Source: Armatimonadota bacterium (GTDB lineage: Bacteria > Cloacimonadota > Cloacimonadia > Cloacimonadales > TCS61). From it: 52,890 nucleotides of DNA. The notes below the pieces were generated by a model, which was not told the DNA's origin, ran no database searches, and worked only from the letters and a program-made list of their open reading frames with translations. Position numbers and translations under genes: made by a program. This document shows, in pieces, positions 1 through 52,890 of the stretch. The DNA is taken from the NCBI GenBank assembly GCA_013203665.1, contig JABMPU010000183.1, positions 1-52,890 on the forward strand, in the 5' to 3' direction. Position 1 is the first letter of the stretch; the number at the start of each line of letters is the position of its first letter.

Positions 1-1
1 C

Positions 2-78
2 GTGGTTTGTTTCGTCTGAATCGTTCCGATTCAAACTTAGGTGGTTTGTTCGGGCAGAATCTTCCGATTCCGCAGCGC
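2..78. repeat. Two-copy tandem repeat with small hairpins
   Basis: Two units of about 39 bases (2-40 and 41-78) both begin GTGGTTTGTT. Each contains an inverted repeat: GAATCG-TTC-CGATTC at 18-32 and GAATC-TTCC-GATTC at 57-70. No gene is seen in 1-164. The units may be the end of a longer array lying outside the window. Function is unknown. Confidence 0.6.
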
Positions 79-200
79 ATTCCAAACATTATGCCAAATT
101 TAACAAAAGTTGTTCTATTTATGTTACATTTTCAAGTAAAATAATTATAAATCAATAATATTTATTGACTTATCCTGTCTCATTTTTGATTCTGTATTCT

Positions 201-3200
201 ATGAAAAAGAAATATGAAAAGATAAAAGTAATTGGTAAAGGTAATTTTGCGGAAGTTTGGTTAGCTACGGATACTTCAGGCAAACAGGTCGTATTAAAAG
301 AGTATAACTCTGAATCGATAGCGGAAGCGAGACGTGAATATTTATTTTTGAAAGCTTTAAAATCTGCTGATATCGTTCATGCAGTCGAATTCCAGGATGA
401 ACCTCCAATTTTGGTTCAGGAATATGTGGAAGGCAACACACTGCAACTTGATAGATTCAAAACTGAAAAACAGAAGAATATTCTATTGGCTAAATTGGCA
501 GTGATTCTGGCTAAAATGCATTCAGCCGGCATATGTTACAATGACCTGAAACCGGATAACATCATTATTCGTGATGGATCTCCGGTGATCATCGATCTGG
601 GATTGGCTGTTCCTAATCATTTCCAGGATGATATTTTCCGGGGTACTCATGCCTATGCTGCACCGGAAAAGATATGGCAAAATGTAAACTCTTATGCAGC
701 AGATACTTTTGCTTTTGGCTTGTTGACAATACAACTCACAACCGGTAAACTTCCCGCAGATTCAATGCAATTTGATGATTATAAATCTCTGATTTCAGAC
801 CAGGGAAAATATCAGGAATACATCTCGGATTTATCCGAAGATGAATTTCTTCTTTCGATCTTGAATTTTTTGCCAAACCAACGTCCATCCATGGCAGAAA
901 TTGCCTATCATTATGCCACTAAATCAAATATCTCGTTAGAACGATCAATTCGTGAATTTATCACTCAACATGTATTCACGTGCCAGGAAAAAGCTATTTT
1001 GGAACTTGAGAAACAGCATCTCATCGTTTGTAATCGCACGGATGAACCGGAAAGGATCATTGAACAGACTGTACTCCGATTGGAATCATCAGGCAAACCA
1101 GCCTTAGTGCTGAACGAATCGGACTTCATCTGGCAACCACAGGAATTTTTCAGTCAATTCCAAACCCAAATTTCTTCTGAACAGGACTTGCTAAATTATC
1201 TGCAAGAAAAAAAGTTCAACATCGTTCTGCATCGCAATGAAATCAGCACACAAACACATCTATTTAACGTAATTTCTGAACTTCCGGATAATTATGTAGT
1301 GACGCATGCAGCAAAAAGTAATCTGGGAATGATTAGTTTCGCTGAAATTTCCAAGCTACATGAACAGTATGGAATAAATATCGATGAGATTCAAAAAAAA
1401 TATTCCGGCAAACCCTTTTTAACTCGTTTACAACTTCTCAACAAATCAGGTGTAAAAACTGAAGAAAAAATTCCTCTGCAGATTATTTCTTTTCTCGATT
1501 CTATTTCTATGCCAATTTCCATCACTTTGCTCGAAACCGTGTGGAAAGATTCAACAGATTACTTGCCGGCTTTGATCTCTCATCCTGCCATAAATATTAA
1601 AGGTGACAGCCTGGTTTATAATGGTGTATCATTATCTGGTAAAATACCGAAAACACTTTTAAAGAGAATATTTTCAACAGCAGAAAAAATGGGAAATCTG
1701 GCAGTTGCTGCCAAAACAGCTTTGCTGCTGAAGCAGGAATCAGAAGCTGTTAATCTATTGGAAACTTACGTCATTACGCTCATCAAACAGGAATTTTACA
1801 CATCCTCTTATGAAGTGATCCGAATATTTACAGATAAGCTATCGTTTCCTGTTTCATTACAAAAGAAACAAGCATTCCTGCTCTGGAAAAACGGTTTTCC
1901 CGAAGAAGCAATTCACAAATATGATGCTATAAAAGTAGCGGAGAACAGCGTGGAATTTGCTACAATTACTGCTGATAAAGCTGTCATCCTGCAGGATATG
2001 AATCGCATCGAAGAAGCACGACAGGCTTATGAAAAAGTTTTGCCGATATTCAGCGAACAGGACAATAAAAAATCATATTTGCGCATATTGAACAATATCG
2101 GAGTTATTCATGTTCAATCCAGTCATTTCATCGATGCCGAAAGAACATTTCTGCGGATGCTGGAGAAGGCAAAAAAGGCTAAAGACATTCAATTCATTAC
2201 CATGTCTCATCTTAACCTGGCAGATGTTTTCCTGCGTCGTGGTGAATGGCGCAAAAGCCTTTACCAGGCACAAACAGCTGCGGAATTTGGAAAAAAATAT
2301 AATAAGAAAAGCATTGAAATATGGTCACAGATATTTGGAATTCAAGCCCAGTGGGCGTTGGGCTCTGCTGAAAATCTGGCACAAATTATCCTCGATATTT
2401 CCAGAGACCCCGTATGGCAGGAACAAACGCAGCTTCTCGAGCAATTTTCCTTTGCCATGATACCAATCTTGCTTTATCTGCAACCGGAAGAAACAGCAGA
2501 AATTTATGAGATTGCCAGGAACGCTAAACAAACATCTGATGAAAAATATTTCGCTCTGTTCTGGTATGAAATTCTGCACAATAATTACCTGGAAGCCAGT
2601 AAGACTCTAACTAAATTCATAGAACAAAACACCGTGCGTTTACATACTGCTGTTCTCAAAGGAAACAGCAAAGACCTGGTAGAAATTTTCCGCGACCTGG
2701 GAATAGTTAACGATTGTTTTGCTTATCTTCAGGCTGCAACATTAGTTTCTCTCTTGCCCGGATTCAATGAAAATGGAGAATTGCAAAATGAATTTTCCAA
2801 TTTCGCAGCCATGCATCCTTTTGCTCCTTTGAATCCCAAAAATGAATCCACTTTTTCGCCAAACCAACAACACCTTTCTTTGTTGTGGAATATCATTTCA
2901 CTCATTCACAGCAACGAATCTTTTAATACGACCATGCAGGCAATTCTGGGAGGAGTAATTCGCATCGCTCACCTGGAACGAGCATTGTATTTCTCATTGA
3001 ATGAAGGTGAACTTCTTCCACAGCTTGGATTGGACAGAGACATCCAAACGATCTCCCTGACTGATATCAAGATCAGCACAACTGTTTTGCAGGAAACTAT
3101 CAAACTCGGTCATATCCGCTATTTTGATCATTTGCAGGAAGATGTTCCTTTTGATATTCATTCCAGTATTTTCGGTCTTGGTTTGCGAACTGCCGTTTGC

Positions 3201-4340
3201 TATCCCATCATTGTTAATAACGAGATCCGCGGGGTGATCTATGCTGATGCAACCAATGCTAAACAATTCAATGTGCAGGAACAAAATCTTCTGGAAGCTC
3301 TTTTTGTGCAATCCCGTGCTGCTCTGGAAAAAACAGAACGTATTGAAACACTCTTGCGCGAACGTGACCAGATCAAAGAATCTTCAGAATCGATTTTCCC
3401 TGAGATCATCGGCAACAGCGCTCCCATGCAAAAGGTTTTTACATTGATGAAAATGGTGGGTTCTCATAATGTAAATGTGATCATCACAGGACCTACCGGA
3501 AGTGGAAAGGAACTTATCGCCAGAGCTTTGCATAAAGAATATAATCCCCAAGCAGCATTCGTCGCTGTAAATTGTGCTGCAATCCCGGAAAATCTTCTGG
3601 AAAGCGAATTGTTCGGTTATGCTAAAGGGGCTTTCACCGGAGCTGTTCGCGACAAGAAAGGTAAGATCGAAACAGCTAACGGAGGCACTCTTTTTCTGGA
3701 TGAGATCGGTGATATGCCGCAGGCTTTGCAGGCAAAACTTTTGCGTGTTCTCCAGGAAAGAATGATAACTCCTCTTGGTTCAACCAAAGAAATTCCCGTT
3801 TCTTTCAGGATAATTGCAGCAACAAATCAGAATTTAACAGAGATGGTAGATCAGGGTGCATTCCGGGAAGATCTCTTTTACCGCTTGAATGTTGTGGAGA
3901 TCGATGTACCTTCATTATCAGAGAGAAAAGATGATATCCTGCCTTTAGTAGAATTTTTCAGGCAGAAATTCAATACGAAATTTGGGAAAAAAATAAAGCA
4001 GATCAATCCCAGGGCAGCTAAAGCTCTCTTGCAGAAAGACTGGAAAGGTAATGTTCGGGAACTGGAAAATACAATGGAAAAAGCTGTGCTGCTTTCCCAA
4101 GGAGAAGAACTGGAAACTACTGCTTTGGATATGAGCACCGACGAATTCTCCTTTTCCAACAGTGATCAACTTCCTATAGAATGGGCTGAATACCGCCAAT
4201 TTCGTCGTCGTATCATTCATCAACTCGATAAAAATTATGCCAATCAGCTTTTGGAAAAAACTACCGGTAACATTAACAAAGCGAGCAACCTGGGAGGTAT
4301 CCCCCGTCCCCAGATATATCGCATCCTGAGCGATGAGTAA
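201..4340 (+). CDS. Ser/Thr protein kinase - TPR - GAF - sigma54 activator hybrid
   Basis: Predicted cytoplasmic signalling protein that joins a eukaryotic-type kinase to a sigma54-dependent transcription activator. Residues here count from a TTG at 165; I prefer the ATG at 201 (residue 13) because the kinase domain starts right after it. The kinase shows a glycine loop (GKGNFAEV), the lysine of VVLKEY, DLKPDN with Asp127, DLG in place of DFG, and an APE motif. The usual HRD is YND, so it is an RD-less, divergent kinase. A helical/TPR middle (about 400-900) and a GAF-like domain (about 940-1085) follow. The AAA+ domain has Walker A GPTGSGKE at about 1109, the sigma54-contacting GAFTGA loop at 1155-1160, and Walker B GGTLFLDEI. 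A Fis-type helix-turn-helix closes the protein (about 1360-1391). The intact GAFTGA loop argues for real sigma54 activation. The next two genes have sigma54-like promoters and are candidate targets. Confidence 0.9.
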   Translation: MKKKYEKIKVIGKGNFAEVWLATDTSGKQVVLKEYNSESIAEARREYLFLKALKSADIVHAVEFQDEPPILVQEYVEGNTLQLDRFKTEKQKNILLAKLAVILAKMHSAGICYNDLKPDNIIIRDGSPVIIDLGLAVPNHFQDDIFRGTHAYAAPEKIWQNVNSYAADTFAFGLLTIQLTTGKLPADSMQFDDYKSLISDQGKYQEYISDLSEDEFLLSILNFLPNQRPSMAEIAYHYATKSNISLERSIREFITQHVFTCQEKAILELEKQHLIVCNRTDEPERIIEQTVLRLESSGKPALVLNESDFIWQPQEFFSQFQTQISSEQDLLNYLQEKKFNIVLHRNEISTQTHLFNVISELPDNYVVTHAAKSNLGMISFAEISKLHEQYGINIDEIQKKYSGKPFLTRLQLLNKSGVKTEEKIPLQIISFLDSISMPISITLLETVWKDSTDYLPALISHPAINIKGDSLVYNGVSLSGKIPKTLLKRIFSTAEKMGNLAVAAKTALLLKQESEAVNLLETYVITLIKQEFYTSSYEVIRIFTDKLSFPVSLQKKQAFLLWKNGFPEEAIHKYDAIKVAENSVEFATITADKAVILQDMNRIEEARQAYEKVLPIFSEQDNKKSYLRILNNIGVIHVQSSHFIDAERTFLRMLEKAKKAKDIQFITMSHLNLADVFLRRGEWRKSLYQAQTAAEFGKKYNKKSIEIWSQIFGIQAQWALGSAENLAQIILDISRDPVWQEQTQLLEQFSFAMIPILLYLQPEETAEIYEIARNAKQTSDEKYFALFWYEILHNNYLEASKTLTKFIEQNTVRLHTAVLKGNSKDLVEIFRDLGIVNDCFAYLQAATLVSLLPGFNENGELQNEFSNFAAMHPFAPLNPKNESTFSPNQQHLSLLWNIISLIHSNESFNTTMQAILGGVIRIAHLERALYFSLNEGELLPQLGLDRDIQTISLTDIKISTTVLQETIKLGHIRYFDHLQEDVPFDIHSSIFGLGLRTAVCYPIIVNNEIRGVIYADATNAKQFNVQEQNLLEALFVQSRAALEKTERIETLLRERDQIKESSESIFPEIIGNSAPMQKVFTLMKMVGSHNVNVIITGPTGSGKELIARALHKEYNPQAAFVAVNCAAIPENLLESELFGYAKGAFTGAVRDKKGKIETANGGTLFLDEIGDMPQALQAKLLRVLQERMITPLGSTKEIPVSFRIIAATNQNLTEMVDQGAFREDLFYRLNVVEIDVPSLSERKDDILPLVEFFRQKFNTKFGKKIKQINPRAAKALLQKDWKGNVRELENTMEKAVLLSQGEELETTALDMSTDEFSFSNSDQLPIEWAEYRQFRRRIIHQLDKNYANQLLEKTTGNINKASNLGGIPRPQIYRILSDE

Positions 4341-4584
4341 CATTTTTGTGATTATGTTTCATTAATGATACGTTCCGTTTATTTATTTGCTATCTAATGA
4401 TTTATAAAAATTCAATCTCTCCTCTTAGATCATGGAAATAAAAAACGTTTCATAATTGTTACAAACAAGAAATTCAATCATTCGGTTTCAATAATTTTTT
4501 ATGTTTTTTTCAGAGTTCTCAACTTCTTATTTTTCAATTTCTTAGAGAGTAGTGAGAAAAAAATATTGCTCGGAAAATCACGTT
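4341..4584. other. Intergenic region without a recognisable gene
   Basis: AT-rich stretch between the sigma54 activator and the first surface-protein gene. I see no convincing ORF, RNA gene or rho-independent terminator in it. The only supported signal in the gap is the sigma54-like promoter at 4585-4600, listed separately. Confidence 0.5.
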
Positions 4585-4600
4585 TGGCACGTGGAATGCT
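4585..4600 (+). promoter_or_regulatory. Sigma54-type -24/-12 promoter
   Basis: TGGCACG-TGGA-ATGCT matches the RpoN consensus TGGCACG-N4-TTGCW with one mismatch in the -12 box and exact spacing. A start near 4611 would leave a leader of about 40 bases before the ATG at 4650, which has a GGAGG ribosome site. The gene just upstream encodes a sigma54 activator, which strengthens the call. Confidence 0.6.
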
Positions 4601-4649
4601 TCTATGTTTCGACGTGAGTTTGAAGAGATAATAGTTTAAAGGAGGAAAA

Positions 4650-7403
4650 ATGAAACAATTACTCGTAACACTCAGTTTATTCCTGATAGCATCTACAATG
4701 TTATTTGCAGGTTCGATATCAGGAGAAGTAAGTGGAAACCCGGTGAGCGGACTTATTGCAACAGCCTTTCAACCGGGCAATCCACAGGCTCATTATGTGA
4801 CACCAGTGGAAGATAGTGTCTACACGCTGACGGATGTTGAGCTTGGCACATATATTGTCAAGTTATCCGGTATTGGAGTTCATATTTTTTATGATGGCGT
4901 GTTCTGTATCGAGGATGCGACACCGGTTGAACTGACGGAGACCAATCCTGATGCAACCGACATTAATTTTACTATCGATCCGATTCTGCAGGGAATGATC
5001 TCCGGACATCTCATCCTGCAGGGTGGACACGGCGGTCCTGGCTTTATTGAAGGCTCAGTTCTATTGTATGATCAACTACCGATCGATCCCAGCATTCTTC
5101 CCATTCAGGAATATGAGATCATGGGAATGATGTATTTATTTCAAGATGTTGGTTTCGGAACTTATTACGTCGCCCTGGAAATACCGGGAGAGCCAACCCT
5201 CTATTATGATAATGTGGAAGATCCAAACCTGGCTACTGCGATCGTGTTGGATGAAACCAATCCATCTGCCTTTGATATTGATTTCCTGATCGAGGGTCAG
5301 TTCATCGGAAGCGGTGAAATAAACGGCTTAGTCACCAATGAACTGGGAGAAGCTGTGGCAGATGCTCACGTGGAACTCTTCACTTTCTATGGAATGCCCT
5401 GGTTCCAGCATTCCACAAATACAGATGAAAACGGTTTGTATGTCTTGGAAAACATTCCGGTTGGCGAATACTATTTATTCGTACAAAAAGAAATGTATCT
5501 TCCTTATTTTTATGATGGCGTAACATCCTGGGAAGAAGCAACGCTGATTACTGTTAACGAAGATGACGTTATCACGATCGATCCCGTTTTACAACCGCTG
5601 GTGCTTTATTCTGTAACCGGAACCGTTCTGGATAATGAAGGAAACCCAGTGGAAGGCTGTCAGATAATGGCAATCACGGCTGGAACCGGACCTGGTGGAA
5701 ATATGTGGCCAAATTGGTCTACAAGTTCTCTGGCAGACGGAACTTTCGAACTCAACATCCCGGAAGGTGATTACATTTTCAGAGCTCGTCTTTTTAACTG
5801 GATGAATCCACAAGTGCAATATTATGATCATAAAGATAACTGGCAAGAAGCTGATGTGGTTACCGTTAATGATAATATTACCGACATTAACTTTGATTTT
5901 GAAGAAGTGATCACCTATGATGCTGTGGTTTCCGGTGTGGTAACTGATGAGAACAGTCAGGCGGTGGAAGATGCAACTGTCTTCCTCTATCCTGTTGCCT
6001 GTATGAACTGGCATTTTGGCCATGCCATCACAGATGAAGCCGGTTTGTATGAAATTAGCGATATCCCGCCGGGAGATTATATTCTTTCCGTACATGCTCA
6101 ATCTTATCTTCCCTATTTTTATGATGGAGTAACATCCTGGGAAGACGCCACTGTAATCACGATCGCTGAAGGTGACACAATCACGATAAATCCTGTGCTG
6201 CAACCTCTGGTGCTCTACACTGTTTCCGGTTTTGTTCACGATGATCTGGGTAATCCGGTGAGTGATTGTATTGTATTTGCCCATTCCACAAGTTGGAATC
6301 CGGGAGGACCTGGAGGAAATGGTGGAGGCAACGGTGGTTGTGGAATGCTGAATACTCAACCGGATGAAAATGGATATTTTGAATTGAATGTACCGGAAGG
6401 AGAATATATCTTTGGAGCTGAAACTCTGGATTGGATGAATATGCAAATCCAGTTCTACGATCACAAATCCAGCCCGGCTGAAGCTGATGTTGTGCTTGTA
6501 GAAGACGATGTAACCGGAATCGATTTTGATTTTGAGGCTCTTGTTACCTTCGATAATTCCATTTCCGGAAACATAACCCTGGCAGGTGTTCCTATTGAAA
6601 ACGCAATAGTAGTAGGAATTTCTGCGGATCAGACTTTTAGTACATCTACATTCACAAATCTATTTGGTCAATATGAACTGGCAAATCTCCCCGAAAACGA
6701 CTATTACATTTTTGCTTTTAGTCCTGGCAGCGTTCACACTTTCTATCCTGGTGTAATTAACTTTGAAGATGCTGTGGCAGTTACTGCTCTTGGCACAGTT
6801 ACGGGAATCGATTTTGAATTAGTACCAGTAGAAGGCGGTGGGTATCTTGCCCTGAATGGTTTTGTACGAGATATTCAGAATCAACCGATTGCCAACTCCA
6901 CAGTAATAATCAGTGATTTAGAAGGCAATGTAGTTGCTATGGCGCAAACTAATAATGATGGTTTTTATGAAACCAATAACGTAATTGTCGGTGATGTTGT
7001 GGTTTCCGCTACAAAGGTTTTCTACAATACATCCACCACCACAACAACAATGATTGGTAATGCGACAATAGACTTTACTCTGGAATCTACCGGATCAACC
7101 GGAAGTAATGATACACCTCTAATTGCCGGAGTTTTGACTGTCGTGAACTACCCGAACCCGTTCAACCCGTCCACTAACATCAGTTTCAATATCCCTACAG
7201 CTTCCAGTGTTAAAGTGACTGTTTACAACACTAAAGGTCAACTGGTTACGACCCTGGTTGATGACCATTTTGAAACCGGAATCTACAATATCGTTTGGAA
7301 CGGAACAGATAGATCGAACAAACCTGTATCTAGTGGCATTTACTACTACAAAGTCTCTGCTGCCGGAAAAAGCATTACCAATAAAATGTTAATGCTGAAG
7401 TAA
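4650..7403 (+). CDS. Secreted multi-domain carboxypeptidase-regulatory-like surface protein with C-terminal sorting domain
   Basis: A 917-residue exported protein. It starts with a typical signal peptide (MKQLLVTLSLFLIASTMLFA, cleavage probably before GSISGE). Seven or eight consecutive beta-sandwich modules of the CarboxypepD_reg/CNA-B type follow, each opening with a pattern like ISGxVxDxxGxPVxxA and containing GxYxLxxIPxGxY. Modules near residues 225-320 and 420-520 are close internal copies, both holding YLPYFYDGVTSWE. The last 85 or so residues carry NYPNPFNPSTNISF and end in KMLMLK: the FlgD-Ig/Por-type sorting domain of type IX-like secretion. It is paralogous to the next gene. The role is probably an extracellular structural or adhesive protein; no catalytic motif is seen. 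It starts at an ATG after GGAGG, behind a sigma54-like promoter. Confidence 0.85.
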   Translation: MKQLLVTLSLFLIASTMLFAGSISGEVSGNPVSGLIATAFQPGNPQAHYVTPVEDSVYTLTDVELGTYIVKLSGIGVHIFYDGVFCIEDATPVELTETNPDATDINFTIDPILQGMISGHLILQGGHGGPGFIEGSVLLYDQLPIDPSILPIQEYEIMGMMYLFQDVGFGTYYVALEIPGEPTLYYDNVEDPNLATAIVLDETNPSAFDIDFLIEGQFIGSGEINGLVTNELGEAVADAHVELFTFYGMPWFQHSTNTDENGLYVLENIPVGEYYLFVQKEMYLPYFYDGVTSWEEATLITVNEDDVITIDPVLQPLVLYSVTGTVLDNEGNPVEGCQIMAITAGTGPGGNMWPNWSTSSLADGTFELNIPEGDYIFRARLFNWMNPQVQYYDHKDNWQEADVVTVNDNITDINFDFEEVITYDAVVSGVVTDENSQAVEDATVFLYPVACMNWHFGHAITDEAGLYEISDIPPGDYILSVHAQSYLPYFYDGVTSWEDATVITIAEGDTITINPVLQPLVLYTVSGFVHDDLGNPVSDCIVFAHSTSWNPGGPGGNGGGNGGCGMLNTQPDENGYFELNVPEGEYIFGAETLDWMNMQIQFYDHKSSPAEADVVLVEDDVTGIDFDFEALVTFDNSISGNITLAGVPIENAIVVGISADQTFSTSTFTNLFGQYELANLPENDYYIFAFSPGSVHTFYPGVINFEDAVAVTALGTVTGIDFELVPVEGGGYLALNGFVRDIQNQPIANSTVIISDLEGNVVAMAQTNNDGFYETNNVIVGDVVVSATKVFYNTSTTTTTMIGNATIDFTLESTGSTGSNDTPLIAGVLTVVNYPNPFNPSTNISFNIPTASSVKVTVYNTKGQLVTTLVDDHFETGIYNIVWNGTDRSNKPVSSGIYYYKVSAAGKSITNKMLMLK

Positions 7404-7409
7404 ACTAAT

Positions 7410-7432
7410 GCCGGCGGTGTAAAACCGCCGGC
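7410..7432 (+). terminator. GC-rich hairpin after the first surface-protein gene
   Basis: Perfect 9-bp inverted repeat GCCGGCGGT / ACCGCCGGC with a 5-base loop, 7 bases after the stop codon. The following tract (TATCCTTTT) is a poor U-run, so termination is likely but not textbook. Confidence 0.6.
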
Positions 7433-7440
7433 TATCCTTT

Positions 7441-7456
7441 TGGAATGAAAGTTGCA
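7441..7456 (+). promoter_or_regulatory. Possible second sigma54-type promoter
   Basis: TGGAATG-AAAG-TTGCA keeps the invariant GG and GC at correct sigma54 spacing and has a perfect TTGC box; the -24 box is weaker than at 4585. It lies directly after the hairpin terminator and 24 bases before the ATG at 7480. The predicted start near 7467 leaves a very short leader containing AGGAGG, so this is less certain than the first site. Confidence 0.45.
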
Positions 7457-7479
7457 TTTTAACGCAACAGGAGGTTAAT

Positions 7480-9327
7480 ATGAAACGGATAACTTTCATA
7501 ATGTTTTTGTTATTCAGCTATATTTTTCTCAATAGTTACACGATCAGTGGTGTCACCCTGATTCAGGATTCTGCTGTTGAGGCGTTTGTTGAACTTTTTG
7601 ATCAACCACCGCATGTGGCAAATAACCCTATCAATTATACAATCAGCAATGAAGACGGACAATACAGCTTCGATATTATGAATCCCGGGATGTATTATGT
7701 AAAAGCCTATATTATAGATCCGATTGCACAATTTCTTTATTACGAAAATACTCCTAATCCTATCCAGGCAACTCCGATTCAGGTGAATAACATGAATCCA
7801 AATGCTACGGGTATCGATTTCAATTTCTTTCCCAATATTATTCCGGGAGATAATTCTTTATCGGGTGTTATAACCGATCCTGATATGACGCCCGTCGAGG
7901 GAGCGCAAGTTGCATTATATGCGCTGATTTCGCCCTGGATGATGCCGTTTTGTGTTTACTCGGATTTCAACGGGAATTACGTATTGGAAAACATTCCTGA
8001 CGGTGAATACCTGCTTGCAGTTTGGCGGCAATCATATCATATTTATTTTTATAACGCTGTTCCCTCCTGGCCAATGGCAACACCAATTGTTCTGGAAAAT
8101 GGAACCGCGATGGTGATAGATGTAATTTTGGAACCACGTGAAATGCATACAATTACCGGAATTGTTATGGATGATCAAACCAACCTGCCTTTGGAAGGTG
8201 CTGTGATCTTTCCACATCCACAGAATATGCCGGGTAATAATCCCGGCAATGGAATGATGTGCTATGGTGTTTCCGATGAAAACGGCTATTATGAATTAAC
8301 TGTTCCGGATGGAATTTACATGGTGATGGCGAGTGATTCGCAAACTGCTGATATTCAGTTCTATCAGCTTGCAGCCTCTCCAATCACTGCCACTTGGATA
8401 ATTGTGGATAATGATATTTCTAATATCGATTTTATTTTGAATGAATCATTGAATGGTGAATTTTCAATTTCCGGCACGATCACAGTGGATGGTGAACTTC
8501 CTGGACCCGGGACACCACCCATAGAAGCAGTGGCTGTTTCCAGCGAAGAAGACTGGGAAGAAGCAGTGATGGCAAATCCCCTGACCGGCGCATATCTAAT
8601 TCCGGATTTACCGGAAGGCACCTATTATGTGTTTGCCTATTCGCCTTATACCCCACTCACTTACTTCGATAATGTTATCAGTTTTGAAGATGCTATCCTG
8701 GTCGATGTTCAAGGCAATATCTCAGACATCGACATAGATTTACAGATTCCGCTGGATAATGGTTATTATCAGTGTACGGGGACTGTCACGGACAATCTGA
8801 GAAATCCGGTGTCAAATGTTACGGTTGCCTTCCTCGATTCCTTTGGAAATATACACGACTATGCATACACGGACATGAACGGAGAATACAATGTTCCAGC
8901 CCTGGGAAACTTGAATTACACAGCACTTGCTACCAAGACTTTTTACTCAACAGATACAGTTACACTGCCGGTTTACGGTAATCAAACCTGGGATTTTACA
9001 ATAAATTCATCGAACACAGACATAGAACAAGACATTGTAAATGTTAAGGATAATATTACTATTCAAATCTACCCAAACCCGTTTAATCCTGAAACGGTTA
9101 TCAGTTTTATTCTACCGGATATTTCAACCCGGACAAAGGTAGAAATTTTTAATGTTCGAGGTCAAAATGTATTCTCCAAAACGTTTTCCAATCTAACTGC
9201 CGGCTCTTATGCAATAGCCTGGAAGGCAGAAGATAAGCAGAAAAAATCCCTGGGAAGCGGTGTTTATTTCCTCAAAATTATAGCTGACTCCCATATTGGA
9301 ACCGGTAAATTGCTCTTGATAAAATAA
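7480..9327 (+). CDS. Secreted carboxypeptidase-regulatory-like surface protein with C-terminal sorting domain
   Basis: A 615-residue paralogue of the preceding protein, with fewer modules. Signal peptide MKRITFIMFLLFSYIFLNSY is followed by about five CarboxypepD_reg-like beta-sandwich units, for example SLSGVITDPDMTPVEGAQV with the partner stretch GNYVLENIPDGEYLL. The C-terminus carries YPNPFNPETVISF and ends GTGKLLLIK, the same FlgD/Por-type sorting signal. No enzyme motif is visible. The ATG at 7480 follows AGGAGG at the proper distance. The hairpin between the two genes and the separate sigma54-like element suggest independent transcription under the same activator. The strong terminator after the stop codon ends the unit. 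Confidence 0.85.
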   Translation: MKRITFIMFLLFSYIFLNSYTISGVTLIQDSAVEAFVELFDQPPHVANNPINYTISNEDGQYSFDIMNPGMYYVKAYIIDPIAQFLYYENTPNPIQATPIQVNNMNPNATGIDFNFFPNIIPGDNSLSGVITDPDMTPVEGAQVALYALISPWMMPFCVYSDFNGNYVLENIPDGEYLLAVWRQSYHIYFYNAVPSWPMATPIVLENGTAMVIDVILEPREMHTITGIVMDDQTNLPLEGAVIFPHPQNMPGNNPGNGMMCYGVSDENGYYELTVPDGIYMVMASDSQTADIQFYQLAASPITATWIIVDNDISNIDFILNESLNGEFSISGTITVDGELPGPGTPPIEAVAVSSEEDWEEAVMANPLTGAYLIPDLPEGTYYVFAYSPYTPLTYFDNVISFEDAILVDVQGNISDIDIDLQIPLDNGYYQCTGTVTDNLRNPVSNVTVAFLDSFGNIHDYAYTDMNGEYNVPALGNLNYTALATKTFYSTDTVTLPVYGNQTWDFTINSSNTDIEQDIVNVKDNITIQIYPNPFNPETVISFILPDISTRTKVEIFNVRGQNVFSKTFSNLTAGSYAIAWKAEDKQKKSLGSGVYFLKIIADSHIGTGKLLLIK

Positions 9328-9345
9328 ACGCTTTATATTACAAAA

Positions 9346-9378
9346 AACCTTCGGCAGTATTTCACCGGAGGTTTTTTT
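9346..9378 (+). terminator. Rho-independent terminator
   Basis: Stem AACCTTCGG / CCGGAGGTT (one G-U type pair) with a 10-base loop, followed by a run of T from 9372. It closes the surface-protein unit. Confidence 0.85.
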
Positions 9379-9542
9379 TATTTGGAAAATGCAGAAATTT
9401 TATCCCACTTTCAAAACATCTTTAATTATCTGTACCAGGATTTCTTTGGGATAAGCTCCCTAAACCATGGTTAGCTGGCATTTCAGGGGAATGAACAAAA
9501 TTGATGGAATGCTTTGGAAATATAATTGAATCGTATAAAAAA

Positions 9543-9590
9543 TAGCTAAGTGCTCAGATTGAAAGAGGATATGAAAGAGCACCGCAGCTA
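9543..9590. repeat. Left island hairpin with CAGATTGAAAGA loop motif
   Basis: Nested inverted repeats TAGCT...AGCTA (9543-9547 / 9586-9590) and GTGCTC...GAGCAC (9550-9555 / 9577-9582) enclose a loop containing CAGATTGAAAGA (9555-9566). The same 12-mer, in the same orientation, sits in the hairpin at 13825-13870 on the other side of the island. The arms differ while the loop is conserved, as in recombination or single-strand recognition sites. Confidence 0.55.
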
Positions 9591-9632
9591 CAAAAGGAAA
9601 TTCAACCCGCAGGATAAATTCAGAAGTATTAA

Positions 9633-9707
9633 ATGTATTATGTTTACGTACTTTTAAGTGAAAAAGATATGAAACTCTATACCGGATTTACTTCGAGAAT
9701 ATTATAA
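9633..9707 (+). pseudogene. Truncated GIY-YIG endonuclease fragment
   Basis: The 24 codons from the ATG at 9633 read MYYVYVLLSEKDMKLYTGFT and then stop. This is the start of a small UPF0213-type GIY-YIG nuclease (YVYVL...K.YTG, where T replaces the usual I of YIG). The remaining 60 or so residues are missing. From 9688 another frame continues as a tyrosine recombinase, so the fragment appears joined to a different gene by deletion or insertion. It is not expected to be functional. Confidence 0.6.
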
Positions 9708-10074
9708 ACACTATTGCCCTGAAGTGTGATTATTTGAAGGAATTAATGGTGGACAATACACAAAAAGAAGCGTTTGGGGAATTATTTATAAAGCTTTAAT
9801 AAAGTCAAATATTGACAAAAAAGTATCAGTTCATAGTTTACGACACAGTTTCGCTACTCATTTATTGGAAGCAGTAGAAGACTTGAGATATATACAAAAA
9901 TTGCTGGGACATAAGAATTTAAAAAATACTGAGATTTACCCCGTTGGATACATTTACACTATATTACAAAATCGAAGAAAGAGATTATCCTACGGGGTGA
10001 ATACCCATATTACAAAGAAAGCAATAAATAGAATAAAAAGCCAATTAGACGAGTTAGAGTTGGAAAATGATTAA
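9688..10074 (+). pseudogene. Decayed XerC/D-type tyrosine recombinase (C-terminal part)
   Basis: In one frame the sequence reads LLREYYKHYCPEV, an in-frame TGA at 9727, then [17 protein letters not shown] and [33 protein letters not shown], and finally [18 protein letters not shown]. The [12 protein letters not shown] box and LLGHKN box carry the His-x-x-Arg and His catalytic residues of tyrosine recombinases. The catalytic Tyr is expected in TEIYTH, but here 21 foreign residues are inserted directly after TEIY by a palindromic DNA element (9939-9997). The N-terminal domain is absent and there is an internal stop, so this is a pseudogene. A TTG-initiated ORF from 9865 survives but would lack most of the fold. 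Confidence 0.75.
9939..9997. repeat. Palindromic mini-element inserted in frame in the recombinase
   Basis: Terminal inverted repeats CCCCGTTGGATA (9939-9950) and TATCCTACGGGG (9986-9997) match at 11 of 12 positions. The insert is 63 bases long and keeps the reading frame, splitting TEIY from THITK. A short direct repeat TACC flanks it (9937-9940 and 10002-10005), consistent with target duplication. It resembles the in-frame palindromic elements known from Rickettsia in behaviour; no sequence kinship is claimed. Confidence 0.6.
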
Positions 10075-10103
10075 TATCGCAAAATTGGGAAAAGTTTGCA
10101 TAC

Positions 10104-10120
10104 ACTCCCAAATCGGGAGT
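10104..10120. repeat. Small CCCAAA-type hairpin
   Basis: ACTCCC-AAATC-GGGAGT inverted repeat in the gap between the recombinase remnant and the phosphoesterase gene. It resembles the palindrome inside the coding sequence at 48406-48427 (CCCAAA core, G-rich right arm). The rest of 10075-10284 shows no gene; AGAGGAG at about 10273 is the ribosome site of the next gene. Confidence 0.45.
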
Positions 10121-10284
10121 ATCCCCGAACTTTTTTATGAATCTAATAAAATAAGAATATTAGCTTATGACTCAAAAAAAATATTGGTAGTAATAGGTTA
10201 GTTAGGTTTAATTATGATTTAATTCCAGATATTAATTCTAATTTAAAACAAAGCTGAAAATAAAAAAAATTAGAGGAGTATGCA

Positions 10285-13200
10285 ATGCGAGAAACTAACA
10301 TTTTAATGATTTCAGATATACATGTTGGGGAGAATTTTTTTTTAACAGATGATGAATCTATAGATTTATATGATTGTACAGCAATAGAGTATTTAGCTCG
10401 GAAAGTCAGTTATGATTATCATAAAAATTTTAACTATTTACCAGACATCATTGTAATAGCAGGTGATTTATCTGAGAAAGGAGAAATAGATGAATTAAAA
10501 GATGTTTCTAAATTTATTAATTTTTTGATAGATTATTTAAATAATAGATTTGATAAAGAAAATAATACTATTAGCAAAGAAAACATAGTAATTGTTCCGG
10601 GTAATCACGATGTTAATTTTAAAGATTGTGAAAAAAATATGGATCCTAGAAAATATAATAATAAAGCTTGGAAAGTAGAAGAAAAACTATTAAATTTCAA
10701 ATCTTTTTTTGATGAGTTCTACAGGAAAACTAAGAAGAATATTGAATTTGATTATAGCCAAGGTTATACATACTATCCATTCTATGAACATTCATTAGTT
10801 ATTTTAGGTTTGGATTCATGCAGAAGAATAAGCCATTTGAAAGATGATAATTGCGGTTGGATAATGCCGCATCAAATAAATAAGGCAAATAAATTTATTA
10901 ATGAAATGATAGGAGATAGTGATTTCCTAAAAATAGCAGTATTTCATCATAATCCATATCCAGCACCCGAATTTAACAAGGAGATTCAGGATGATTTTTT
11001 ATTAAGTTATGATTCAAACAAAATTTCATTTGCTTCTGGAGAATTCAAGATATTAATGCATGGACATATACATACTAATTCTTTTCATCAGGAAAAAATC
11101 GGTAACCATAAAATGTATGTAGGTGGAACAGGAACATTAAGTAGAAAGACTGTTGGAAATGATTTTGGTTACCTATATACTGTGACAAAGTTAAGTACTG
11201 AACATAAAAAAGGATACAGATTAATTAGTAGAAGATTAAATATTTCTGCAGGAAAAAATGATGAAATTGGAAGAGGTAAATGGGAAAAAGCAGGAACAAC
11301 AATAACACATCCTCTTACTTATTTGGGTAGAAGAGCAAAAAAGGATAGTTTAGTAAAAAAATATCTGAAAAGATTACCAACTAAAACGACATTAAATAAA
11401 ATAGAATATAAAAAAAAAATAGAATTATTTTATCATTTTAAGATTTTACTAGAGCCAGATAGATCATTGTCTCTTTTAAAAGATTTGAGAAAATCGTGCA
11501 AAAATATTTTTGATATCAACTACATTGATGCAATGTTGCGTGAGGTAGAAATACAGATACTGTCGAATCAAGGTGAGCAAAGAAGCGTGATAAGATCAAA
11601 ATATATTGATTTACTTAATTCAATATCAGAGAATAAGATAAGTACAAATCATGATACTTTATTGCCGGAAGGGATTCTAAAATTAGAAAGAAACAGATTA
11701 GAAATTATTATTGATTATTATTCCTCACCAACAAAAGATAAATACATTAAAAGTTCGATTAGACTAATACAAAATAATATTGAATTAATTAAGCAATATC
11801 CATATATTGAGAATATTGTTATAGTATCACTAATTCCATCTCTCATTAAATGTAAGGAATATGCTTTAGCAAGAAGACATTTATCAATTAATCTTAAAAT
11901 AAACCCAAATAACCCAATATTACATTTTTTATATGCACGAATATTAATGTATGATCTAAGTTTTAGAGAAGCCATTAAAGAGCTTAATATTGCACAGAAT
12001 ATTTTAGGTGAAGATAAAATTTTAGCTATAGAATTTTATTTAAGTCTTTGTCATTATTATAATGGTGATTTAGAAATTTCTGAAAAAATGAATATGGAGA
12101 ATGCAGAAAGATATTCATTTATCCCTCATTTTATAAACAACTATGCTTTTGGTAAATTAAGAGAACTTTTTAGAATACAAAGAAGTGAAATATTCAAAAG
12201 CCCTAAGAAAGCACTTAATTTACTTGAAAGTTTTGTTGACTCTATAGCTGAAATTGGTTGGAATGGAGTATCTCACTTCAACTATGCCCTAATGCTATTT
12301 TTTGCAGACCAGGAAGGCTTACTTGATGAAGCACTTAGAGTAATTACTAAAGATAATATGAGACAAGATTTATTAACCAAAAAGAATAAAATAGAAGCAG
12401 CATTTGTAAGAGCTGAAACAGCTTTGATATCTGAAGATAAAGATTATGTGCGAGGTATTTTTGCTAGGTATTATCAACTAAGTGTAACTAAGAAATTACC
12501 AAATACATTCATGAAAAAGATATTGGATGAGCTCTGTTGGGATGCTGACAATTTTCTTACAATGAAGATACAAATGTATGAACAAAATAAATCATTTCTT
12601 TTTAAAAACCCAAAAATCACAGATCCTTTTAATCATAATCATTTCAACACTCTAAAACGATGGGCCCGGAATATTAACCCAATAAGAGGTGCTTCTAAAA
12701 CAGGTGGTGGGTATTTCATTAAATGGGAGGGAAGAGGAATAATTATTAATCCTGGATCAAATTTTTTAACTTTCTTTAAAATGAATGGTTATTGTATTTG
12801 TGAAATTGATTCAATTGTTATAACTTATTCTGATTTTTATAATTACGAAGAATTTTTAAACCTATTAGAATTAATTGACGAAGTGTATTCTTCTAGAATA
12901 AAGAAAAAAAAAGTAAGAGTATTCTTGAATAAATCAATATCAAATAAGTTTCCTGAATTATTAAATTATGATAAGGATTCAATATTAGGACCCCAAATTA
13001 TCCTAGAAGAAGAAGATAATATACTTGAAAATGATTTAGCAAAAATTAAGATTCTAGATAAAACAACTCCGATTGCAATTTTAAAATTAAGTAATAAGAA
13101 AATAACAAAAAAAATTGCGTTTATTAATGAAAAGAGTAATCTAGAAAATGTCGTTGATAGTTTTTATAACGATATTGATCTTGTTGTCTTTAGTGTTGGA

Positions 13201-13692
13201 GCATTATCAGTTAAAGATATTATGGATGATGAAGTAATGAATTATTTGAATAATTATTGGGTAAATATAAACGAAGATAGTAAATTAGATAGTCAAGCAT
13301 TAGGAATAAAAGAGTTGCTAAAAAGAACCAAGGATAAAAATAATATTTTTCAATCTAAGATGACTACTTTATTAAAATTATCAGAAAAGATGAAGAAAAA
13401 TTCAATTATTGTTCTATCAGATTTACCTCTTGAATTGGGTGATAAGAGACATATGATTGCTAGAGTTCTTAACAGGTATAGAATTGATCTCCAAGTTCTG
13501 ACATCTGATTTAGGGTTACATATCGAATTAAACGAACTCAAAATATTATGTGAATATTCAAATCAATTGGTTGACAATAGAGTTATTGATGAGGAGTGTT
13601 TAGAAGGAAATATATGGGGTCATGTTAGACATTTTTGTAAAGAATTAAGAAGTGATGATAATTTTACAAAATTTTTGGAATTAGATATTTAA
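10285..13692 (+). CDS. Calcineurin-like phosphoesterase fused to helical repeats and a degenerate metallo-beta-lactamase-like domain
   Basis: An 1135-residue protein of unknown role. Residues 1-340 form a calcineurin-type metallophosphoesterase with all metal motifs: DIH (Asp11, His13), GDLSEKGE (Asp61), GNHD (Asn107-Asp109), a FHHNP motif, and HGHIH (His261, His263). Residues of about 350-790 are helical, TPR-like and low in recognisable motifs. From about 807 the text GGGYFIKWEGRGIIINPG, then IDSIVITYSD, and later SDLPLELGDKRHMIARVLN and LTSDLGLHIEL follow the pattern of an MBL-fold hydrolase. The HxHxDH metal box has become YSDFYN (848-853), so that domain should not bind metal. No signal peptide or membrane segment is seen. 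The gene is far more AT-rich than its neighbours, stands alone, and lies in a hairpin-bracketed island beside a recombinase remnant. That points to horizontal transfer, and a defence role is possible. The MBL reading is from motif pattern only. Confidence 0.7.
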   Translation: MRETNILMISDIHVGENFFLTDDESIDLYDCTAIEYLARKVSYDYHKNFNYLPDIIVIAGDLSEKGEIDELKDVSKFINFLIDYLNNRFDKENNTISKENIVIVPGNHDVNFKDCEKNMDPRKYNNKAWKVEEKLLNFKSFFDEFYRKTKKNIEFDYSQGYTYYPFYEHSLVILGLDSCRRISHLKDDNCGWIMPHQINKANKFINEMIGDSDFLKIAVFHHNPYPAPEFNKEIQDDFLLSYDSNKISFASGEFKILMHGHIHTNSFHQEKIGNHKMYVGGTGTLSRKTVGNDFGYLYTVTKLSTEHKKGYRLISRRLNISAGKNDEIGRGKWEKAGTTITHPLTYLGRRAKKDSLVKKYLKRLPTKTTLNKIEYKKKIELFYHFKILLEPDRSLSLLKDLRKSCKNIFDINYIDAMLREVEIQILSNQGEQRSVIRSKYIDLLNSISENKISTNHDTLLPEGILKLERNRLEIIIDYYSSPTKDKYIKSSIRLIQNNIELIKQYPYIENIVIVSLIPSLIKCKEYALARRHLSINLKINPNNPILHFLYARILMYDLSFREAIKELNIAQNILGEDKILAIEFYLSLCHYYNGDLEISEKMNMENAERYSFIPHFINNYAFGKLRELFRIQRSEIFKSPKKALNLLESFVDSIAEIGWNGVSHFNYALMLFFADQEGLLDEALRVITKDNMRQDLLTKKNKIEAAFVRAETALISEDKDYVRGIFARYYQLSVTKKLPNTFMKKILDELCWDADNFLTMKIQMYEQNKSFLFKNPKITDPFNHNHFNTLKRWARNINPIRGASKTGGGYFIKWEGRGIIINPGSNFLTFFKMNGYCICEIDSIVITYSDFYNYEEFLNLLELIDEVYSSRIKKKKVRVFLNKSISNKFPELLNYDKDSILGPQIILEEEDNILENDLAKIKILDKTTPIAILKLSNKKITKKIAFINEKSNLENVVDSFYNDIDLVVFSVGALSVKDIMDDEVMNYLNNYWVNINEDSKLDSQALGIKELLKRTKDKNNIFQSKMTTLLKLSEKMKKNSIIVLSDLPLELGDKRHMIARVLNRYRIDLQVLTSDLGLHIELNELKILCEYSNQLVDNRVIDEECLEGNIWGHVRHFCKELRSDDNFTKFLELDI

Positions 13693-13824
13693 TTTCTATA
13701 GAATTCTTTTTGTTATAGTTATTTTCAATATCTATTTCAAAATGTATAATAGGATAATATTTACGTTGTTAGTCAATAATTTTGGTATTGAAATAAAATA
13801 AAATGATTAAAGCGCTTAACATCG
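13693..13824. other. AT-rich intergenic stretch after the island gene
   Basis: Part of the 352-base gap 13693-14044. It holds no ORF and no strong terminator; TTCTATAGAA at about 13696 is a weak palindrome followed by a short T-run. GCTTAAC at 13814-13820 lies just left of the right island hairpin. The remaining gap holds that hairpin, a T-rich tract at 13890-13900, and the promoter region of the catabolic cluster. Confidence 0.4.
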
Positions 13825-13870
13825 CACTCCACATTCAGATTGAAAGAAAAGCATGAAGAACGTGGCAGTG
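13825..13870. repeat. Right island hairpin with CAGATTGAAAGA loop motif
   Basis: CACTCCAC (13825-13832) pairs with GTGGCAGTG (13862-13870) leaving one extra C unpaired. The loop holds CAGATTGAAAGA (13836-13847), identical to the left island hairpin. GCTTAAC immediately to the left fits the RYYYAAC core of integron attC sites, and the extra-helical base is also an attC trait. The partner core GTTRRRY is not found to the right, so it is at best an attC-like or broken site. Confidence 0.5.
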
Positions 13871-13983
13871 GACAACCATTAAACAATTCTTTTTTTTCTT
13901 ACACTCTCACTCTATATATTATTTAAGTTTTTCCGTTTGATTTAATGCTATTTAAACCCAAGAAATCAAGTTTTGTTATTTGC

Positions 13984-14015
13984 TTGACATTAGATTGGCA
14001 CTGCAAATTCTTGCA
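13984..14015 (+). promoter_or_regulatory. Promoter/operator region of the catabolic cluster
   Basis: A perfect TTGACA (13984-13989) is followed by the inverted repeat TGCAA-ATTC-TTGCA (14002-14006 / 14011-14015), placed where the -10 region is expected. No good -10 hexamer is visible at 17-bp spacing. The palindrome is a possible repressor site. GGAGG at 14036-14040 serves the ATG at 14045. Confidence 0.4.
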
Positions 14016-14044
14016 TAAAAATAATAATCATTTTTGGAGGTTAA

Positions 14045-14962
14045 ATGGCTATAAAAAAACTTGATGATTTAATCGAATTGGCAAAAAAAAGAGCCAAAAA
14101 AAGAGTAGTTATAGCGTATGCTCACGATGATAATTCAATATTATCAGCTCAAGAAGCTTATAAATTGGGTTTGGCAGATGCAACTCTTATTGGAGATGAG
14201 AAGATTATCAAACAAGCTTGCAAAAAGAATAAAATCGATTATAAGAAATTCAAAATCATACACGAACCTGACGAATTGAAATCCGGTATGAAAGCAGTCG
14301 AATTGATCAGGAAGAAGAAAGCTGATATTTTGATGAAAGGTCTGATATCTTCCGATAATTACATAAAATGTATTATCGATAAGAAAAACGGATTGATGAG
14401 ACCAAACGCAGTGCTTGCTCATGTAGCCATTTTTGAAATTCCAACTTATCATAAACTGCTTATAATCAGTGATGCAGCTTTTATTCCTCTGCCAACAATT
14501 CAACAAAAAATTGCCATAACCAATTATCTTGTTTATACTGCTCATAATTTGGGAATAAAGATACCTAAAGTTGCTATTTTATCCTTCACGGAGAAATCAA
14601 ATCCATTAATCGATTCAAGTGCGGATGCTGCCATAATTGCTAAAATGGGAGATAGAGGACAAATAAAAGATGCTTATATCGATGGACCGCTTGCTCTCGA
14701 TGTCGCCATTGATCCTGATAGCGTTATGGTCAAAGGGATAATAAGTAATGTTGCCGGTGATGCCGACTGCCTTGTCTTTCCGCAATTGGAAGCTTCAAAT
14801 ATTTTCTATAAAACACTCACGAAACTGATGCATGCCGAAGCTGCCAGTTATATTGCGGGAACTATTGCACCGGCAATGCTTTCTTCCCGCGGAGATAGTG
14901 AAAAAACCAAACTCTATTCCATTGCTGTCGGATGCCTTATTGCAACTGATCCAAATAAGTAA
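14045..14962 (+). CDS. ptb: Phosphate butyryltransferase (Pta/Ptb family)
   Basis: Predicted cytoplasmic phosphate acyltransferase that interconverts acyl-CoA and acyl-phosphate, with butyryl- or branched acyl groups the likely substrates. The 305-residue length and the conserved blocks ADILMKGLISSDNYIK, FEIPTYHKLLIISDAAF, DAYIDGPLALDVAI and GDADCLVFPQLEASN are typical of Ptb rather than the longer Pta. The second Ptb lies two genes on. No butyrate kinase is in the window, although it would be needed to make ATP from the product. The gene opens the acyl-CoA cluster after a fresh promoter region and a good GGAGG site. Exact acyl specificity cannot be read from the sequence. Confidence 0.88.
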   Translation: MAIKKLDDLIELAKKRAKKRVVIAYAHDDNSILSAQEAYKLGLADATLIGDEKIIKQACKKNKIDYKKFKIIHEPDELKSGMKAVELIRKKKADILMKGLISSDNYIKCIIDKKNGLMRPNAVLAHVAIFEIPTYHKLLIISDAAFIPLPTIQQKIAITNYLVYTAHNLGIKIPKVAILSFTEKSNPLIDSSADAAIIAKMGDRGQIKDAYIDGPLALDVAIDPDSVMVKGIISNVAGDADCLVFPQLEASNIFYKTLTKLMHAEAASYIAGTIAPAMLSSRGDSEKTKLYSIAVGCLIATDPNK

Positions 14963-15013
14963 TGTGTGCCTTTTATGATTTAACAAAAACAATGCGATAA
15001 GGAGTAATTTATT

Positions 15014-15379
15014 GTGAAAGATAAAAAAAATGAATTTGCAGCTCTTCCCTATCCTGAGATGATCAAAAATCTTTCTAAAATCGAAATTCCAATCGATGGA
15101 ATTCAAGGCTGGCTTTTACAAAGCAAGACTAAGCAGGTTGTATTCTTTGATATCGAACCTGTTGGAAAAATGCCCGACCATTCTCATTGTGCTCAATGGG
15201 GAATAATGCTTGCCGGTGAGATGGAATTGACGATTGCAGGACAAACAAAAATTTATCGTAAAGGTGATAGCTATTTTATTCCTGATGGAGTAATTCATTC
15301 AGCGAATTTTCCGTCTCATGTAAATGTCATCGATGTTTTTGACGATACCAACAGGTATTCTATCAAAGGAGAAAGTTAA
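15014..15379 (+). CDS. Small cupin-domain protein
   Basis: A 121-residue single-domain cupin starting at GTG 15014. The beta-barrel motifs are visible: HSHCAQWGIMLAGEMELTI (cupin box 1, HxH...G) and the second box GDSYFIPDGVIHSANF with a histidine. It could bind a metal through these histidines. It sits between the two ptb genes, and its last base is the first base of the following ATG, so the two are probably translationally coupled. It could be a small-molecule sensor, isomerase or enzyme of the pathway; the sequence does not decide. Confidence 0.75.
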   Translation: MKDKKNEFAALPYPEMIKNLSKIEIPIDGIQGWLLQSKTKQVVFFDIEPVGKMPDHSHCAQWGIMLAGEMELTIAGQTKIYRKGDSYFIPDGVIHSANFPSHVNVIDVFDDTNRYSIKGES

Positions 15380-16296
15380 TGGAAATTCGCAAACTCGATC
15401 AGGTTTTTGAGCATCTTAAAACAATTGAAAAGAAAACTATTGCCGTGGTTGCTGCTGAAGAACAGGACATTTTGAATGCAGTTAAAGTGGCTGTAACTAA
15501 TGGTTATGTGAATGCAATTCTGGTAGGAAATAAAGTTAAGATTTCAAAAATCGCTTCAGACATCGATTTCAATATTTCCGGTTTGGAAATAATTGATGAG
15601 AAAGATTCAAAAATCTCTGCTAAAATTGCGGTTAAGCTTATTCGTGAAGATAAAGCGGATGTTCTGGTAAAAGGTCTGGTAGGAACAGCAGATTATTTAA
15701 AAGCAATTCTAAATAAAGAAACCGGTATTCTTCCTCCCAAAGCTATTTTATCTCATGTCACAATTCTGGAATATCCAACCTATCATAAGCTGCTTTTTGT
15801 AAGCGATATTGCTGTGATTTTCCAACCCAACCTGGAACAGAAAATCGCCATGACCAATTATTGCATTGAAGTAGCTCATGCTTTCAATATTGAAAAACCA
15901 AAAGTTGCTATGCTGAATTGCTCGGAAAAAATTGCACTCGATTACCAGAATTCTTACGATGCTGCCATCATTACTCAAATGGGCAGAAGAGGACAGATCA
16001 AAAATGCCATCATCGATGGACCAATGGCTATGGATTTAGCTGTTTCCAAGAAATCCTGTTTAACCAAGAAATTTGATAGTCCGGTTGGTGGTGATGCCGA
16101 TGCAATTGTATTTGGAAATATTGAAGCCTGCAATTCTTTCTACAAAACTGGAGTTTACTTGGCAAATGCTAAAATGGCAGGCATAATCATGGGTGCAAAA
16201 GCTCCTGTTGTTCTAACTTCACGCAGCGACAGCGATGAATCAAAATTATTTTCAATTGGTGCGGCAGCATTAGTAGAAAGTAAGAAAAATTGTTAA
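15379..16296 (+). CDS. ptb: Phosphate butyryltransferase (second copy)
   Basis: A second 305-residue Ptb-family acyltransferase, clearly paralogous to the one at 14045. Shared blocks include VLVKGLVGTADYLK, LEYPTYHKLLFVSDIAV, NAIIDGPMAMDLAV and GDADAIVFGNIEACNSFY. Identity to the first copy is moderate, so the two probably handle different acyl chains (for example straight and branched). The ATG overlaps the stop of the cupin gene by one base. It is followed by a promoter-like region at 16320, so the first transcription unit may end here. Confidence 0.87.
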   Translation: MEIRKLDQVFEHLKTIEKKTIAVVAAEEQDILNAVKVAVTNGYVNAILVGNKVKISKIASDIDFNISGLEIIDEKDSKISAKIAVKLIREDKADVLVKGLVGTADYLKAILNKETGILPPKAILSHVTILEYPTYHKLLFVSDIAVIFQPNLEQKIAMTNYCIEVAHAFNIEKPKVAMLNCSEKIALDYQNSYDAAIITQMGRRGQIKNAIIDGPMAMDLAVSKKSCLTKKFDSPVGGDADAIVFGNIEACNSFYKTGVYLANAKMAGIIMGAKAPVVLTSRSDSDESKLFSIGAAALVESKKNC

Positions 16297-16319
16297 ATAT
16301 TCTCAAATATACAAAATTC

Positions 16320-16357
16320 TTGACAGCATGATTTCAATTTTTATCTAAGATAGATAA
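16320..16357 (+). promoter_or_regulatory. Promoter with palindromic operator before the RHH gene
   Basis: TTGACA at 16320-16325 is followed at -10 distance by a perfect palindrome TTATCTA-AGA-TAGATAA (16341-16357). A palindrome over the -10 region is a classic repressor site. The next gene encodes a ribbon-helix-helix-like protein, so autoregulation is the simplest reading. Confidence 0.5.
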
Positions 16358-16403
16358 TAATCTAAGTAAAATATTTGCTTTCCCTTAAAGAAAGGAGGTA
16401 GAG

Positions 16404-16694
16404 ATGAAAAGACGTAACCACGAAGAACCACCTAAAAAAGCTAACATCACTCTTGAACTCGATGAAGAAATGATTAATAATATAAAAAAAATCGCAACTA
16501 TAAAAAAAATATCTGTATCAGAATTGATTAATAAAGTTTTACATAATTTTGAATACAACTTCAAGAGACTGATTAAAGAAGAAAAAAGCGATATTTCAGA
16601 TGAAGAAAAATATCTTGAATATATGGATTCTCTAAGAAAACTTCTATCAGATTCCGGTTTATCAATAAAATCAAAAAAATATTTAATTGGATAG
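16404..16694 (+). CDS. Small ribbon-helix-helix-like (CopG-type) protein
   Basis: A 96-residue basic protein. The segment KANITLELDEEMINNIKKIA followed by KKISVSELINKVL has the strand-helix-helix layout of RHH DNA-binding proteins, with S-E-L-I in the usual turn position. The C-terminal 40 residues are charged and helical. An AAAGGAGG site precedes the ATG. It stands 26 bases before the first acyl-CoA dehydrogenase and directly after a promoter with a palindrome. It is a good candidate for a local repressor of the dehydrogenase-Etf-Hdr unit. An antitoxin of the RHH class is less likely because no toxin gene is adjacent. Confidence 0.6.
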   Translation: MKRRNHEEPPKKANITLELDEEMINNIKKIATIKKISVSELINKVLHNFEYNFKRLIKEEKSDISDEEKYLEYMDSLRKLLSDSGLSIKSKKYLIG

Positions 16695-16720
16695 TTCCAA
16701 ATTAATTATTCGGAGGTGTA

Positions 16721-17833
16721 ATGAGTTTAATCCGCTTCAATAATGAACAAAAAATGATTAGGGATGAATTTAGAAAATTCGCTACTTCTGAACTCGAACC
16801 TATTGCTGAAGAGATCGAAAAAAATGCAATTTTCCCAAAAGAAATCGTCAATAAATTATCTGAATTAGGTTTGTTAGGTCTGATAATTCCGGAAAAATAC
16901 GGTGGAGTTGAATTAGATGTAACCAGCCTGTGCATTGCTGTTGAGGAAATATCTAAAGTCTGTGCTTCTATCGCTACTGTTCTTGTGGTCAACAATTGTA
17001 TGGTTGCCTATCCTCTGATGAAATATGGTGAAGAAACTCTGAAAGAAAAATATTTGAACAAACTTTCAAATGGTGAAATCGGAGGATTTATTTGCGAACC
17101 GGAATTTGATCTTTCGGAAGAGGAAAATAACTTAAAAGTAGGTGGAAATGATTTAATTTTTTCCGGTCATCGAGAATTTGTTTTAAATGGAGAAGCAGCA
17201 AATTTTTACATAATGCCGATTACTACTCCTGAATACACGAAATATTACATATTTGATAATGACACAAAAGGAATTTTATTGAGCCAAAAAAATCTGCTCG
17301 GTATGCGAGCAGCCGGTTTTATGAATGCTGAATTTCAGGATATGAAATTGAAGAAAGAAACTTGTTTTATTTCTGAGGATAAAAGTGGTAAAATCCAATT
17401 TGAAATAAAAGATTACGCCAATGTTGGCTTTTGTGCGATTTCATTGGGAATTGCTCAAGCTGCCTTGGAAACCTCGATTAAATATTCCAAAGAGCGAGTT
17501 CAATTTGGCAGACCAATCTCAAAATTCCCAATGATCCGGGAAATGCTTGCAGAAATGAAAATTAAAATTGAAACAGCGAGATTACTCGTTTATGATGCAG
17601 CTTCCAAGATTGATAATGGAGAAAATTTTTCGGTTCAATCAAAAATTGCTCGCTTGTATTGCGGAGAGATGGGTGTATTTGTGGGACTTAATGCTATCCA
17701 GGTTCACGGCGGATATGGCTATATGAAGGATTATCCTTTAGAAAGATATTTCAGGGATACTAAAGTTCTCCAACTTTTGGAAGCATCTCCCAGAGTTTTT
17801 AAATCTCAAATTGCTGGAGAGTTATTAAAATGA
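16721..17833 (+). CDS. Divergent acyl-CoA dehydrogenase family protein
   Basis: A 370-residue protein with the overall acyl-CoA dehydrogenase fold: N-terminal helical domain with LGLLGLIIPEKYGGVELDV, C-terminal domain with YSKERVQFGRPISKFPMI and QVHGGYGYMKDYPLERYFRD. The FAD/substrate loop that reads TEPNAGSD in the two neighbours is ICEPEFDLSEEE here. The C-terminal EGTSEIQ is EASPRVFK, so a Glu is kept at the usual base position but its surroundings are lost. It may be a low-activity or non-catalytic partner of the following dehydrogenases, or act on an unusual acyl group. Its stop overlaps the next ATG (ATGA), indicating tight co-expression. Confidence 0.8.
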   Translation: MSLIRFNNEQKMIRDEFRKFATSELEPIAEEIEKNAIFPKEIVNKLSELGLLGLIIPEKYGGVELDVTSLCIAVEEISKVCASIATVLVVNNCMVAYPLMKYGEETLKEKYLNKLSNGEIGGFICEPEFDLSEEENNLKVGGNDLIFSGHREFVLNGEAANFYIMPITTPEYTKYYIFDNDTKGILLSQKNLLGMRAAGFMNAEFQDMKLKKETCFISEDKSGKIQFEIKDYANVGFCAISLGIAQAALETSIKYSKERVQFGRPISKFPMIREMLAEMKIKIETARLLVYDAASKIDNGENFSVQSKIARLYCGEMGVFVGLNAIQVHGGYGYMKDYPLERYFRDTKVLQLLEASPRVFKSQIAGELLK

Positions 17834-18966
17834 TATTAAGCGATAAACATCTTAAATTCAGAGAAAAAGTCAGGCAATTCGCTGATGAAGTAGTTGCACC
17901 AAGAGCAATTGAACTCGATCTAAACAGCGAATTCCCTCATGATTTAGTGAAAAAAATGGGAAAGATGGGTCTTTATGGATTGTATGTTCCTGAAAAATTT
18001 GGAGGTTCCGGTAAAGACACTCTTTCTTATGCTATCGCAGTAGAAGAAGTAAGCCGTGCCTGCGGTTCAACCGGAATTTTTCTTGCAGCTCATACTTCTC
18101 TTGCTGTGTCTCCAATATATCTTGCAGGTAATGAATTCCAAAAACAGAAATGGCTTATTCCTCTCGCAAAAGGTGAAAAGATAGGTTCTTTCGGTTTGAC
18201 CGAACCAAATGCTGGTAGTGATGCATCCGGAACACGAACTATAGCCAAACTTGTTAATGATGAATATATCATAAATGGTGATAAATGTTTTATAACTTCC
18301 GGGCATGTTTCTGATATTATCGTAATTACCGCAACCAAAGATCCCTCTTTAGGATACAAGGGAATTTCTGCTTTCGTGGTCGAAAAAGGAACTCCTGGTT
18401 TTTCTCCGGGAAAAGAAGAAGATAAATTGGGATTAAGAGGTTCCATAACTTCTGAACTGATTTTTGAAGACTGTAAAATACCTAAAGAAAATTTATTGGG
18501 AAAAGAAGGAGATGGTTTTAAGATATTTATGCAAACCCTTGATGGCGGCAGGATTTCTATTGGTGCTCTTGCTTTGGGAATTGCTCAAGGGGCTCTTGAA
18601 CACACGATTAAGTTTGTGAGAGCTAATACTATTTCAGGGAAACCACTTTACAAAGAGCAATCCATCCAATCAAAGATCGCAGAAATCGGAACTGAGATCG
18701 AAGCTGCCCGATTACTCATTTATCAAGCTGCCGAACTGAAAGATGCGGGGAAACCTTTAACTAAAGTAGCTGCGATGGGGAAATATTATGCTTCGCTTAT
18801 CGGCATGAAAGCAACTAATACTGCCATCGAAATTCATGGGATGTTGGGTCTGACCAAAAAATATCCTGTTGAACGATTTATTCGCGATGAGAAACTTATG
18901 GAAATCGGGGAAGGAACTTCCGAAATCCAGAAAATTGTAATTGCCAGAGAAATATTAGGAAAATAA
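17830..18966 (+). CDS. Acyl-CoA dehydrogenase
   Basis: A 378-residue flavoprotein that oxidises an acyl-CoA at the alpha-beta bond and passes electrons to Etf. All family signatures are intact: GSFGLTEPNAGSDASGTRT (FAD and substrate loop), ITSGHVSDIIVI, the Arg/Gln FAD contacts, and MEIGEGTSEIQKIVIAREIL at the C-terminus with the Glu of the catalytic region. It overlaps the preceding gene by four bases and is followed 22 bases later by another dehydrogenase. In this cluster isovaleryl-CoA, isobutyryl-CoA and butyryl-CoA are the likely substrates among the three paralogues; which one takes which cannot be settled here. Confidence 0.9.
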   Translation: MILSDKHLKFREKVRQFADEVVAPRAIELDLNSEFPHDLVKKMGKMGLYGLYVPEKFGGSGKDTLSYAIAVEEVSRACGSTGIFLAAHTSLAVSPIYLAGNEFQKQKWLIPLAKGEKIGSFGLTEPNAGSDASGTRTIAKLVNDEYIINGDKCFITSGHVSDIIVITATKDPSLGYKGISAFVVEKGTPGFSPGKEEDKLGLRGSITSELIFEDCKIPKENLLGKEGDGFKIFMQTLDGGRISIGALALGIAQGALEHTIKFVRANTISGKPLYKEQSIQSKIAEIGTEIEAARLLIYQAAELKDAGKPLTKVAAMGKYYASLIGMKATNTAIEIHGMLGLTKKYPVERFIRDEKLMEIGEGTSEIQKIVIAREILGK

Positions 18967-18988
18967 AAAATTTTGGAAAGGAGAAATA

Positions 18989-20131
18989 ATGAACTTCGCA
19001 TTATCTAATGATCAAAAGATGTTAAGAGATGAAGTCAGGAAATTTGCAGAAAATGAGCTGGCACCTATTGCTCCTGAAATCGACATTTCGGGTGAATTTC
19101 CCAAAGAGAGCATCAAGAAACTTGCTGAAATGGGATTACTCGGTATCGTGGTTCCGGAAAAATACGGTGGTTCAGAATTTGATTTTGTTTCCCTGGCTAT
19201 TGCAATAGAAGAAATTTCCCGAGCCTGCGCTTCAACCGGTGTTATCACTGCTGTTAATAATTCTCTTACAACATATCCAATTTTGAAATTCGGAAATGAA
19301 GAACAGAAAGAAAAATATCTTCCTGACCTTTGTTCTGGAAAAAAGATAGGAGCAATTGGTATTACAGAACCAAACGCAGGTTCTGACGTAGCTGCCATGG
19401 AAACTACAGCGGTATTGGATGAAGATCATTATATTTTAAACGGAGCAAAAAGATTTATTACAAATGGAACTGAAGCTGGTATCTTTGTTGTTTTTGCATA
19501 TACGAATAAAGAACTTAAACATAAAGGAATTACAGCATTCATCGTTGAGCGGGATACTCCTGGTTTTTCTCTGGGAAAACACGAAGATTTGATGGGAATA
19601 AGAGCAACCGGAAACTGCGAATTGGTCTTTGAAGACTGCAAAATTCCCAAAGAAAATTTATTAGGAGAATTAGGGCAGGGTTTCTTTATTTGTATGAACA
19701 CACTCGATGTTTCCCGTATCGATATCGGTGCACAAGCAGTTGGGATTTCTCAAGCAGCTTTAGATGAAGCTGTAAAATACTCTAAAGAACGAGTGACTTT
19801 TGGAAAACCAATATGCAAATTTGGAATGATCCAGAATATGCTGGCTGAGATGGCTACTCAGATTCACGCAGCCAGAATGCTCGTTTATTATGCCGCCTGG
19901 TGCAAAGATGCGGGAATAAAAAGATTTTCCAAGGAAGCAGCTATGGCAAAATATTATGCTGCAAATATTTCTGTGGATGTAACCAGAAAAGCAGTTCAGA
20001 TCTTTGGTGGTTATGGCTACACAAAAGATTATCCGGTGGAAAGATTTTACCGTGATGCAAAGATTCTGGAATTATACGAAGGTACTTCTGAAATCCAGAA
20101 ATTAGTTATTGCCAATGAGTTGGTGAGATAA
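18989..20131 (+). CDS. Acyl-CoA dehydrogenase (butyryl-CoA dehydrogenase type)
   Basis: A 380-residue complete acyl-CoA dehydrogenase, the most typical short-chain form of the three: GAIGITEPNAGSDVAAMET, LNGAKRFITNGTEAGIFVV, GIRATGNCELVFEDCKIP, QIFGGYGYTKDYPVERFYRD and LELYEGTSEIQKLVIANEL with the catalytic Glu. These fit butyryl-CoA dehydrogenase, which would act on butyryl-CoA made by the B12 mutase encoded downstream. AAAGGAG precedes the ATG. It is followed by a repeat-filled gap and then etfBA, its expected electron acceptor. Confidence 0.9.
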   Translation: MNFALSNDQKMLRDEVRKFAENELAPIAPEIDISGEFPKESIKKLAEMGLLGIVVPEKYGGSEFDFVSLAIAIEEISRACASTGVITAVNNSLTTYPILKFGNEEQKEKYLPDLCSGKKIGAIGITEPNAGSDVAAMETTAVLDEDHYILNGAKRFITNGTEAGIFVVFAYTNKELKHKGITAFIVERDTPGFSLGKHEDLMGIRATGNCELVFEDCKIPKENLLGELGQGFFICMNTLDVSRIDIGAQAVGISQAALDEAVKYSKERVTFGKPICKFGMIQNMLAEMATQIHAARMLVYYAAWCKDAGIKRFSKEAAMAKYYAANISVDVTRKAVQIFGGYGYTKDYPVERFYRDAKILELYEGTSEIQKLVIANELVR

Positions 20132-20133
20132 TT

Positions 20134-20296
20134 CATTGAGGAAAACAGAGTCATTGATGTAAACTGATTTAAATTGATGAAGACAGATTATGAACTAATC
20201 ATTATTTTTGATTTACCTGTTTAAATCAAAAAATAGTCAGTCTCAATGAATAATTCTTTTCAGTCTCTCTCAATTATTTCAGTCTAACTCAATGAT
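20134..20296. repeat. Intergenic repeat cluster, ATTGATGTAAACTGA family
   Basis: Forward words such as CATTGAGGAAAACAGAG (20134), CATTGATGTAAACTGA (20152) and ATTGATGAAGACAGA (20173) are followed by inverted versions such as AGTCAGTCTCAATGA (20235) and CAGTCTAACTCAATGAT (20280). The gap can therefore fold into a long imperfect hairpin between the dehydrogenase and etfB. The same words recur in at least six other gaps of the cluster. Confidence 0.65.
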
Positions 20297-20318
20297 ATAA
20301 AAATAAAAGGAGGTTATT

Positions 20319-21092
20319 TTGGATATAATAGTTTGTATAAAAAGAGTTCCCCAAACTGCTGAAGCAGAAGTATCCATCGATTCTACGGGAAAAAGCATTC
20401 AGAAAGACAGATTAACTTTTGATATGAATGAATCTGATACTTATGCCCTGGAAGAAGCAGTTTTACTCAAAGAAAAATTTGAAGGAAATATTACTGTTCT
20501 CTCACTAGGTTATCCTGATACTGATGATACACTTAGAATTGCTTTAGCAAAAGGTGCAGATAACGCCATAAGAATTAAAGCTGAAAATTTTGAAAACCCA
20601 GATGCTTTTCAAACTGCTCAGATATTAAAATCAGTGATAAAAACTATTAATTTTGATATAATTTTAACAGGTTGTATTGCTACTGATGATGCTTATTCTC
20701 AAATTGGAGTAACTTTAGCTGAACTACTTGAAATTCCTCATGCTGCTTTAGTTATCAAGGTTGATGCGAATGAACAAAGAACTCATGTTCATCGTGAACT
20801 TGAAGAAGGTCTTATTGAGCATCTGGATATTAAATTGCCAGCTTTACTCACAATTCTAACCGGAATCAATGAACCCAGATATGCATCCTTGATTGCAATT
20901 CGAAGAGCTGCAAAAAAAGAGATTCAACAACTTGGAAAAGAAAATATAGAACTTGAAGATTTAGTAATAAATTCGGTGATTGAAGAATTATATGTTCCGC
21001 CAGTCACAAAACAGGTCGAAATTCTAACTGGAAGTCCATCTGAAACAGCTACAAAACTTGCTGGAATTGTTAAAGAAAAAGGATTGATTTGA
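20319..21092 (+). CDS. etfB: Electron transfer flavoprotein beta subunit
   Basis: A 257-residue EtfB, half of the soluble flavoprotein that accepts electrons from acyl-CoA dehydrogenases. It begins at TTG 20319 behind AAAGGAGG. Typical blocks are IVCIKRVPQTAEAEV, FDMNESDTYALEEAV, VLSLGYPDTDDTLRIALAKGAD and ILTGCIATDDAYSQIGVTLAELL, plus the C-terminal LPALLTILTGINEPRYASL. etfA follows 10 bases after its stop codon. The order dehydrogenase-etfB-etfA-hdrA-hdrBC suggests one electron route. Whether this Etf bifurcates electrons cannot be told by eye. Confidence 0.92.
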   Translation: MDIIVCIKRVPQTAEAEVSIDSTGKSIQKDRLTFDMNESDTYALEEAVLLKEKFEGNITVLSLGYPDTDDTLRIALAKGADNAIRIKAENFENPDAFQTAQILKSVIKTINFDIILTGCIATDDAYSQIGVTLAELLEIPHAALVIKVDANEQRTHVHRELEEGLIEHLDIKLPALLTILTGINEPRYASLIAIRRAAKKEIQQLGKENIELEDLVINSVIEELYVPPVTKQVEILTGSPSETATKLAGIVKEKGLI

Positions 21093-21102
21093 GGAGGTTG
21101 AA

Positions 21103-22074
21103 ATGACAGAATTATTTGTATTAATTGAACATAGAAAAGGTGAAATTAGAGATATAAGCTTCGAGCTTTTAACCTGTGCAAAAAAGATTGCAGAAAAAGA
21201 GAATCTTAATGTCACAGCTTTACTATTAGGCTCGAAAACTGATCAAATAATTGACAAAATAAAAAATTATGCTCACAAGATTTATCTTTTTGATGATCCT
21301 GTTTTCGAAAATTTCAATTCCGAAATCTACCAGAAAAACCTGTCAGATATAATCAAAAAAGAATCTCCTTTATTAACTCTCATTGGTCATACAGCATTTG
21401 GAATGGACCTTTGTCCTGCCTTAGCAACCGAATTAAATATTCCTTTTTCCACTGATTGTTTGAACTTAACATTTGAAGACAAGAAACTGAAAGTCACCAG
21501 GCAAATGTTTGATGGAAAATTGAACACTCATGAAATTCTAAGAGAAAATCCATCTTATATTATTACAATACGTGCAGGCAGTTTTCCTGCCGTAGAAGGT
21601 AATTTTAATGCTGAAATTGTTAAACTGAGTCCAAAAGAAACAACAGAGCCTGAATATAGAAAATTTGTGGAATATATTGAAGCTGCTATCGGTGATGTAG
21701 ATATCACAAAATCTGATGTGGTGATAGGAATTGGCAGAGGAATTCGAGAGCAGGAAAACCTTGAAATGATCGAAGAATTGGCGGCATCAATCGGCGGAGT
21801 AGTTGGATGTTCCCGACCCATTGTCGATGCAGACTGGCTTCCCAAAGACAGACAGGTTGGTTCTTCAGGAAAAATAGTGAAACCAAAACTCTATATTGCA
21901 ATTGGAATTTCTGGTGCTTTCCAGCATGTTATGGGAATGAAGAACTCGGATACAATAATTGCCATCAATAAAGATCCGAACGCACCAATTTTCAATGAAG
22001 CAGATTACGGGATTGTTGATGATTTGATGAAGGTCGTCCCGATTTTAAAAGAGAAAATACTGGAGATGAAATAG
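21103..22074 (+). CDS. etfA: Electron transfer flavoprotein alpha subunit
   Basis: A 323-residue EtfA. The C-terminal FAD-binding domain is clear: GIGRGIREQENLEMIEELA, VGCSRPIVDADWLPKDRQVG, and VKPKLYIAIGISGAFQHVMG with the SGAxQH flavin motif, followed by DTIIAINKDPNAPIF. The N-terminal domain is shorter and more diverged. It pairs with EtfB upstream. A GAGGAGG site precedes the ATG and the HdrA-like gene starts four bases after the stop, so all three are likely cotranslated. Confidence 0.92.
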   Translation: MTELFVLIEHRKGEIRDISFELLTCAKKIAEKENLNVTALLLGSKTDQIIDKIKNYAHKIYLFDDPVFENFNSEIYQKNLSDIIKKESPLLTLIGHTAFGMDLCPALATELNIPFSTDCLNLTFEDKKLKVTRQMFDGKLNTHEILRENPSYIITIRAGSFPAVEGNFNAEIVKLSPKETTEPEYRKFVEYIEAAIGDVDITKSDVVIGIGRGIREQENLEMIEELAASIGGVVGCSRPIVDADWLPKDRQVGSSGKIVKPKLYIAIGISGAFQHVMGMKNSDTIIAINKDPNAPIFNEADYGIVDDLMKVVPILKEKILEMK

Positions 22075-22077
22075 AAA

Positions 22078-24057
22078 TTGAAAACAATCGGTGTATTCGT
22101 CTGTCATTGTGGTAGAAATATTAGCTCAACTGTCAATATCAATGAGGTTGTTGAGGAAATAAAAAAATATCCAGGAGTTGCTTTTTGCACTGATTATACA
22201 TATATGTGTTCTGATCCGGGACAGGACTTAATTAAAAAAAGCATAAAAGAAAAAAAGTTGGATGGGATTGTTATAGCTGCCTGTTCCCCATCTCTTCATG
22301 AATTAACTTTCAGAAATACTGCGGAAAAAGCAGGTTTAAATCCTTACCTTACTGAAGTTGCAAATATCAGAGAACAATGCAGTTGGGTTCATTCAGAAAT
22401 AAAAGAAGCAACTCCTAAGGCAATTAGTATAATTGAATCGATAATTGAAAAAACAAAACTGAATGAATCTCTTTCTCCTGTAAAAGTTAAAGTAAACCCA
22501 AAGGCTCTGGTAATTGGTGGAGGTATTGCCGGTATACAGACATCACTGGATATTGCCAATTCAGGTCACAAAGTGATCTTAATAGAAAAAAATCCATCAA
22601 TCGGTGGGCACATGTCTCAACTATCAGAAACCTTCCCAACCCTGGATTGTTCTCAATGTATATTAACTCCCAAAATGGTTGAAGTTTCCCAACATGAAAA
22701 TATCAACTTATTTGTTTACTCGGAATTAGAAGAGATTTCCGGAAGTGTTGGAAATTTCAAAATCAAGATCAGAAGGAAAGCATCTTACGTAGATAACAGT
22801 AAATGTACAGGTTGCGGTGTTTGCAGCGAAAAATGCCCGGTGAGTGTAGATTCAAAATTTGATGAGGGTTTGGGAAAAAGAAAAGCTATCTATTCCCCAT
22901 TCCCGCAAGCTGTTCCCAATAAACCTGTTATAGATAAAGAACATTGCATCTTTTTTTTGAAAGATGGAAAGTGCGGTGTTTGTCAAATTGTGTGCACTTT
23001 GAATGCTATTGATTTCAAACAAAAAGATGAGATAATTGAAGAGGAAGTGGGGGCAGTTGTTGTTGCCACAGGATATGAACTCTATCCAATAGAAAACATG
23101 CTCGAGTATGGAGCAGGAAAATATCCCGATGTAATTAATGGATTGCAATTTGAGAGATTACTCTCTGCTTCAGGACCTACTCAGGGGGAAGTTCTACGAC
23201 CTTCCGATAATAAAATTCCAAAAAGAATAGCTTTTATTTCCTGCGTTGGCTCCCGCGATCCTGAACATCATCTTCCCTATTGTTCAAAGATTTGCTGCAT
23301 GTATATGGTCAAACATGCCCTGCTTTATAAAGAACATGTTCCGGATGGTGAAGCTATTGTTTTCTCCATAGATATCAGAACCAGCGGAAAGGATTATGAA
23401 GAATTTCTCACCAGAGCAAAAGAAGATGGAAATATTTTGTACATCAGGGGAAAACCTGCCAGAATAATCAAGCAGGGAGATGATTTGGTTGTCTGGTGCA
23501 TCAATACTCTAACAGGGAAACAACTTCGAGTAGAATGTGATATGGTAGTTCTATCAATGTCAATGGTTCCCTCATCCGGAGCATTGGATCTGGCAAGAAA
23601 ATTAAGAATACATACAAACGATTTCGGCTTTTTCACCGAAGCTCACCCGAAATTACGACCAGTGGAATCACTTGTTCCAGGATTTTACCTGGCAGGCACA
23701 GCCCAAGGACCCAAAGACATTCCGGATACAGTTTCACAGGCATCAGGTGCTGCAGCAAAAGTTATGACTCTTTTTTCCGGCGACGAGATTTCACATTCAC
23801 CGATCATTGCGAGTGTGAACGAAGATTTATGTTCTGGTTGTAGTATTTGTATTGCAACCTGTCCTTATGATGCCAGGAAAATGGATGAGAGAAAAAGAAT
23901 AGTCTCTGTGAATGATATTCTCTGTGAAGGTTGCGGAGCCTGCATCAGTGCCTGTCCCTCAGGAGCTTCACAGCAAAAAAATCTGACTGATAACCAGATT
24001 GATAATATGATAAGAGTACTCCTACATTCCAACGCAGAAGCATTGGAACGAGAATGA
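22078..24057 (+). CDS. hdrA: HdrA-like FAD / multi-[4Fe-4S] protein
   Basis: A 659-residue homologue of heterodisulfide reductase subunit A starting at TTG 22078. In order: an N-terminal domain with CHCGRN, a Rossmann FAD motif GGGIAGIQ near residue 145, the HdrA cysteine cluster with LDCSQCIL (about 191), a ferredoxin motif CTGCGVCSEKCP (about 243), CGVCQIVC, and two C-terminal [4Fe-4S] motifs CSGCSICIATCP (about 585) and CEGCGACISACP (about 616). HdrA proteins branch or bifurcate electrons at FAD and feed HdrBC. Gene order right after etfA suggests it takes electrons from Etf. There is no methanogen context, so heterodisulfide itself is not the expected substrate. Confidence 0.85.
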   Translation: MKTIGVFVCHCGRNISSTVNINEVVEEIKKYPGVAFCTDYTYMCSDPGQDLIKKSIKEKKLDGIVIAACSPSLHELTFRNTAEKAGLNPYLTEVANIREQCSWVHSEIKEATPKAISIIESIIEKTKLNESLSPVKVKVNPKALVIGGGIAGIQTSLDIANSGHKVILIEKNPSIGGHMSQLSETFPTLDCSQCILTPKMVEVSQHENINLFVYSELEEISGSVGNFKIKIRRKASYVDNSKCTGCGVCSEKCPVSVDSKFDEGLGKRKAIYSPFPQAVPNKPVIDKEHCIFFLKDGKCGVCQIVCTLNAIDFKQKDEIIEEEVGAVVVATGYELYPIENMLEYGAGKYPDVINGLQFERLLSASGPTQGEVLRPSDNKIPKRIAFISCVGSRDPEHHLPYCSKICCMYMVKHALLYKEHVPDGEAIVFSIDIRTSGKDYEEFLTRAKEDGNILYIRGKPARIIKQGDDLVVWCINTLTGKQLRVECDMVVLSMSMVPSSGALDLARKLRIHTNDFGFFTEAHPKLRPVESLVPGFYLAGTAQGPKDIPDTVSQASGAAAKVMTLFSGDEISHSPIIASVNEDLCSGCSICIATCPYDARKMDERKRIVSVNDILCEGCGACISACPSGASQQKNLTDNQIDNMIRVLLHSNAEALERE

Positions 24058-24074
24058 AAAATTAGAGGATAAAC

Positions 24075-25262
24075 TTGAAAGACAAAAAAAACCTAACAAC
24101 CGAGATCAATCCTGAAATAAGAGATATTCTTGTCGAAATGGGAGCTGAAGACATCTATAAATGTTATCAATGTGGGAAGTGTACAAGTGCATGTCCCTGG
24201 TTCCAGGTTGAAATATATGATTATCCTGTGTACAAGTTCTCGCTTGAAACAGCTTTGGGAGCAGTTGCCAGCAGTGAAGATAAAAAAGAACTGGAAAAAG
24301 AAATCGACCTGATCTATCGCTGTGTTGGTTGTGAAGCTTGTCTTGATCAATGTCCGCACGGTATCAGCACACCAAATATCCTTCGTGCTGCCCGTCGTCT
24401 CCTAGTTGATTTTGGTTCTTATCCCGAAATTTTAAAATCTACAGTTCAAAAAATTCATAATGTGGGGAATCCATTTGGTGAACATAGAGAAAATAGAGCA
24501 GATTGGGCAAAAGGATTAAATGTACCTGATTATCAACAAGGAATGGAATATTTATATTTTCCTTGCTGCCTGCCGGCATACGAAACCAGAAATCAAAAAA
24601 TAGCTCAAGCCACAGTTGGAATTTTACAGAAATGTAAAGTGTCATTTGGAATTCTCGGAGTAAAAGAAACCTGCTGCGGTGAAGTAATAAGAAGGATCGG
24701 AGCTGAAAATATTTTCGAAGAAGTTACCAAATCCAATATTAAAGAATTTGAAAATTCAGGAGTAAAAAAAGTACTCGTCACTTCTCCTCATTGTTTTACT
24801 ACCTTCAAAAACGAGTATCCTGATTTTGGTGCAGATTTTGAAGTTCAGCATACTACCCAATATTTTTCACACCTCATCGATACAGGAAAATTGAAGATCG
24901 ATAAAAGCTTTTATAAAAAAGTAGTTTACCATGATCCTTGTACACTAGGACGTAAAAATAAAATTTATGAAGAGCCAAGAAATATACTGAAAAACATTCT
25001 TGGACTGGAATTCCTGGAAGTAGAAAATTTCAACCGTAATTTAAGTGTGTGTTGTGGAGCAGGAAGTGGCGGCTTATGGTTGGAATGGGAAAAGGAAGAA
25101 CGTATTGTAAATGTCCGTCTTAAACAATTGATGGATACTGGCGCTGACATTATTGCAGTAACCTGTCCATACTGCCTGCAGATGTTTGAAGAAACACTGA
25201 AATCAATGGATGCTGATATAAAAGTTATGGACATTTCCGAGATAATATTTGAATGTTTATAA
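24075..25262 (+). CDS. HdrC-HdrB fusion-like Fe-S oxidoreductase (CCG domains)
   Basis: A 395-residue protein starting at TTG 24075 after AGAGG. The first 100 residues are HdrC-like with CYQCGKCTSACP (about 30) and CVGCEACLDQCP (about 83), two [4Fe-4S] ligand sets. The rest is HdrB-like with two cysteine-rich CCG domains: FPCCLPAYET, ETCCGEVIRR, the block HDPCTLGRKN, and LSVCCGAGSGG, ending in TCPYCLQMF. Such domains carry the non-cubane clusters of HdrB. Together with the HdrA-like protein and Etf it forms a probable soluble electron-transfer module for acyl-CoA oxidation. The final acceptor is not apparent, and no membrane segment is present. Confidence 0.85.
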   Translation: MKDKKNLTTEINPEIRDILVEMGAEDIYKCYQCGKCTSACPWFQVEIYDYPVYKFSLETALGAVASSEDKKELEKEIDLIYRCVGCEACLDQCPHGISTPNILRAARRLLVDFGSYPEILKSTVQKIHNVGNPFGEHRENRADWAKGLNVPDYQQGMEYLYFPCCLPAYETRNQKIAQATVGILQKCKVSFGILGVKETCCGEVIRRIGAENIFEEVTKSNIKEFENSGVKKVLVTSPHCFTTFKNEYPDFGADFEVQHTTQYFSHLIDTGKLKIDKSFYKKVVYHDPCTLGRKNKIYEEPRNILKNILGLEFLEVENFNRNLSVCCGAGSGGLWLEWEKEERIVNVRLKQLMDTGADIIAVTCPYCLQMFEETLKSMDADIKVMDISEIIFECL

Positions 25263-25285
25263 TTTATTAAGGAAGTAAATATTTA

Positions 25286-26230
25286 ATGGAATTATTACAA
25301 AGGTTTCTAAAAGGTGATAAACCAGCAATAGCTCGTGTAATCACAAAAATCGAGAATGGTACTGATCCCAAACTTTTAGAAGAGATCTTTCCCCATACAG
25401 GAAATGCGTATTTCATTGGAATTACAGGACCTCCCGGTGCAGGGAAATCTTCACTTGTAAATGCAATAGTTCCAAAATTATTAGAAAACAATAAAAAAGT
25501 AGGTATTATTGCTGTTGATCCAACTTCTCCTTTTTCCGGTGGAGCTTTGCTCGGTGACAGAATTCGGATGAATGACCTGGCTTTGAATGAAAATGTGTTT
25601 ATCCGGAGTATGGCCACAAGAGGAAGCCTGGGTGGTTTAGCTTCCAAAACAAAAGATATCGCACTGGTTCTGGATGCTGCTGGATTTGATTATGTCTTGA
25701 TCGAAACTGTTGGAGTCGGACAGATCGAACTCGATATTGCACAGGTTTGTGATACAACTGTTGTTGTATTAGTTCCTGAATCCGGTGATGCAATCCAGGC
25801 AATGAAAGCTGGTATTCTGGAAGTTGCAGACATATTGGTTGTTAATAAAGGTGATCGGTCTGGAGCTGATAGATTAATTCTGGAGATGAAATTTGCCTTT
25901 GAATTGAGGGATGAAAAAATTAATTGGCAGATTCCAATCCTAAAAACTGTCGCAATTGAAAACCAGGGAATCGAGAAACTTGCGTCCACAGTTAAATTCC
26001 ACAAAGAATATTTAGAACGAAGTGGAGAAATTGAAATAGAAAGAAAGAATAAATTAGTCTTAAGAGTTAATGAATTGATCGAAGAAAAAATCAAAACTCA
26101 TCTGCATAATTATATCATAGATCAAAAACAATTAAAGAAAATGATAGACAAAGCATACGAACGAAAAATAACTCCTCATTATATTACAGACGAAATTGTT
26201 AAGAAGATGTTTTTGAAGAAGGAGGTCTGA
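25286..26230 (+). CDS. meaB: MeaB/ArgK-type GTPase chaperone of the B12-dependent mutase
   Basis: A 314-residue G3E-family P-loop GTPase that loads and protects adenosylcobalamin in acyl-CoA mutases. Motifs: Walker [18 protein letters not shown] near residue 46, [54 protein letters not shown] (base-sensing and Mg loop), and [11 protein letters not shown] (NKxD). The final base of its TGA is the first base of the mutase ATG, so the partner is certain from context. It replaces the fused G-domain found in IcmF-type mutases. Confidence 0.93.
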
Positions 26231-27861
26231 TGAGCAAAGATAAATGGAAAAAAAAATATTCCAAACGAAAAGAAAGAGATATTAATTTCTCCAATCTTTC
26301 AAAAATTAAAATAAATCCGTTGTACACACCGGATGATAATGAAGATTTTGATTATGACAAAGACCTGAATTATCCGGGAGAATATCCTTACACACGCGGA
26401 GTTCAACCAACAATGTATCGCGGAAGATTGTGGACAATGCGTCAGTTTTCCGGTTTCGGAACTCCAAAAGATACTAATACTCGTTACAAATATCTCTTAA
26501 AACATGGACAAACCGGACTTTCCGTTGCTTTTGATTTTCCTACTTTGTACGGAAAAGATTCCGATGATCCACTTGCTCAAGGTGAAGTCGGGAAATGTGG
26601 AGTTGCGATCGATACACTGCGTGATATGGAAATACTTTTCGATGGTATTCCGCTGGAAAAAATCTCAACTTCCATGACCATCAATCCACCAGCTGCAATG
26701 CTTCTGGCAATGTATATCGTGGTTGGAGAGAAACAGGGAGTTCCAAAAGATGTTCTTACAGGTACAATCCAGAATGATATGCTCAAGGAATATCAAGCAC
26801 AAAAAACCTGGATCTATCCTCCCGAACCTTCAATGAGAATTATTACAGATATTCTTAAATATTGCTCTGAAAATGTTCCCAAATGGAATACGATTTCAAT
26901 TTCCGGTTATCATATCCGCGAAGCTGGTTCTACTGCACTTCAGGAACTTGCCTTCACACTTGCAAATGGTTTTACTTATGTTGATTACGGAATCAAATCT
27001 GGACTTCCAGTCGATACTTTCGCTCCTCGTTTATCCTTCTTTTTCAACTCTCATCTTGATTTTTTTGAAGAGATCGCAAAATACCGGGCAGCTCGTAGAA
27101 TCTGGGCAAAACTGATGAAAGATAAATATCATGCTCAAAATCCAAAATCATATCTTGTCAGATTCCATACTCAAACTGCCGGATGCAGTCTGACAGCTCA
27201 ACAACCGGAAAACAATATCATCAGAACTGCATTCCAGGGATTGGCTGCCGTATTGGGTGGAACTCAATCGCTTCATACGAATTCAATGGATGAAACTTAT
27301 GCCCTTCCTACAGAAAAAGCAGTGAAAATAGCTCTTCGAACCCAACAACTGATTGCTTATGAAACAGGTGTTCCCAACACGATCGATCCTTTGGGTGGTT
27401 CTTATTATGTGGAAGCTTTAACAGATGAATTAGAAAAACTAACCTTGGAATATTTCGATAAGATCGAAACTTTAGGTGGTGTTGTTCCAGCTATCGAGAA
27501 AGGATTCTTTCAGAGAGAAATTTCCCGAAGTGCTTATGAATATCAGAAAGCATTAGAAAAGAAAGAAAAATATCATGTAGGTATTAATATCTTTGAAGAA
27601 GAAGAAAATGTTGAAATCGAGCTTCTGAAAATCCCGGAAGAAGTAGAAATCGATCAGAAGAAATCTCTTAATAAAGTGAAGGAAGAAAGAAATAATTCCA
27701 AAGTGAAAGAAACTTTGATCAAACTTAGAGAAGCTGCTGAAAACAGAGAAAATTTAATGCCTAGAATATTGGATTGTGTTCGAGAGTATGCTACGCTTGG
27801 AGAAATGTGTGAAACTTTAAAAGAAGTATTCGGGATTTATAAAGAACCGATAATTTTTTGA
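26230..27861 (+). CDS. icmA: B12-dependent acyl-CoA mutase large subunit, isobutyryl-CoA mutase type
   Basis: A 543-residue substrate-binding TIM-barrel subunit of the methylmalonyl-CoA mutase family, without the B12 domain, which is encoded by the next gene. Conserved blocks: [84 protein letters not shown]. The two residues that set specificity differ from methylmalonyl-CoA mutase. Its Tyr89 position is Phe73 and its Arg207 position is Gln191, with the same 118-residue spacing. Phe/Gln is the isobutyryl-CoA mutase pair and removes the carboxylate-binding Arg. I therefore predict isobutyryl-CoA to n-butyryl-CoA isomerisation, as needed for valine breakdown. The Ala at the VAFD position argues against 2-hydroxyisobutyryl-CoA mutase. 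Family call certain, substrate call probable. Confidence 0.85.
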
Positions 27862-27895
27862 GAGAAGCAAGAAGAAAATGACAAAGAACAAATAT

Positions 27896-27989
27896 CTAAT
27901 TTCTAATAAAAATCTAAATGAATAAATTTCAAAGAGCATTAACAGACGGAAGTTTGACATTTTGGTTTTGACATTTTATTAGAAATTAG
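27896..27989. repeat. Long perfect inverted repeat between mutase subunit genes
   Basis: CTAATTTCTAATAAAA (27896-27911) and its exact reverse complement at 27974-27989 (16 bp) enclose 62 bases. The structure fills the gap between the two mutase subunit genes. A related AATTAG-rich word (TAATTAGGATTTAGAAATTA) follows. It may limit or stabilise the transcript between the subunits, or be a dispersed palindromic repeat. Confidence 0.6.
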
Positions 27990-28028
27990 GTAATTAGGAT
28001 TTAGAAATTATCTCCATTGGAGGTTTTA

Positions 28029-28421
28029 GTGAATAAAAAGATTAGAATTTTAATTGGTAAACCCGGTCTCGACGGACATGACAGGGGAGCAAAAGTAATT
28101 GCTGCAGCATTGCGAGACGCTGGCTTTGAAGTAATTTATACCGGACTTCACCAACTTTCGGAAAGTATCGTAGAAGCAGCAATCCAGGAAGATGTAGATA
28201 TCATTGGTCTTTCCATTCTTTCCGGAGCTCACATGACGATCTTTCCAAAAATACTTGAACTTCTAAAACAAAAAAATGCTGAGCATATAATTGTGATAGG
28301 TGGTGGAATTATACCCGAAGAAGATATAAAAAAACTATTGAAAATGGGAGTGAAAAGAATCTTCACACCGGGAGCACCTACAAATGATATCGTTGATTAT
28401 ATTAAATCTATAATTCGATAA
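28029..28421 (+). CDS. icmB: B12-binding small subunit of the acyl-CoA mutase
   Basis: A cobalamin-binding Rossmann domain of 130 residues. The frame opens at a TTG at 28017, but I choose the GTG at 28029 because TTGGAGG lies five to nine bases before it. The motif [12 protein letters not shown] holds the DxHxxG histidine that replaces the lower axial ligand of cobalamin. SILSGAHM and [15 protein letters not shown] complete the SxL...GG pattern. It pairs with the large subunit upstream, as in two-subunit isobutyryl-CoA mutases and archaeal methylmalonyl-CoA mutases. Confidence 0.92.
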
Positions 28422-28442
28422 AAAAATAGGAAGGTAAAAAAA

Positions 28443-29300
28443 ATGGTAAAGAAATATCAATTAGCTAATTATGAACTTTATTTTCTTCATGATGGTTCTT
28501 TCTGGCTGGATGGAGGAGGATATTTCGGAGTTGTTCCCAAAGTTATATGGCAAAAATTAATTCAACCTGATGAATTGAATCGAGTGAAATTAAATATAAA
28601 CCCTTTACTTGTAAGAACTCCGGAGCACAACATTCTCATCGATCCGGGACAGGGAAACAAATTCACTGAAAAACAAAAAAAGATTTTCGGAATAAATTAT
28701 GAACCTTCATTAGTACAATCTTTAGCTGAGATTGGATTAACCTGTGATGATATTGAGGTTGTTGTGGCTACTCATCTCCACTTCGATCACGTGGGTGCTT
28801 GCACAAAATTTGATGATAAGGGGAATATAATTCCAACCTTTAAAAACGCAATCCACTACTTCCAGAAAGATGAATGGGAGGATGCCATTCATCCAAATGA
28901 AAGAACAAAAGGAACGTATTTTCTGGAAAATTATGTCCCGGTTATGGAAGCAGGATTGGTTAAACTCATCGAAGGTAACAAAGAAGTTGTTCCCGGAATC
29001 AGTGTAGAAATCACAGGTGGTCATACAATGCATCATCAGGTAATTTTCATTAAATCAGAAGGAGAAAGTGCGGTATATTTTGGAGGAATAGTATCAGCGA
29101 TTACGCACATCAAAATTCCATATACAATGGGTTTTGATCTCTATCCCGTGGAAATTATGGAGAAAAGAAAGGAACTCTATAAACGTGCAATAGAAGAAAA
29201 TTGGCTGGTTTGCCTGGAACATGATCCCATAAATCGGGCTGGAAATATCAAATTCGATGGAAGAAATTATCAGTTTGAGCCAAAGGTAAATTCTCAGTGA
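28443..29300 (+). CDS. MBL-fold metallo-hydrolase
   Basis: A 285-residue metallo-beta-lactamase-fold enzyme with an intact zinc box THLHFDHVG, the aspartate of NILIDPGQG, GGHTMHHQ, and a C-terminal LEHDP histidine. This is the lactonase/quinolone-hydrolase-like branch of the superfamily. The substrate is not evident; position behind the mutase genes suggests a thioesterase or ester hydrolase in acyl-CoA metabolism, which is only inference. ATG at 28443 with AGGAAGG nearby. No signal peptide, so cytoplasmic. Confidence 0.8.
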   Translation: MVKKYQLANYELYFLHDGSFWLDGGGYFGVVPKVIWQKLIQPDELNRVKLNINPLLVRTPEHNILIDPGQGNKFTEKQKKIFGINYEPSLVQSLAEIGLTCDDIEVVVATHLHFDHVGACTKFDDKGNIIPTFKNAIHYFQKDEWEDAIHPNERTKGTYFLENYVPVMEAGLVKLIEGNKEVVPGISVEITGGHTMHHQVIFIKSEGESAVYFGGIVSAITHIKIPYTMGFDLYPVEIMEKRKELYKRAIEENWLVCLEHDPINRAGNIKFDGRNYQFEPKVNSQ

Positions 29301-29386
29301 GATTAATATCTAAAACTAAAGAAAATAATCCGTGATAATCCATGTAAATTTGCGAACATAAAATTCAAAGATAAATAGAGGAAAGG

Positions 29387-29710
29387 TTGTTTAAGCCAAA
29401 TTTCAAATATACAGATAAGATTGTTAAGTTTCTTACAAGAATTTCAGCTTCGAGGGAGTTAATCCTGAATTCTCCATTCATTCCTCAATGGGAGCTGACT
29501 TTAAGAAAAGAAGCAATAATTCACAGCGCACATTCCTCAACCAGAATTGAAGGGAATAGATTATCATTAGAGCAAGTAACAGATCTCGCAATGGGAAGAG
29601 AAGTGATGGCAACCAAGAAGGATAAACAGGAAGTTCTGAATTATCTGAATGTTCTGGAAAAAATAAACAATTTGGTTAGTGATACTTCTCTAAAAGAAAA
29701 AACATTTTGA
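29387..29710 (+). CDS. N-terminal fragment of a frameshifted Fic-family gene
   Basis: 107 residues from TTG 29387, ending at TGA 29708-29710. It contains SSTRIEGNRLSLEQV, the (S/T)xxxE(G/N) inhibitory helix that in class II Fic proteins blocks the ATP site of the adjacent Fic core. The core itself is in another frame just downstream. Restoring one T in the TTTT run at 29705-29708 would give a continuous reading ...KEKTFLKIHQMVTE, as in intact relatives. The fragment is therefore the regulatory half of a broken gene, or a sequencing or assembly error. Confidence 0.7.
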   Translation: MFKPNFKYTDKIVKFLTRISASRELILNSPFIPQWELTLRKEAIIHSAHSSTRIEGNRLSLEQVTDLAMGREVMATKKDKQEVLNYLNVLEKINNLVSDTSLKEKTF

Positions 29711-30423
29711 AAATCCATCAAATGGTTACTGAAAGCACTTTGGAAAAACCGACTGATTGTGGAGTTTATCGTAATCGGTATGTAGTTGTTGGAAATAAAT
29801 TTTCAGGTGAAATCTATTTCAGACCTCCACAAAATAAGGATGTTCCGAAATTAATGAATTACCTTCTGGATTGGATAAATTCCGAACAAGCTGCTGAACT
29901 TGATCCTGTTATTGAAGCAGGAATTACTCACTACAAATTTGTGAGAATCCATCCATTTATCGACGGAAACGGTAGAACAGCAAGAGTTATAGCTGCTCTT
30001 ATTCTTTATTTGCGAGGTTTTGATACAAAACAATTTTTCTGTTTGGATGATTTTTATGATTCTGACAGACCTTCATATTATTCTGCTTTACAAAATGTGA
30101 ATCAACAAACTCTTAATCTGACAAGTTGGCTGGAATATTTTTGTGAAGGTGTTTATGTGAGTCTGAAAGCTGTAAAAGAACGAGTTGTAAGATTGAGTAG
30201 CGAAAGATTGAGAAAATCGAGAGAAGGACAGATCGCTTTGACAGAAAGGCAGATGAGGATTGTGGAGTTTATTAATATTAATAGGAAAATTACTAATAAA
30301 GATGTTCGGGAAATGTTTAAATTTTCTGATCGAGCAGCCTTGAAAGAAATAAAAAAACTTGTTGATTTAAAAGTTCTTAAACCAAATGGAAAAGGAAGGA
30401 GTTTATATTATTCAATATCATAA
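29707..30423 (+). CDS. Catalytic part of a frameshifted Fic-family AMPylase gene
   Basis: 238 residues in the frame after the single-base shift. The open frame could begin at TTG 29707, overlapping the upstream stop as TTGA. The Fic active site HPFIDGNGRTAR is complete, with catalytic His and the phosphate-binding GNGR. The C-terminal part (ALTERQMRIVEFI...RAALKEIKKLVDLKVL) is a winged-helix DNA-binding-like domain usual for this Fic subfamily. If translated separately, it would lack the inhibitory helix encoded upstream. A reading error is the simplest alternative. It interrupts the acyl-CoA cluster and is not related to its function. Confidence 0.75.
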   Translation: MKIHQMVTESTLEKPTDCGVYRNRYVVVGNKFSGEIYFRPPQNKDVPKLMNYLLDWINSEQAAELDPVIEAGITHYKFVRIHPFIDGNGRTARVIAALILYLRGFDTKQFFCLDDFYDSDRPSYYSALQNVNQQTLNLTSWLEYFCEGVYVSLKAVKERVVRLSSERLRKSREGQIALTERQMRIVEFININRKITNKDVREMFKFSDRAALKEIKKLVDLKVLKPNGKGRSLYYSIS

Positions 30424-30444
30424 TCAATCCTTCATTTTAGCTTG

Positions 30445-30585
30445 TTCGGGATTAGGTTCGGAATTAGGTTCGGGATTAATTCATAAGATATTATTTTTAT
30501 ATTAGTTAAAAGAATCTAAATGATATTAATAAAAGTGTTGAAATCAAATGGAAAAGGTAGAGGAATTCATTATGTATTGGATTAA
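30445..30585 (+). pseudogene. Remnant of a second Fic C-terminus with a 12-bp tandem repeat
   Basis: Three 12-bp units TTCGGGATTAGG / TTCGGAATTAGG / TTCGGGATTAAT run from 30445 to 30480. Further on, about 30520-30585 reads LIKVLKSNGKGRGIHYVLD and then stop. This repeats the end of the Fic protein just upstream (LKVLKPNGKGRSLYYSIS). It is most simply the tail of a decayed Fic paralogue or a local duplication. The rest of 30424-30665 shows nothing else. Confidence 0.45.
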
Positions 30586-30665
30586 CCCCTCACGATTTGG
30601 TTGGCGATTAACCTTTATCTTTCTTACACATAATGAGTTGTGTTAGCTAAAAAGGAGATAAATTA

Positions 30666-31241
30666 ATGTCCTCAAACGAAATTTATGAAATAATCAAAAC
30701 AAGGAGAAGCATCCGTTCTTTCAAAGATAAAGAAGTTCCCGATGAACTGTTAGATAAAATTCTTCAAACAGCAATCTGGGCACCATCAGGAAAAAATTTC
30801 CAGAACTGGCATTTTTATGTTTTGAAAGGCGATAAATTAAAAGAATTTACAAAAGTCTATAACGAATTCTGGCAATATGTAAAACCGACTCTGGAAGGAA
30901 AACTCAAACCGAAAATAATTGAATTAACAGGAAGATTCTTTAGCAATATTGGAAATGCACCTGTGATAATTTTAGCTTTTTCAGATATAATCCAGGGAGA
31001 AGAACCAATAACATCAATGGGAAGTGTATTCCTGGCAATACAAAACCTGCTTCTATTAGCGCATAAAGAAGGTTTGGGAACTTGCGTTCTGGGGCGAGTT
31101 GAACAAAAAGCAGAACAGGTTAAAAAACTATTGAACATTGAAAACAAAGAATTCTTATGTGGTATTGCTATGGGATATTCCAATTATGAAAAAAATCCTC
31201 CTGCTCCTCCCAGAAAAGATGGAAGAATTCATTGGGTTTAA
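30666..31241 (+). CDS. Nitroreductase-family flavoprotein
   Basis: A 191-residue FMN-dependent NAD(P)H oxidoreductase. The N-terminal IIKTRRSIRSFKDKEVP and APSGKNFQNWHFYVL motifs bind FMN phosphate, and LGTCVLGRVEQKAEQVKKLL with the C-terminal GIAMGYSNYE complete the fold. The true substrate is unknown; members reduce nitro groups, quinones or flavins. AAAAGGAGA precedes the ATG. It is followed 12 bases later by the nucleotidyltransferase gene. Confidence 0.87.
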   Translation: MSSNEIYEIIKTRRSIRSFKDKEVPDELLDKILQTAIWAPSGKNFQNWHFYVLKGDKLKEFTKVYNEFWQYVKPTLEGKLKPKIIELTGRFFSNIGNAPVIILAFSDIIQGEEPITSMGSVFLAIQNLLLLAHKEGLGTCVLGRVEQKAEQVKKLLNIENKEFLCGIAMGYSNYEKNPPAPPRKDGRIHWV

Positions 31242-31253
31242 GCAGGTTCAAAT

Positions 31254-31580
31254 ATGATAAATAGAAAAGATGCGATAGATTTCTCCAAAAAAATTAAATC
31301 TAATTTGAAAAACATATATGGTTCAAATCTCAAATTTTTATATCTTTTTGGTTCTTATGCCCGAAATGAAGCGAATGAAGATTCTGATATCGATATTGCA
31401 GTTGTTCTTGAAACTCTCTCTAACAGATATAAAGAAAGAGAAAAGTGTAGCAGATTAAGAGCAGAAATCAGTTTGGAAAATAATTGTGTGTTCAATTTAT
31501 TCTTTTTGCAAAAAAAGGAATTACTCACTAGGGATTATGCACTATTCCGAAATATTTTAAATGAAGGTATTATTATATGA
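31254..31580 (+). CDS. mntA: MNT-type nucleotidyltransferase (antitoxin of MntA/HepT pair)
   Basis: A 108-residue minimal nucleotidyltransferase. LYLFGSYARNEANEDSDIDIAVVLE contains the GSxxR...SDxD active-site motif. In MntA/HepT systems this protein modifies and neutralises the HEPN RNase partner. Its TGA overlaps the next ATG (ATGA), the usual arrangement for this pair. Assigned as antitoxin from family knowledge; no local evidence of toxicity. Confidence 0.8.
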   Translation: MINRKDAIDFSKKIKSNLKNIYGSNLKFLYLFGSYARNEANEDSDIDIAVVLETLSNRYKEREKCSRLRAEISLENNCVFNLFFLQKKELLTRDYALFRNILNEGIII

Positions 31581-31960
31581 CTAATGAGATAAAACAGCAT
31601 TTAGAAAGGAGTGAGCATTTTATAAAAGTGGCACAAGACCTTGCTAAATTAAATTATTGGGAAGATGTGATCAGCAGAAGTTATTTTTCGATGTTCCATT
31701 CTGCAACTGCTATTTTGCTTGATATAAACATCCAAAGGTCATCACATCACGCTTTGATATCAGCATTTGGTGAATATGTTGCGAAAAAAGATTTGATTGA
31801 TAGAAAATTCCATCGATACTTGTTAGATGCGTTTTCTGCCAGAAATGAAAGTGATTATTTGCCGATTATAGATTCAACTGAGGAAGAAGCATTTTCAATG
31901 ATTAATAAAGCAAAAGAGTTACTTAAAGCTGTAAATGAATATTTGGAGAAAAATGAATGA
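31577..31960 (+). CDS. hepT: HEPN-domain protein (HepT-like toxin)
   Basis: A 127-residue all-helical HEPN protein overlapping the nucleotidyltransferase gene by four bases. YFSMFHSATAILLDIN and the C-terminal SARNESDYLPI mark the HEPN fold. The segment carries RNxxDY instead of the canonical Rx4-6H, a variant common in HEPN proteins paired with nucleotidyltransferases. RNase activity is therefore uncertain. The pair interrupts the catabolic cluster and may be an addiction or defence module. Confidence 0.75.
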   Translation: MTNEIKQHLERSEHFIKVAQDLAKLNYWEDVISRSYFSMFHSATAILLDINIQRSSHHALISAFGEYVAKKDLIDRKFHRYLLDAFSARNESDYLPIIDSTEEEAFSMINKAKELLKAVNEYLEKNE

Positions 31961-31963
31961 AAT

Positions 31964-32087
31964 CATTGATGTAAGCAGATGAAAAACTTACCAAATCTCA
32001 AAGATTTGGGAAGTTTCTTTCAGTCTATTTCAATTTCTTCAGTTTATCTCAATGAAAAGGATTTCGTGAAATTAGTGTAATTCGTGG
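31964..32087. repeat. Intergenic repeats before the HMG-CoA synthase gene
   Basis: CATTGATGTAAGCAGAT (31964-31980) faces an inverted CAGTTTATCTCAATG (32040-32054). Between them CCAAATCT-CAA-AGATTTGG forms a perfect 8-bp hairpin (31991-32009). A second word type, TTTCGTGAAATTAG...AATTCGTGG, occupies 32061-32087. Same family as the other gaps of this cluster. Confidence 0.6.
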
Positions 32088-32110
32088 TAAAAAAAATAAA
32101 AGGAGGTTCT

Positions 32111-33157
32111 ATGGTTGGAATTATTGGTTACGGATCGTATATTCCAAAATTCCGGATAAAAGCTGAACAGATAGCTCATCAATGGGGAAAAGATGCAGTA
32201 GCTATAAAACGAGGATTAATGCTACAAGAAAAATCAGTTCCGGGTTTGGATGAAGATACGATCACCATTTCGGTGGCGGCGGCAAAAAAAGCTTTGAAAC
32301 GCTGTAACATCGATCCACAGGAAATCGGAGCGCTTTATATTGGTTCCGAATCGCATCCTTATGCGGTGAAACCTTCGGGAACTGTAGTCGGAGAAGCTCT
32401 TGGCATTGTTCCTGATTTTCATACTGCAGATCTTGAATTTGCGTGTAAAGCAGGTTCGGAAGGGATGTTCATTGCTCAAGCATTGGTTAAAGCAGGAGAA
32501 GTGAAATATGCGATGGCGATCGGAGCAGACACATCTCAAGGTGCTCCTGCTGATGCACTGGAATTTTCTGCTTCTGCCGGAGGTTCAGCATTTATTTTCG
32601 GAGAGGAAAATATTCTCGCAGAGTTGTTATTCACTCATTCTTACACAACCGATACTCCTGATTTCTGGAGAAGAGAAGGAGCGTTCTATCCTCATCACGG
32701 AGGAAGGTTTACAGGTGAACCTGCATATTTCAAACATGTTCAGGGAGCAGCAAAGGCAATCTTGAAAAAGAGCGGATACAAACCATTTGATTTTAAATAT
32801 GCAATTTTCCACATGCCAAACGGAAAGTTCCCTTTAACTGTCGGGAAAAAACTCGGTTTCACGGATGAACAGATGAAACCCGGATGGGTTGTGAATTTGA
32901 TGGGAAATACTTATTCAGGTTCATCACCGACAGGTCTTTCTGCAACTCTGGATGTTGCAAAACCCGGTGATTTGATATTTATGGTTTCGTTCGGTTCAGG
33001 AGCAGGAAGTGATGCTTTCATTTTCAAAGCAACTGGTAAAATTACCGATGTTCAGAATAAAGCAGAAAAGGTCCGAGAAATGCTCGCAGATGATCCGATT
33101 TATCTAGATTACGGTCAATATGCTAAATTCCGTGAAAAAATCATTATGAACGAGTAG
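32111..33157 (+). CDS. Archaeal-type hydroxymethylglutaryl-CoA synthase
   Basis: A 348-residue thiolase-fold enzyme. I choose the ATG at 32111 over the upstream GTG because GGAGG (32102-32106) serves it. The sequence starts VGIIGYGSYIPKFRIK, has FACKAGSEG with nucleophile Cys112, and FHMPNGKFP with His234, then LMGNTYSGSSPTGL and a GSGAGSDAF end. This pattern is that of archaeal HMG-CoA synthase. It normally condenses acetoacetyl-CoA and acetyl-CoA to HMG-CoA. The next genes are an archaeal-type thiolase and a DUF35 protein, the partners that form one complex with it in archaea. Here they lie beside leucine-degradation genes. Direction in vivo is uncertain. Confidence 0.88.
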   Translation: MVGIIGYGSYIPKFRIKAEQIAHQWGKDAVAIKRGLMLQEKSVPGLDEDTITISVAAAKKALKRCNIDPQEIGALYIGSESHPYAVKPSGTVVGEALGIVPDFHTADLEFACKAGSEGMFIAQALVKAGEVKYAMAIGADTSQGAPADALEFSASAGGSAFIFGEENILAELLFTHSYTTDTPDFWRREGAFYPHHGGRFTGEPAYFKHVQGAAKAILKKSGYKPFDFKYAIFHMPNGKFPLTVGKKLGFTDEQMKPGWVVNLMGNTYSGSSPTGLSATLDVAKPGDLIFMVSFGSGAGSDAFIFKATGKITDVQNKAEKVREMLADDPIYLDYGQYAKFREKIIMNE

Positions 33158-33171
33158 GATTCAAACAACAA

Positions 33172-33244
33172 GGCACAAAGACACCAAGTTGGTTTTTAAT
33201 TATAAAAAAATGAATTATTTCCTTTGTGTCTTCGAGACTTTGTA
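33172..33244. repeat. Intergenic imperfect palindrome, CACAAAGACAC family
   Basis: GGCACAAAGACACCAAG (33172-33188) is mirrored by CCTTTGTGTCTTCGAGAC continuing to 33244. Together they form an imperfect hairpin in the gap between the HMG-CoA synthase and thiolase genes. It uses a different word from the ATTGATGTAAAC family. Confidence 0.5.
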
Positions 33245-33268
33245 GTAAAATATTTAGGAGGAAAATAA

Positions 33269-34417
33269 ATGAGAGATGTTTATTTAATTGGTTGTGGAAT
33301 GACAAAATTTGGTGAGATATGGGAATCTTCTTTCCGGGATTTATTTGTAGAAGCCGGATTAAAAGCGATAAAAGATGCAGGTGTTGACCATCTTGACTCG
33401 ATGTATGTTGGCACAATGACATCCGGACTTTTTGTAGGACAAGAACACGTCGGAGCCTTAATGGCAGATTATCTGGGAATGGCTCCAATTCCGGCAGTTC
33501 GAGTTGAATCAGCTTGTTGCTCCGGAGGGTTGGCAGTGAGAATGGGTTTTCTTGATATTGCATCTGGTAATTCTGATATCGTGCTTGCTGGTGGAGTTGA
33601 AAAAATGAATGATGGAGCAGATGTTACTTTTGCTCTTTCAACTGCTGCAGACCAGGAATACGAATGTTATCACGGAGTTACTTTCCCCGGATTGTATGCA
33701 ATGATCGCTCGAGCTCATATGGATAGATATGGAACAACAAGAGATCAACTTGCTCAGGTTGCAGTGAAAAATCATTTCAACGGCTCGATGAATCCAAATG
33801 CTCAATTCCCACGGAAAGTCACACTCGAGCAGGTTAAGAATGCTGTATTAGTTGCTGATCCATTAACAGTTCTGGATAGTTCTCCTGTTTCCGATGGTGG
33901 AGCTTGCGTAATATTGGCGTCGGAAGAAGTTGCTAAAAAACTTCAAAAACCTATGATTAAAATAATAGGTTCCGGAGTTGCAACAGATTCTCTTGCTTTA
34001 GACCAACGAGAAGACATTACTGCTTTAAATGCTGTGAAAGTTTCTGCTGAACGCGCCTTTAAAATGGCAGGATTAAAACCAACTGATATTGATCTGGCAG
34101 AAGTTCACGATTGTTTTACTATCGCAGAAATCTGCATTTTGGAAGAACTCGGTTTTGCTGAAAGAGGAAAAGGTGGTCTTTTCACTGAACAAGGTCATAC
34201 AGCATTAACCGGAAAAATTCCAATCAACACTTCAGGTGGATTGAAATCCAAGGGTCATCCGGTAGGTGCTACAGGAGCTGCACAAATTGTGGAAATTTAT
34301 GAACAGTTAACAGGTAAATCCGGAGAAAGACAGATCAAGAATGCAAAGATCGGTTTATCTCAAAATATGGGTGGATCCGGAGCTTCTTCGGTTACTCATA
34401 TATTTTCATTGATGTAA
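33269..34417 (+). CDS. Archaeal-type acetoacetyl-CoA thiolase (acetyl-CoA C-acetyltransferase)
   Basis: A 382-residue SCP2/archaeal-type thiolase. VESACCSGG carries the nucleophile Cys83 (the neighbour Cys84 replaces the usual Ala), [10 protein letters not shown] the first His, and [11 protein letters not shown] the second His. The C-terminal NMGGSGAS lacks the Cys of bacterial biosynthetic thiolases, as usual for archaeal enzymes. In archaea this enzyme and HMG-CoA synthase are bridged by a DUF35 protein; that gene lies downstream after one intervening gene. The last codons and stop fall inside an ATTGATGTAAAC-type repeat that begins at 34407. Confidence 0.88.
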
Positions 34418-34444
34418 ACAGATTGGCATTGATGTAAACTGATA
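34407..34444. repeat. ATTGATGTAAAC-family repeat pair overlapping a gene end
   Basis: CATTGATGTAAACAGAT (34407-34423) and CATTGATGTAAACTGAT (34428-34444) are direct repeats. The first supplies the final Leu-Met and the TAA of the thiolase gene. No inverted partner is evident before the next gene. Confidence 0.6.
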
Positions 34445-34495
34445 TAACAAAGATGTATATTAATGAATATTTGTGATCAAATATAGGTAAAAGCA

Positions 34496-34888
34496 ATGGA
34501 AAAATATCTTCATGAAGATTTGACAGAAAAGATAATTGGTTTGTGTATGGATGTTCATAATACAATTGGACCAGGATTTCCTGAAAAAGTTTATCACAAT
34601 GCTTTAAAAATACTTTTTTCCAAGAATGATTTAGATATCGAACCAGAAAAAGAATTCAAAGTGATTTATCTTAACGAATTAATTGGTAAATTCAGAGTCG
34701 ATTTTGTCATTAATAAAAAAGTTTTATTAGAGATAAAAGCTGTAACTGGAACTTTACCCGGAGTTTTCAAAGTTCAAGTAATTTCATATCTCAAAGCATC
34801 TGGTTTAGAAGTGGGAGTTTTAATTAATTTTGGAAATGATAAGTTAAACTTCAAACGACTTGCCAGATACAAAAATTTTAAGAAATAA
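34496..34888 (+). CDS. GxxExxY protein (PD-(D/E)xK-like), copy 1
   Basis: A 130-residue member of the GxxExxY family. GPGFPEKVYHNAL is the defining motif, and KFRVDFVINKKVLLEIKAV shows the D...ExK arrangement of PD-(D/E)xK nucleases. Its true function is not established in the literature I know. A close paralogue lies at 37095. Both sit between catabolic genes and are flanked by ATTGATGTAAAC-type repeats, so they are probably mobile or repeat-associated rather than metabolic. Confidence 0.82.
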   Translation: MEKYLHEDLTEKIIGLCMDVHNTIGPGFPEKVYHNALKILFSKNDLDIEPEKEFKVIYLNELIGKFRVDFVINKKVLLEIKAVTGTLPGVFKVQVISYLKASGLEVGVLINFGNDKLNFKRLARYKNFKK

Positions 34889-34890
34889 AT

Positions 34891-34973
34891 CATTGATTAA
34901 AACTGATGAAATCAATTAAATTGATAGATTTAATAAAAATATTTTATCTGTCTTCATCAATGAAATCAATGAT
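34891..34973. repeat. Intergenic hairpin repeat before the DUF35 gene
   Basis: CATTGATTAAAACTGATGAA (34891-34910) is followed by inverted words ATCTGTCTTCATCAATGA and ATCAATGAT up to 34973. They make an imperfect hairpin that fills the gap between the GxxExxY and DUF35 genes. Confidence 0.6.
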
Positions 34974-34984
34974 TAGGAGGATAA

Positions 34985-35374
34985 ATGCCATCACCAAGAT
35001 ATAGAAGAGAAATGCCGCAAAGGTACAGATTAGAAGCGGGAAAATGTAAAGGTTGTGGAAAGATATTTTTCCCACCGAGATTGATCTGTAACAAATGCGG
35101 TTCGGAAGATTTTGAACAGGTTGTTTTACCTGAAAACGGTAAAATTGTTACATTCACGATCATTCGAGTTGCTCCAGCACAATTTGAAGCAGAAGTTCCT
35201 TATGCGATTGCAATCGTTGAACTTGAAAATGGAGTGAGGATAACAACTCAAGTAGTCGATTGTGATACTGAAAAACTTGAAATTGGAAACGAAGTCAAAC
35301 TTGTTTTCAGGAAAGTTCAGGAAGAAGGAAAAACCGGGATTATTCTTTACGGGTATAAAGCTGTTCTAGCGTGA
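34985..35374 (+). CDS. Zn-ribbon/OB-fold protein (DUF35), acyl-CoA-binding scaffold
   Basis: A 129-residue DUF35 protein. The rubredoxin-like zinc ribbon CKGCGKIFFPPRLICNKCG is followed by an OB-fold (VTFTIIRVAPAQFEAEVPYAI...). In the archaeal mevalonate complex this protein bridges thiolase and HMG-CoA synthase and forms a shared CoA-binding site. The same three genes occur here within 3.3 kb, so the same complex is predicted. TAGGAGG precedes the ATG at 34985. Confidence 0.85.
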   Translation: MPSPRYRREMPQRYRLEAGKCKGCGKIFFPPRLICNKCGSEDFEQVVLPENGKIVTFTIIRVAPAQFEAEVPYAIAIVELENGVRITTQVVDCDTEKLEIGNEVKLVFRKVQEEGKTGIILYGYKAVLA

Positions 35375-35424
35375 ATGTAACTTAATCATTTTGATTGAGA
35401 AAGAAACATAAGAATAGGATTATT

Positions 35425-37032
35425 ATGTATAAAATCGAATCCAAAGTAAACACGAACAGCCAGTCTTTCAAAGATAACACAAAATCTATGGAAGAAGCTG
35501 TTAAGAAGTTGAAGGATCGCCTTTCTTTAATTAGAAAAGGTGGTCCTGATCATATGCACGAAAAACATAAAAAACGCGGGAAACTTTTTGTACGGGATCG
35601 GTTGGAATTACTTTTAGATCCTGATACACCATTTCTGGAATTAAGTCCTCTTGCTGCCTGGTATATGTATGAAAATCAACATCCATCTGCAGCGATAATT
35701 ACCGGGATCGGAGTGGTTAAAAACCGTGAAGTTATGGTCATTGCTCATGATGCAACAGTTAAAGGTGGAACCTATATTCCCGAAACAATTAAAAAACATC
35801 TTCGGGCACAGGAAATTGCCTTAGAAAATAGACTTCCCTGTATTTATCTTGTTGATTCCGGTGGAATTTTCTTACCTCTCCAAGTCGGAACTTTCCCGGA
35901 TAAAGAGCATTTTGGCAGGATTTTTTATAATCAAGCTCGAATGTCTGCAGAAAATATTCCTCAAATTTCTGTTGTCGTCGGATTCTGCACTGCAGGAGGT
36001 GCATACCAACCTGCAATGAGTGATGAAGTCGTGATTGTAAAAGGTCCGGGAACAATCTATATTGGAGGTCCTCCTTTAGTTAAAGCTGCAACAGGAGAAG
36101 TAGTAACCGAAGAGGAACTTGGTGGAGCTGATGTTCACTGCCGAATTTCCGGAGTTGCAGATCATTATGCAGAGAACGATGAACAAGCAATTGAGATCAC
36201 ACGAAATATTGTCGAAAATATTACTTCTCCACAGAGACATCCATTAGAACGATTTCAAACTGAAGGACCTGCTTATGATCCCAAAGAATTGTATGGAATA
36301 ATCCCAAAAGATCTAAAAAAATCTTTCGATATGAGAGAGGTAATTGCCCGTATCGTTGATGGCAGCGAATTCCATGAGTTTAAAGAACTTTATGGTCAAA
36401 CTCTGGTTTGCGGATTTGCCAGAATTATGGGTTATCCAATTGGGATTCTGGCGAATAATGGAGTTCTCTTTTCAGAATCCTCTCAAAAAGGTGCACATTT
36501 TGTTTCTTTATGTTCTGTAAGGAAAATTCCTCTTTTGTTCCTGCAAAATATTACAGGTTTCATTGTTGGTAAAAGATACGAACATCAAGGAATTGCTAAA
36601 GATGGAGCCAAACTTGTGCATGCAGTTGCTAATGCTCAAGTTCCGAAATTCACAATTATCGTCGGTGGTTCATACGGAGCAGGAAATTACGGTATGTGTG
36701 GTCGCTCTTATAGTCCGAGATGCTTATGGATGTGGCCCACTGCAAAAATCTGTGTAATGGGAGGAGAACAGGCTGCTGGTGTTTTGACGGATGTTAAGGT
36801 AAGAGCTTTAACCAGGCAAGGTAAAAAACTTTCCAAAGCAGAGATCGAAGAGATCAGGAAACCGATTTTAGAGAAATACGAAAATGAATCCAATGCATAT
36901 TTTTCCACTGCTAGATTATGGGATGACGGAATCATCGATCCCCTGGATACACGAAATATTCTCGGTTTGGCAATTTCAATGTCGCTCAATGCTCCTATTC
37001 CTGATCATAAATTTGGGGTGTTCCGAATGTAA
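35425..37032 (+). CDS. mccB: Methylcrotonyl-CoA carboxylase carboxyltransferase (beta) subunit
   Basis: A 535-residue carboxyltransferase. I take the ATG at 35425 rather than TTG 35395, since family members begin near here. The biotin-dependent enzyme carboxylates 3-methylcrotonyl-CoA to 3-methylglutaconyl-CoA in leucine breakdown. Family-specific blocks: [82 protein letters not shown] and [13 protein letters not shown]. NITGFxVG is the methylcrotonyl-CoA form; propionyl-CoA carboxylases read DVPGFLPG-like there. The biotin carboxylase and biotin carrier are separate genes at 38466 and 40047. Confidence 0.88.
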
Positions 37033-37033
37033 T

Positions 37034-37066
37034 CATCGATGGAAACTGAAACATTGAGGAAAACAG
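37034..37066. repeat. Short ATTGATG-family repeats before GxxExxY copy 2
   Basis: CATCGATGGAAACTGA (37034) and CATTGAGGAAAACAGA (about 37051) are two degenerate forward copies of the cluster's intergenic word. They lie between the carboxylase and GxxExxY copy 2. Confidence 0.45.
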
Positions 37067-37094
37067 AAAAAACAGAGAAAACTGAGGAATAGGA

Positions 37095-37505
37095 ATGAAA
37101 AAATATCTGTATAGCGACTTAACTGAGAAAATTATCGGTTTATGTCTTGAAGTTCACAAGTCTCTTGGTCCCGGATTTCCTGAAAAAGTATATCATAAAG
37201 CCCTTGAATTAGTTTTTTCTAAAAACAATTTTGAATATGATTCTGAGAAAGAATTTAATGTAATGTTTCTTAATAAATCAGTAGGAAAATTCAGGGTCGA
37301 TTTCGTCGTAAATAAAAAAGTTATTGTAGAAATAAAAGCAATAACAGGAGATTTTCCAGAAGTTTTCAAAGCACAAGTAATTTCTTACTTAAAAGCTTCC
37401 GAACTGGAAGTAGGGATTCTAATAAATTTTGGAAATGATAAACTTAATGTTAAAAGACTTGCCAGGTATAAAAACTATAAAAGAGAATTCAGAAATGAAA
37501 AATAA
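37095..37505 (+). CDS. GxxExxY protein (PD-(D/E)xK-like), copy 2
   Basis: A 136-residue paralogue of the protein at 34496, with the same GPGFPEKVYHKAL signature and KFRVDFVVNKKVIVEIKAI nuclease-like core, and a near-identical C-terminus (NFGNDKLNVKRLARYKN). The two copies are closely similar along their whole length, so they derive from a duplication. Like copy 1 it interrupts the carboxylase genes and is flanked by repeats on both sides. No function is assigned. Confidence 0.82.
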   Translation: MKKYLYSDLTEKIIGLCLEVHKSLGPGFPEKVYHKALELVFSKNNFEYDSEKEFNVMFLNKSVGKFRVDFVVNKKVIVEIKAITGDFPEVFKAQVISYLKASELEVGILINFGNDKLNVKRLARYKNYKREFRNEK

Positions 37506-37513
37506 CAATAACT

Positions 37514-37592
37514 TTATCTATCTTTCTCAGTTGACTATAACTGCATTAATGAAAGTCAGTTTAAATCAGTTTTATTCAGCCTAAATCAATGA
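37514..37592. repeat. Inverted ATTGATG-family repeats after GxxExxY copy 2
   Basis: Reverse-orientation words TCAGTTGACTATAACTGCAT, AGTCAGTTTAAATCAG and CAGCCTAAATCAATGA lie here. They complement the forward words located before the GxxExxY gene (37034-37066), so the gene is bracketed by inverted repeats. Confidence 0.45.
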
Positions 37593-37606
37593 AAAAAAGG
37601 TGAAGA

Positions 37607-38434
37607 ATGGAAAAAAAATTTGAAACCATCTTACTCGAAAAGAAAAATAAAATTGCCTACATTACTTTGAATAGACCTGAAATCCATAATGCATTCAATG
37701 ATAGAATGATCTCCGAACTGACTGAAGTTTTTGAAGATTTGAAGGATCAGGATGATGTTCGAGTTATAATTCTGACCGGAAAAGGAAAATCATTTTGTGC
37801 AGGAGCAGACTTAAAATGGATGAAGAAAATGAAAGATTTTTCTTATGAAGAAAATCTGGAAGATTCTCTCGCTCTTTCCAAAATGTTCTATAAAATGTAT
37901 TCAATAAAAAAACCTACAATTTGCCTCGTTAATGGAGCAGCAATCGGAGGTGGAACCGGATTAGTTGCAGTTTGTGATATAGCTATTGCTGCAACTCATG
38001 CAAAATTCAGTTTCAGTGAAGTTAAGTTAGGACTTGTTCCTGCTTGTATTTCTCCTTATGTTGTAAAAAAATGTGGAGAAGGTCGCTGTAGAGAATTCTT
38101 CTTAACCGGAGAAAGACTATCAGCAGAAAAAGCCTGTAGAGCAGGACTCATCAATTTTGTTGTTCCCTTAGAAGAAATGAATAATTTTGCAGAAGGAATT
38201 ACAAAACAACTGATTACAAGCGGACCGGAAGCTATTGGAATGTGCAAAGATTTATTGAGCAAAGTTCCAGAAATGTCTCTAAAGGAAGCAGGTAAATATA
38301 CAGCGGAAGTTATTTCCAAAATGCGAATTTCCGACGAGGGACAGGAAGGAATGAATGCCTTCTTCGATAAACGAAAACCAAAATGGACGGAAGAAAAAGA
38401 AAACCGCAAAACACACGAAACACGCGAAAATTAA
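37607..38434 (+). CDS. liuC: Methylglutaconyl-CoA hydratase (enoyl-CoA hydratase family)
   Basis: A 275-residue crotonase-fold enzyme. CAGADLKWMKKMKD is the methylglutaconyl-CoA hydratase variant of the oxyanion motif (GADLxWM). It is followed by NGAAIGGGTGLVAVCDIAI and SEVKLGLVPACISPYV. It would hydrate 3-methylglutaconyl-CoA to HMG-CoA, between the carboxylase and the HMG-CoA synthase. The last residues (ENRKTHETREN) read from a CACGAAACACGCGAAA-type intergenic repeat and are not part of the fold; conserved sequence ends near FFDKRKPKW. Confidence 0.85.
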   Translation: MEKKFETILLEKKNKIAYITLNRPEIHNAFNDRMISELTEVFEDLKDQDDVRVIILTGKGKSFCAGADLKWMKKMKDFSYEENLEDSLALSKMFYKMYSIKKPTICLVNGAAIGGGTGLVAVCDIAIAATHAKFSFSEVKLGLVPACISPYVVKKCGEGRCREFFLTGERLSAEKACRAGLINFVVPLEEMNNFAEGITKQLITSGPEAIGMCKDLLSKVPEMSLKEAGKYTAEVISKMRISDEGQEGMNAFFDKRKPKWTEEKENRKTHETREN

Positions 38435-38454
38435 TTTTTTGGAAATTCGCGGTT
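38402..38454. repeat. CACGAAACACGCGAAA-family palindrome overlapping a gene end
   Basis: AACCGC (38402-38407) and GCGGTT (38449-38454) close an imperfect palindrome containing CACGAAACACGCGAAAATT and AATTCGC. It spans the last 11 codons of the hydratase gene and the gap to the biotin carboxylase gene. Confidence 0.6.
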
Positions 38455-38465
38455 AAGGAATATTT

Positions 38466-39965
38466 ATGTTTAAAAAAGTATTAATAGCAAATAGAGGAGA
38501 AATTGCCATTCGTGTTGCGAAAGCGTGTAAGGAACTTGGAATTTCCACTGTTGGAGTCTATTCCACGATCGACAAGAAATCACTTCATCTTCGCTTTATG
38601 GATGAAATCATTTGGATCGGTGATTCTCCGGCAATTTCCAGTTATTTAAATATCGAAGCAATCCTCGATGCTGTTCGCAAAACTCATTCCGAAGCAATTC
38701 ATCCCGGATATGGATTTTTAGCGGAAAACCAGCTTTTTGCTAAAGCTTGTGAAGATGCCGAGATTATTTTTATAGGACCGAGTTCAAAGACCTTGAATCT
38801 CGTTGCAGATAAAGTTGCATCCCGAATTACTGTTAAAAAAGTCGGTGTCCCCATCATCCCCGGAATGGAGATGACTTGCACGGATTTAATCAAATTCAAA
38901 CAAGCTGCTAAAGAAGTCGGTTATCCTGTGATGATCAAAGCTTCGATGGGCGGTGGTGGCAAAGGAATGCGTGTTGTTTACAATGAAAAAGATCTAGAAA
39001 AAAGTATCGCTATCAGTCAAAGAGAAGCATTAAGTTCATTTGGTGATGATTCTATTTATCTGGAAAAATACATCGAGGAACCGCGTCATATCGAGTTTCA
39101 GGTTTTAAGAGATAATTTTGGAAATTGCATTCATCTTTTTGAGCGGGAATGTTCCATCCAAAGACGACATCAAAAAATTATCGAGGAAACTCCTTCTCCT
39201 GCTTTGAATGATGAAATCAGGACTAAAATGGGTGAATCAGCAAAAAAAGTTATTGAAGCTTCTGAATATACAACTGCTGGGACTGTCGAATTCCTCTTGG
39301 ATAAAAATAAAAAGTTCTATTTCCTGGAGGTCAATGCTCGAATTCAGGTTGAACATCCGATCACGGAAATGGTTACAGGAGTCGATCTGGTTAGGCAACA
39401 AATCTTGATCGCAGCAGGTGAAAAACTCCATCTTTCTCAAGAACAGATCAAGCAAAATGGACACGCTATCGAAACTCGAATTTATGCTGAAGATCCCGAT
39501 AATAATTTTGTTCCCTCACCGGGAAAAATACTTTATCTTTCCGAACCGCAAGGTCCGGGAATTCGAATTGATTCTGGAATTTTTCAAGGTTGGAATGTTC
39601 CTCCAAATTACGATCCAATTTTATCTAAATTAATTGTCTGGTCGGAAAACAGGGATATGACAATAAAGAGAATTCTGGAAACCTTAAAAGAATACATTAT
39701 TCTAGGGATCAAAACCAATATCGGTTATTTGAGCAGAATCATAAATAATGAAAGTTTTATCAAAGGAAATTTCGACACGCATTTTATTGATAATAATGAA
39801 GAAATTTTACTTCCTCAACACAATAATTTAGATCTTGCCCTAATTGCAGCAGCTTTTAATAAAAAATATGGTATTAAAAAAAAACAGGTAAGTCAATTAA
39901 TTCGATATTCTCAAAAAACAACCCCATGGCAGGAAATTGGAAAATGGAAAATTTGTAATCATTGA
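38466..39965 (+). CDS. accC: Biotin carboxylase subunit of an acyl-CoA carboxylase
   Basis: A 499-residue ATP-grasp biotin carboxylase. It shows FKKVLIANRGEIAIRVAKAC, the ATP lid KASMGGGGKGMRVV, ECSIQRRHQKIIEETPS, and EVNARIQVEHPITEMVTGVDLV with the catalytic Arg and Glu. It carboxylates the biotin carried by the small protein at 40047 and serves the carboxyltransferase at 35425. The carrier domain is not fused, unlike in most methylcrotonyl-CoA carboxylases. The final codon pair CAT-TGA is the start of a CATTGATG repeat. Confidence 0.92.
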   Translation: MFKKVLIANRGEIAIRVAKACKELGISTVGVYSTIDKKSLHLRFMDEIIWIGDSPAISSYLNIEAILDAVRKTHSEAIHPGYGFLAENQLFAKACEDAEIIFIGPSSKTLNLVADKVASRITVKKVGVPIIPGMEMTCTDLIKFKQAAKEVGYPVMIKASMGGGGKGMRVVYNEKDLEKSIAISQREALSSFGDDSIYLEKYIEEPRHIEFQVLRDNFGNCIHLFERECSIQRRHQKIIEETPSPALNDEIRTKMGESAKKVIEASEYTTAGTVEFLLDKNKKFYFLEVNARIQVEHPITEMVTGVDLVRQQILIAAGEKLHLSQEQIKQNGHAIETRIYAEDPDNNFVPSPGKILYLSEPQGPGIRIDSGIFQGWNVPPNYDPILSKLIVWSENRDMTIKRILETLKEYIILGIKTNIGYLSRIINNESFIKGNFDTHFIDNNEEILLPQHNNLDLALIAAAFNKKYGIKKKQVSQLIRYSQKTTPWQEIGKWKICNH

Positions 39966-40034
39966 TGTAAACAGACTAAAATTGATGAAAACAGATGATA
40001 TTTTTAAAAATTTATTTATCTGTTCACCTCAATG
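39960..40034. repeat. ATTGATGTAAAC-family hairpin overlapping a stop codon
   Basis: CATTGATGTAAACAGAC and ATTGATGAAAACAGATGAT face the inverted TTATCTGTTCACCTCAATGA ending at 40034. The first word contains the TGA of the biotin carboxylase gene. Confidence 0.6.
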
Positions 40035-40046
40035 AAAGGATAAAAT

Positions 40047-40538
40047 ATGGAATATAAATTTAATTTTTTAGAGAAGACTCATAAAATTAATCTAGAAAAA
40101 GCAGATGATCTTTTCAAAGTTATTATAAATGATAAACAGGAATATAATATTTCGGATGTCGAAGTTGAATCCAATCTGATCACATTTAAAGCTGACAATA
40201 AACTCCATAATATATATTTTTACTCTAATAAAGATATAACTTATCTTTCAATTGATGGTGAAAATTATACTCTTGAATTTGAAAAAGATATTTCCACAAA
40301 ATCCAAATCCGGAAAACAACAAAAAGGAAATAGTGTTTTTTCTCCAATGCCGGGATTGTTAGTAAAAGTTTCTGTTTCAGTAGGTGATAAAGTAAAATCC
40401 GGCGATACACTGGCAATAGTTGAAGCTATGAAAATGCAAAATGAACTTCCTTCTCCTCGGGATGGAACCATCAAAAAAATCAATGGAAAAGAAGGGGAAC
40501 AGGTTGACGCTTTGCAGGTAATTGTAGAATTAGAATAA
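40047..40538 (+). CDS. Biotin carboxyl carrier protein of the acyl-CoA carboxylase
   Basis: A 163-residue carrier. The C-terminal 75 residues are a biotinyl domain with SPMPGLLVKVSVSVGDKVK and EAMKMQNEL; Lys129 is the biotinylation site. The N-terminal half is a diverged beta-rich region like that of carboxylases whose carrier was once joined to the alpha chain. It lies right after the biotin carboxylase gene and completes the three-gene enzyme. Confidence 0.9.
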   Translation: MEYKFNFLEKTHKINLEKADDLFKVIINDKQEYNISDVEVESNLITFKADNKLHNIYFYSNKDITYLSIDGENYTLEFEKDISTKSKSGKQQKGNSVFSPMPGLLVKVSVSVGDKVKSGDTLAIVEAMKMQNELPSPRDGTIKKINGKEGEQVDALQVIVELE

Positions 40539-40559
40539 AAAATTATAAACGGAGGTAAT

Positions 40560-41330
40560 ATGAATTACAAATATCTAATTGTTGAACAAAAAGAAAAAAT
40601 TGGTTATATTAAATTCAATCGACCTGAAGTTCTCAATGCAGTAAATATTGAGACAGTTATCGAAGTGGAAAAAGCATTGTTGGATTTTAATAATAACAAA
40701 GAAATCCTGGTTGTTATTTTGACAGGAGAAGGAAAATCATTTGTAGCTGGCTCGGACATTTCCAGACTTTCCCAGATGGATGCACTTGAAGCACGTGAAT
40801 ACAGCCAAGTCGGTCAGCGGGTTCTGACTTTTATGGAAAATATGGAAAAACCTGTAATCGGTGCTGTGAATGGTTTTGCTCTCGGTTCGGGATGTGAAAT
40901 TGCGATGGCTTGTGATATTCGGATTGCTTCGGAAAAAGCAAAATTCGGTCAGCCGGAAGTGAAACTCGGAATTATTCCCGGTCATGCCGGTTCGCAAAGA
41001 CTTCCCAGATTAATCGGTATCGCCAAAGCGAAAGAACTGATCTTTACCGGCGATATTATCGATGCAAATGAAGCCTTAAGGATCGGTTTGGTGAATCAGG
41101 TTGTAAGTCCTGAAACTTTGATGGAAGCAGCAGAAAATTTGGCAAAAAAGATAATCGCCGTCGGTCCGACAGCCGTAAAAGTTTCCAAAACCGTGATCAA
41201 TCGCGGCATTGATTCCAACCTGACAACCGCAAATTCTTATGAAATGGAAGCGTTCAGTATGCTGTTCTCAACCGATGAAGCAAAAGAAGGAATGACTGCA
41301 TTTCTGGAAAAAAGAAAACCAAATTTTTAA
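40560..41330 (+). CDS. Enoyl-CoA hydratase (crotonase)
   Basis: A 256-residue crotonase-type hydratase. VNGFALGSGCEIAMACDIRIA and GQPEVKLGIIPGHAGSQRLPRLIG carry both catalytic glutamates of true enoyl-CoA hydratases. It fits hydration of crotonyl-CoA to 3-hydroxybutyryl-CoA after butyryl-CoA dehydrogenation. The next gene is the matching hydroxyacyl-CoA dehydrogenase. CGGAGG precedes the ATG. Confidence 0.9.
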   Translation: MNYKYLIVEQKEKIGYIKFNRPEVLNAVNIETVIEVEKALLDFNNNKEILVVILTGEGKSFVAGSDISRLSQMDALEAREYSQVGQRVLTFMENMEKPVIGAVNGFALGSGCEIAMACDIRIASEKAKFGQPEVKLGIIPGHAGSQRLPRLIGIAKAKELIFTGDIIDANEALRIGLVNQVVSPETLMEAAENLAKKIIAVGPTAVKVSKTVINRGIDSNLTTANSYEMEAFSMLFSTDEAKEGMTAFLEKRKPNF

Positions 41331-41417
41331 CCACGAATTTACATGAATTGACAAAAAAAAATGAATAAAATAAACGTTGAGTTGAACACGAAAAAAGAGA
41401 GATAAACTGAAAAAAAA

Positions 41418-41551
41418 CATTGATTTAGACTGATGAATTTGATTCAAACTGATAAATTAAAAAGATCAAAACCTGAATCAGTTTTCATCAATTCTTACTC
41501 TGTTTACATCAATGATTTCAGTTTACCTCAATGACTCTGTTTACCTCAATG
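41418..41551. repeat. Large intergenic hairpin of ATTGATGTAAAC words
   Basis: Forward words (CATTGATTTAGACTGATGAA from 41418, then GATTCAAACTGAT) face four inverted ones: TCAGTTTTCATCAAT, TCTGTTTACATCAATGA, TCAGTTTACCTCAATGA and TCTGTTTACCTCAATGA. The last three are tandem copies. This is the richest example of the family in the window; it fills most of the gap before the dehydrogenase gene. Confidence 0.65.
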
Positions 41552-41567
41552 AGAAAAGGAGAAAAAA

Positions 41568-42905
41568 ATGACACTAGATGAAAGGTTACAAAACGTGACG
41601 ATAATCGGAGCAGCGGGAAAAATGGGAAGCGGGATAGCAGTTCTCGTTGCCCAGGAAATGTCCAAGCTAAAGCTAAAACCGGAAAATAAAGATAAGATTT
41701 ACAGATTGAATCTTGTCGATATTACGGAAAAAGCTTTGGATGGACTTCGCAGTTACATGAAGGTGCAGCTTGTTAAAGCTGCAGAAAAATCAACTGTTCT
41801 TTTAAGGCAGATTTATGTGGACAGGAAAGATTTGATCGAGAATGGAGAGATCATTAACGCTTTTGTTGATGATACTTATGCACTCTTGAATTTCACAACC
41901 GATTACAATATTGCCAAAGATTCTCACTTGGTTTTTGAAGCAATATTTGAAAACGAAGAGATCAAGATTAAGGTTCTGAAACAACTTAAAGAAATTTGTT
42001 TACCTGATGCTTTGTTCCTGACCAATACTTCCAGCATTCCAATTTCCTATCTCGATGAACAAGCAGGGCTGGGTGGAAGGATTGTTGGTTATCATTTCTA
42101 CAATCCACCTGTAATTCAGAAATTGGTGGAAATCATTTATGCTGATAACACGACTGAAGAATTGAAAGAAATCGGTCTGGAATTTGGTAAGAGACTTCGT
42201 AAAAAATTAGTTCCTGCTGCAGATATTTCCGGATTTATTGGGAATGGGCATTTCAGTCGGGACGGTCTTTACGCCATGAACAAAGTGGAAGAACTCAAAG
42301 ATGAATACGGTTATCACGGTGCTCTTTATATTATGAATAAAGTATCGCAGGATTTCCTGGTTCGTCCTATGGGAATCTTCCAGCTCATCGATTATGTTGG
42401 ACTCGATGTTTTCCAATCGCTGTTAAGAGTGATGAGAACACATCTTAAACTCGAACACCTGAATAGCGATCAGCTTAATCGATTTATGGATAAAAAGATC
42501 ACTGGTGGACAGAATCCTAACGGTTCTCAAAAAGATGGTTTTATCAAATATGAGAAGAATCGTCCTGCCGGAGTTTACAATATCGAGGAAGGAAAATATC
42601 GAATGTTCGATGAAGATTGGAGAGCAGAAATTGATAAAAAGCTTAATCCAACCAATGAAAAATTTGCGCCGTGGCGAGCACTTTTGATGGATGGGAAAAA
42701 AATGGAAAAACTTGAAACTCATTTCAATAACCTGAAAGGAATGGATACTTACGGTTCAACTTTAGCTCTCGACTTTCTGAAAACAACCAAAGAAATTGGT
42801 GAAAATTTAGTGAAAAACGGAGTTGCGAATTCCGAAAAAGAAGTGAACGAAGTATTAATGAACGGATTCTTCTGGCTTTACGGTCCAATCCATAATTTCA
42901 TTTAA
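41568..42905 (+). CDS. 3-hydroxyacyl-CoA dehydrogenase
   Basis: A 445-residue NAD-dependent dehydrogenase that oxidises 3-hydroxyacyl-CoA (likely 3-hydroxybutyryl-CoA). The N-terminal Rossmann motif is VTIIGAAGKMGSGIAVLVA. TNTSSIPISYL and GYHFYNPPVIQKLVEII hold the Ser/His catalytic region, and the C-terminal helical domain begins near GFIGNGHF. It is about 160 residues longer than the usual single-domain butyrate enzyme; the extra part is helical and not a fused crotonase. It completes the beta-oxidation set with the gene before and the thiolase after. Confidence 0.85.
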   Translation: MTLDERLQNVTIIGAAGKMGSGIAVLVAQEMSKLKLKPENKDKIYRLNLVDITEKALDGLRSYMKVQLVKAAEKSTVLLRQIYVDRKDLIENGEIINAFVDDTYALLNFTTDYNIAKDSHLVFEAIFENEEIKIKVLKQLKEICLPDALFLTNTSSIPISYLDEQAGLGGRIVGYHFYNPPVIQKLVEIIYADNTTEELKEIGLEFGKRLRKKLVPAADISGFIGNGHFSRDGLYAMNKVEELKDEYGYHGALYIMNKVSQDFLVRPMGIFQLIDYVGLDVFQSLLRVMRTHLKLEHLNSDQLNRFMDKKITGGQNPNGSQKDGFIKYEKNRPAGVYNIEEGKYRMFDEDWRAEIDKKLNPTNEKFAPWRALLMDGKKMEKLETHFNNLKGMDTYGSTLALDFLKTTKEIGENLVKNGVANSEKEVNEVLMNGFFWLYGPIHNFI

Positions 42906-42909
42906 TTTC

Positions 42910-43059
42910 CCACGAAACACGCGAAAAATACGAGAAGGAAATTTAATGTCCAAAATAAGAATATGATCGAATTGTCCTAACAAAAAATGAAAATAAATAT
43001 TAATTTGTGCTTTAATTTAAAATAATTAATTTTCGCGTTATTTAGTGTATTTCGCGGGG
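42910..43059. repeat. CACGAAACACGCGAAA-family imperfect palindrome
   Basis: CCACGAAACACGCGAAAAAT (42910-42929) is mirrored by AATTTTCGCG...TATTTCGCGGGG (about 43029-43059). It is the same word family as at 38402-38454. No gene lies inside. Confidence 0.55.
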
Positions 43060-43079
43060 AAATAAAAAAAGGAGATATC

Positions 43080-44324
43080 ATGACATATTTTAGAAAAAAA
43101 ATCTATGCAACTGCTGGTTTTAACACAGTTTCACTGGGAACCGGTAGAAAAGAATTCCATCCCAAAAAACCCAGACCCGGAATTGAACATTACATAAAGG
43201 AAGCTGGTTTAGGTTCAATTAACCAGATTCAAAACCCGGAAAATATTGATGAGGGTGTAATCGGAAATTTTATGGCAGCACGATTCTGCAATCAGGGAAA
43301 TCTTGGTGGTTTTTTCCCAATGGTCCATCCCACATTCCAGTATAAACCCTGCATAAGAGTAGAAGGTGCATGTGACTCAGGTGGATTGGCTCTTGCTACA
43401 GCGATAAAAACAATTCTGGCTGATATGGCTGATGTGGTTATGTGCATTGGCGTTGAAGTACAGAATTCAGTAAAAGCAATTTACGGAGCAGACTATCTTG
43501 CTGGAGCTGACTGGTTTTCTGGCAATAGAAAAAAAGGTCATGTTTATTTCTTTCCTGATTTGTTTTCCCGCCGTGCAGGTGCTTGCTATGAGAAATTCGG
43601 TAATGAAAAAGTGAGAGAAGGTATGGCTCACTGGTATGTTAATGCCATTGAAAATGCCCGAAAAAATCCGGATGCTCAGGAATATCACAACAAAAATTCC
43701 GACCTTTTAGCAACTGGTATGACATCACCAAATCCGAAAGCTTTTTGTGAACACATTAATGTATTCGATTGCTCAAAAGTCTCTGATGGAGGCTCTGCTT
43801 TGATATTTGCATCTGAAGAAGGACTTAAAAAAATTGGCGTGGAATTAAAAGATGCTGTTGAAGTTATTTCTTATGCCCAGGTTCAGGATAATCTTACAAC
43901 TCCCCCACCCGACCTTACAAAACTTTCTACCTGTGCAGTTGCTGCTAAACGAGCTTATGATCGAGCAGAAATCAAATCTTCTGATTTGAGTGTGTTGGAT
44001 GTGCATGATTGCTTTACTATTGCAGGATTACTAGCAGTTGAAGCTGCTGGAGTAGCTGGTTATGGAGAAGGTGCAGATTTCATTACAGATGGAAATACAA
44101 AATCCGATGGAATTATTCCTACCAATACAACAGGTGGTCTGGTTGGTTATGGACATCCCACTGGAGCAAGTGGTGTTCGACAGGCTATAGATGTTGTGAA
44201 ACAATTATTAGGAAAAGCAGGTGACTGCCAGGTAAAAATAAGTCCTGATAAACCTTTTGGAATGATGTCCAGTATGGGCGGTAATGATAAGACAGTTGTG
44301 GCTATGATTTTCAGGAAGGAGTGA
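43080..44324 (+). CDS. Divergent SCP2-type thiolase
   Basis: A 414-residue thiolase-family protein. VEGACDSGGLAL carries the nucleophilic Cys, [12 protein letters not shown] the first His and GYGHPTGASGVRQ the second; it ends with SMGGNDKT. It is clearly different from the thiolase at 33269 and has a longer N-terminal part. With the preceding hydratase and dehydrogenase it fits the final cleavage of acetoacetyl-CoA or another 3-ketoacyl-CoA. GGAGA precedes the ATG, and its TGA overlaps the frame of the next gene. Confidence 0.85.
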   Translation: MTYFRKKIYATAGFNTVSLGTGRKEFHPKKPRPGIEHYIKEAGLGSINQIQNPENIDEGVIGNFMAARFCNQGNLGGFFPMVHPTFQYKPCIRVEGACDSGGLALATAIKTILADMADVVMCIGVEVQNSVKAIYGADYLAGADWFSGNRKKGHVYFFPDLFSRRAGACYEKFGNEKVREGMAHWYVNAIENARKNPDAQEYHNKNSDLLATGMTSPNPKAFCEHINVFDCSKVSDGGSALIFASEEGLKKIGVELKDAVEVISYAQVQDNLTTPPPDLTKLSTCAVAAKRAYDRAEIKSSDLSVLDVHDCFTIAGLLAVEAAGVAGYGEGADFITDGNTKSDGIIPTNTTGGLVGYGHPTGASGVRQAIDVVKQLLGKAGDCQVKISPDKPFGMMSSMGGNDKTVVAMIFRKE

Positions 44325-44329
44325 ATAAT

Positions 44330-44773
44330 TTGAAAATAGCATTAGCATCTGATCATGCCGGCTTTGAATTAAAGGAAAGCATAAAAGACTACATGACAGA
44401 ACATGAACTCATAGACTTTGGTACTCATTCAACTGAATCCATGGATTATCCAGACACCGGGTTCAAAGCAGCAGAAGCTATTGCCAAAGGTGAATGTGAA
44501 AGAGGAATTCTGATATGTGGCAGCGGACTTGGGATGAGTATTGTTGCGAACAAAGTAAAAGGAATCCGGGCAGCATTATGCAATTCAGTGGAACTTGCAC
44601 GTTTATCTCGTCAGCATAACGATGCAAATATCCTTGTTCTTCAGGGACGGTTTATTTCCCATAGCTTGGCAAAAGAGATCATTAAAGTCTGGTTTTCCAC
44701 AGAATTTGATGGAGGAAGGCATCAGAGACGAATAGATAAAATATCAAGATATGAAAAAGGAGATGACAAATGA
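44330..44773 (+). CDS. rpiB: Ribose-5-phosphate isomerase B
   Basis: A 147-residue RpiB that interconverts ribulose 5-phosphate and ribose 5-phosphate. The frame is open from GTG 44321, but TTG 44330 is the better start. The protein then begins [11 protein letters not shown] as usual, and AAGGAG at about 44316 has proper spacing. Motifs [33 protein letters not shown] (active-site Cys) and [11 protein letters not shown] are intact. Its last codon overlaps glyA (ATGA), a common rpiB-glyA order. Confidence 0.92.
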
Positions 44774-46065
44774 AATTCATAAAAAAGCAAGATCCCGAAT
44801 TATATGCAGCAATGCACAGTGAATTGAAACGTCAATCTGAAAATCTGGAACTGATAGCTTCGGAAAATTTTGTTTCCAGAGCTGTATTGGAAGCAGCCGG
44901 TTCTGTTTTAACCAACAAATATGCAGAAGGCTATCCATATCGCTGGAGCAAAAAAACAGGTAAAATAAATTACAAACTTTATGGTCGTTATTACGGTGGT
45001 TGCGAGTATATCGACGAAGTAGAAAAACTGGCAATCGAAAGAGCAAAAGAAATATTCGGGGCTGAACATACCAATGTCCAACCGCATTCCGGCTCTCAAG
45101 CAAATATGGCTGCTTATTTTGCCATTATCAAACCGGGCGATACTATTCTCAGCTTGGAACTTTCGCATGGCGGACACCTTACTCACGGACATCCTCTCAG
45201 TTTCTCCGGTTCCTTATTTAATATCGTTCCTTACGGAGTTAACAAGGAAACCGAGCAATTCGATTATGATGAAATCCGAAAAATCGCTTTGGAAGTGAAA
45301 CCACAAATGATCCTTACCGGAGCAAGTGCATATCCAAGAAAAATTAATTTTGCTGAATTCAGAGAAATTGCCGATGAAGTGAACGCAAAATTCGTTGTAG
45401 ATATGGCACACATTGCCGGATTAATTGCAGCAGGATTGCATCAATCTCCTATTCCTTACGCAGATATCGTTACAACTACAACCCACAAAACATTGCGTGG
45501 TCCGCGGGGTGGTATGATTCTGTGCAAAGAAGAATATGCCAAAGCTGTTGATCGCTGGGTATTTCCCGGTACGCAGGGTGGCCCTTTGATGCATATCATC
45601 GCAGCTAAAGCTGCTGCTTTCAAAGAAACTCTAACTTCAGAATTCAAAAATTATCAAAAACAGATTATTAAAAATGCGGAAACTTTAGCAAACTCACTTT
45701 CTGAAAAAGGATTCAATATTGTTTCAGGAGGAACAGATACACACCTGATGTTGATAAATCTGGGTACTGAAGAAGAAGGAGGTCCTTCCGGTAAGAAAAT
45801 GGAAGGATGCCTGGATAAAGCCGGCATTACCGCCAATAAAAACACAGTTCCTTTTGATACACGTAAGCCGTTCGTTGCTTCCGGTATTCGTCTGGGAACT
45901 CCGGCAGTTACCACTCGTGGAATGAAAGAAGAGCAAATGAAACAGGTCGCAGAGTTTATTTATCAGGTTTATCATAATTATCAGGATGAAGAAAAATTAG
46001 CAGAAATAAAAATTGAAGTAAGAGAATTCTGTGAGAAATTTCCTCTTTATGCAGATCTGCTTTAA
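44770..46065 (+). CDS. glyA: Serine hydroxymethyltransferase
   Basis: A 431-residue PLP enzyme that converts serine and tetrahydrofolate to glycine and methylene-tetrahydrofolate. [40 protein letters not shown] and [14 protein letters not shown] with the PLP lysine Lys240 are all present. It contains a short insert after [11 protein letters not shown] ([18 protein letters not shown]) relative to the E. coli type. It shares four bases with rpiB and ends 15 bases before a strong terminator. Confidence 0.95.
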
Positions 46066-46080
46066 AAATTCGAATATACG

Positions 46081-46111
46081 AAAAAGTCTGCCTTCAGAGC
46101 AGACTTTTTTT
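46081..46111 (+). terminator. Rho-independent terminator after glyA
   Basis: AAAAAGTCTGC (46081-46091) pairs with GCAGACTTTTTTT (46099-46111) around a 7-base loop, with its own T-run. It is the cleanest terminator in the window and closes the rpiB-glyA unit. Confidence 0.93.
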
Positions 46112-46255
46112 GTTTATTACAAAAACAAAATAGGTAAAAAAATATAAATTTATTGACATAAAAAATAAAACCAAACATTTTACACACGTAAGTTATTTAA
46201 AATCTTGGAATTAAATTGATTCTCAGAAATTATTAAAAAGTTTAAAGGTTTTCAA

Positions 46256-47257
46256 ATGAATATTGAGTTTCATTATTACATTACAAAATACCTGGCTATT
46301 AAGGCGGGATTTGATAAAGATGAATCAGAAATCATTGCTTATTCCTCACAGTTGGTAGATGATAATTCATTCCAGTTTTCGATTGAAACTCCGGAAGGAA
46401 TAGCTTATGAAAATTATATAAGCCAGACCAAAAATATCACAAAACCTTTAAAAAAACTACTGAGAATTTATCTTCTCTTCCATTTCCTGCCTGGAAATCC
46501 AACCAGTTCTAAAGTCAGACGACTCGATGGAAAAATGCATCTTCTTATGACCAGCCCGGCAAGCAGCTATTCTCAGGAAATATTTTTTGAATCTACCAAA
46601 AATGACAATCTTTTTTCATTGGGAATTGCTTCTCATATGCTTGCTGATACTTTTTCCCATCAGAATTTTGTGGGAACATTTGATGAAATTAATGCCTTAA
46701 ATGGAGTTTGGGAAACTCTGATACCAAATATTGGTCATGCAGATGCAGGTTACAAACCGGACATTCCGAATCTCATCTGGTTTGATCCGAGACTGATTGA
46801 GGAAAATCAGACAATAAATAATAAAGAAAGAGTGCTTTTTGCTGCGAAAAAATTGTATTCAAATTATCTTTTCTTAACTTCTTTCCCGAATAATTGGTCT
46901 GAAGTTAAACAAAACATTTCCAATATAATCGGAGATTCCATTACAGAAACACAACTTCCTTTGGCAAAGAAACAGCAAAATGAGAGAATCGAAAAATTCA
47001 AATCTCTTTTCAACGAATTAGAAACTGAAGCTGTATATGATAAGTATTCCTGGTTTTCAAAAGCAGTTAAACAAAAAATAAAATTACTCGATGATAAAAA
47101 ATTTATTTTGGATCCTGTTAAAGATAAATTTTCATTCAAAGAAGACTATGAAAAATCCGATTGGTATAATTTCCAGGAAGCAGTGAAAATATATCAAAAA
47201 TCAACTACTTCAAAACTGGCTCCTCTCCTTGCTCAAATTGAAATCAGAGAATGGTAA
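46256..47257 (+). CDS. DUF6765-like protein, zinc-phospholipase-C-like helical fold
   Basis: A 333-residue protein of unknown function. The opening EFHYYITKYLAIKAGF, the central ASHMLADTFSHQNFVG and IGHADAGYKPD resemble the DUF6765 family, whose histidine and aspartate residues recall zinc-dependent phospholipase C. No signal peptide is seen. It stands alone between glyA and the secreted endonuclease-like gene. The start is the ATG at 46256 with only a weak AAAGG site. Confidence 0.65.
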   Translation: MNIEFHYYITKYLAIKAGFDKDESEIIAYSSQLVDDNSFQFSIETPEGIAYENYISQTKNITKPLKKLLRIYLLFHFLPGNPTSSKVRRLDGKMHLLMTSPASSYSQEIFFESTKNDNLFSLGIASHMLADTFSHQNFVGTFDEINALNGVWETLIPNIGHADAGYKPDIPNLIWFDPRLIEENQTINNKERVLFAAKKLYSNYLFLTSFPNNWSEVKQNISNIIGDSITETQLPLAKKQQNERIEKFKSLFNELETEAVYDKYSWFSKAVKQKIKLLDDKKFILDPVKDKFSFKEDYEKSDWYNFQEAVKIYQKSTTSKLAPLLAQIEIREW

Positions 47258-47310
47258 TCAGTTCTTGATAGAGTAATTTTAAAATTCAATTTTTGGACTA
47301 AACAAACATT

Positions 47311-48549
47311 ATGAAAAAAATTATTATCTTTTTATTATTCATCATTTTATTTTCCAGTTTGATTTCAGATACAAACTTCAGAGTTATGACTTATAATTCT
47401 CTGATGTTTTCTGTATACAGCGGTCAGAGCCGTTTCTCCGATTTCGAAACTGTTTTTAATGAAGCAAATCCTGATATTGTGATTATGCAGGAAATCGAAG
47501 ATGAACCGGGGTCAGATTTGATGCTGGACATCCTCAATTCAGATGGAATCGAATTTGCCAGAGCAGAATTTGTTGATGATGGTGATTTGAATAATATGCT
47601 CTATTATAAAACTTCAAAAGCAACCTTGATTTCTCAGGATGTTGTTAATTCCTATCCTCGTGATATTTCCGAATATGTTCTTGAAATCAATGGCAATCAA
47701 ATTCGAATTTACAGTTGTCATTTAAAATCCTCTCAAGGATATGAACAGCAAAGACTTGCAGCAGTTACCATACTAAGGAATCATCTCAACCAGTTTGAAC
47801 AAGGAACAGAATTCATCATCGCAGGTGATATGAATTTTTATACCAGCTCAGAACCAGCATATCAAAAATTTATTGCAGATGAAACCAATAATACCGGACG
47901 AGCAAAAGACTGGTCGGATCTGGTTGGCAACTGGCATAATAATGCGGATTTCTGTGAAGCACACACTCAATCTTCACGAACTAACCAATTCGGAGGGGGA
48001 GTTGGAGGTGGCTTAGATGATCGTTTCGATTTCATTTTTACTTATTATGAAATCAATAATAATGCGGAAATCGAATTTATCGAAGGCTCGTTAGTATCAG
48101 TTGGAAATGATGGCAATCACCTTAATCAATCCATAAACTACGGTACAAATTCTGCAGTGTCTCCGGAAGTTGCTGATGCTCTTTATTATGCATCAGATCA
48201 TCTTCCTGTTTATGCAGATTTTATCAGTTTAAGTTCTACAAATACAGACTCTCAGACAATCTCAGCCAGCAATCTCATTTTACAAAACTTCCCAAATCCA
48301 TTTAATCCGGCAACCACGATTTATTTTGAAACCACGGATTTACACGAAAATTCACGAATTGAGATATATAATATCAAGGGACAAATAATTAGGACATTAC
48401 TTCCATTCCCAAACTGGAGTTTGGGAACGAGCAGTGCTGTTTGGGATGGAAGAGATGAAAATAACAAATCAGTCACTTCCGGAATTTATGTTATCAAATT
48501 AAAAGTTGGAAAATTAATTTATTCCAAAAAGATAGTTTTAATAAAATAA
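47311..48549 (+). CDS. Secreted endonuclease/exonuclease/phosphatase-family protein with sorting domain
   Basis: A 412-residue exported protein with signal peptide MKKIIIFLLFIILFSSLIS. The EEP fold motifs are complete: FRVMTYNSLMF, DIVIMQEIED (metal Glu), YSCHLKSSQG, IIAGDMNFY (Asp, Asn), DDRFDFIFT and YASDHLPVYADF (catalytic Asp-His). It could be an extracellular nuclease or phosphodiesterase. From about residue 325 comes the sorting domain, NFPNPFNPATTIYF to KKIVLIK. That domain contains a palindromic DNA element at 48406-48427 that encodes LPFPNWSLG. Confidence 0.87.
   Translation: MKKIIIFLLFIILFSSLISDTNFRVMTYNSLMFSVYSGQSRFSDFETVFNEANPDIVIMQEIEDEPGSDLMLDILNSDGIEFARAEFVDDGDLNNMLYYKTSKATLISQDVVNSYPRDISEYVLEINGNQIRIYSCHLKSSQGYEQQRLAAVTILRNHLNQFEQGTEFIIAGDMNFYTSSEPAYQKFIADETNNTGRAKDWSDLVGNWHNNADFCEAHTQSSRTNQFGGGVGGGLDDRFDFIFTYYEINNNAEIEFIEGSLVSVGNDGNHLNQSINYGTNSAVSPEVADALYYASDHLPVYADFISLSSTNTDSQTISASNLILQNFPNPFNPATTIYFETTDLHENSRIEIYNIKGQIIRTLLPFPNWSLGTSSAVWDGRDENNKSVTSGIYVIKLKVGKLIYSKKIVLIK
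48406..48427. repeat. Perfect palindrome inside the sorting-domain coding region
   Basis: TTCCCAAACT-GG-AGTTTGGGAA is a perfect 10-bp inverted repeat in frame within the gene. It encodes FPNWSLG where sibling sorting domains have no matching residues. It is related in core sequence to the hairpin at 10104-10120. Confidence 0.55.
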
Positions 48550-48631
48550 AAAAATACTTGAACTGAATTCCCTTCACCTGCCAGTAAGGAGGAATGAGTG
48601 TATCTGGGTGTTCCGTTGACTAACTGGTGTG

Positions 48632-48746
48632 GTTGAAAATTTCTTCAGCTCTTTTTTTTTGTTCCAAAATCGAAAAAGATTTGACATTATATTCATATTT
48701 TCAGAAAATCATTTCAGAGAATTAACAAAAAAAATGGAGGAAAAAA
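48632..48746 (+). promoter_or_regulatory. Promoter region of the first lamin-tail gene (duplicated upstream block)
   Basis: A T-tract (48651-48660) is followed by TTGACATTATATTCATATTT from 48681 and a GGAGG site before the ATG at 48747. The same block, with the T-tract, a CGAAAAAGA word and TTGACATTATATT, recurs at 50631-50742. The promoter was thus duplicated with the gene. No perfect -10 box is apparent. Confidence 0.5.
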
Positions 48747-50468
48747 ATGAAACAAATTAATGTGGTATTTATTTTATTTTCATTAGCAATTTCATTATCA
48801 GCACAGAATATCTGGCTGAATGAATTGCATTATGACAATGTAAGTACTGATGAAGGTGAATTTGTTGAAGTAGTTCTGGAAGAGATCCCGGGAAATGAAT
48901 TATCCGATTATACTGTAACTTTTTACAATGGTAACAATGGTTTAGAATACGATTCTAAAACTTTAGATCAATTTACGGTTGGCACGGGTGTTGATGAATT
49001 CCTGATTCTTTATTATTATAAAGAAGGTATCCAAAATGGAGCTCCGGACGGTATTGCTATCGACTATCAGGGTACTCTTATCCCCGGTCAATTCCTGAGT
49101 TATGAAGGTACTTTTGAAGCATTGGATGGACCAGCAAATGGTGTTATTTCTATTGATATCGGTGTTTCTGAAAGTAGCTCTACTTTAATTGGAGAGTCAC
49201 TTCAACTTCTGGGTAATGGTTCCATCTATACTGATTTTATCTGGCAGCCACCAGCTACTGAAACTCCCGGAAACCTGAATAATGGTCAGACGATTGGCGG
49301 TACTCCACAACCGACAATTATTGTATCCAGTCCTAATGGTGGAGAACAGTGGGAACAAGGTTCAACTCACAACATATCTTGGATTTCAATGAATTTTACA
49401 GATAATGTAAAAATTGAATTGGAAATGGTTTACGAAAGAACCAGGGAGGTTCTGGTTGCTTCCACCGAAAATGATGGTTCCTGGGAATGGAATATCCCGA
49501 TCGATCAATTAATCAGTGACTGGTATGTTATCATCATTTCTGACGCAATCGATGGTGACCCGATGGATCAAAGTGATGATACATTTTCGATCATAGAGCC
49601 GATTCCAGTAAATCCTTACACTATCTATGAAATTCAATATTCTACAACCGGACCTTCTCCACACGAAGGTGAACTCGTAGAAACTACAGGTGTTGTTACC
49701 GCCATTTTTGAATATTATTTCTTCATTCAGGATGGAACGGGAGCCTGGAATGGAATTACGATCTATCCCCTGCAAACAGTCGAAATTGGTGATGAAATCA
49801 CAATTTCCGGTACGGTTTTAGAATATAACGAGAAAACAGAAATAACAGACATTATTAATATGACCATTCTTGGAACAGCAGCTCTTCCTGCTCCTGTTAT
49901 TATCTCTACATCTGCTCTTGCTACTTCCGAAGAATACGAAAGCGTTCTCGTGCAAGTTCAAGATGTAACCGTTACTAATGAAGACCTTGGTTATGGAGAA
50001 TGGGAGATCGATGATGAATCCGGTCCCTGTCGCGTTGGACATCTGGGAACCTATACTTATGTTCCAGTTTTAGACGACTTTATCTATTCTATTACCGGAG
50101 TTGTTGATTACTCATATGGAAGTTTCAAACTCGAACCGAGAGATGATGATGATTTTGTTTTTGAGAGTGCAGTCGACGATCCAATCTGTTCTTCAGTTCA
50201 ACTATTGGGAAATTATCCCAATCCGTTCAATCCCTCTACAACCATCTCTTTCACCACGGAGCACACAGTGAGCACGGAGTTGGTGATCTATAATTTGAAA
50301 GGACAGAAAATTAAGAAATTAGAAATTAGAAATTTGAAATTAGGAATTAATGAGGTTATCTGGAACGGTACCGACTCAAAGGATCAACCCGTCTCCTCAG
50401 GAATTTATTTATATAAACTTAAAGCGGGAGATATTGAAAATTCCAAGAAAATGATCCTCCTGAAATGA
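48747..50468 (+). CDS. Secreted lamin-tail-domain protein with OB-fold and C-terminal sorting domain
   Basis: A 573-residue exported protein. Signal peptide MKQINVVFILFSLAISLSAQ is followed by a lamin-tail-like domain (IWLNELHYDNVSTDEGEFVE, about 20-175). Then comes a Kre9/Knh-like beta-sandwich (SSPNGGEQWEQGSTHNISW, about 190-290) and an OB-fold-like segment (about 300-470: GVVTAIFEYYFFIQDGTGAWNG, IGDEITISGTV), as in extracellular nuclease-associated domains. The sorting domain NYPNPFNPSTTISF to KKMILLK closes it. No catalytic residues are seen. Within the sorting domain, TTEHTVSTEL and KKLEIRNLKLGINE are encoded by repetitive DNA words (CACGGAGCACACAG and AAATTAGAAATTAG types). A near-copy follows at 50743. 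Confidence 0.82.
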   Translation: MKQINVVFILFSLAISLSAQNIWLNELHYDNVSTDEGEFVEVVLEEIPGNELSDYTVTFYNGNNGLEYDSKTLDQFTVGTGVDEFLILYYYKEGIQNGAPDGIAIDYQGTLIPGQFLSYEGTFEALDGPANGVISIDIGVSESSSTLIGESLQLLGNGSIYTDFIWQPPATETPGNLNNGQTIGGTPQPTIIVSSPNGGEQWEQGSTHNISWISMNFTDNVKIELEMVYERTREVLVASTENDGSWEWNIPIDQLISDWYVIIISDAIDGDPMDQSDDTFSIIEPIPVNPYTIYEIQYSTTGPSPHEGELVETTGVVTAIFEYYFFIQDGTGAWNGITIYPLQTVEIGDEITISGTVLEYNEKTEITDIINMTILGTAALPAPVIISTSALATSEEYESVLVQVQDVTVTNEDLGYGEWEIDDESGPCRVGHLGTYTYVPVLDDFIYSITGVVDYSYGSFKLEPRDDDDFVFESAVDDPICSSVQLLGNYPNPFNPSTTISFTTEHTVSTELVIYNLKGQKIKKLEIRNLKLGINEVIWNGTDSKDQPVSSGIYLYKLKAGDIENSKKMILLK

Positions 50469-50470
50469 CC

Positions 50471-50496
50471 TTGCGAATGGTTCTATACCTTCGCAA
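50471..50496 (+). terminator. Hairpin after the first lamin-tail gene
   Basis: TTGCGAA (50471-50477) and TTCGCAA (50490-50496) form a 7-bp stem, extendable by GG/CC, directly after the stop codon. No long T-run follows, so this is a weak terminator or mRNA-end structure. Confidence 0.4.
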
Positions 50497-50541
50497 TCGT
50501 TTCATGATACTGGTTCGGAGTTGTAGTCTGAACAAAACATT

Positions 50542-50575
50542 CAGGTTCAATCCGGCAGCTTCCGGATTGAACCTG
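50542..50575. repeat. Perfect 14-bp hairpin in the gap between duplicated genes
   Basis: CAGGTTCAATCCGG (50542-50555) and CCGGATTGAACCTG (50562-50575) are exact reverse complements around a 6-base loop. There is no T-run behind it. It has no counterpart upstream of the first copy, so it was not part of the duplicated block. Confidence 0.6.
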
Positions 50576-50630
50576 CAATAGAATTTAGGAAGATGTAAAA
50601 CCAGGTTATTTTTTTAGCATTTCTTCATAG

Positions 50631-50742
50631 TTGAAAAATTTTCTTCAGCCTTTTTTTGTTTCAAACTCGAAAAAGAATTGACATTATATTTACGTTTTCA
50701 GGAAATCATTCCAAAAAATGTAAAAGAATTAGGAGGAAAAAA
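50631..50742 (+). promoter_or_regulatory. Duplicated promoter region of the second lamin-tail gene
   Basis: Copy of the block at 48632-48746, with the same T-tract, CGAAAAAGA word and TTGACATTATATT (from 50688). AGGAGG precedes the ATG at 50743. Confidence 0.5.
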
Positions 50743-52890
50743 ATGAAACAAATTATTGTAATTTTTATTCTATTTTCATTAGCAGTCTCTTTGTCTGCAC
50801 AGAATATCTGGCTGAATGAATTGCATTATGACAATTATAGTACTGATGTCGGAGAATTTCTTGAGATAGTTCTTGAAAATGCAGGAAGTTATACATTAAA
50901 CGATTTTACAATCACCCTGTATAACGGCAACGCAGGAGCTATTTATGATTCAAAAACCTTAGACCAATTTACTACCGGAATTACTAGTGATACTTTTACA
51001 CTTTACTATTATGAATTTCCGGAAAATGGCATCCAAAATGGAGCTCCTGACGGTATCGCTATTGATTATCAGGGCACTCTTATTCCGGGTCAATTTCTAA
51101 GCTATGAAGGAACTTTTGAGGCTGGGGACGGACCGGCAGTTGGTGTAATGTCAACTGATATAGGTGTTGAAGAAGGAGGCGATACTCAAATTGGAGAATC
51201 ACTGCAACTTGCAGGTGATGGCTCGAACTATGCAGATTTTTTCTGGCAGCCACCTGCTGCGGAAACTCCCGGAAACCTGAATAATGGACAGACAATTGGG
51301 GGTGCTCCGCAACCTACAATTATAGTATCCAGTCCCAATGGTGGAGAACAGTGGGAACAGGGTTCCACTCACGACATTAACTGGATTTCAATAAATTTTA
51401 CAGATAATGTGAAAATTGAATTAGAGCAGGTTTATGAAAGAACACGCGAGATTCTGGTTGCTTCCACTGAAAATGATGGTTCCTGGGAATGGAATATCCC
51501 TATCGATCAATTAATTAGTGATTGGTATGTTATTATTATTTCAGATGCGATTGATGGAGATCCGATGGATCAGAGTGATGATCCTTTCTCTATTATCGAA
51601 CCAATACCTATTACTTCTTATACAATTTATGAAATTCAATATTCCACCACAGGTCCATCACCTCATGTTGGTGAATTAGTAGAAACTTCCGGAGTTGTTA
51701 CAGCCATTTTTGATCTTTATTTCTTTATTCAGGATGGAGATGGAGCCTGGAATGGAATAGTGATCTACCCCATGCAAACAGTTGCAATTGGTGATGAAAT
51801 AGTAATTTCCGGTTTGGTAGATGAATATTTCGATAAAACCGAGATCACAGACATTATCAATATGACCATTCTGGGATCAGCAGATCTTCCTGCCCCTGTA
51901 ATTATCTCCACATCTGATCTTGCTTCTTCCGAAGATTACGAAGGCGTTCTTGTTCAGGTTCAAAACGTTACAGTAACTAACGAAGATCTTGGTTATGGTG
52001 AATGGGAAATAGATGATGGAAGCGGACCATGTGTTGTTGGAGACCTAGGTGATTATACTTACGTTCCAGTTTTAAATGACTTTATCTATTCTATCACCGG
52101 TGTTTCTGACTATACTTATGAAGCTTTCAAACTTGAACCAAGAGATGATGTTGACATCTTAATGTTACCGCCTCCGGATCCTGCTTCAAATCCAAATCCG
52201 GAAAATGGAGCAATCAATGTTTCTATTGAAGCTGATCTGAATTGGATAAACGGAGCAAACACAAATTTAATCGACCTTTATTTTGGGAATTTTAATCCTC
52301 CACCTCTTATTCTGGAAAATAATACTCCCATTGAAACTTACGACCCAGGTACTTTGGATTATGAAGAAACTTACTATTGGAAAGTGGTCTGCAAAAATGA
52401 TGTAGGTAGCTCAACAGCTGAACTCTGGAATTTTATAACTGAAATTGAAATTATTCCTCCGGAGCCTGCTGCAAATCCAAATCCGGAAGATGGAGCAATT
52501 AATGTTTCCATTAACACTGATCTGAGCTGGACAAACGGTAATAATACTGAATTGATAGATTTTTATTTCGGCAATGTTGATCCTCCTCCTCTTATCCTGG
52601 AAAATAACACTCCCATCGAAACTTATGATCCGGGTACTCTGGATTATGAAGAGACTTACTATTGGAAAGTGGTCTGCAAAAATGTTGCTGGCAGTTCAAC
52701 TGCTGATATCTGGGATTTCACAACTGAAATTGAAAATATTCCTCCTCCGGATCCTGCTACAAATCCAGATCCGGAAAACGGTGCAATAGATGTTTCTGTT
52801 GAAGTTGATTTGAACTGGACAAACGGAACAAACACAAATTTGATCGATCTCTATTTTGGAAACGTTGATCCACCTCCACTTGTTTTAGAA
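50743..52890 (+). CDS. Secreted lamin-tail-domain protein with tandem Ig-like repeats (partial, runs off the window)
   Basis: An open frame of 716 codons with no stop before the window end. Residues 1-470 closely copy the protein at 48747: signal peptide MKQIIVIFILFSLAVSLSAQ, lamin-tail domain, Kre9-like module (SSPNGGEQWEQGSTHDINW) and OB-fold-like part. Where the first copy goes on to its sorting domain, this one continues with Ig/fibronectin-like repeats of 95-96 residues beginning PPxPAxNPNPENGAINVS. Each contains TYDPGTLDYEETYYWKVVC. At least two and a half units are visible. A sorting domain probably follows outside the window. Confidence 0.85.
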   Translation, partial: MKQIIVIFILFSLAVSLSAQNIWLNELHYDNYSTDVGEFLEIVLENAGSYTLNDFTITLYNGNAGAIYDSKTLDQFTTGITSDTFTLYYYEFPENGIQNGAPDGIAIDYQGTLIPGQFLSYEGTFEAGDGPAVGVMSTDIGVEEGGDTQIGESLQLAGDGSNYADFFWQPPAAETPGNLNNGQTIGGAPQPTIIVSSPNGGEQWEQGSTHDINWISINFTDNVKIELEQVYERTREILVASTENDGSWEWNIPIDQLISDWYVIIISDAIDGDPMDQSDDPFSIIEPIPITSYTIYEIQYSTTGPSPHVGELVETSGVVTAIFDLYFFIQDGDGAWNGIVIYPMQTVAIGDEIVISGLVDEYFDKTEITDIINMTILGSADLPAPVIISTSDLASSEDYEGVLVQVQNVTVTNEDLGYGEWEIDDGSGPCVVGDLGDYTYVPVLNDFIYSITGVSDYTYEAFKLEPRDDVDILMLPPPDPASNPNPENGAINVSIEADLNWINGANTNLIDLYFGNFNPPPLILENNTPIETYDPGTLDYEETYYWKVVCKNDVGSSTAELWNFITEIEIIPPEPAANPNPEDGAINVSINTDLSWTNGNNTELIDFYFGNVDPPPLILENNTPIETYDPGTLDYEETYYWKVVCKNVAGSSTADIWDFTTEIENIPPPDPATNPDPENGAIDVSVEVDLNWTNGTNTNLIDLYFGNVDPPPLVLE
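52171..52890 (+). repeat. Tandem 285-288 bp coding repeats
   Basis: Repeat units start near 52171, 52456 and 52741. Units two and three are spaced 288 bases and units one and two 285 bases. They encode the Ig-like modules of the last gene. High DNA similarity between units suggests recent internal duplication and makes copy number prone to assembly error. Confidence 0.7.

Follow-up and report, generated by a model that had tools for sequence, protein, structure and literature searches.

Metallophosphoesterases (MPPs) are the catalytic component of the described systems closest to the locus reported here. DS-8 is a single-gene metallophosphatase-NACHT anti-phage system and DS-9A a two-gene system of metallophosphatase and HAD; mutation of the MPP catalytic residues abolishes defence in both DS-8 and DS-9A, and SMPDL3A is the relative cited for DS-8 by the DefensePredictor authors (PMC13092281). 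Calcineurin phosphodiesterases have also been predicted to serve prokaryotic conflict systems of the STAND, TRADD-N and MoxR-vWA types as N-terminal effectors that can be swapped (PMC8195603, PMC7159879). Here we describe a 1135-residue protein from a Cloacimonadota genome in which an N-terminal MPP is joined through a helical region to an inactivated, RNase Z-like metallo-beta-lactamase (MBL) domain.

The gene occupies positions 10285-13692 on the forward strand of the window (the whole 52,890-nucleotide stretch of DNA analysed; every feature of the gene given below lies on the same strand), begins with ATG and carries a ribosome-binding site, AGGAG, six bases upstream (10274-10278). The reading frame is real: at the gene's own base composition, the chance of an open frame of 1135 codons is log10 P of about -50. 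The product gave a single full match across its own genome, and no full-length homologue was found in the searches made: a whole-protein scan of genome contigs returned no match, a search of plasmids yielded one match confined to the MPP, phages yielded zero, and a PDB search with the single sequence returned chance ribosomal matches only. The complete MPP-helix-MBL arrangement is absent from the other 124 genomes of the host phylum, Cloacimonadota, and the exact architecture is present in none of the relatives found. The order of parts laid out in the original prediction, a live phosphoesterase followed by a helical linker and a dead MBL domain, holds; with no full-length homologue found, it is therefore not an architecture that can be checked by conservation.

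Residues 1-300 (10285-11184) form a calcineurin-like metallophosphoesterase domain, matched by PF00149 over residues 5-264 at 1.3e-11 (45.8 bits, above the gathering score of 21.5). All of the metal motifs claimed for it are intact and align as invariant across six relatives: DxH (D11, H13; 10315-10323) and GD (G60, D61; 10462-10467) are invariant in relatives, and GNHD (G106-N107-H108-D109; 10600-10611), HH (H221-H222; 10945-10950) and GHIH (residues 260-263, G260-H261-x-H263; 11062-11073) are common to them. Judged by these motifs, the domain looks like a working metal phosphoesterase and would probably be catalytically active. Foldseek matched its AlphaFold (AF2) model, built from an alignment with two relatives (pTM 0.73, with a modest pLDDT of 59.7), to Rv0805, GpdQ and SMPDL3A. 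Of the nuclease/phosphatase-like domain first proposed, the nuclease option is not favoured, the closest folds being cyclic-nucleotide and related phosphodiesterases rather than nucleases; SbcD/Mre11, considered as the nuclease candidates, gave weak sequence matches and were absent among the significant fold matches. The MPP superfamily is huge and includes many ordinary roles.

Curated models connect the MPP with both anti-phage systems. Its best match is NF053862, 'DS9_1 anti-phage phosphoesterase' (9.4e-26, 86-91 bits against a cut-off of 420), followed by NF053861, 'DS8' (2e-9, 35.8 bits against a cut-off of 790, over the MPP part only); both scores fall far under the cut-offs and therefore indicate kinship rather than membership. 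Like DS-8, the locus comprises one gene with an N-terminal MPP of the same superfamily and an SMPDL3A/Rv0805-like fold, followed by a large regulatory part, but in DS-8 that part is a NACHT NTPase, whereas here it consists of helices and the dead MBL. The DS-9 model that gives the top match has its MPP towards the C-terminus (193-448 of 486), in contrast to the N-terminal MPP and 800 further residues of our protein, and no HAD gene adjoins the locus, its neighbours being CarboxypepD_reg and PTA_PTB. An N-terminal calcineurin phosphodiesterase effector is also the point of likeness with STAND, TRADD-N and MoxR-vWA conflict systems; no STAND NTPase, TRADD-N, vWA or GTPase part was found in our protein. 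Neither the open-access literature nor the libraries searched contained a described system of the same architecture, in agreement with the original prediction. The effector type is thus already known, and its pairing with a putative pseudo-MBL regulator is new to the sources searched.

Elsewhere in Cloacimonadota, MPPs are fused to STAND/NACHT-like NTPases at L013, L015 and L018, which score 538, 149 and 506 bits, respectively, against the DS8 model (L013 and L018 are truncated loci). An MPP-phosphoribosyltransferase (PRTase) fusion is encoded in a viral contig, next to a phage-type repressor and transposase (L046:4830-6599), as well as in a Cloacimonadota genome (L003:1474-3204); it is likely an accessory or defence gene. 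Viral contig L047 carries an MPP near an integrase-like gene. The phylum's best DS9_1-like match is an MPP fused to a methyltransferase domain (L010:1-2226, at least 741 residues).

The region between the two domains (residues 341-790; 11305-12654) is a predicted helical linker, modelled by AF2 as all helix at low pLDDT (residues 341-760 being called all helix, at low confidence), and sits where relatives have TPRs. The TPR-like helices originally proposed therefore survive as helices at that confidence, and no significant TPR was detected in the query's middle region by Pfam or by a consensus TPR compared with shuffles. Many relatives with the MBL domain carry Pfam TPRs at the corresponding place, and three members match PF20308, TPR-S.

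Homology, AF2, Foldseek and motif alignment together identify residues of about 791-1115 (12655-13629) as an inactivated RNase Z-like MBL domain. No Pfam family matches the domain directly. The fold pattern read from the letters (GGGYFIKW, GIIINPG, IDSIVIT) was borne out by alignment with true Lactamase_B proteins, and a Cloacimonadota relative with a true Lactamase_B domain (L004) aligns with the C-terminus at 34% over 92 residues. A scan seeded with L004 recovered 15 loci from many phyla, an archaeon included; together with one relative from a viral contig and those from another survey, of 395 genomes, they make up the 23 MBL relatives considered here. By NCBIfam, 12 of 17 family members resemble RNase Z. 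AlphaFold gives a confident MBL core for the C-terminal domain, from an input alignment that held live MBL relatives, such that the model is no independent proof of the fold. Foldseek relates the model to ELAC/RNase Z, YhfI and Apyc1 (9.5e-8 to 1e-4). An RNase Z-like MBL is thus what both tools return for the part whose fold the original prediction had proposed to test by structure prediction, and the assignment, from model and sequence homology combined, is solid. The class II phosphodiesterases RNase Z, YhfI and Apyc1 share this fold, but they are standalone enzymes, and our domain is without any metal ligand. The stretch SDLPLELGDKRHMIARVLN (residues 1045-1063; 13417-13473) is part of a C-terminal extension of the same MBL domain. 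The C-terminal part alone had no match among plasmids, a search of viral contigs with the query labelled A1 had none either, and among viral proteins Foldseek found no more than weak matches of MBL type. A PADLOC match to DpdC (0.0024) was at chance level and was set aside.

Every metal-ligand motif of the MBL domain has been lost. The zinc box HxHxDH is replaced by YSDFYN (residues 848-853; 12826-12843), as first noticed, and alignment to relatives extends the loss to the remaining motifs: the His of motif 3 is gone, the metal Asp of motif 4 is replaced by E949 (INEKS for TGDSG; 13129-13131) and the metal His of motif 5 by A1005 (QALG for NHLG; 13297-13299). Read from this alignment, the domain is a pseudoenzyme. 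HxHxDH is kept in 19 of the 23 relatives; the four dead ones comprise two from Chlamydiota, one from Zixibacteria and one from Stahlbacteria, the last partly dead and in tandem with a live paralogue. At that tandem (L129:5659-9137), one TPR-MBL paralogue is intact (HHHIDH) and the other largely lost (HRQRPS). When the motif columns were excluded from tree building, the dead members came out scattered and five changes were needed (bootstrap 4-5); well-supported branches force only two of the five, and the dead members sit on long branches, with uncertain placement. The five changes make it likely that the metal site was lost several times independently.

The only close relative of the protein is a truncated C-terminal remnant in a related genus of the same family (genome G030, L002:1096-2693), which adjoins an IS630-type transposase. 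Its identity to our protein across the final 160 residues is 43%; the motif 5 His is missing from it as well, and SDLPLELGDKRHMIARVLN, including ELGDKRH, is strongly conserved. Over these 160 residues, dN/dS is about 0.39 (dN 0.52, dS 1.34), which, with the shared missing His, argues that constraint on the domain persisted once some or all of its site had gone.

Across phyla, the MBL family is a module with varied N-terminal partners: TPRs, STAS (L041) and, here, an MPP. Members of the TPR-MBL family (L030-L045, L123-L129) share a homologous MBL with GGGYF, GIVIDPG and the C-terminal extension, preceded by a helical region, but none has an MPP, and the metal site is kept in the 19 of 23 noted above. 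L041 (8176-9834) is a fusion of STAS, TPR and a dead MBL, with STAS in the place of the MPP. The neighbourhoods of the relatives vary, rather than showing the fixed housekeeping setting that would have counted against the original prediction. The survey for defence islands that it suggested placed some relatives in defence-type loci. At L125 (6342-11293), a tight operon runs from HATPase_c_3 through a DndB/DpdB-like gene and a live MBL of the family to an Mrr restriction nuclease, an arrangement suggestive of a restriction or defence operon not yet characterised; L038 has genes of GmrSD/Schlafen, DUF499 and integrase-like types nearby, and L009/L045 lies on a viral contig with integrases. The remaining relatives occupy variable, mostly unremarkable places. 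With most relatives outside obvious defence islands, defence is therefore not general to the MBL family.

The gene itself lies within a recent, species-specific, low-GC insertion of about 4.4 kb (9496-13919, ends approximate), delimited by a drop in GC and by comparison with a single sister species, G001 (L080), in which the counterparts of window positions 9129-9495 and 13920-18344, at 91-92% identity, are about 88 bp apart. About 4.4 kb was thus either gained here or lost in G001; gain would be the simpler reading because the GC of the insertion is low (27%). The AT-richness originally remarked upon is clear, the gene having 26.7% GC (GC3 17.7%), whereas the rest of the window, with the insertion excluded, has 37.0%. 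The recombinase remnant, too, was correctly recognised: the C-terminal part of the catalytic domain of a tyrosine recombinase is encoded at 9715-9939 on the forward strand (PF00589 positions 91-165, 2.8e-17), broken by one in-frame TGA. A short, broken GIY-YIG-like fragment, identified by eye, lies upstream of the gene at about 9633. A 13-bp direct repeat, TCAGATTGAAAGA (9554-9566 and 13835-13847), lies a short way in from each end of the insertion and is possibly a trace of integration or a product of chance. Secreted CarboxypepD_reg proteins flank the insertion on the left, and a cluster of PTA_PTB, acyl-CoA dehydrogenase and ETF genes on the right; no defence gene adjoins the gene within the window. 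The proposed 'island' stands as an insertion with remnants, and amounts to one gene and those remnants.

We put at about even the chance that this gene arrived by horizontal transfer and encodes a conflict protein complete in one gene, most probably directed against phages, in which an MPP effector is coupled by a helical linker to a dead MBL sensor or regulator. In such a protein, the N-terminal MPP would hydrolyse a phosphodiester bond, either of a nucleotide signal or of a nucleic acid, the dead RNase Z-like MBL would bind a trigger (a nucleotide, an RNA or a phage product) or keep the MPP inactive, and the linker would relay a change from the MBL domain to the MPP. A defence or signalling role is plausible, since DS-8 and DS-9 both use a validated effector from this MPP family. 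The fold relatives of both domains are phosphodiesterases, of two unrelated classes, which would make a cyclic-nucleotide or RNA-related ligand for the dead pocket a natural first guess, and only that. The same kinship would also suit an enzyme of ordinary nucleotide signalling, in which a nucleotide-binding, dead class II (RNase Z/YhfI/Apyc1-like) domain regulates a class III (Rv0805-like) cyclic-nucleotide phosphodiesterase and the task is housekeeping or stress signalling, not defence. The closest solved folds, Rv0805 of class III and YhfI and Apyc1 of class II (class per PMC9117128), and the STAS signalling domain that stands in for the MPP in L041 are in its favour, but patchy presence, a foreign insertion of 27% GC with a recombinase remnant and an architecture absent from 124 other genomes of the phylum are unlike housekeeping, and we consider this explanation rather unlikely.

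The dead domain could instead be a mere scaffold for dimerisation or packing, with sensing left to the helical solenoid or absent from the protein altogether. ELAC2 (a tRNase Z long form) and CPSF100 are established precedents for an inactive MBL partner, and the TPRs of relatives, including the three members that match TPR-S, could themselves be the sensor. MBL enzymes of this type also dimerise, Apyc1 being a homodimer (PMC9117128). A scaffold would leave the recurrent loss of the site across different N-terminal domains unexplained, though compatible, and we regard it as unlikely. That the gene is a relic, brought in by a mobile element that has since decayed, and is still intact through recency but functionless in its host, would fit the broken state of both the recombinase remnant and the upstream GIY-YIG-like fragment, as well as a sole close relative that is itself a truncated remnant beside a transposase; 1135 uninterrupted codons at 27% GC, with MPP motifs and ribosome-binding site intact, speak against it, and we judge it very improbable. 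Returning to the single-gene conflict protein, its boldest form would be a one-gene immune class whose receptor is a dead MBL of the class II phosphodiesterases; on recognising a trigger, either a nucleotide or a product of the phage, this receptor would turn on a class III phosphodiesterase as effector. The protein would then be one case of a cross-phylum MBL module that repeatedly loses catalysis and takes different N-terminal partners; in this full form, the proposal is unlikely.

Anti-phage defence has gained validated metallophosphoesterase effectors only very recently, with targets still to be named (PMC13092281). The protein described here pairs an effector of this type with another kind of regulator, an inactivated RNase Z-like domain, and draws attention to an unannotated TPR-MBL family that is widespread and has lost catalysis repeatedly. 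Should the dead domain prove to be a receptor, the pocket that once took its substrate would offer a direct and testable lead to what such proteins sense.
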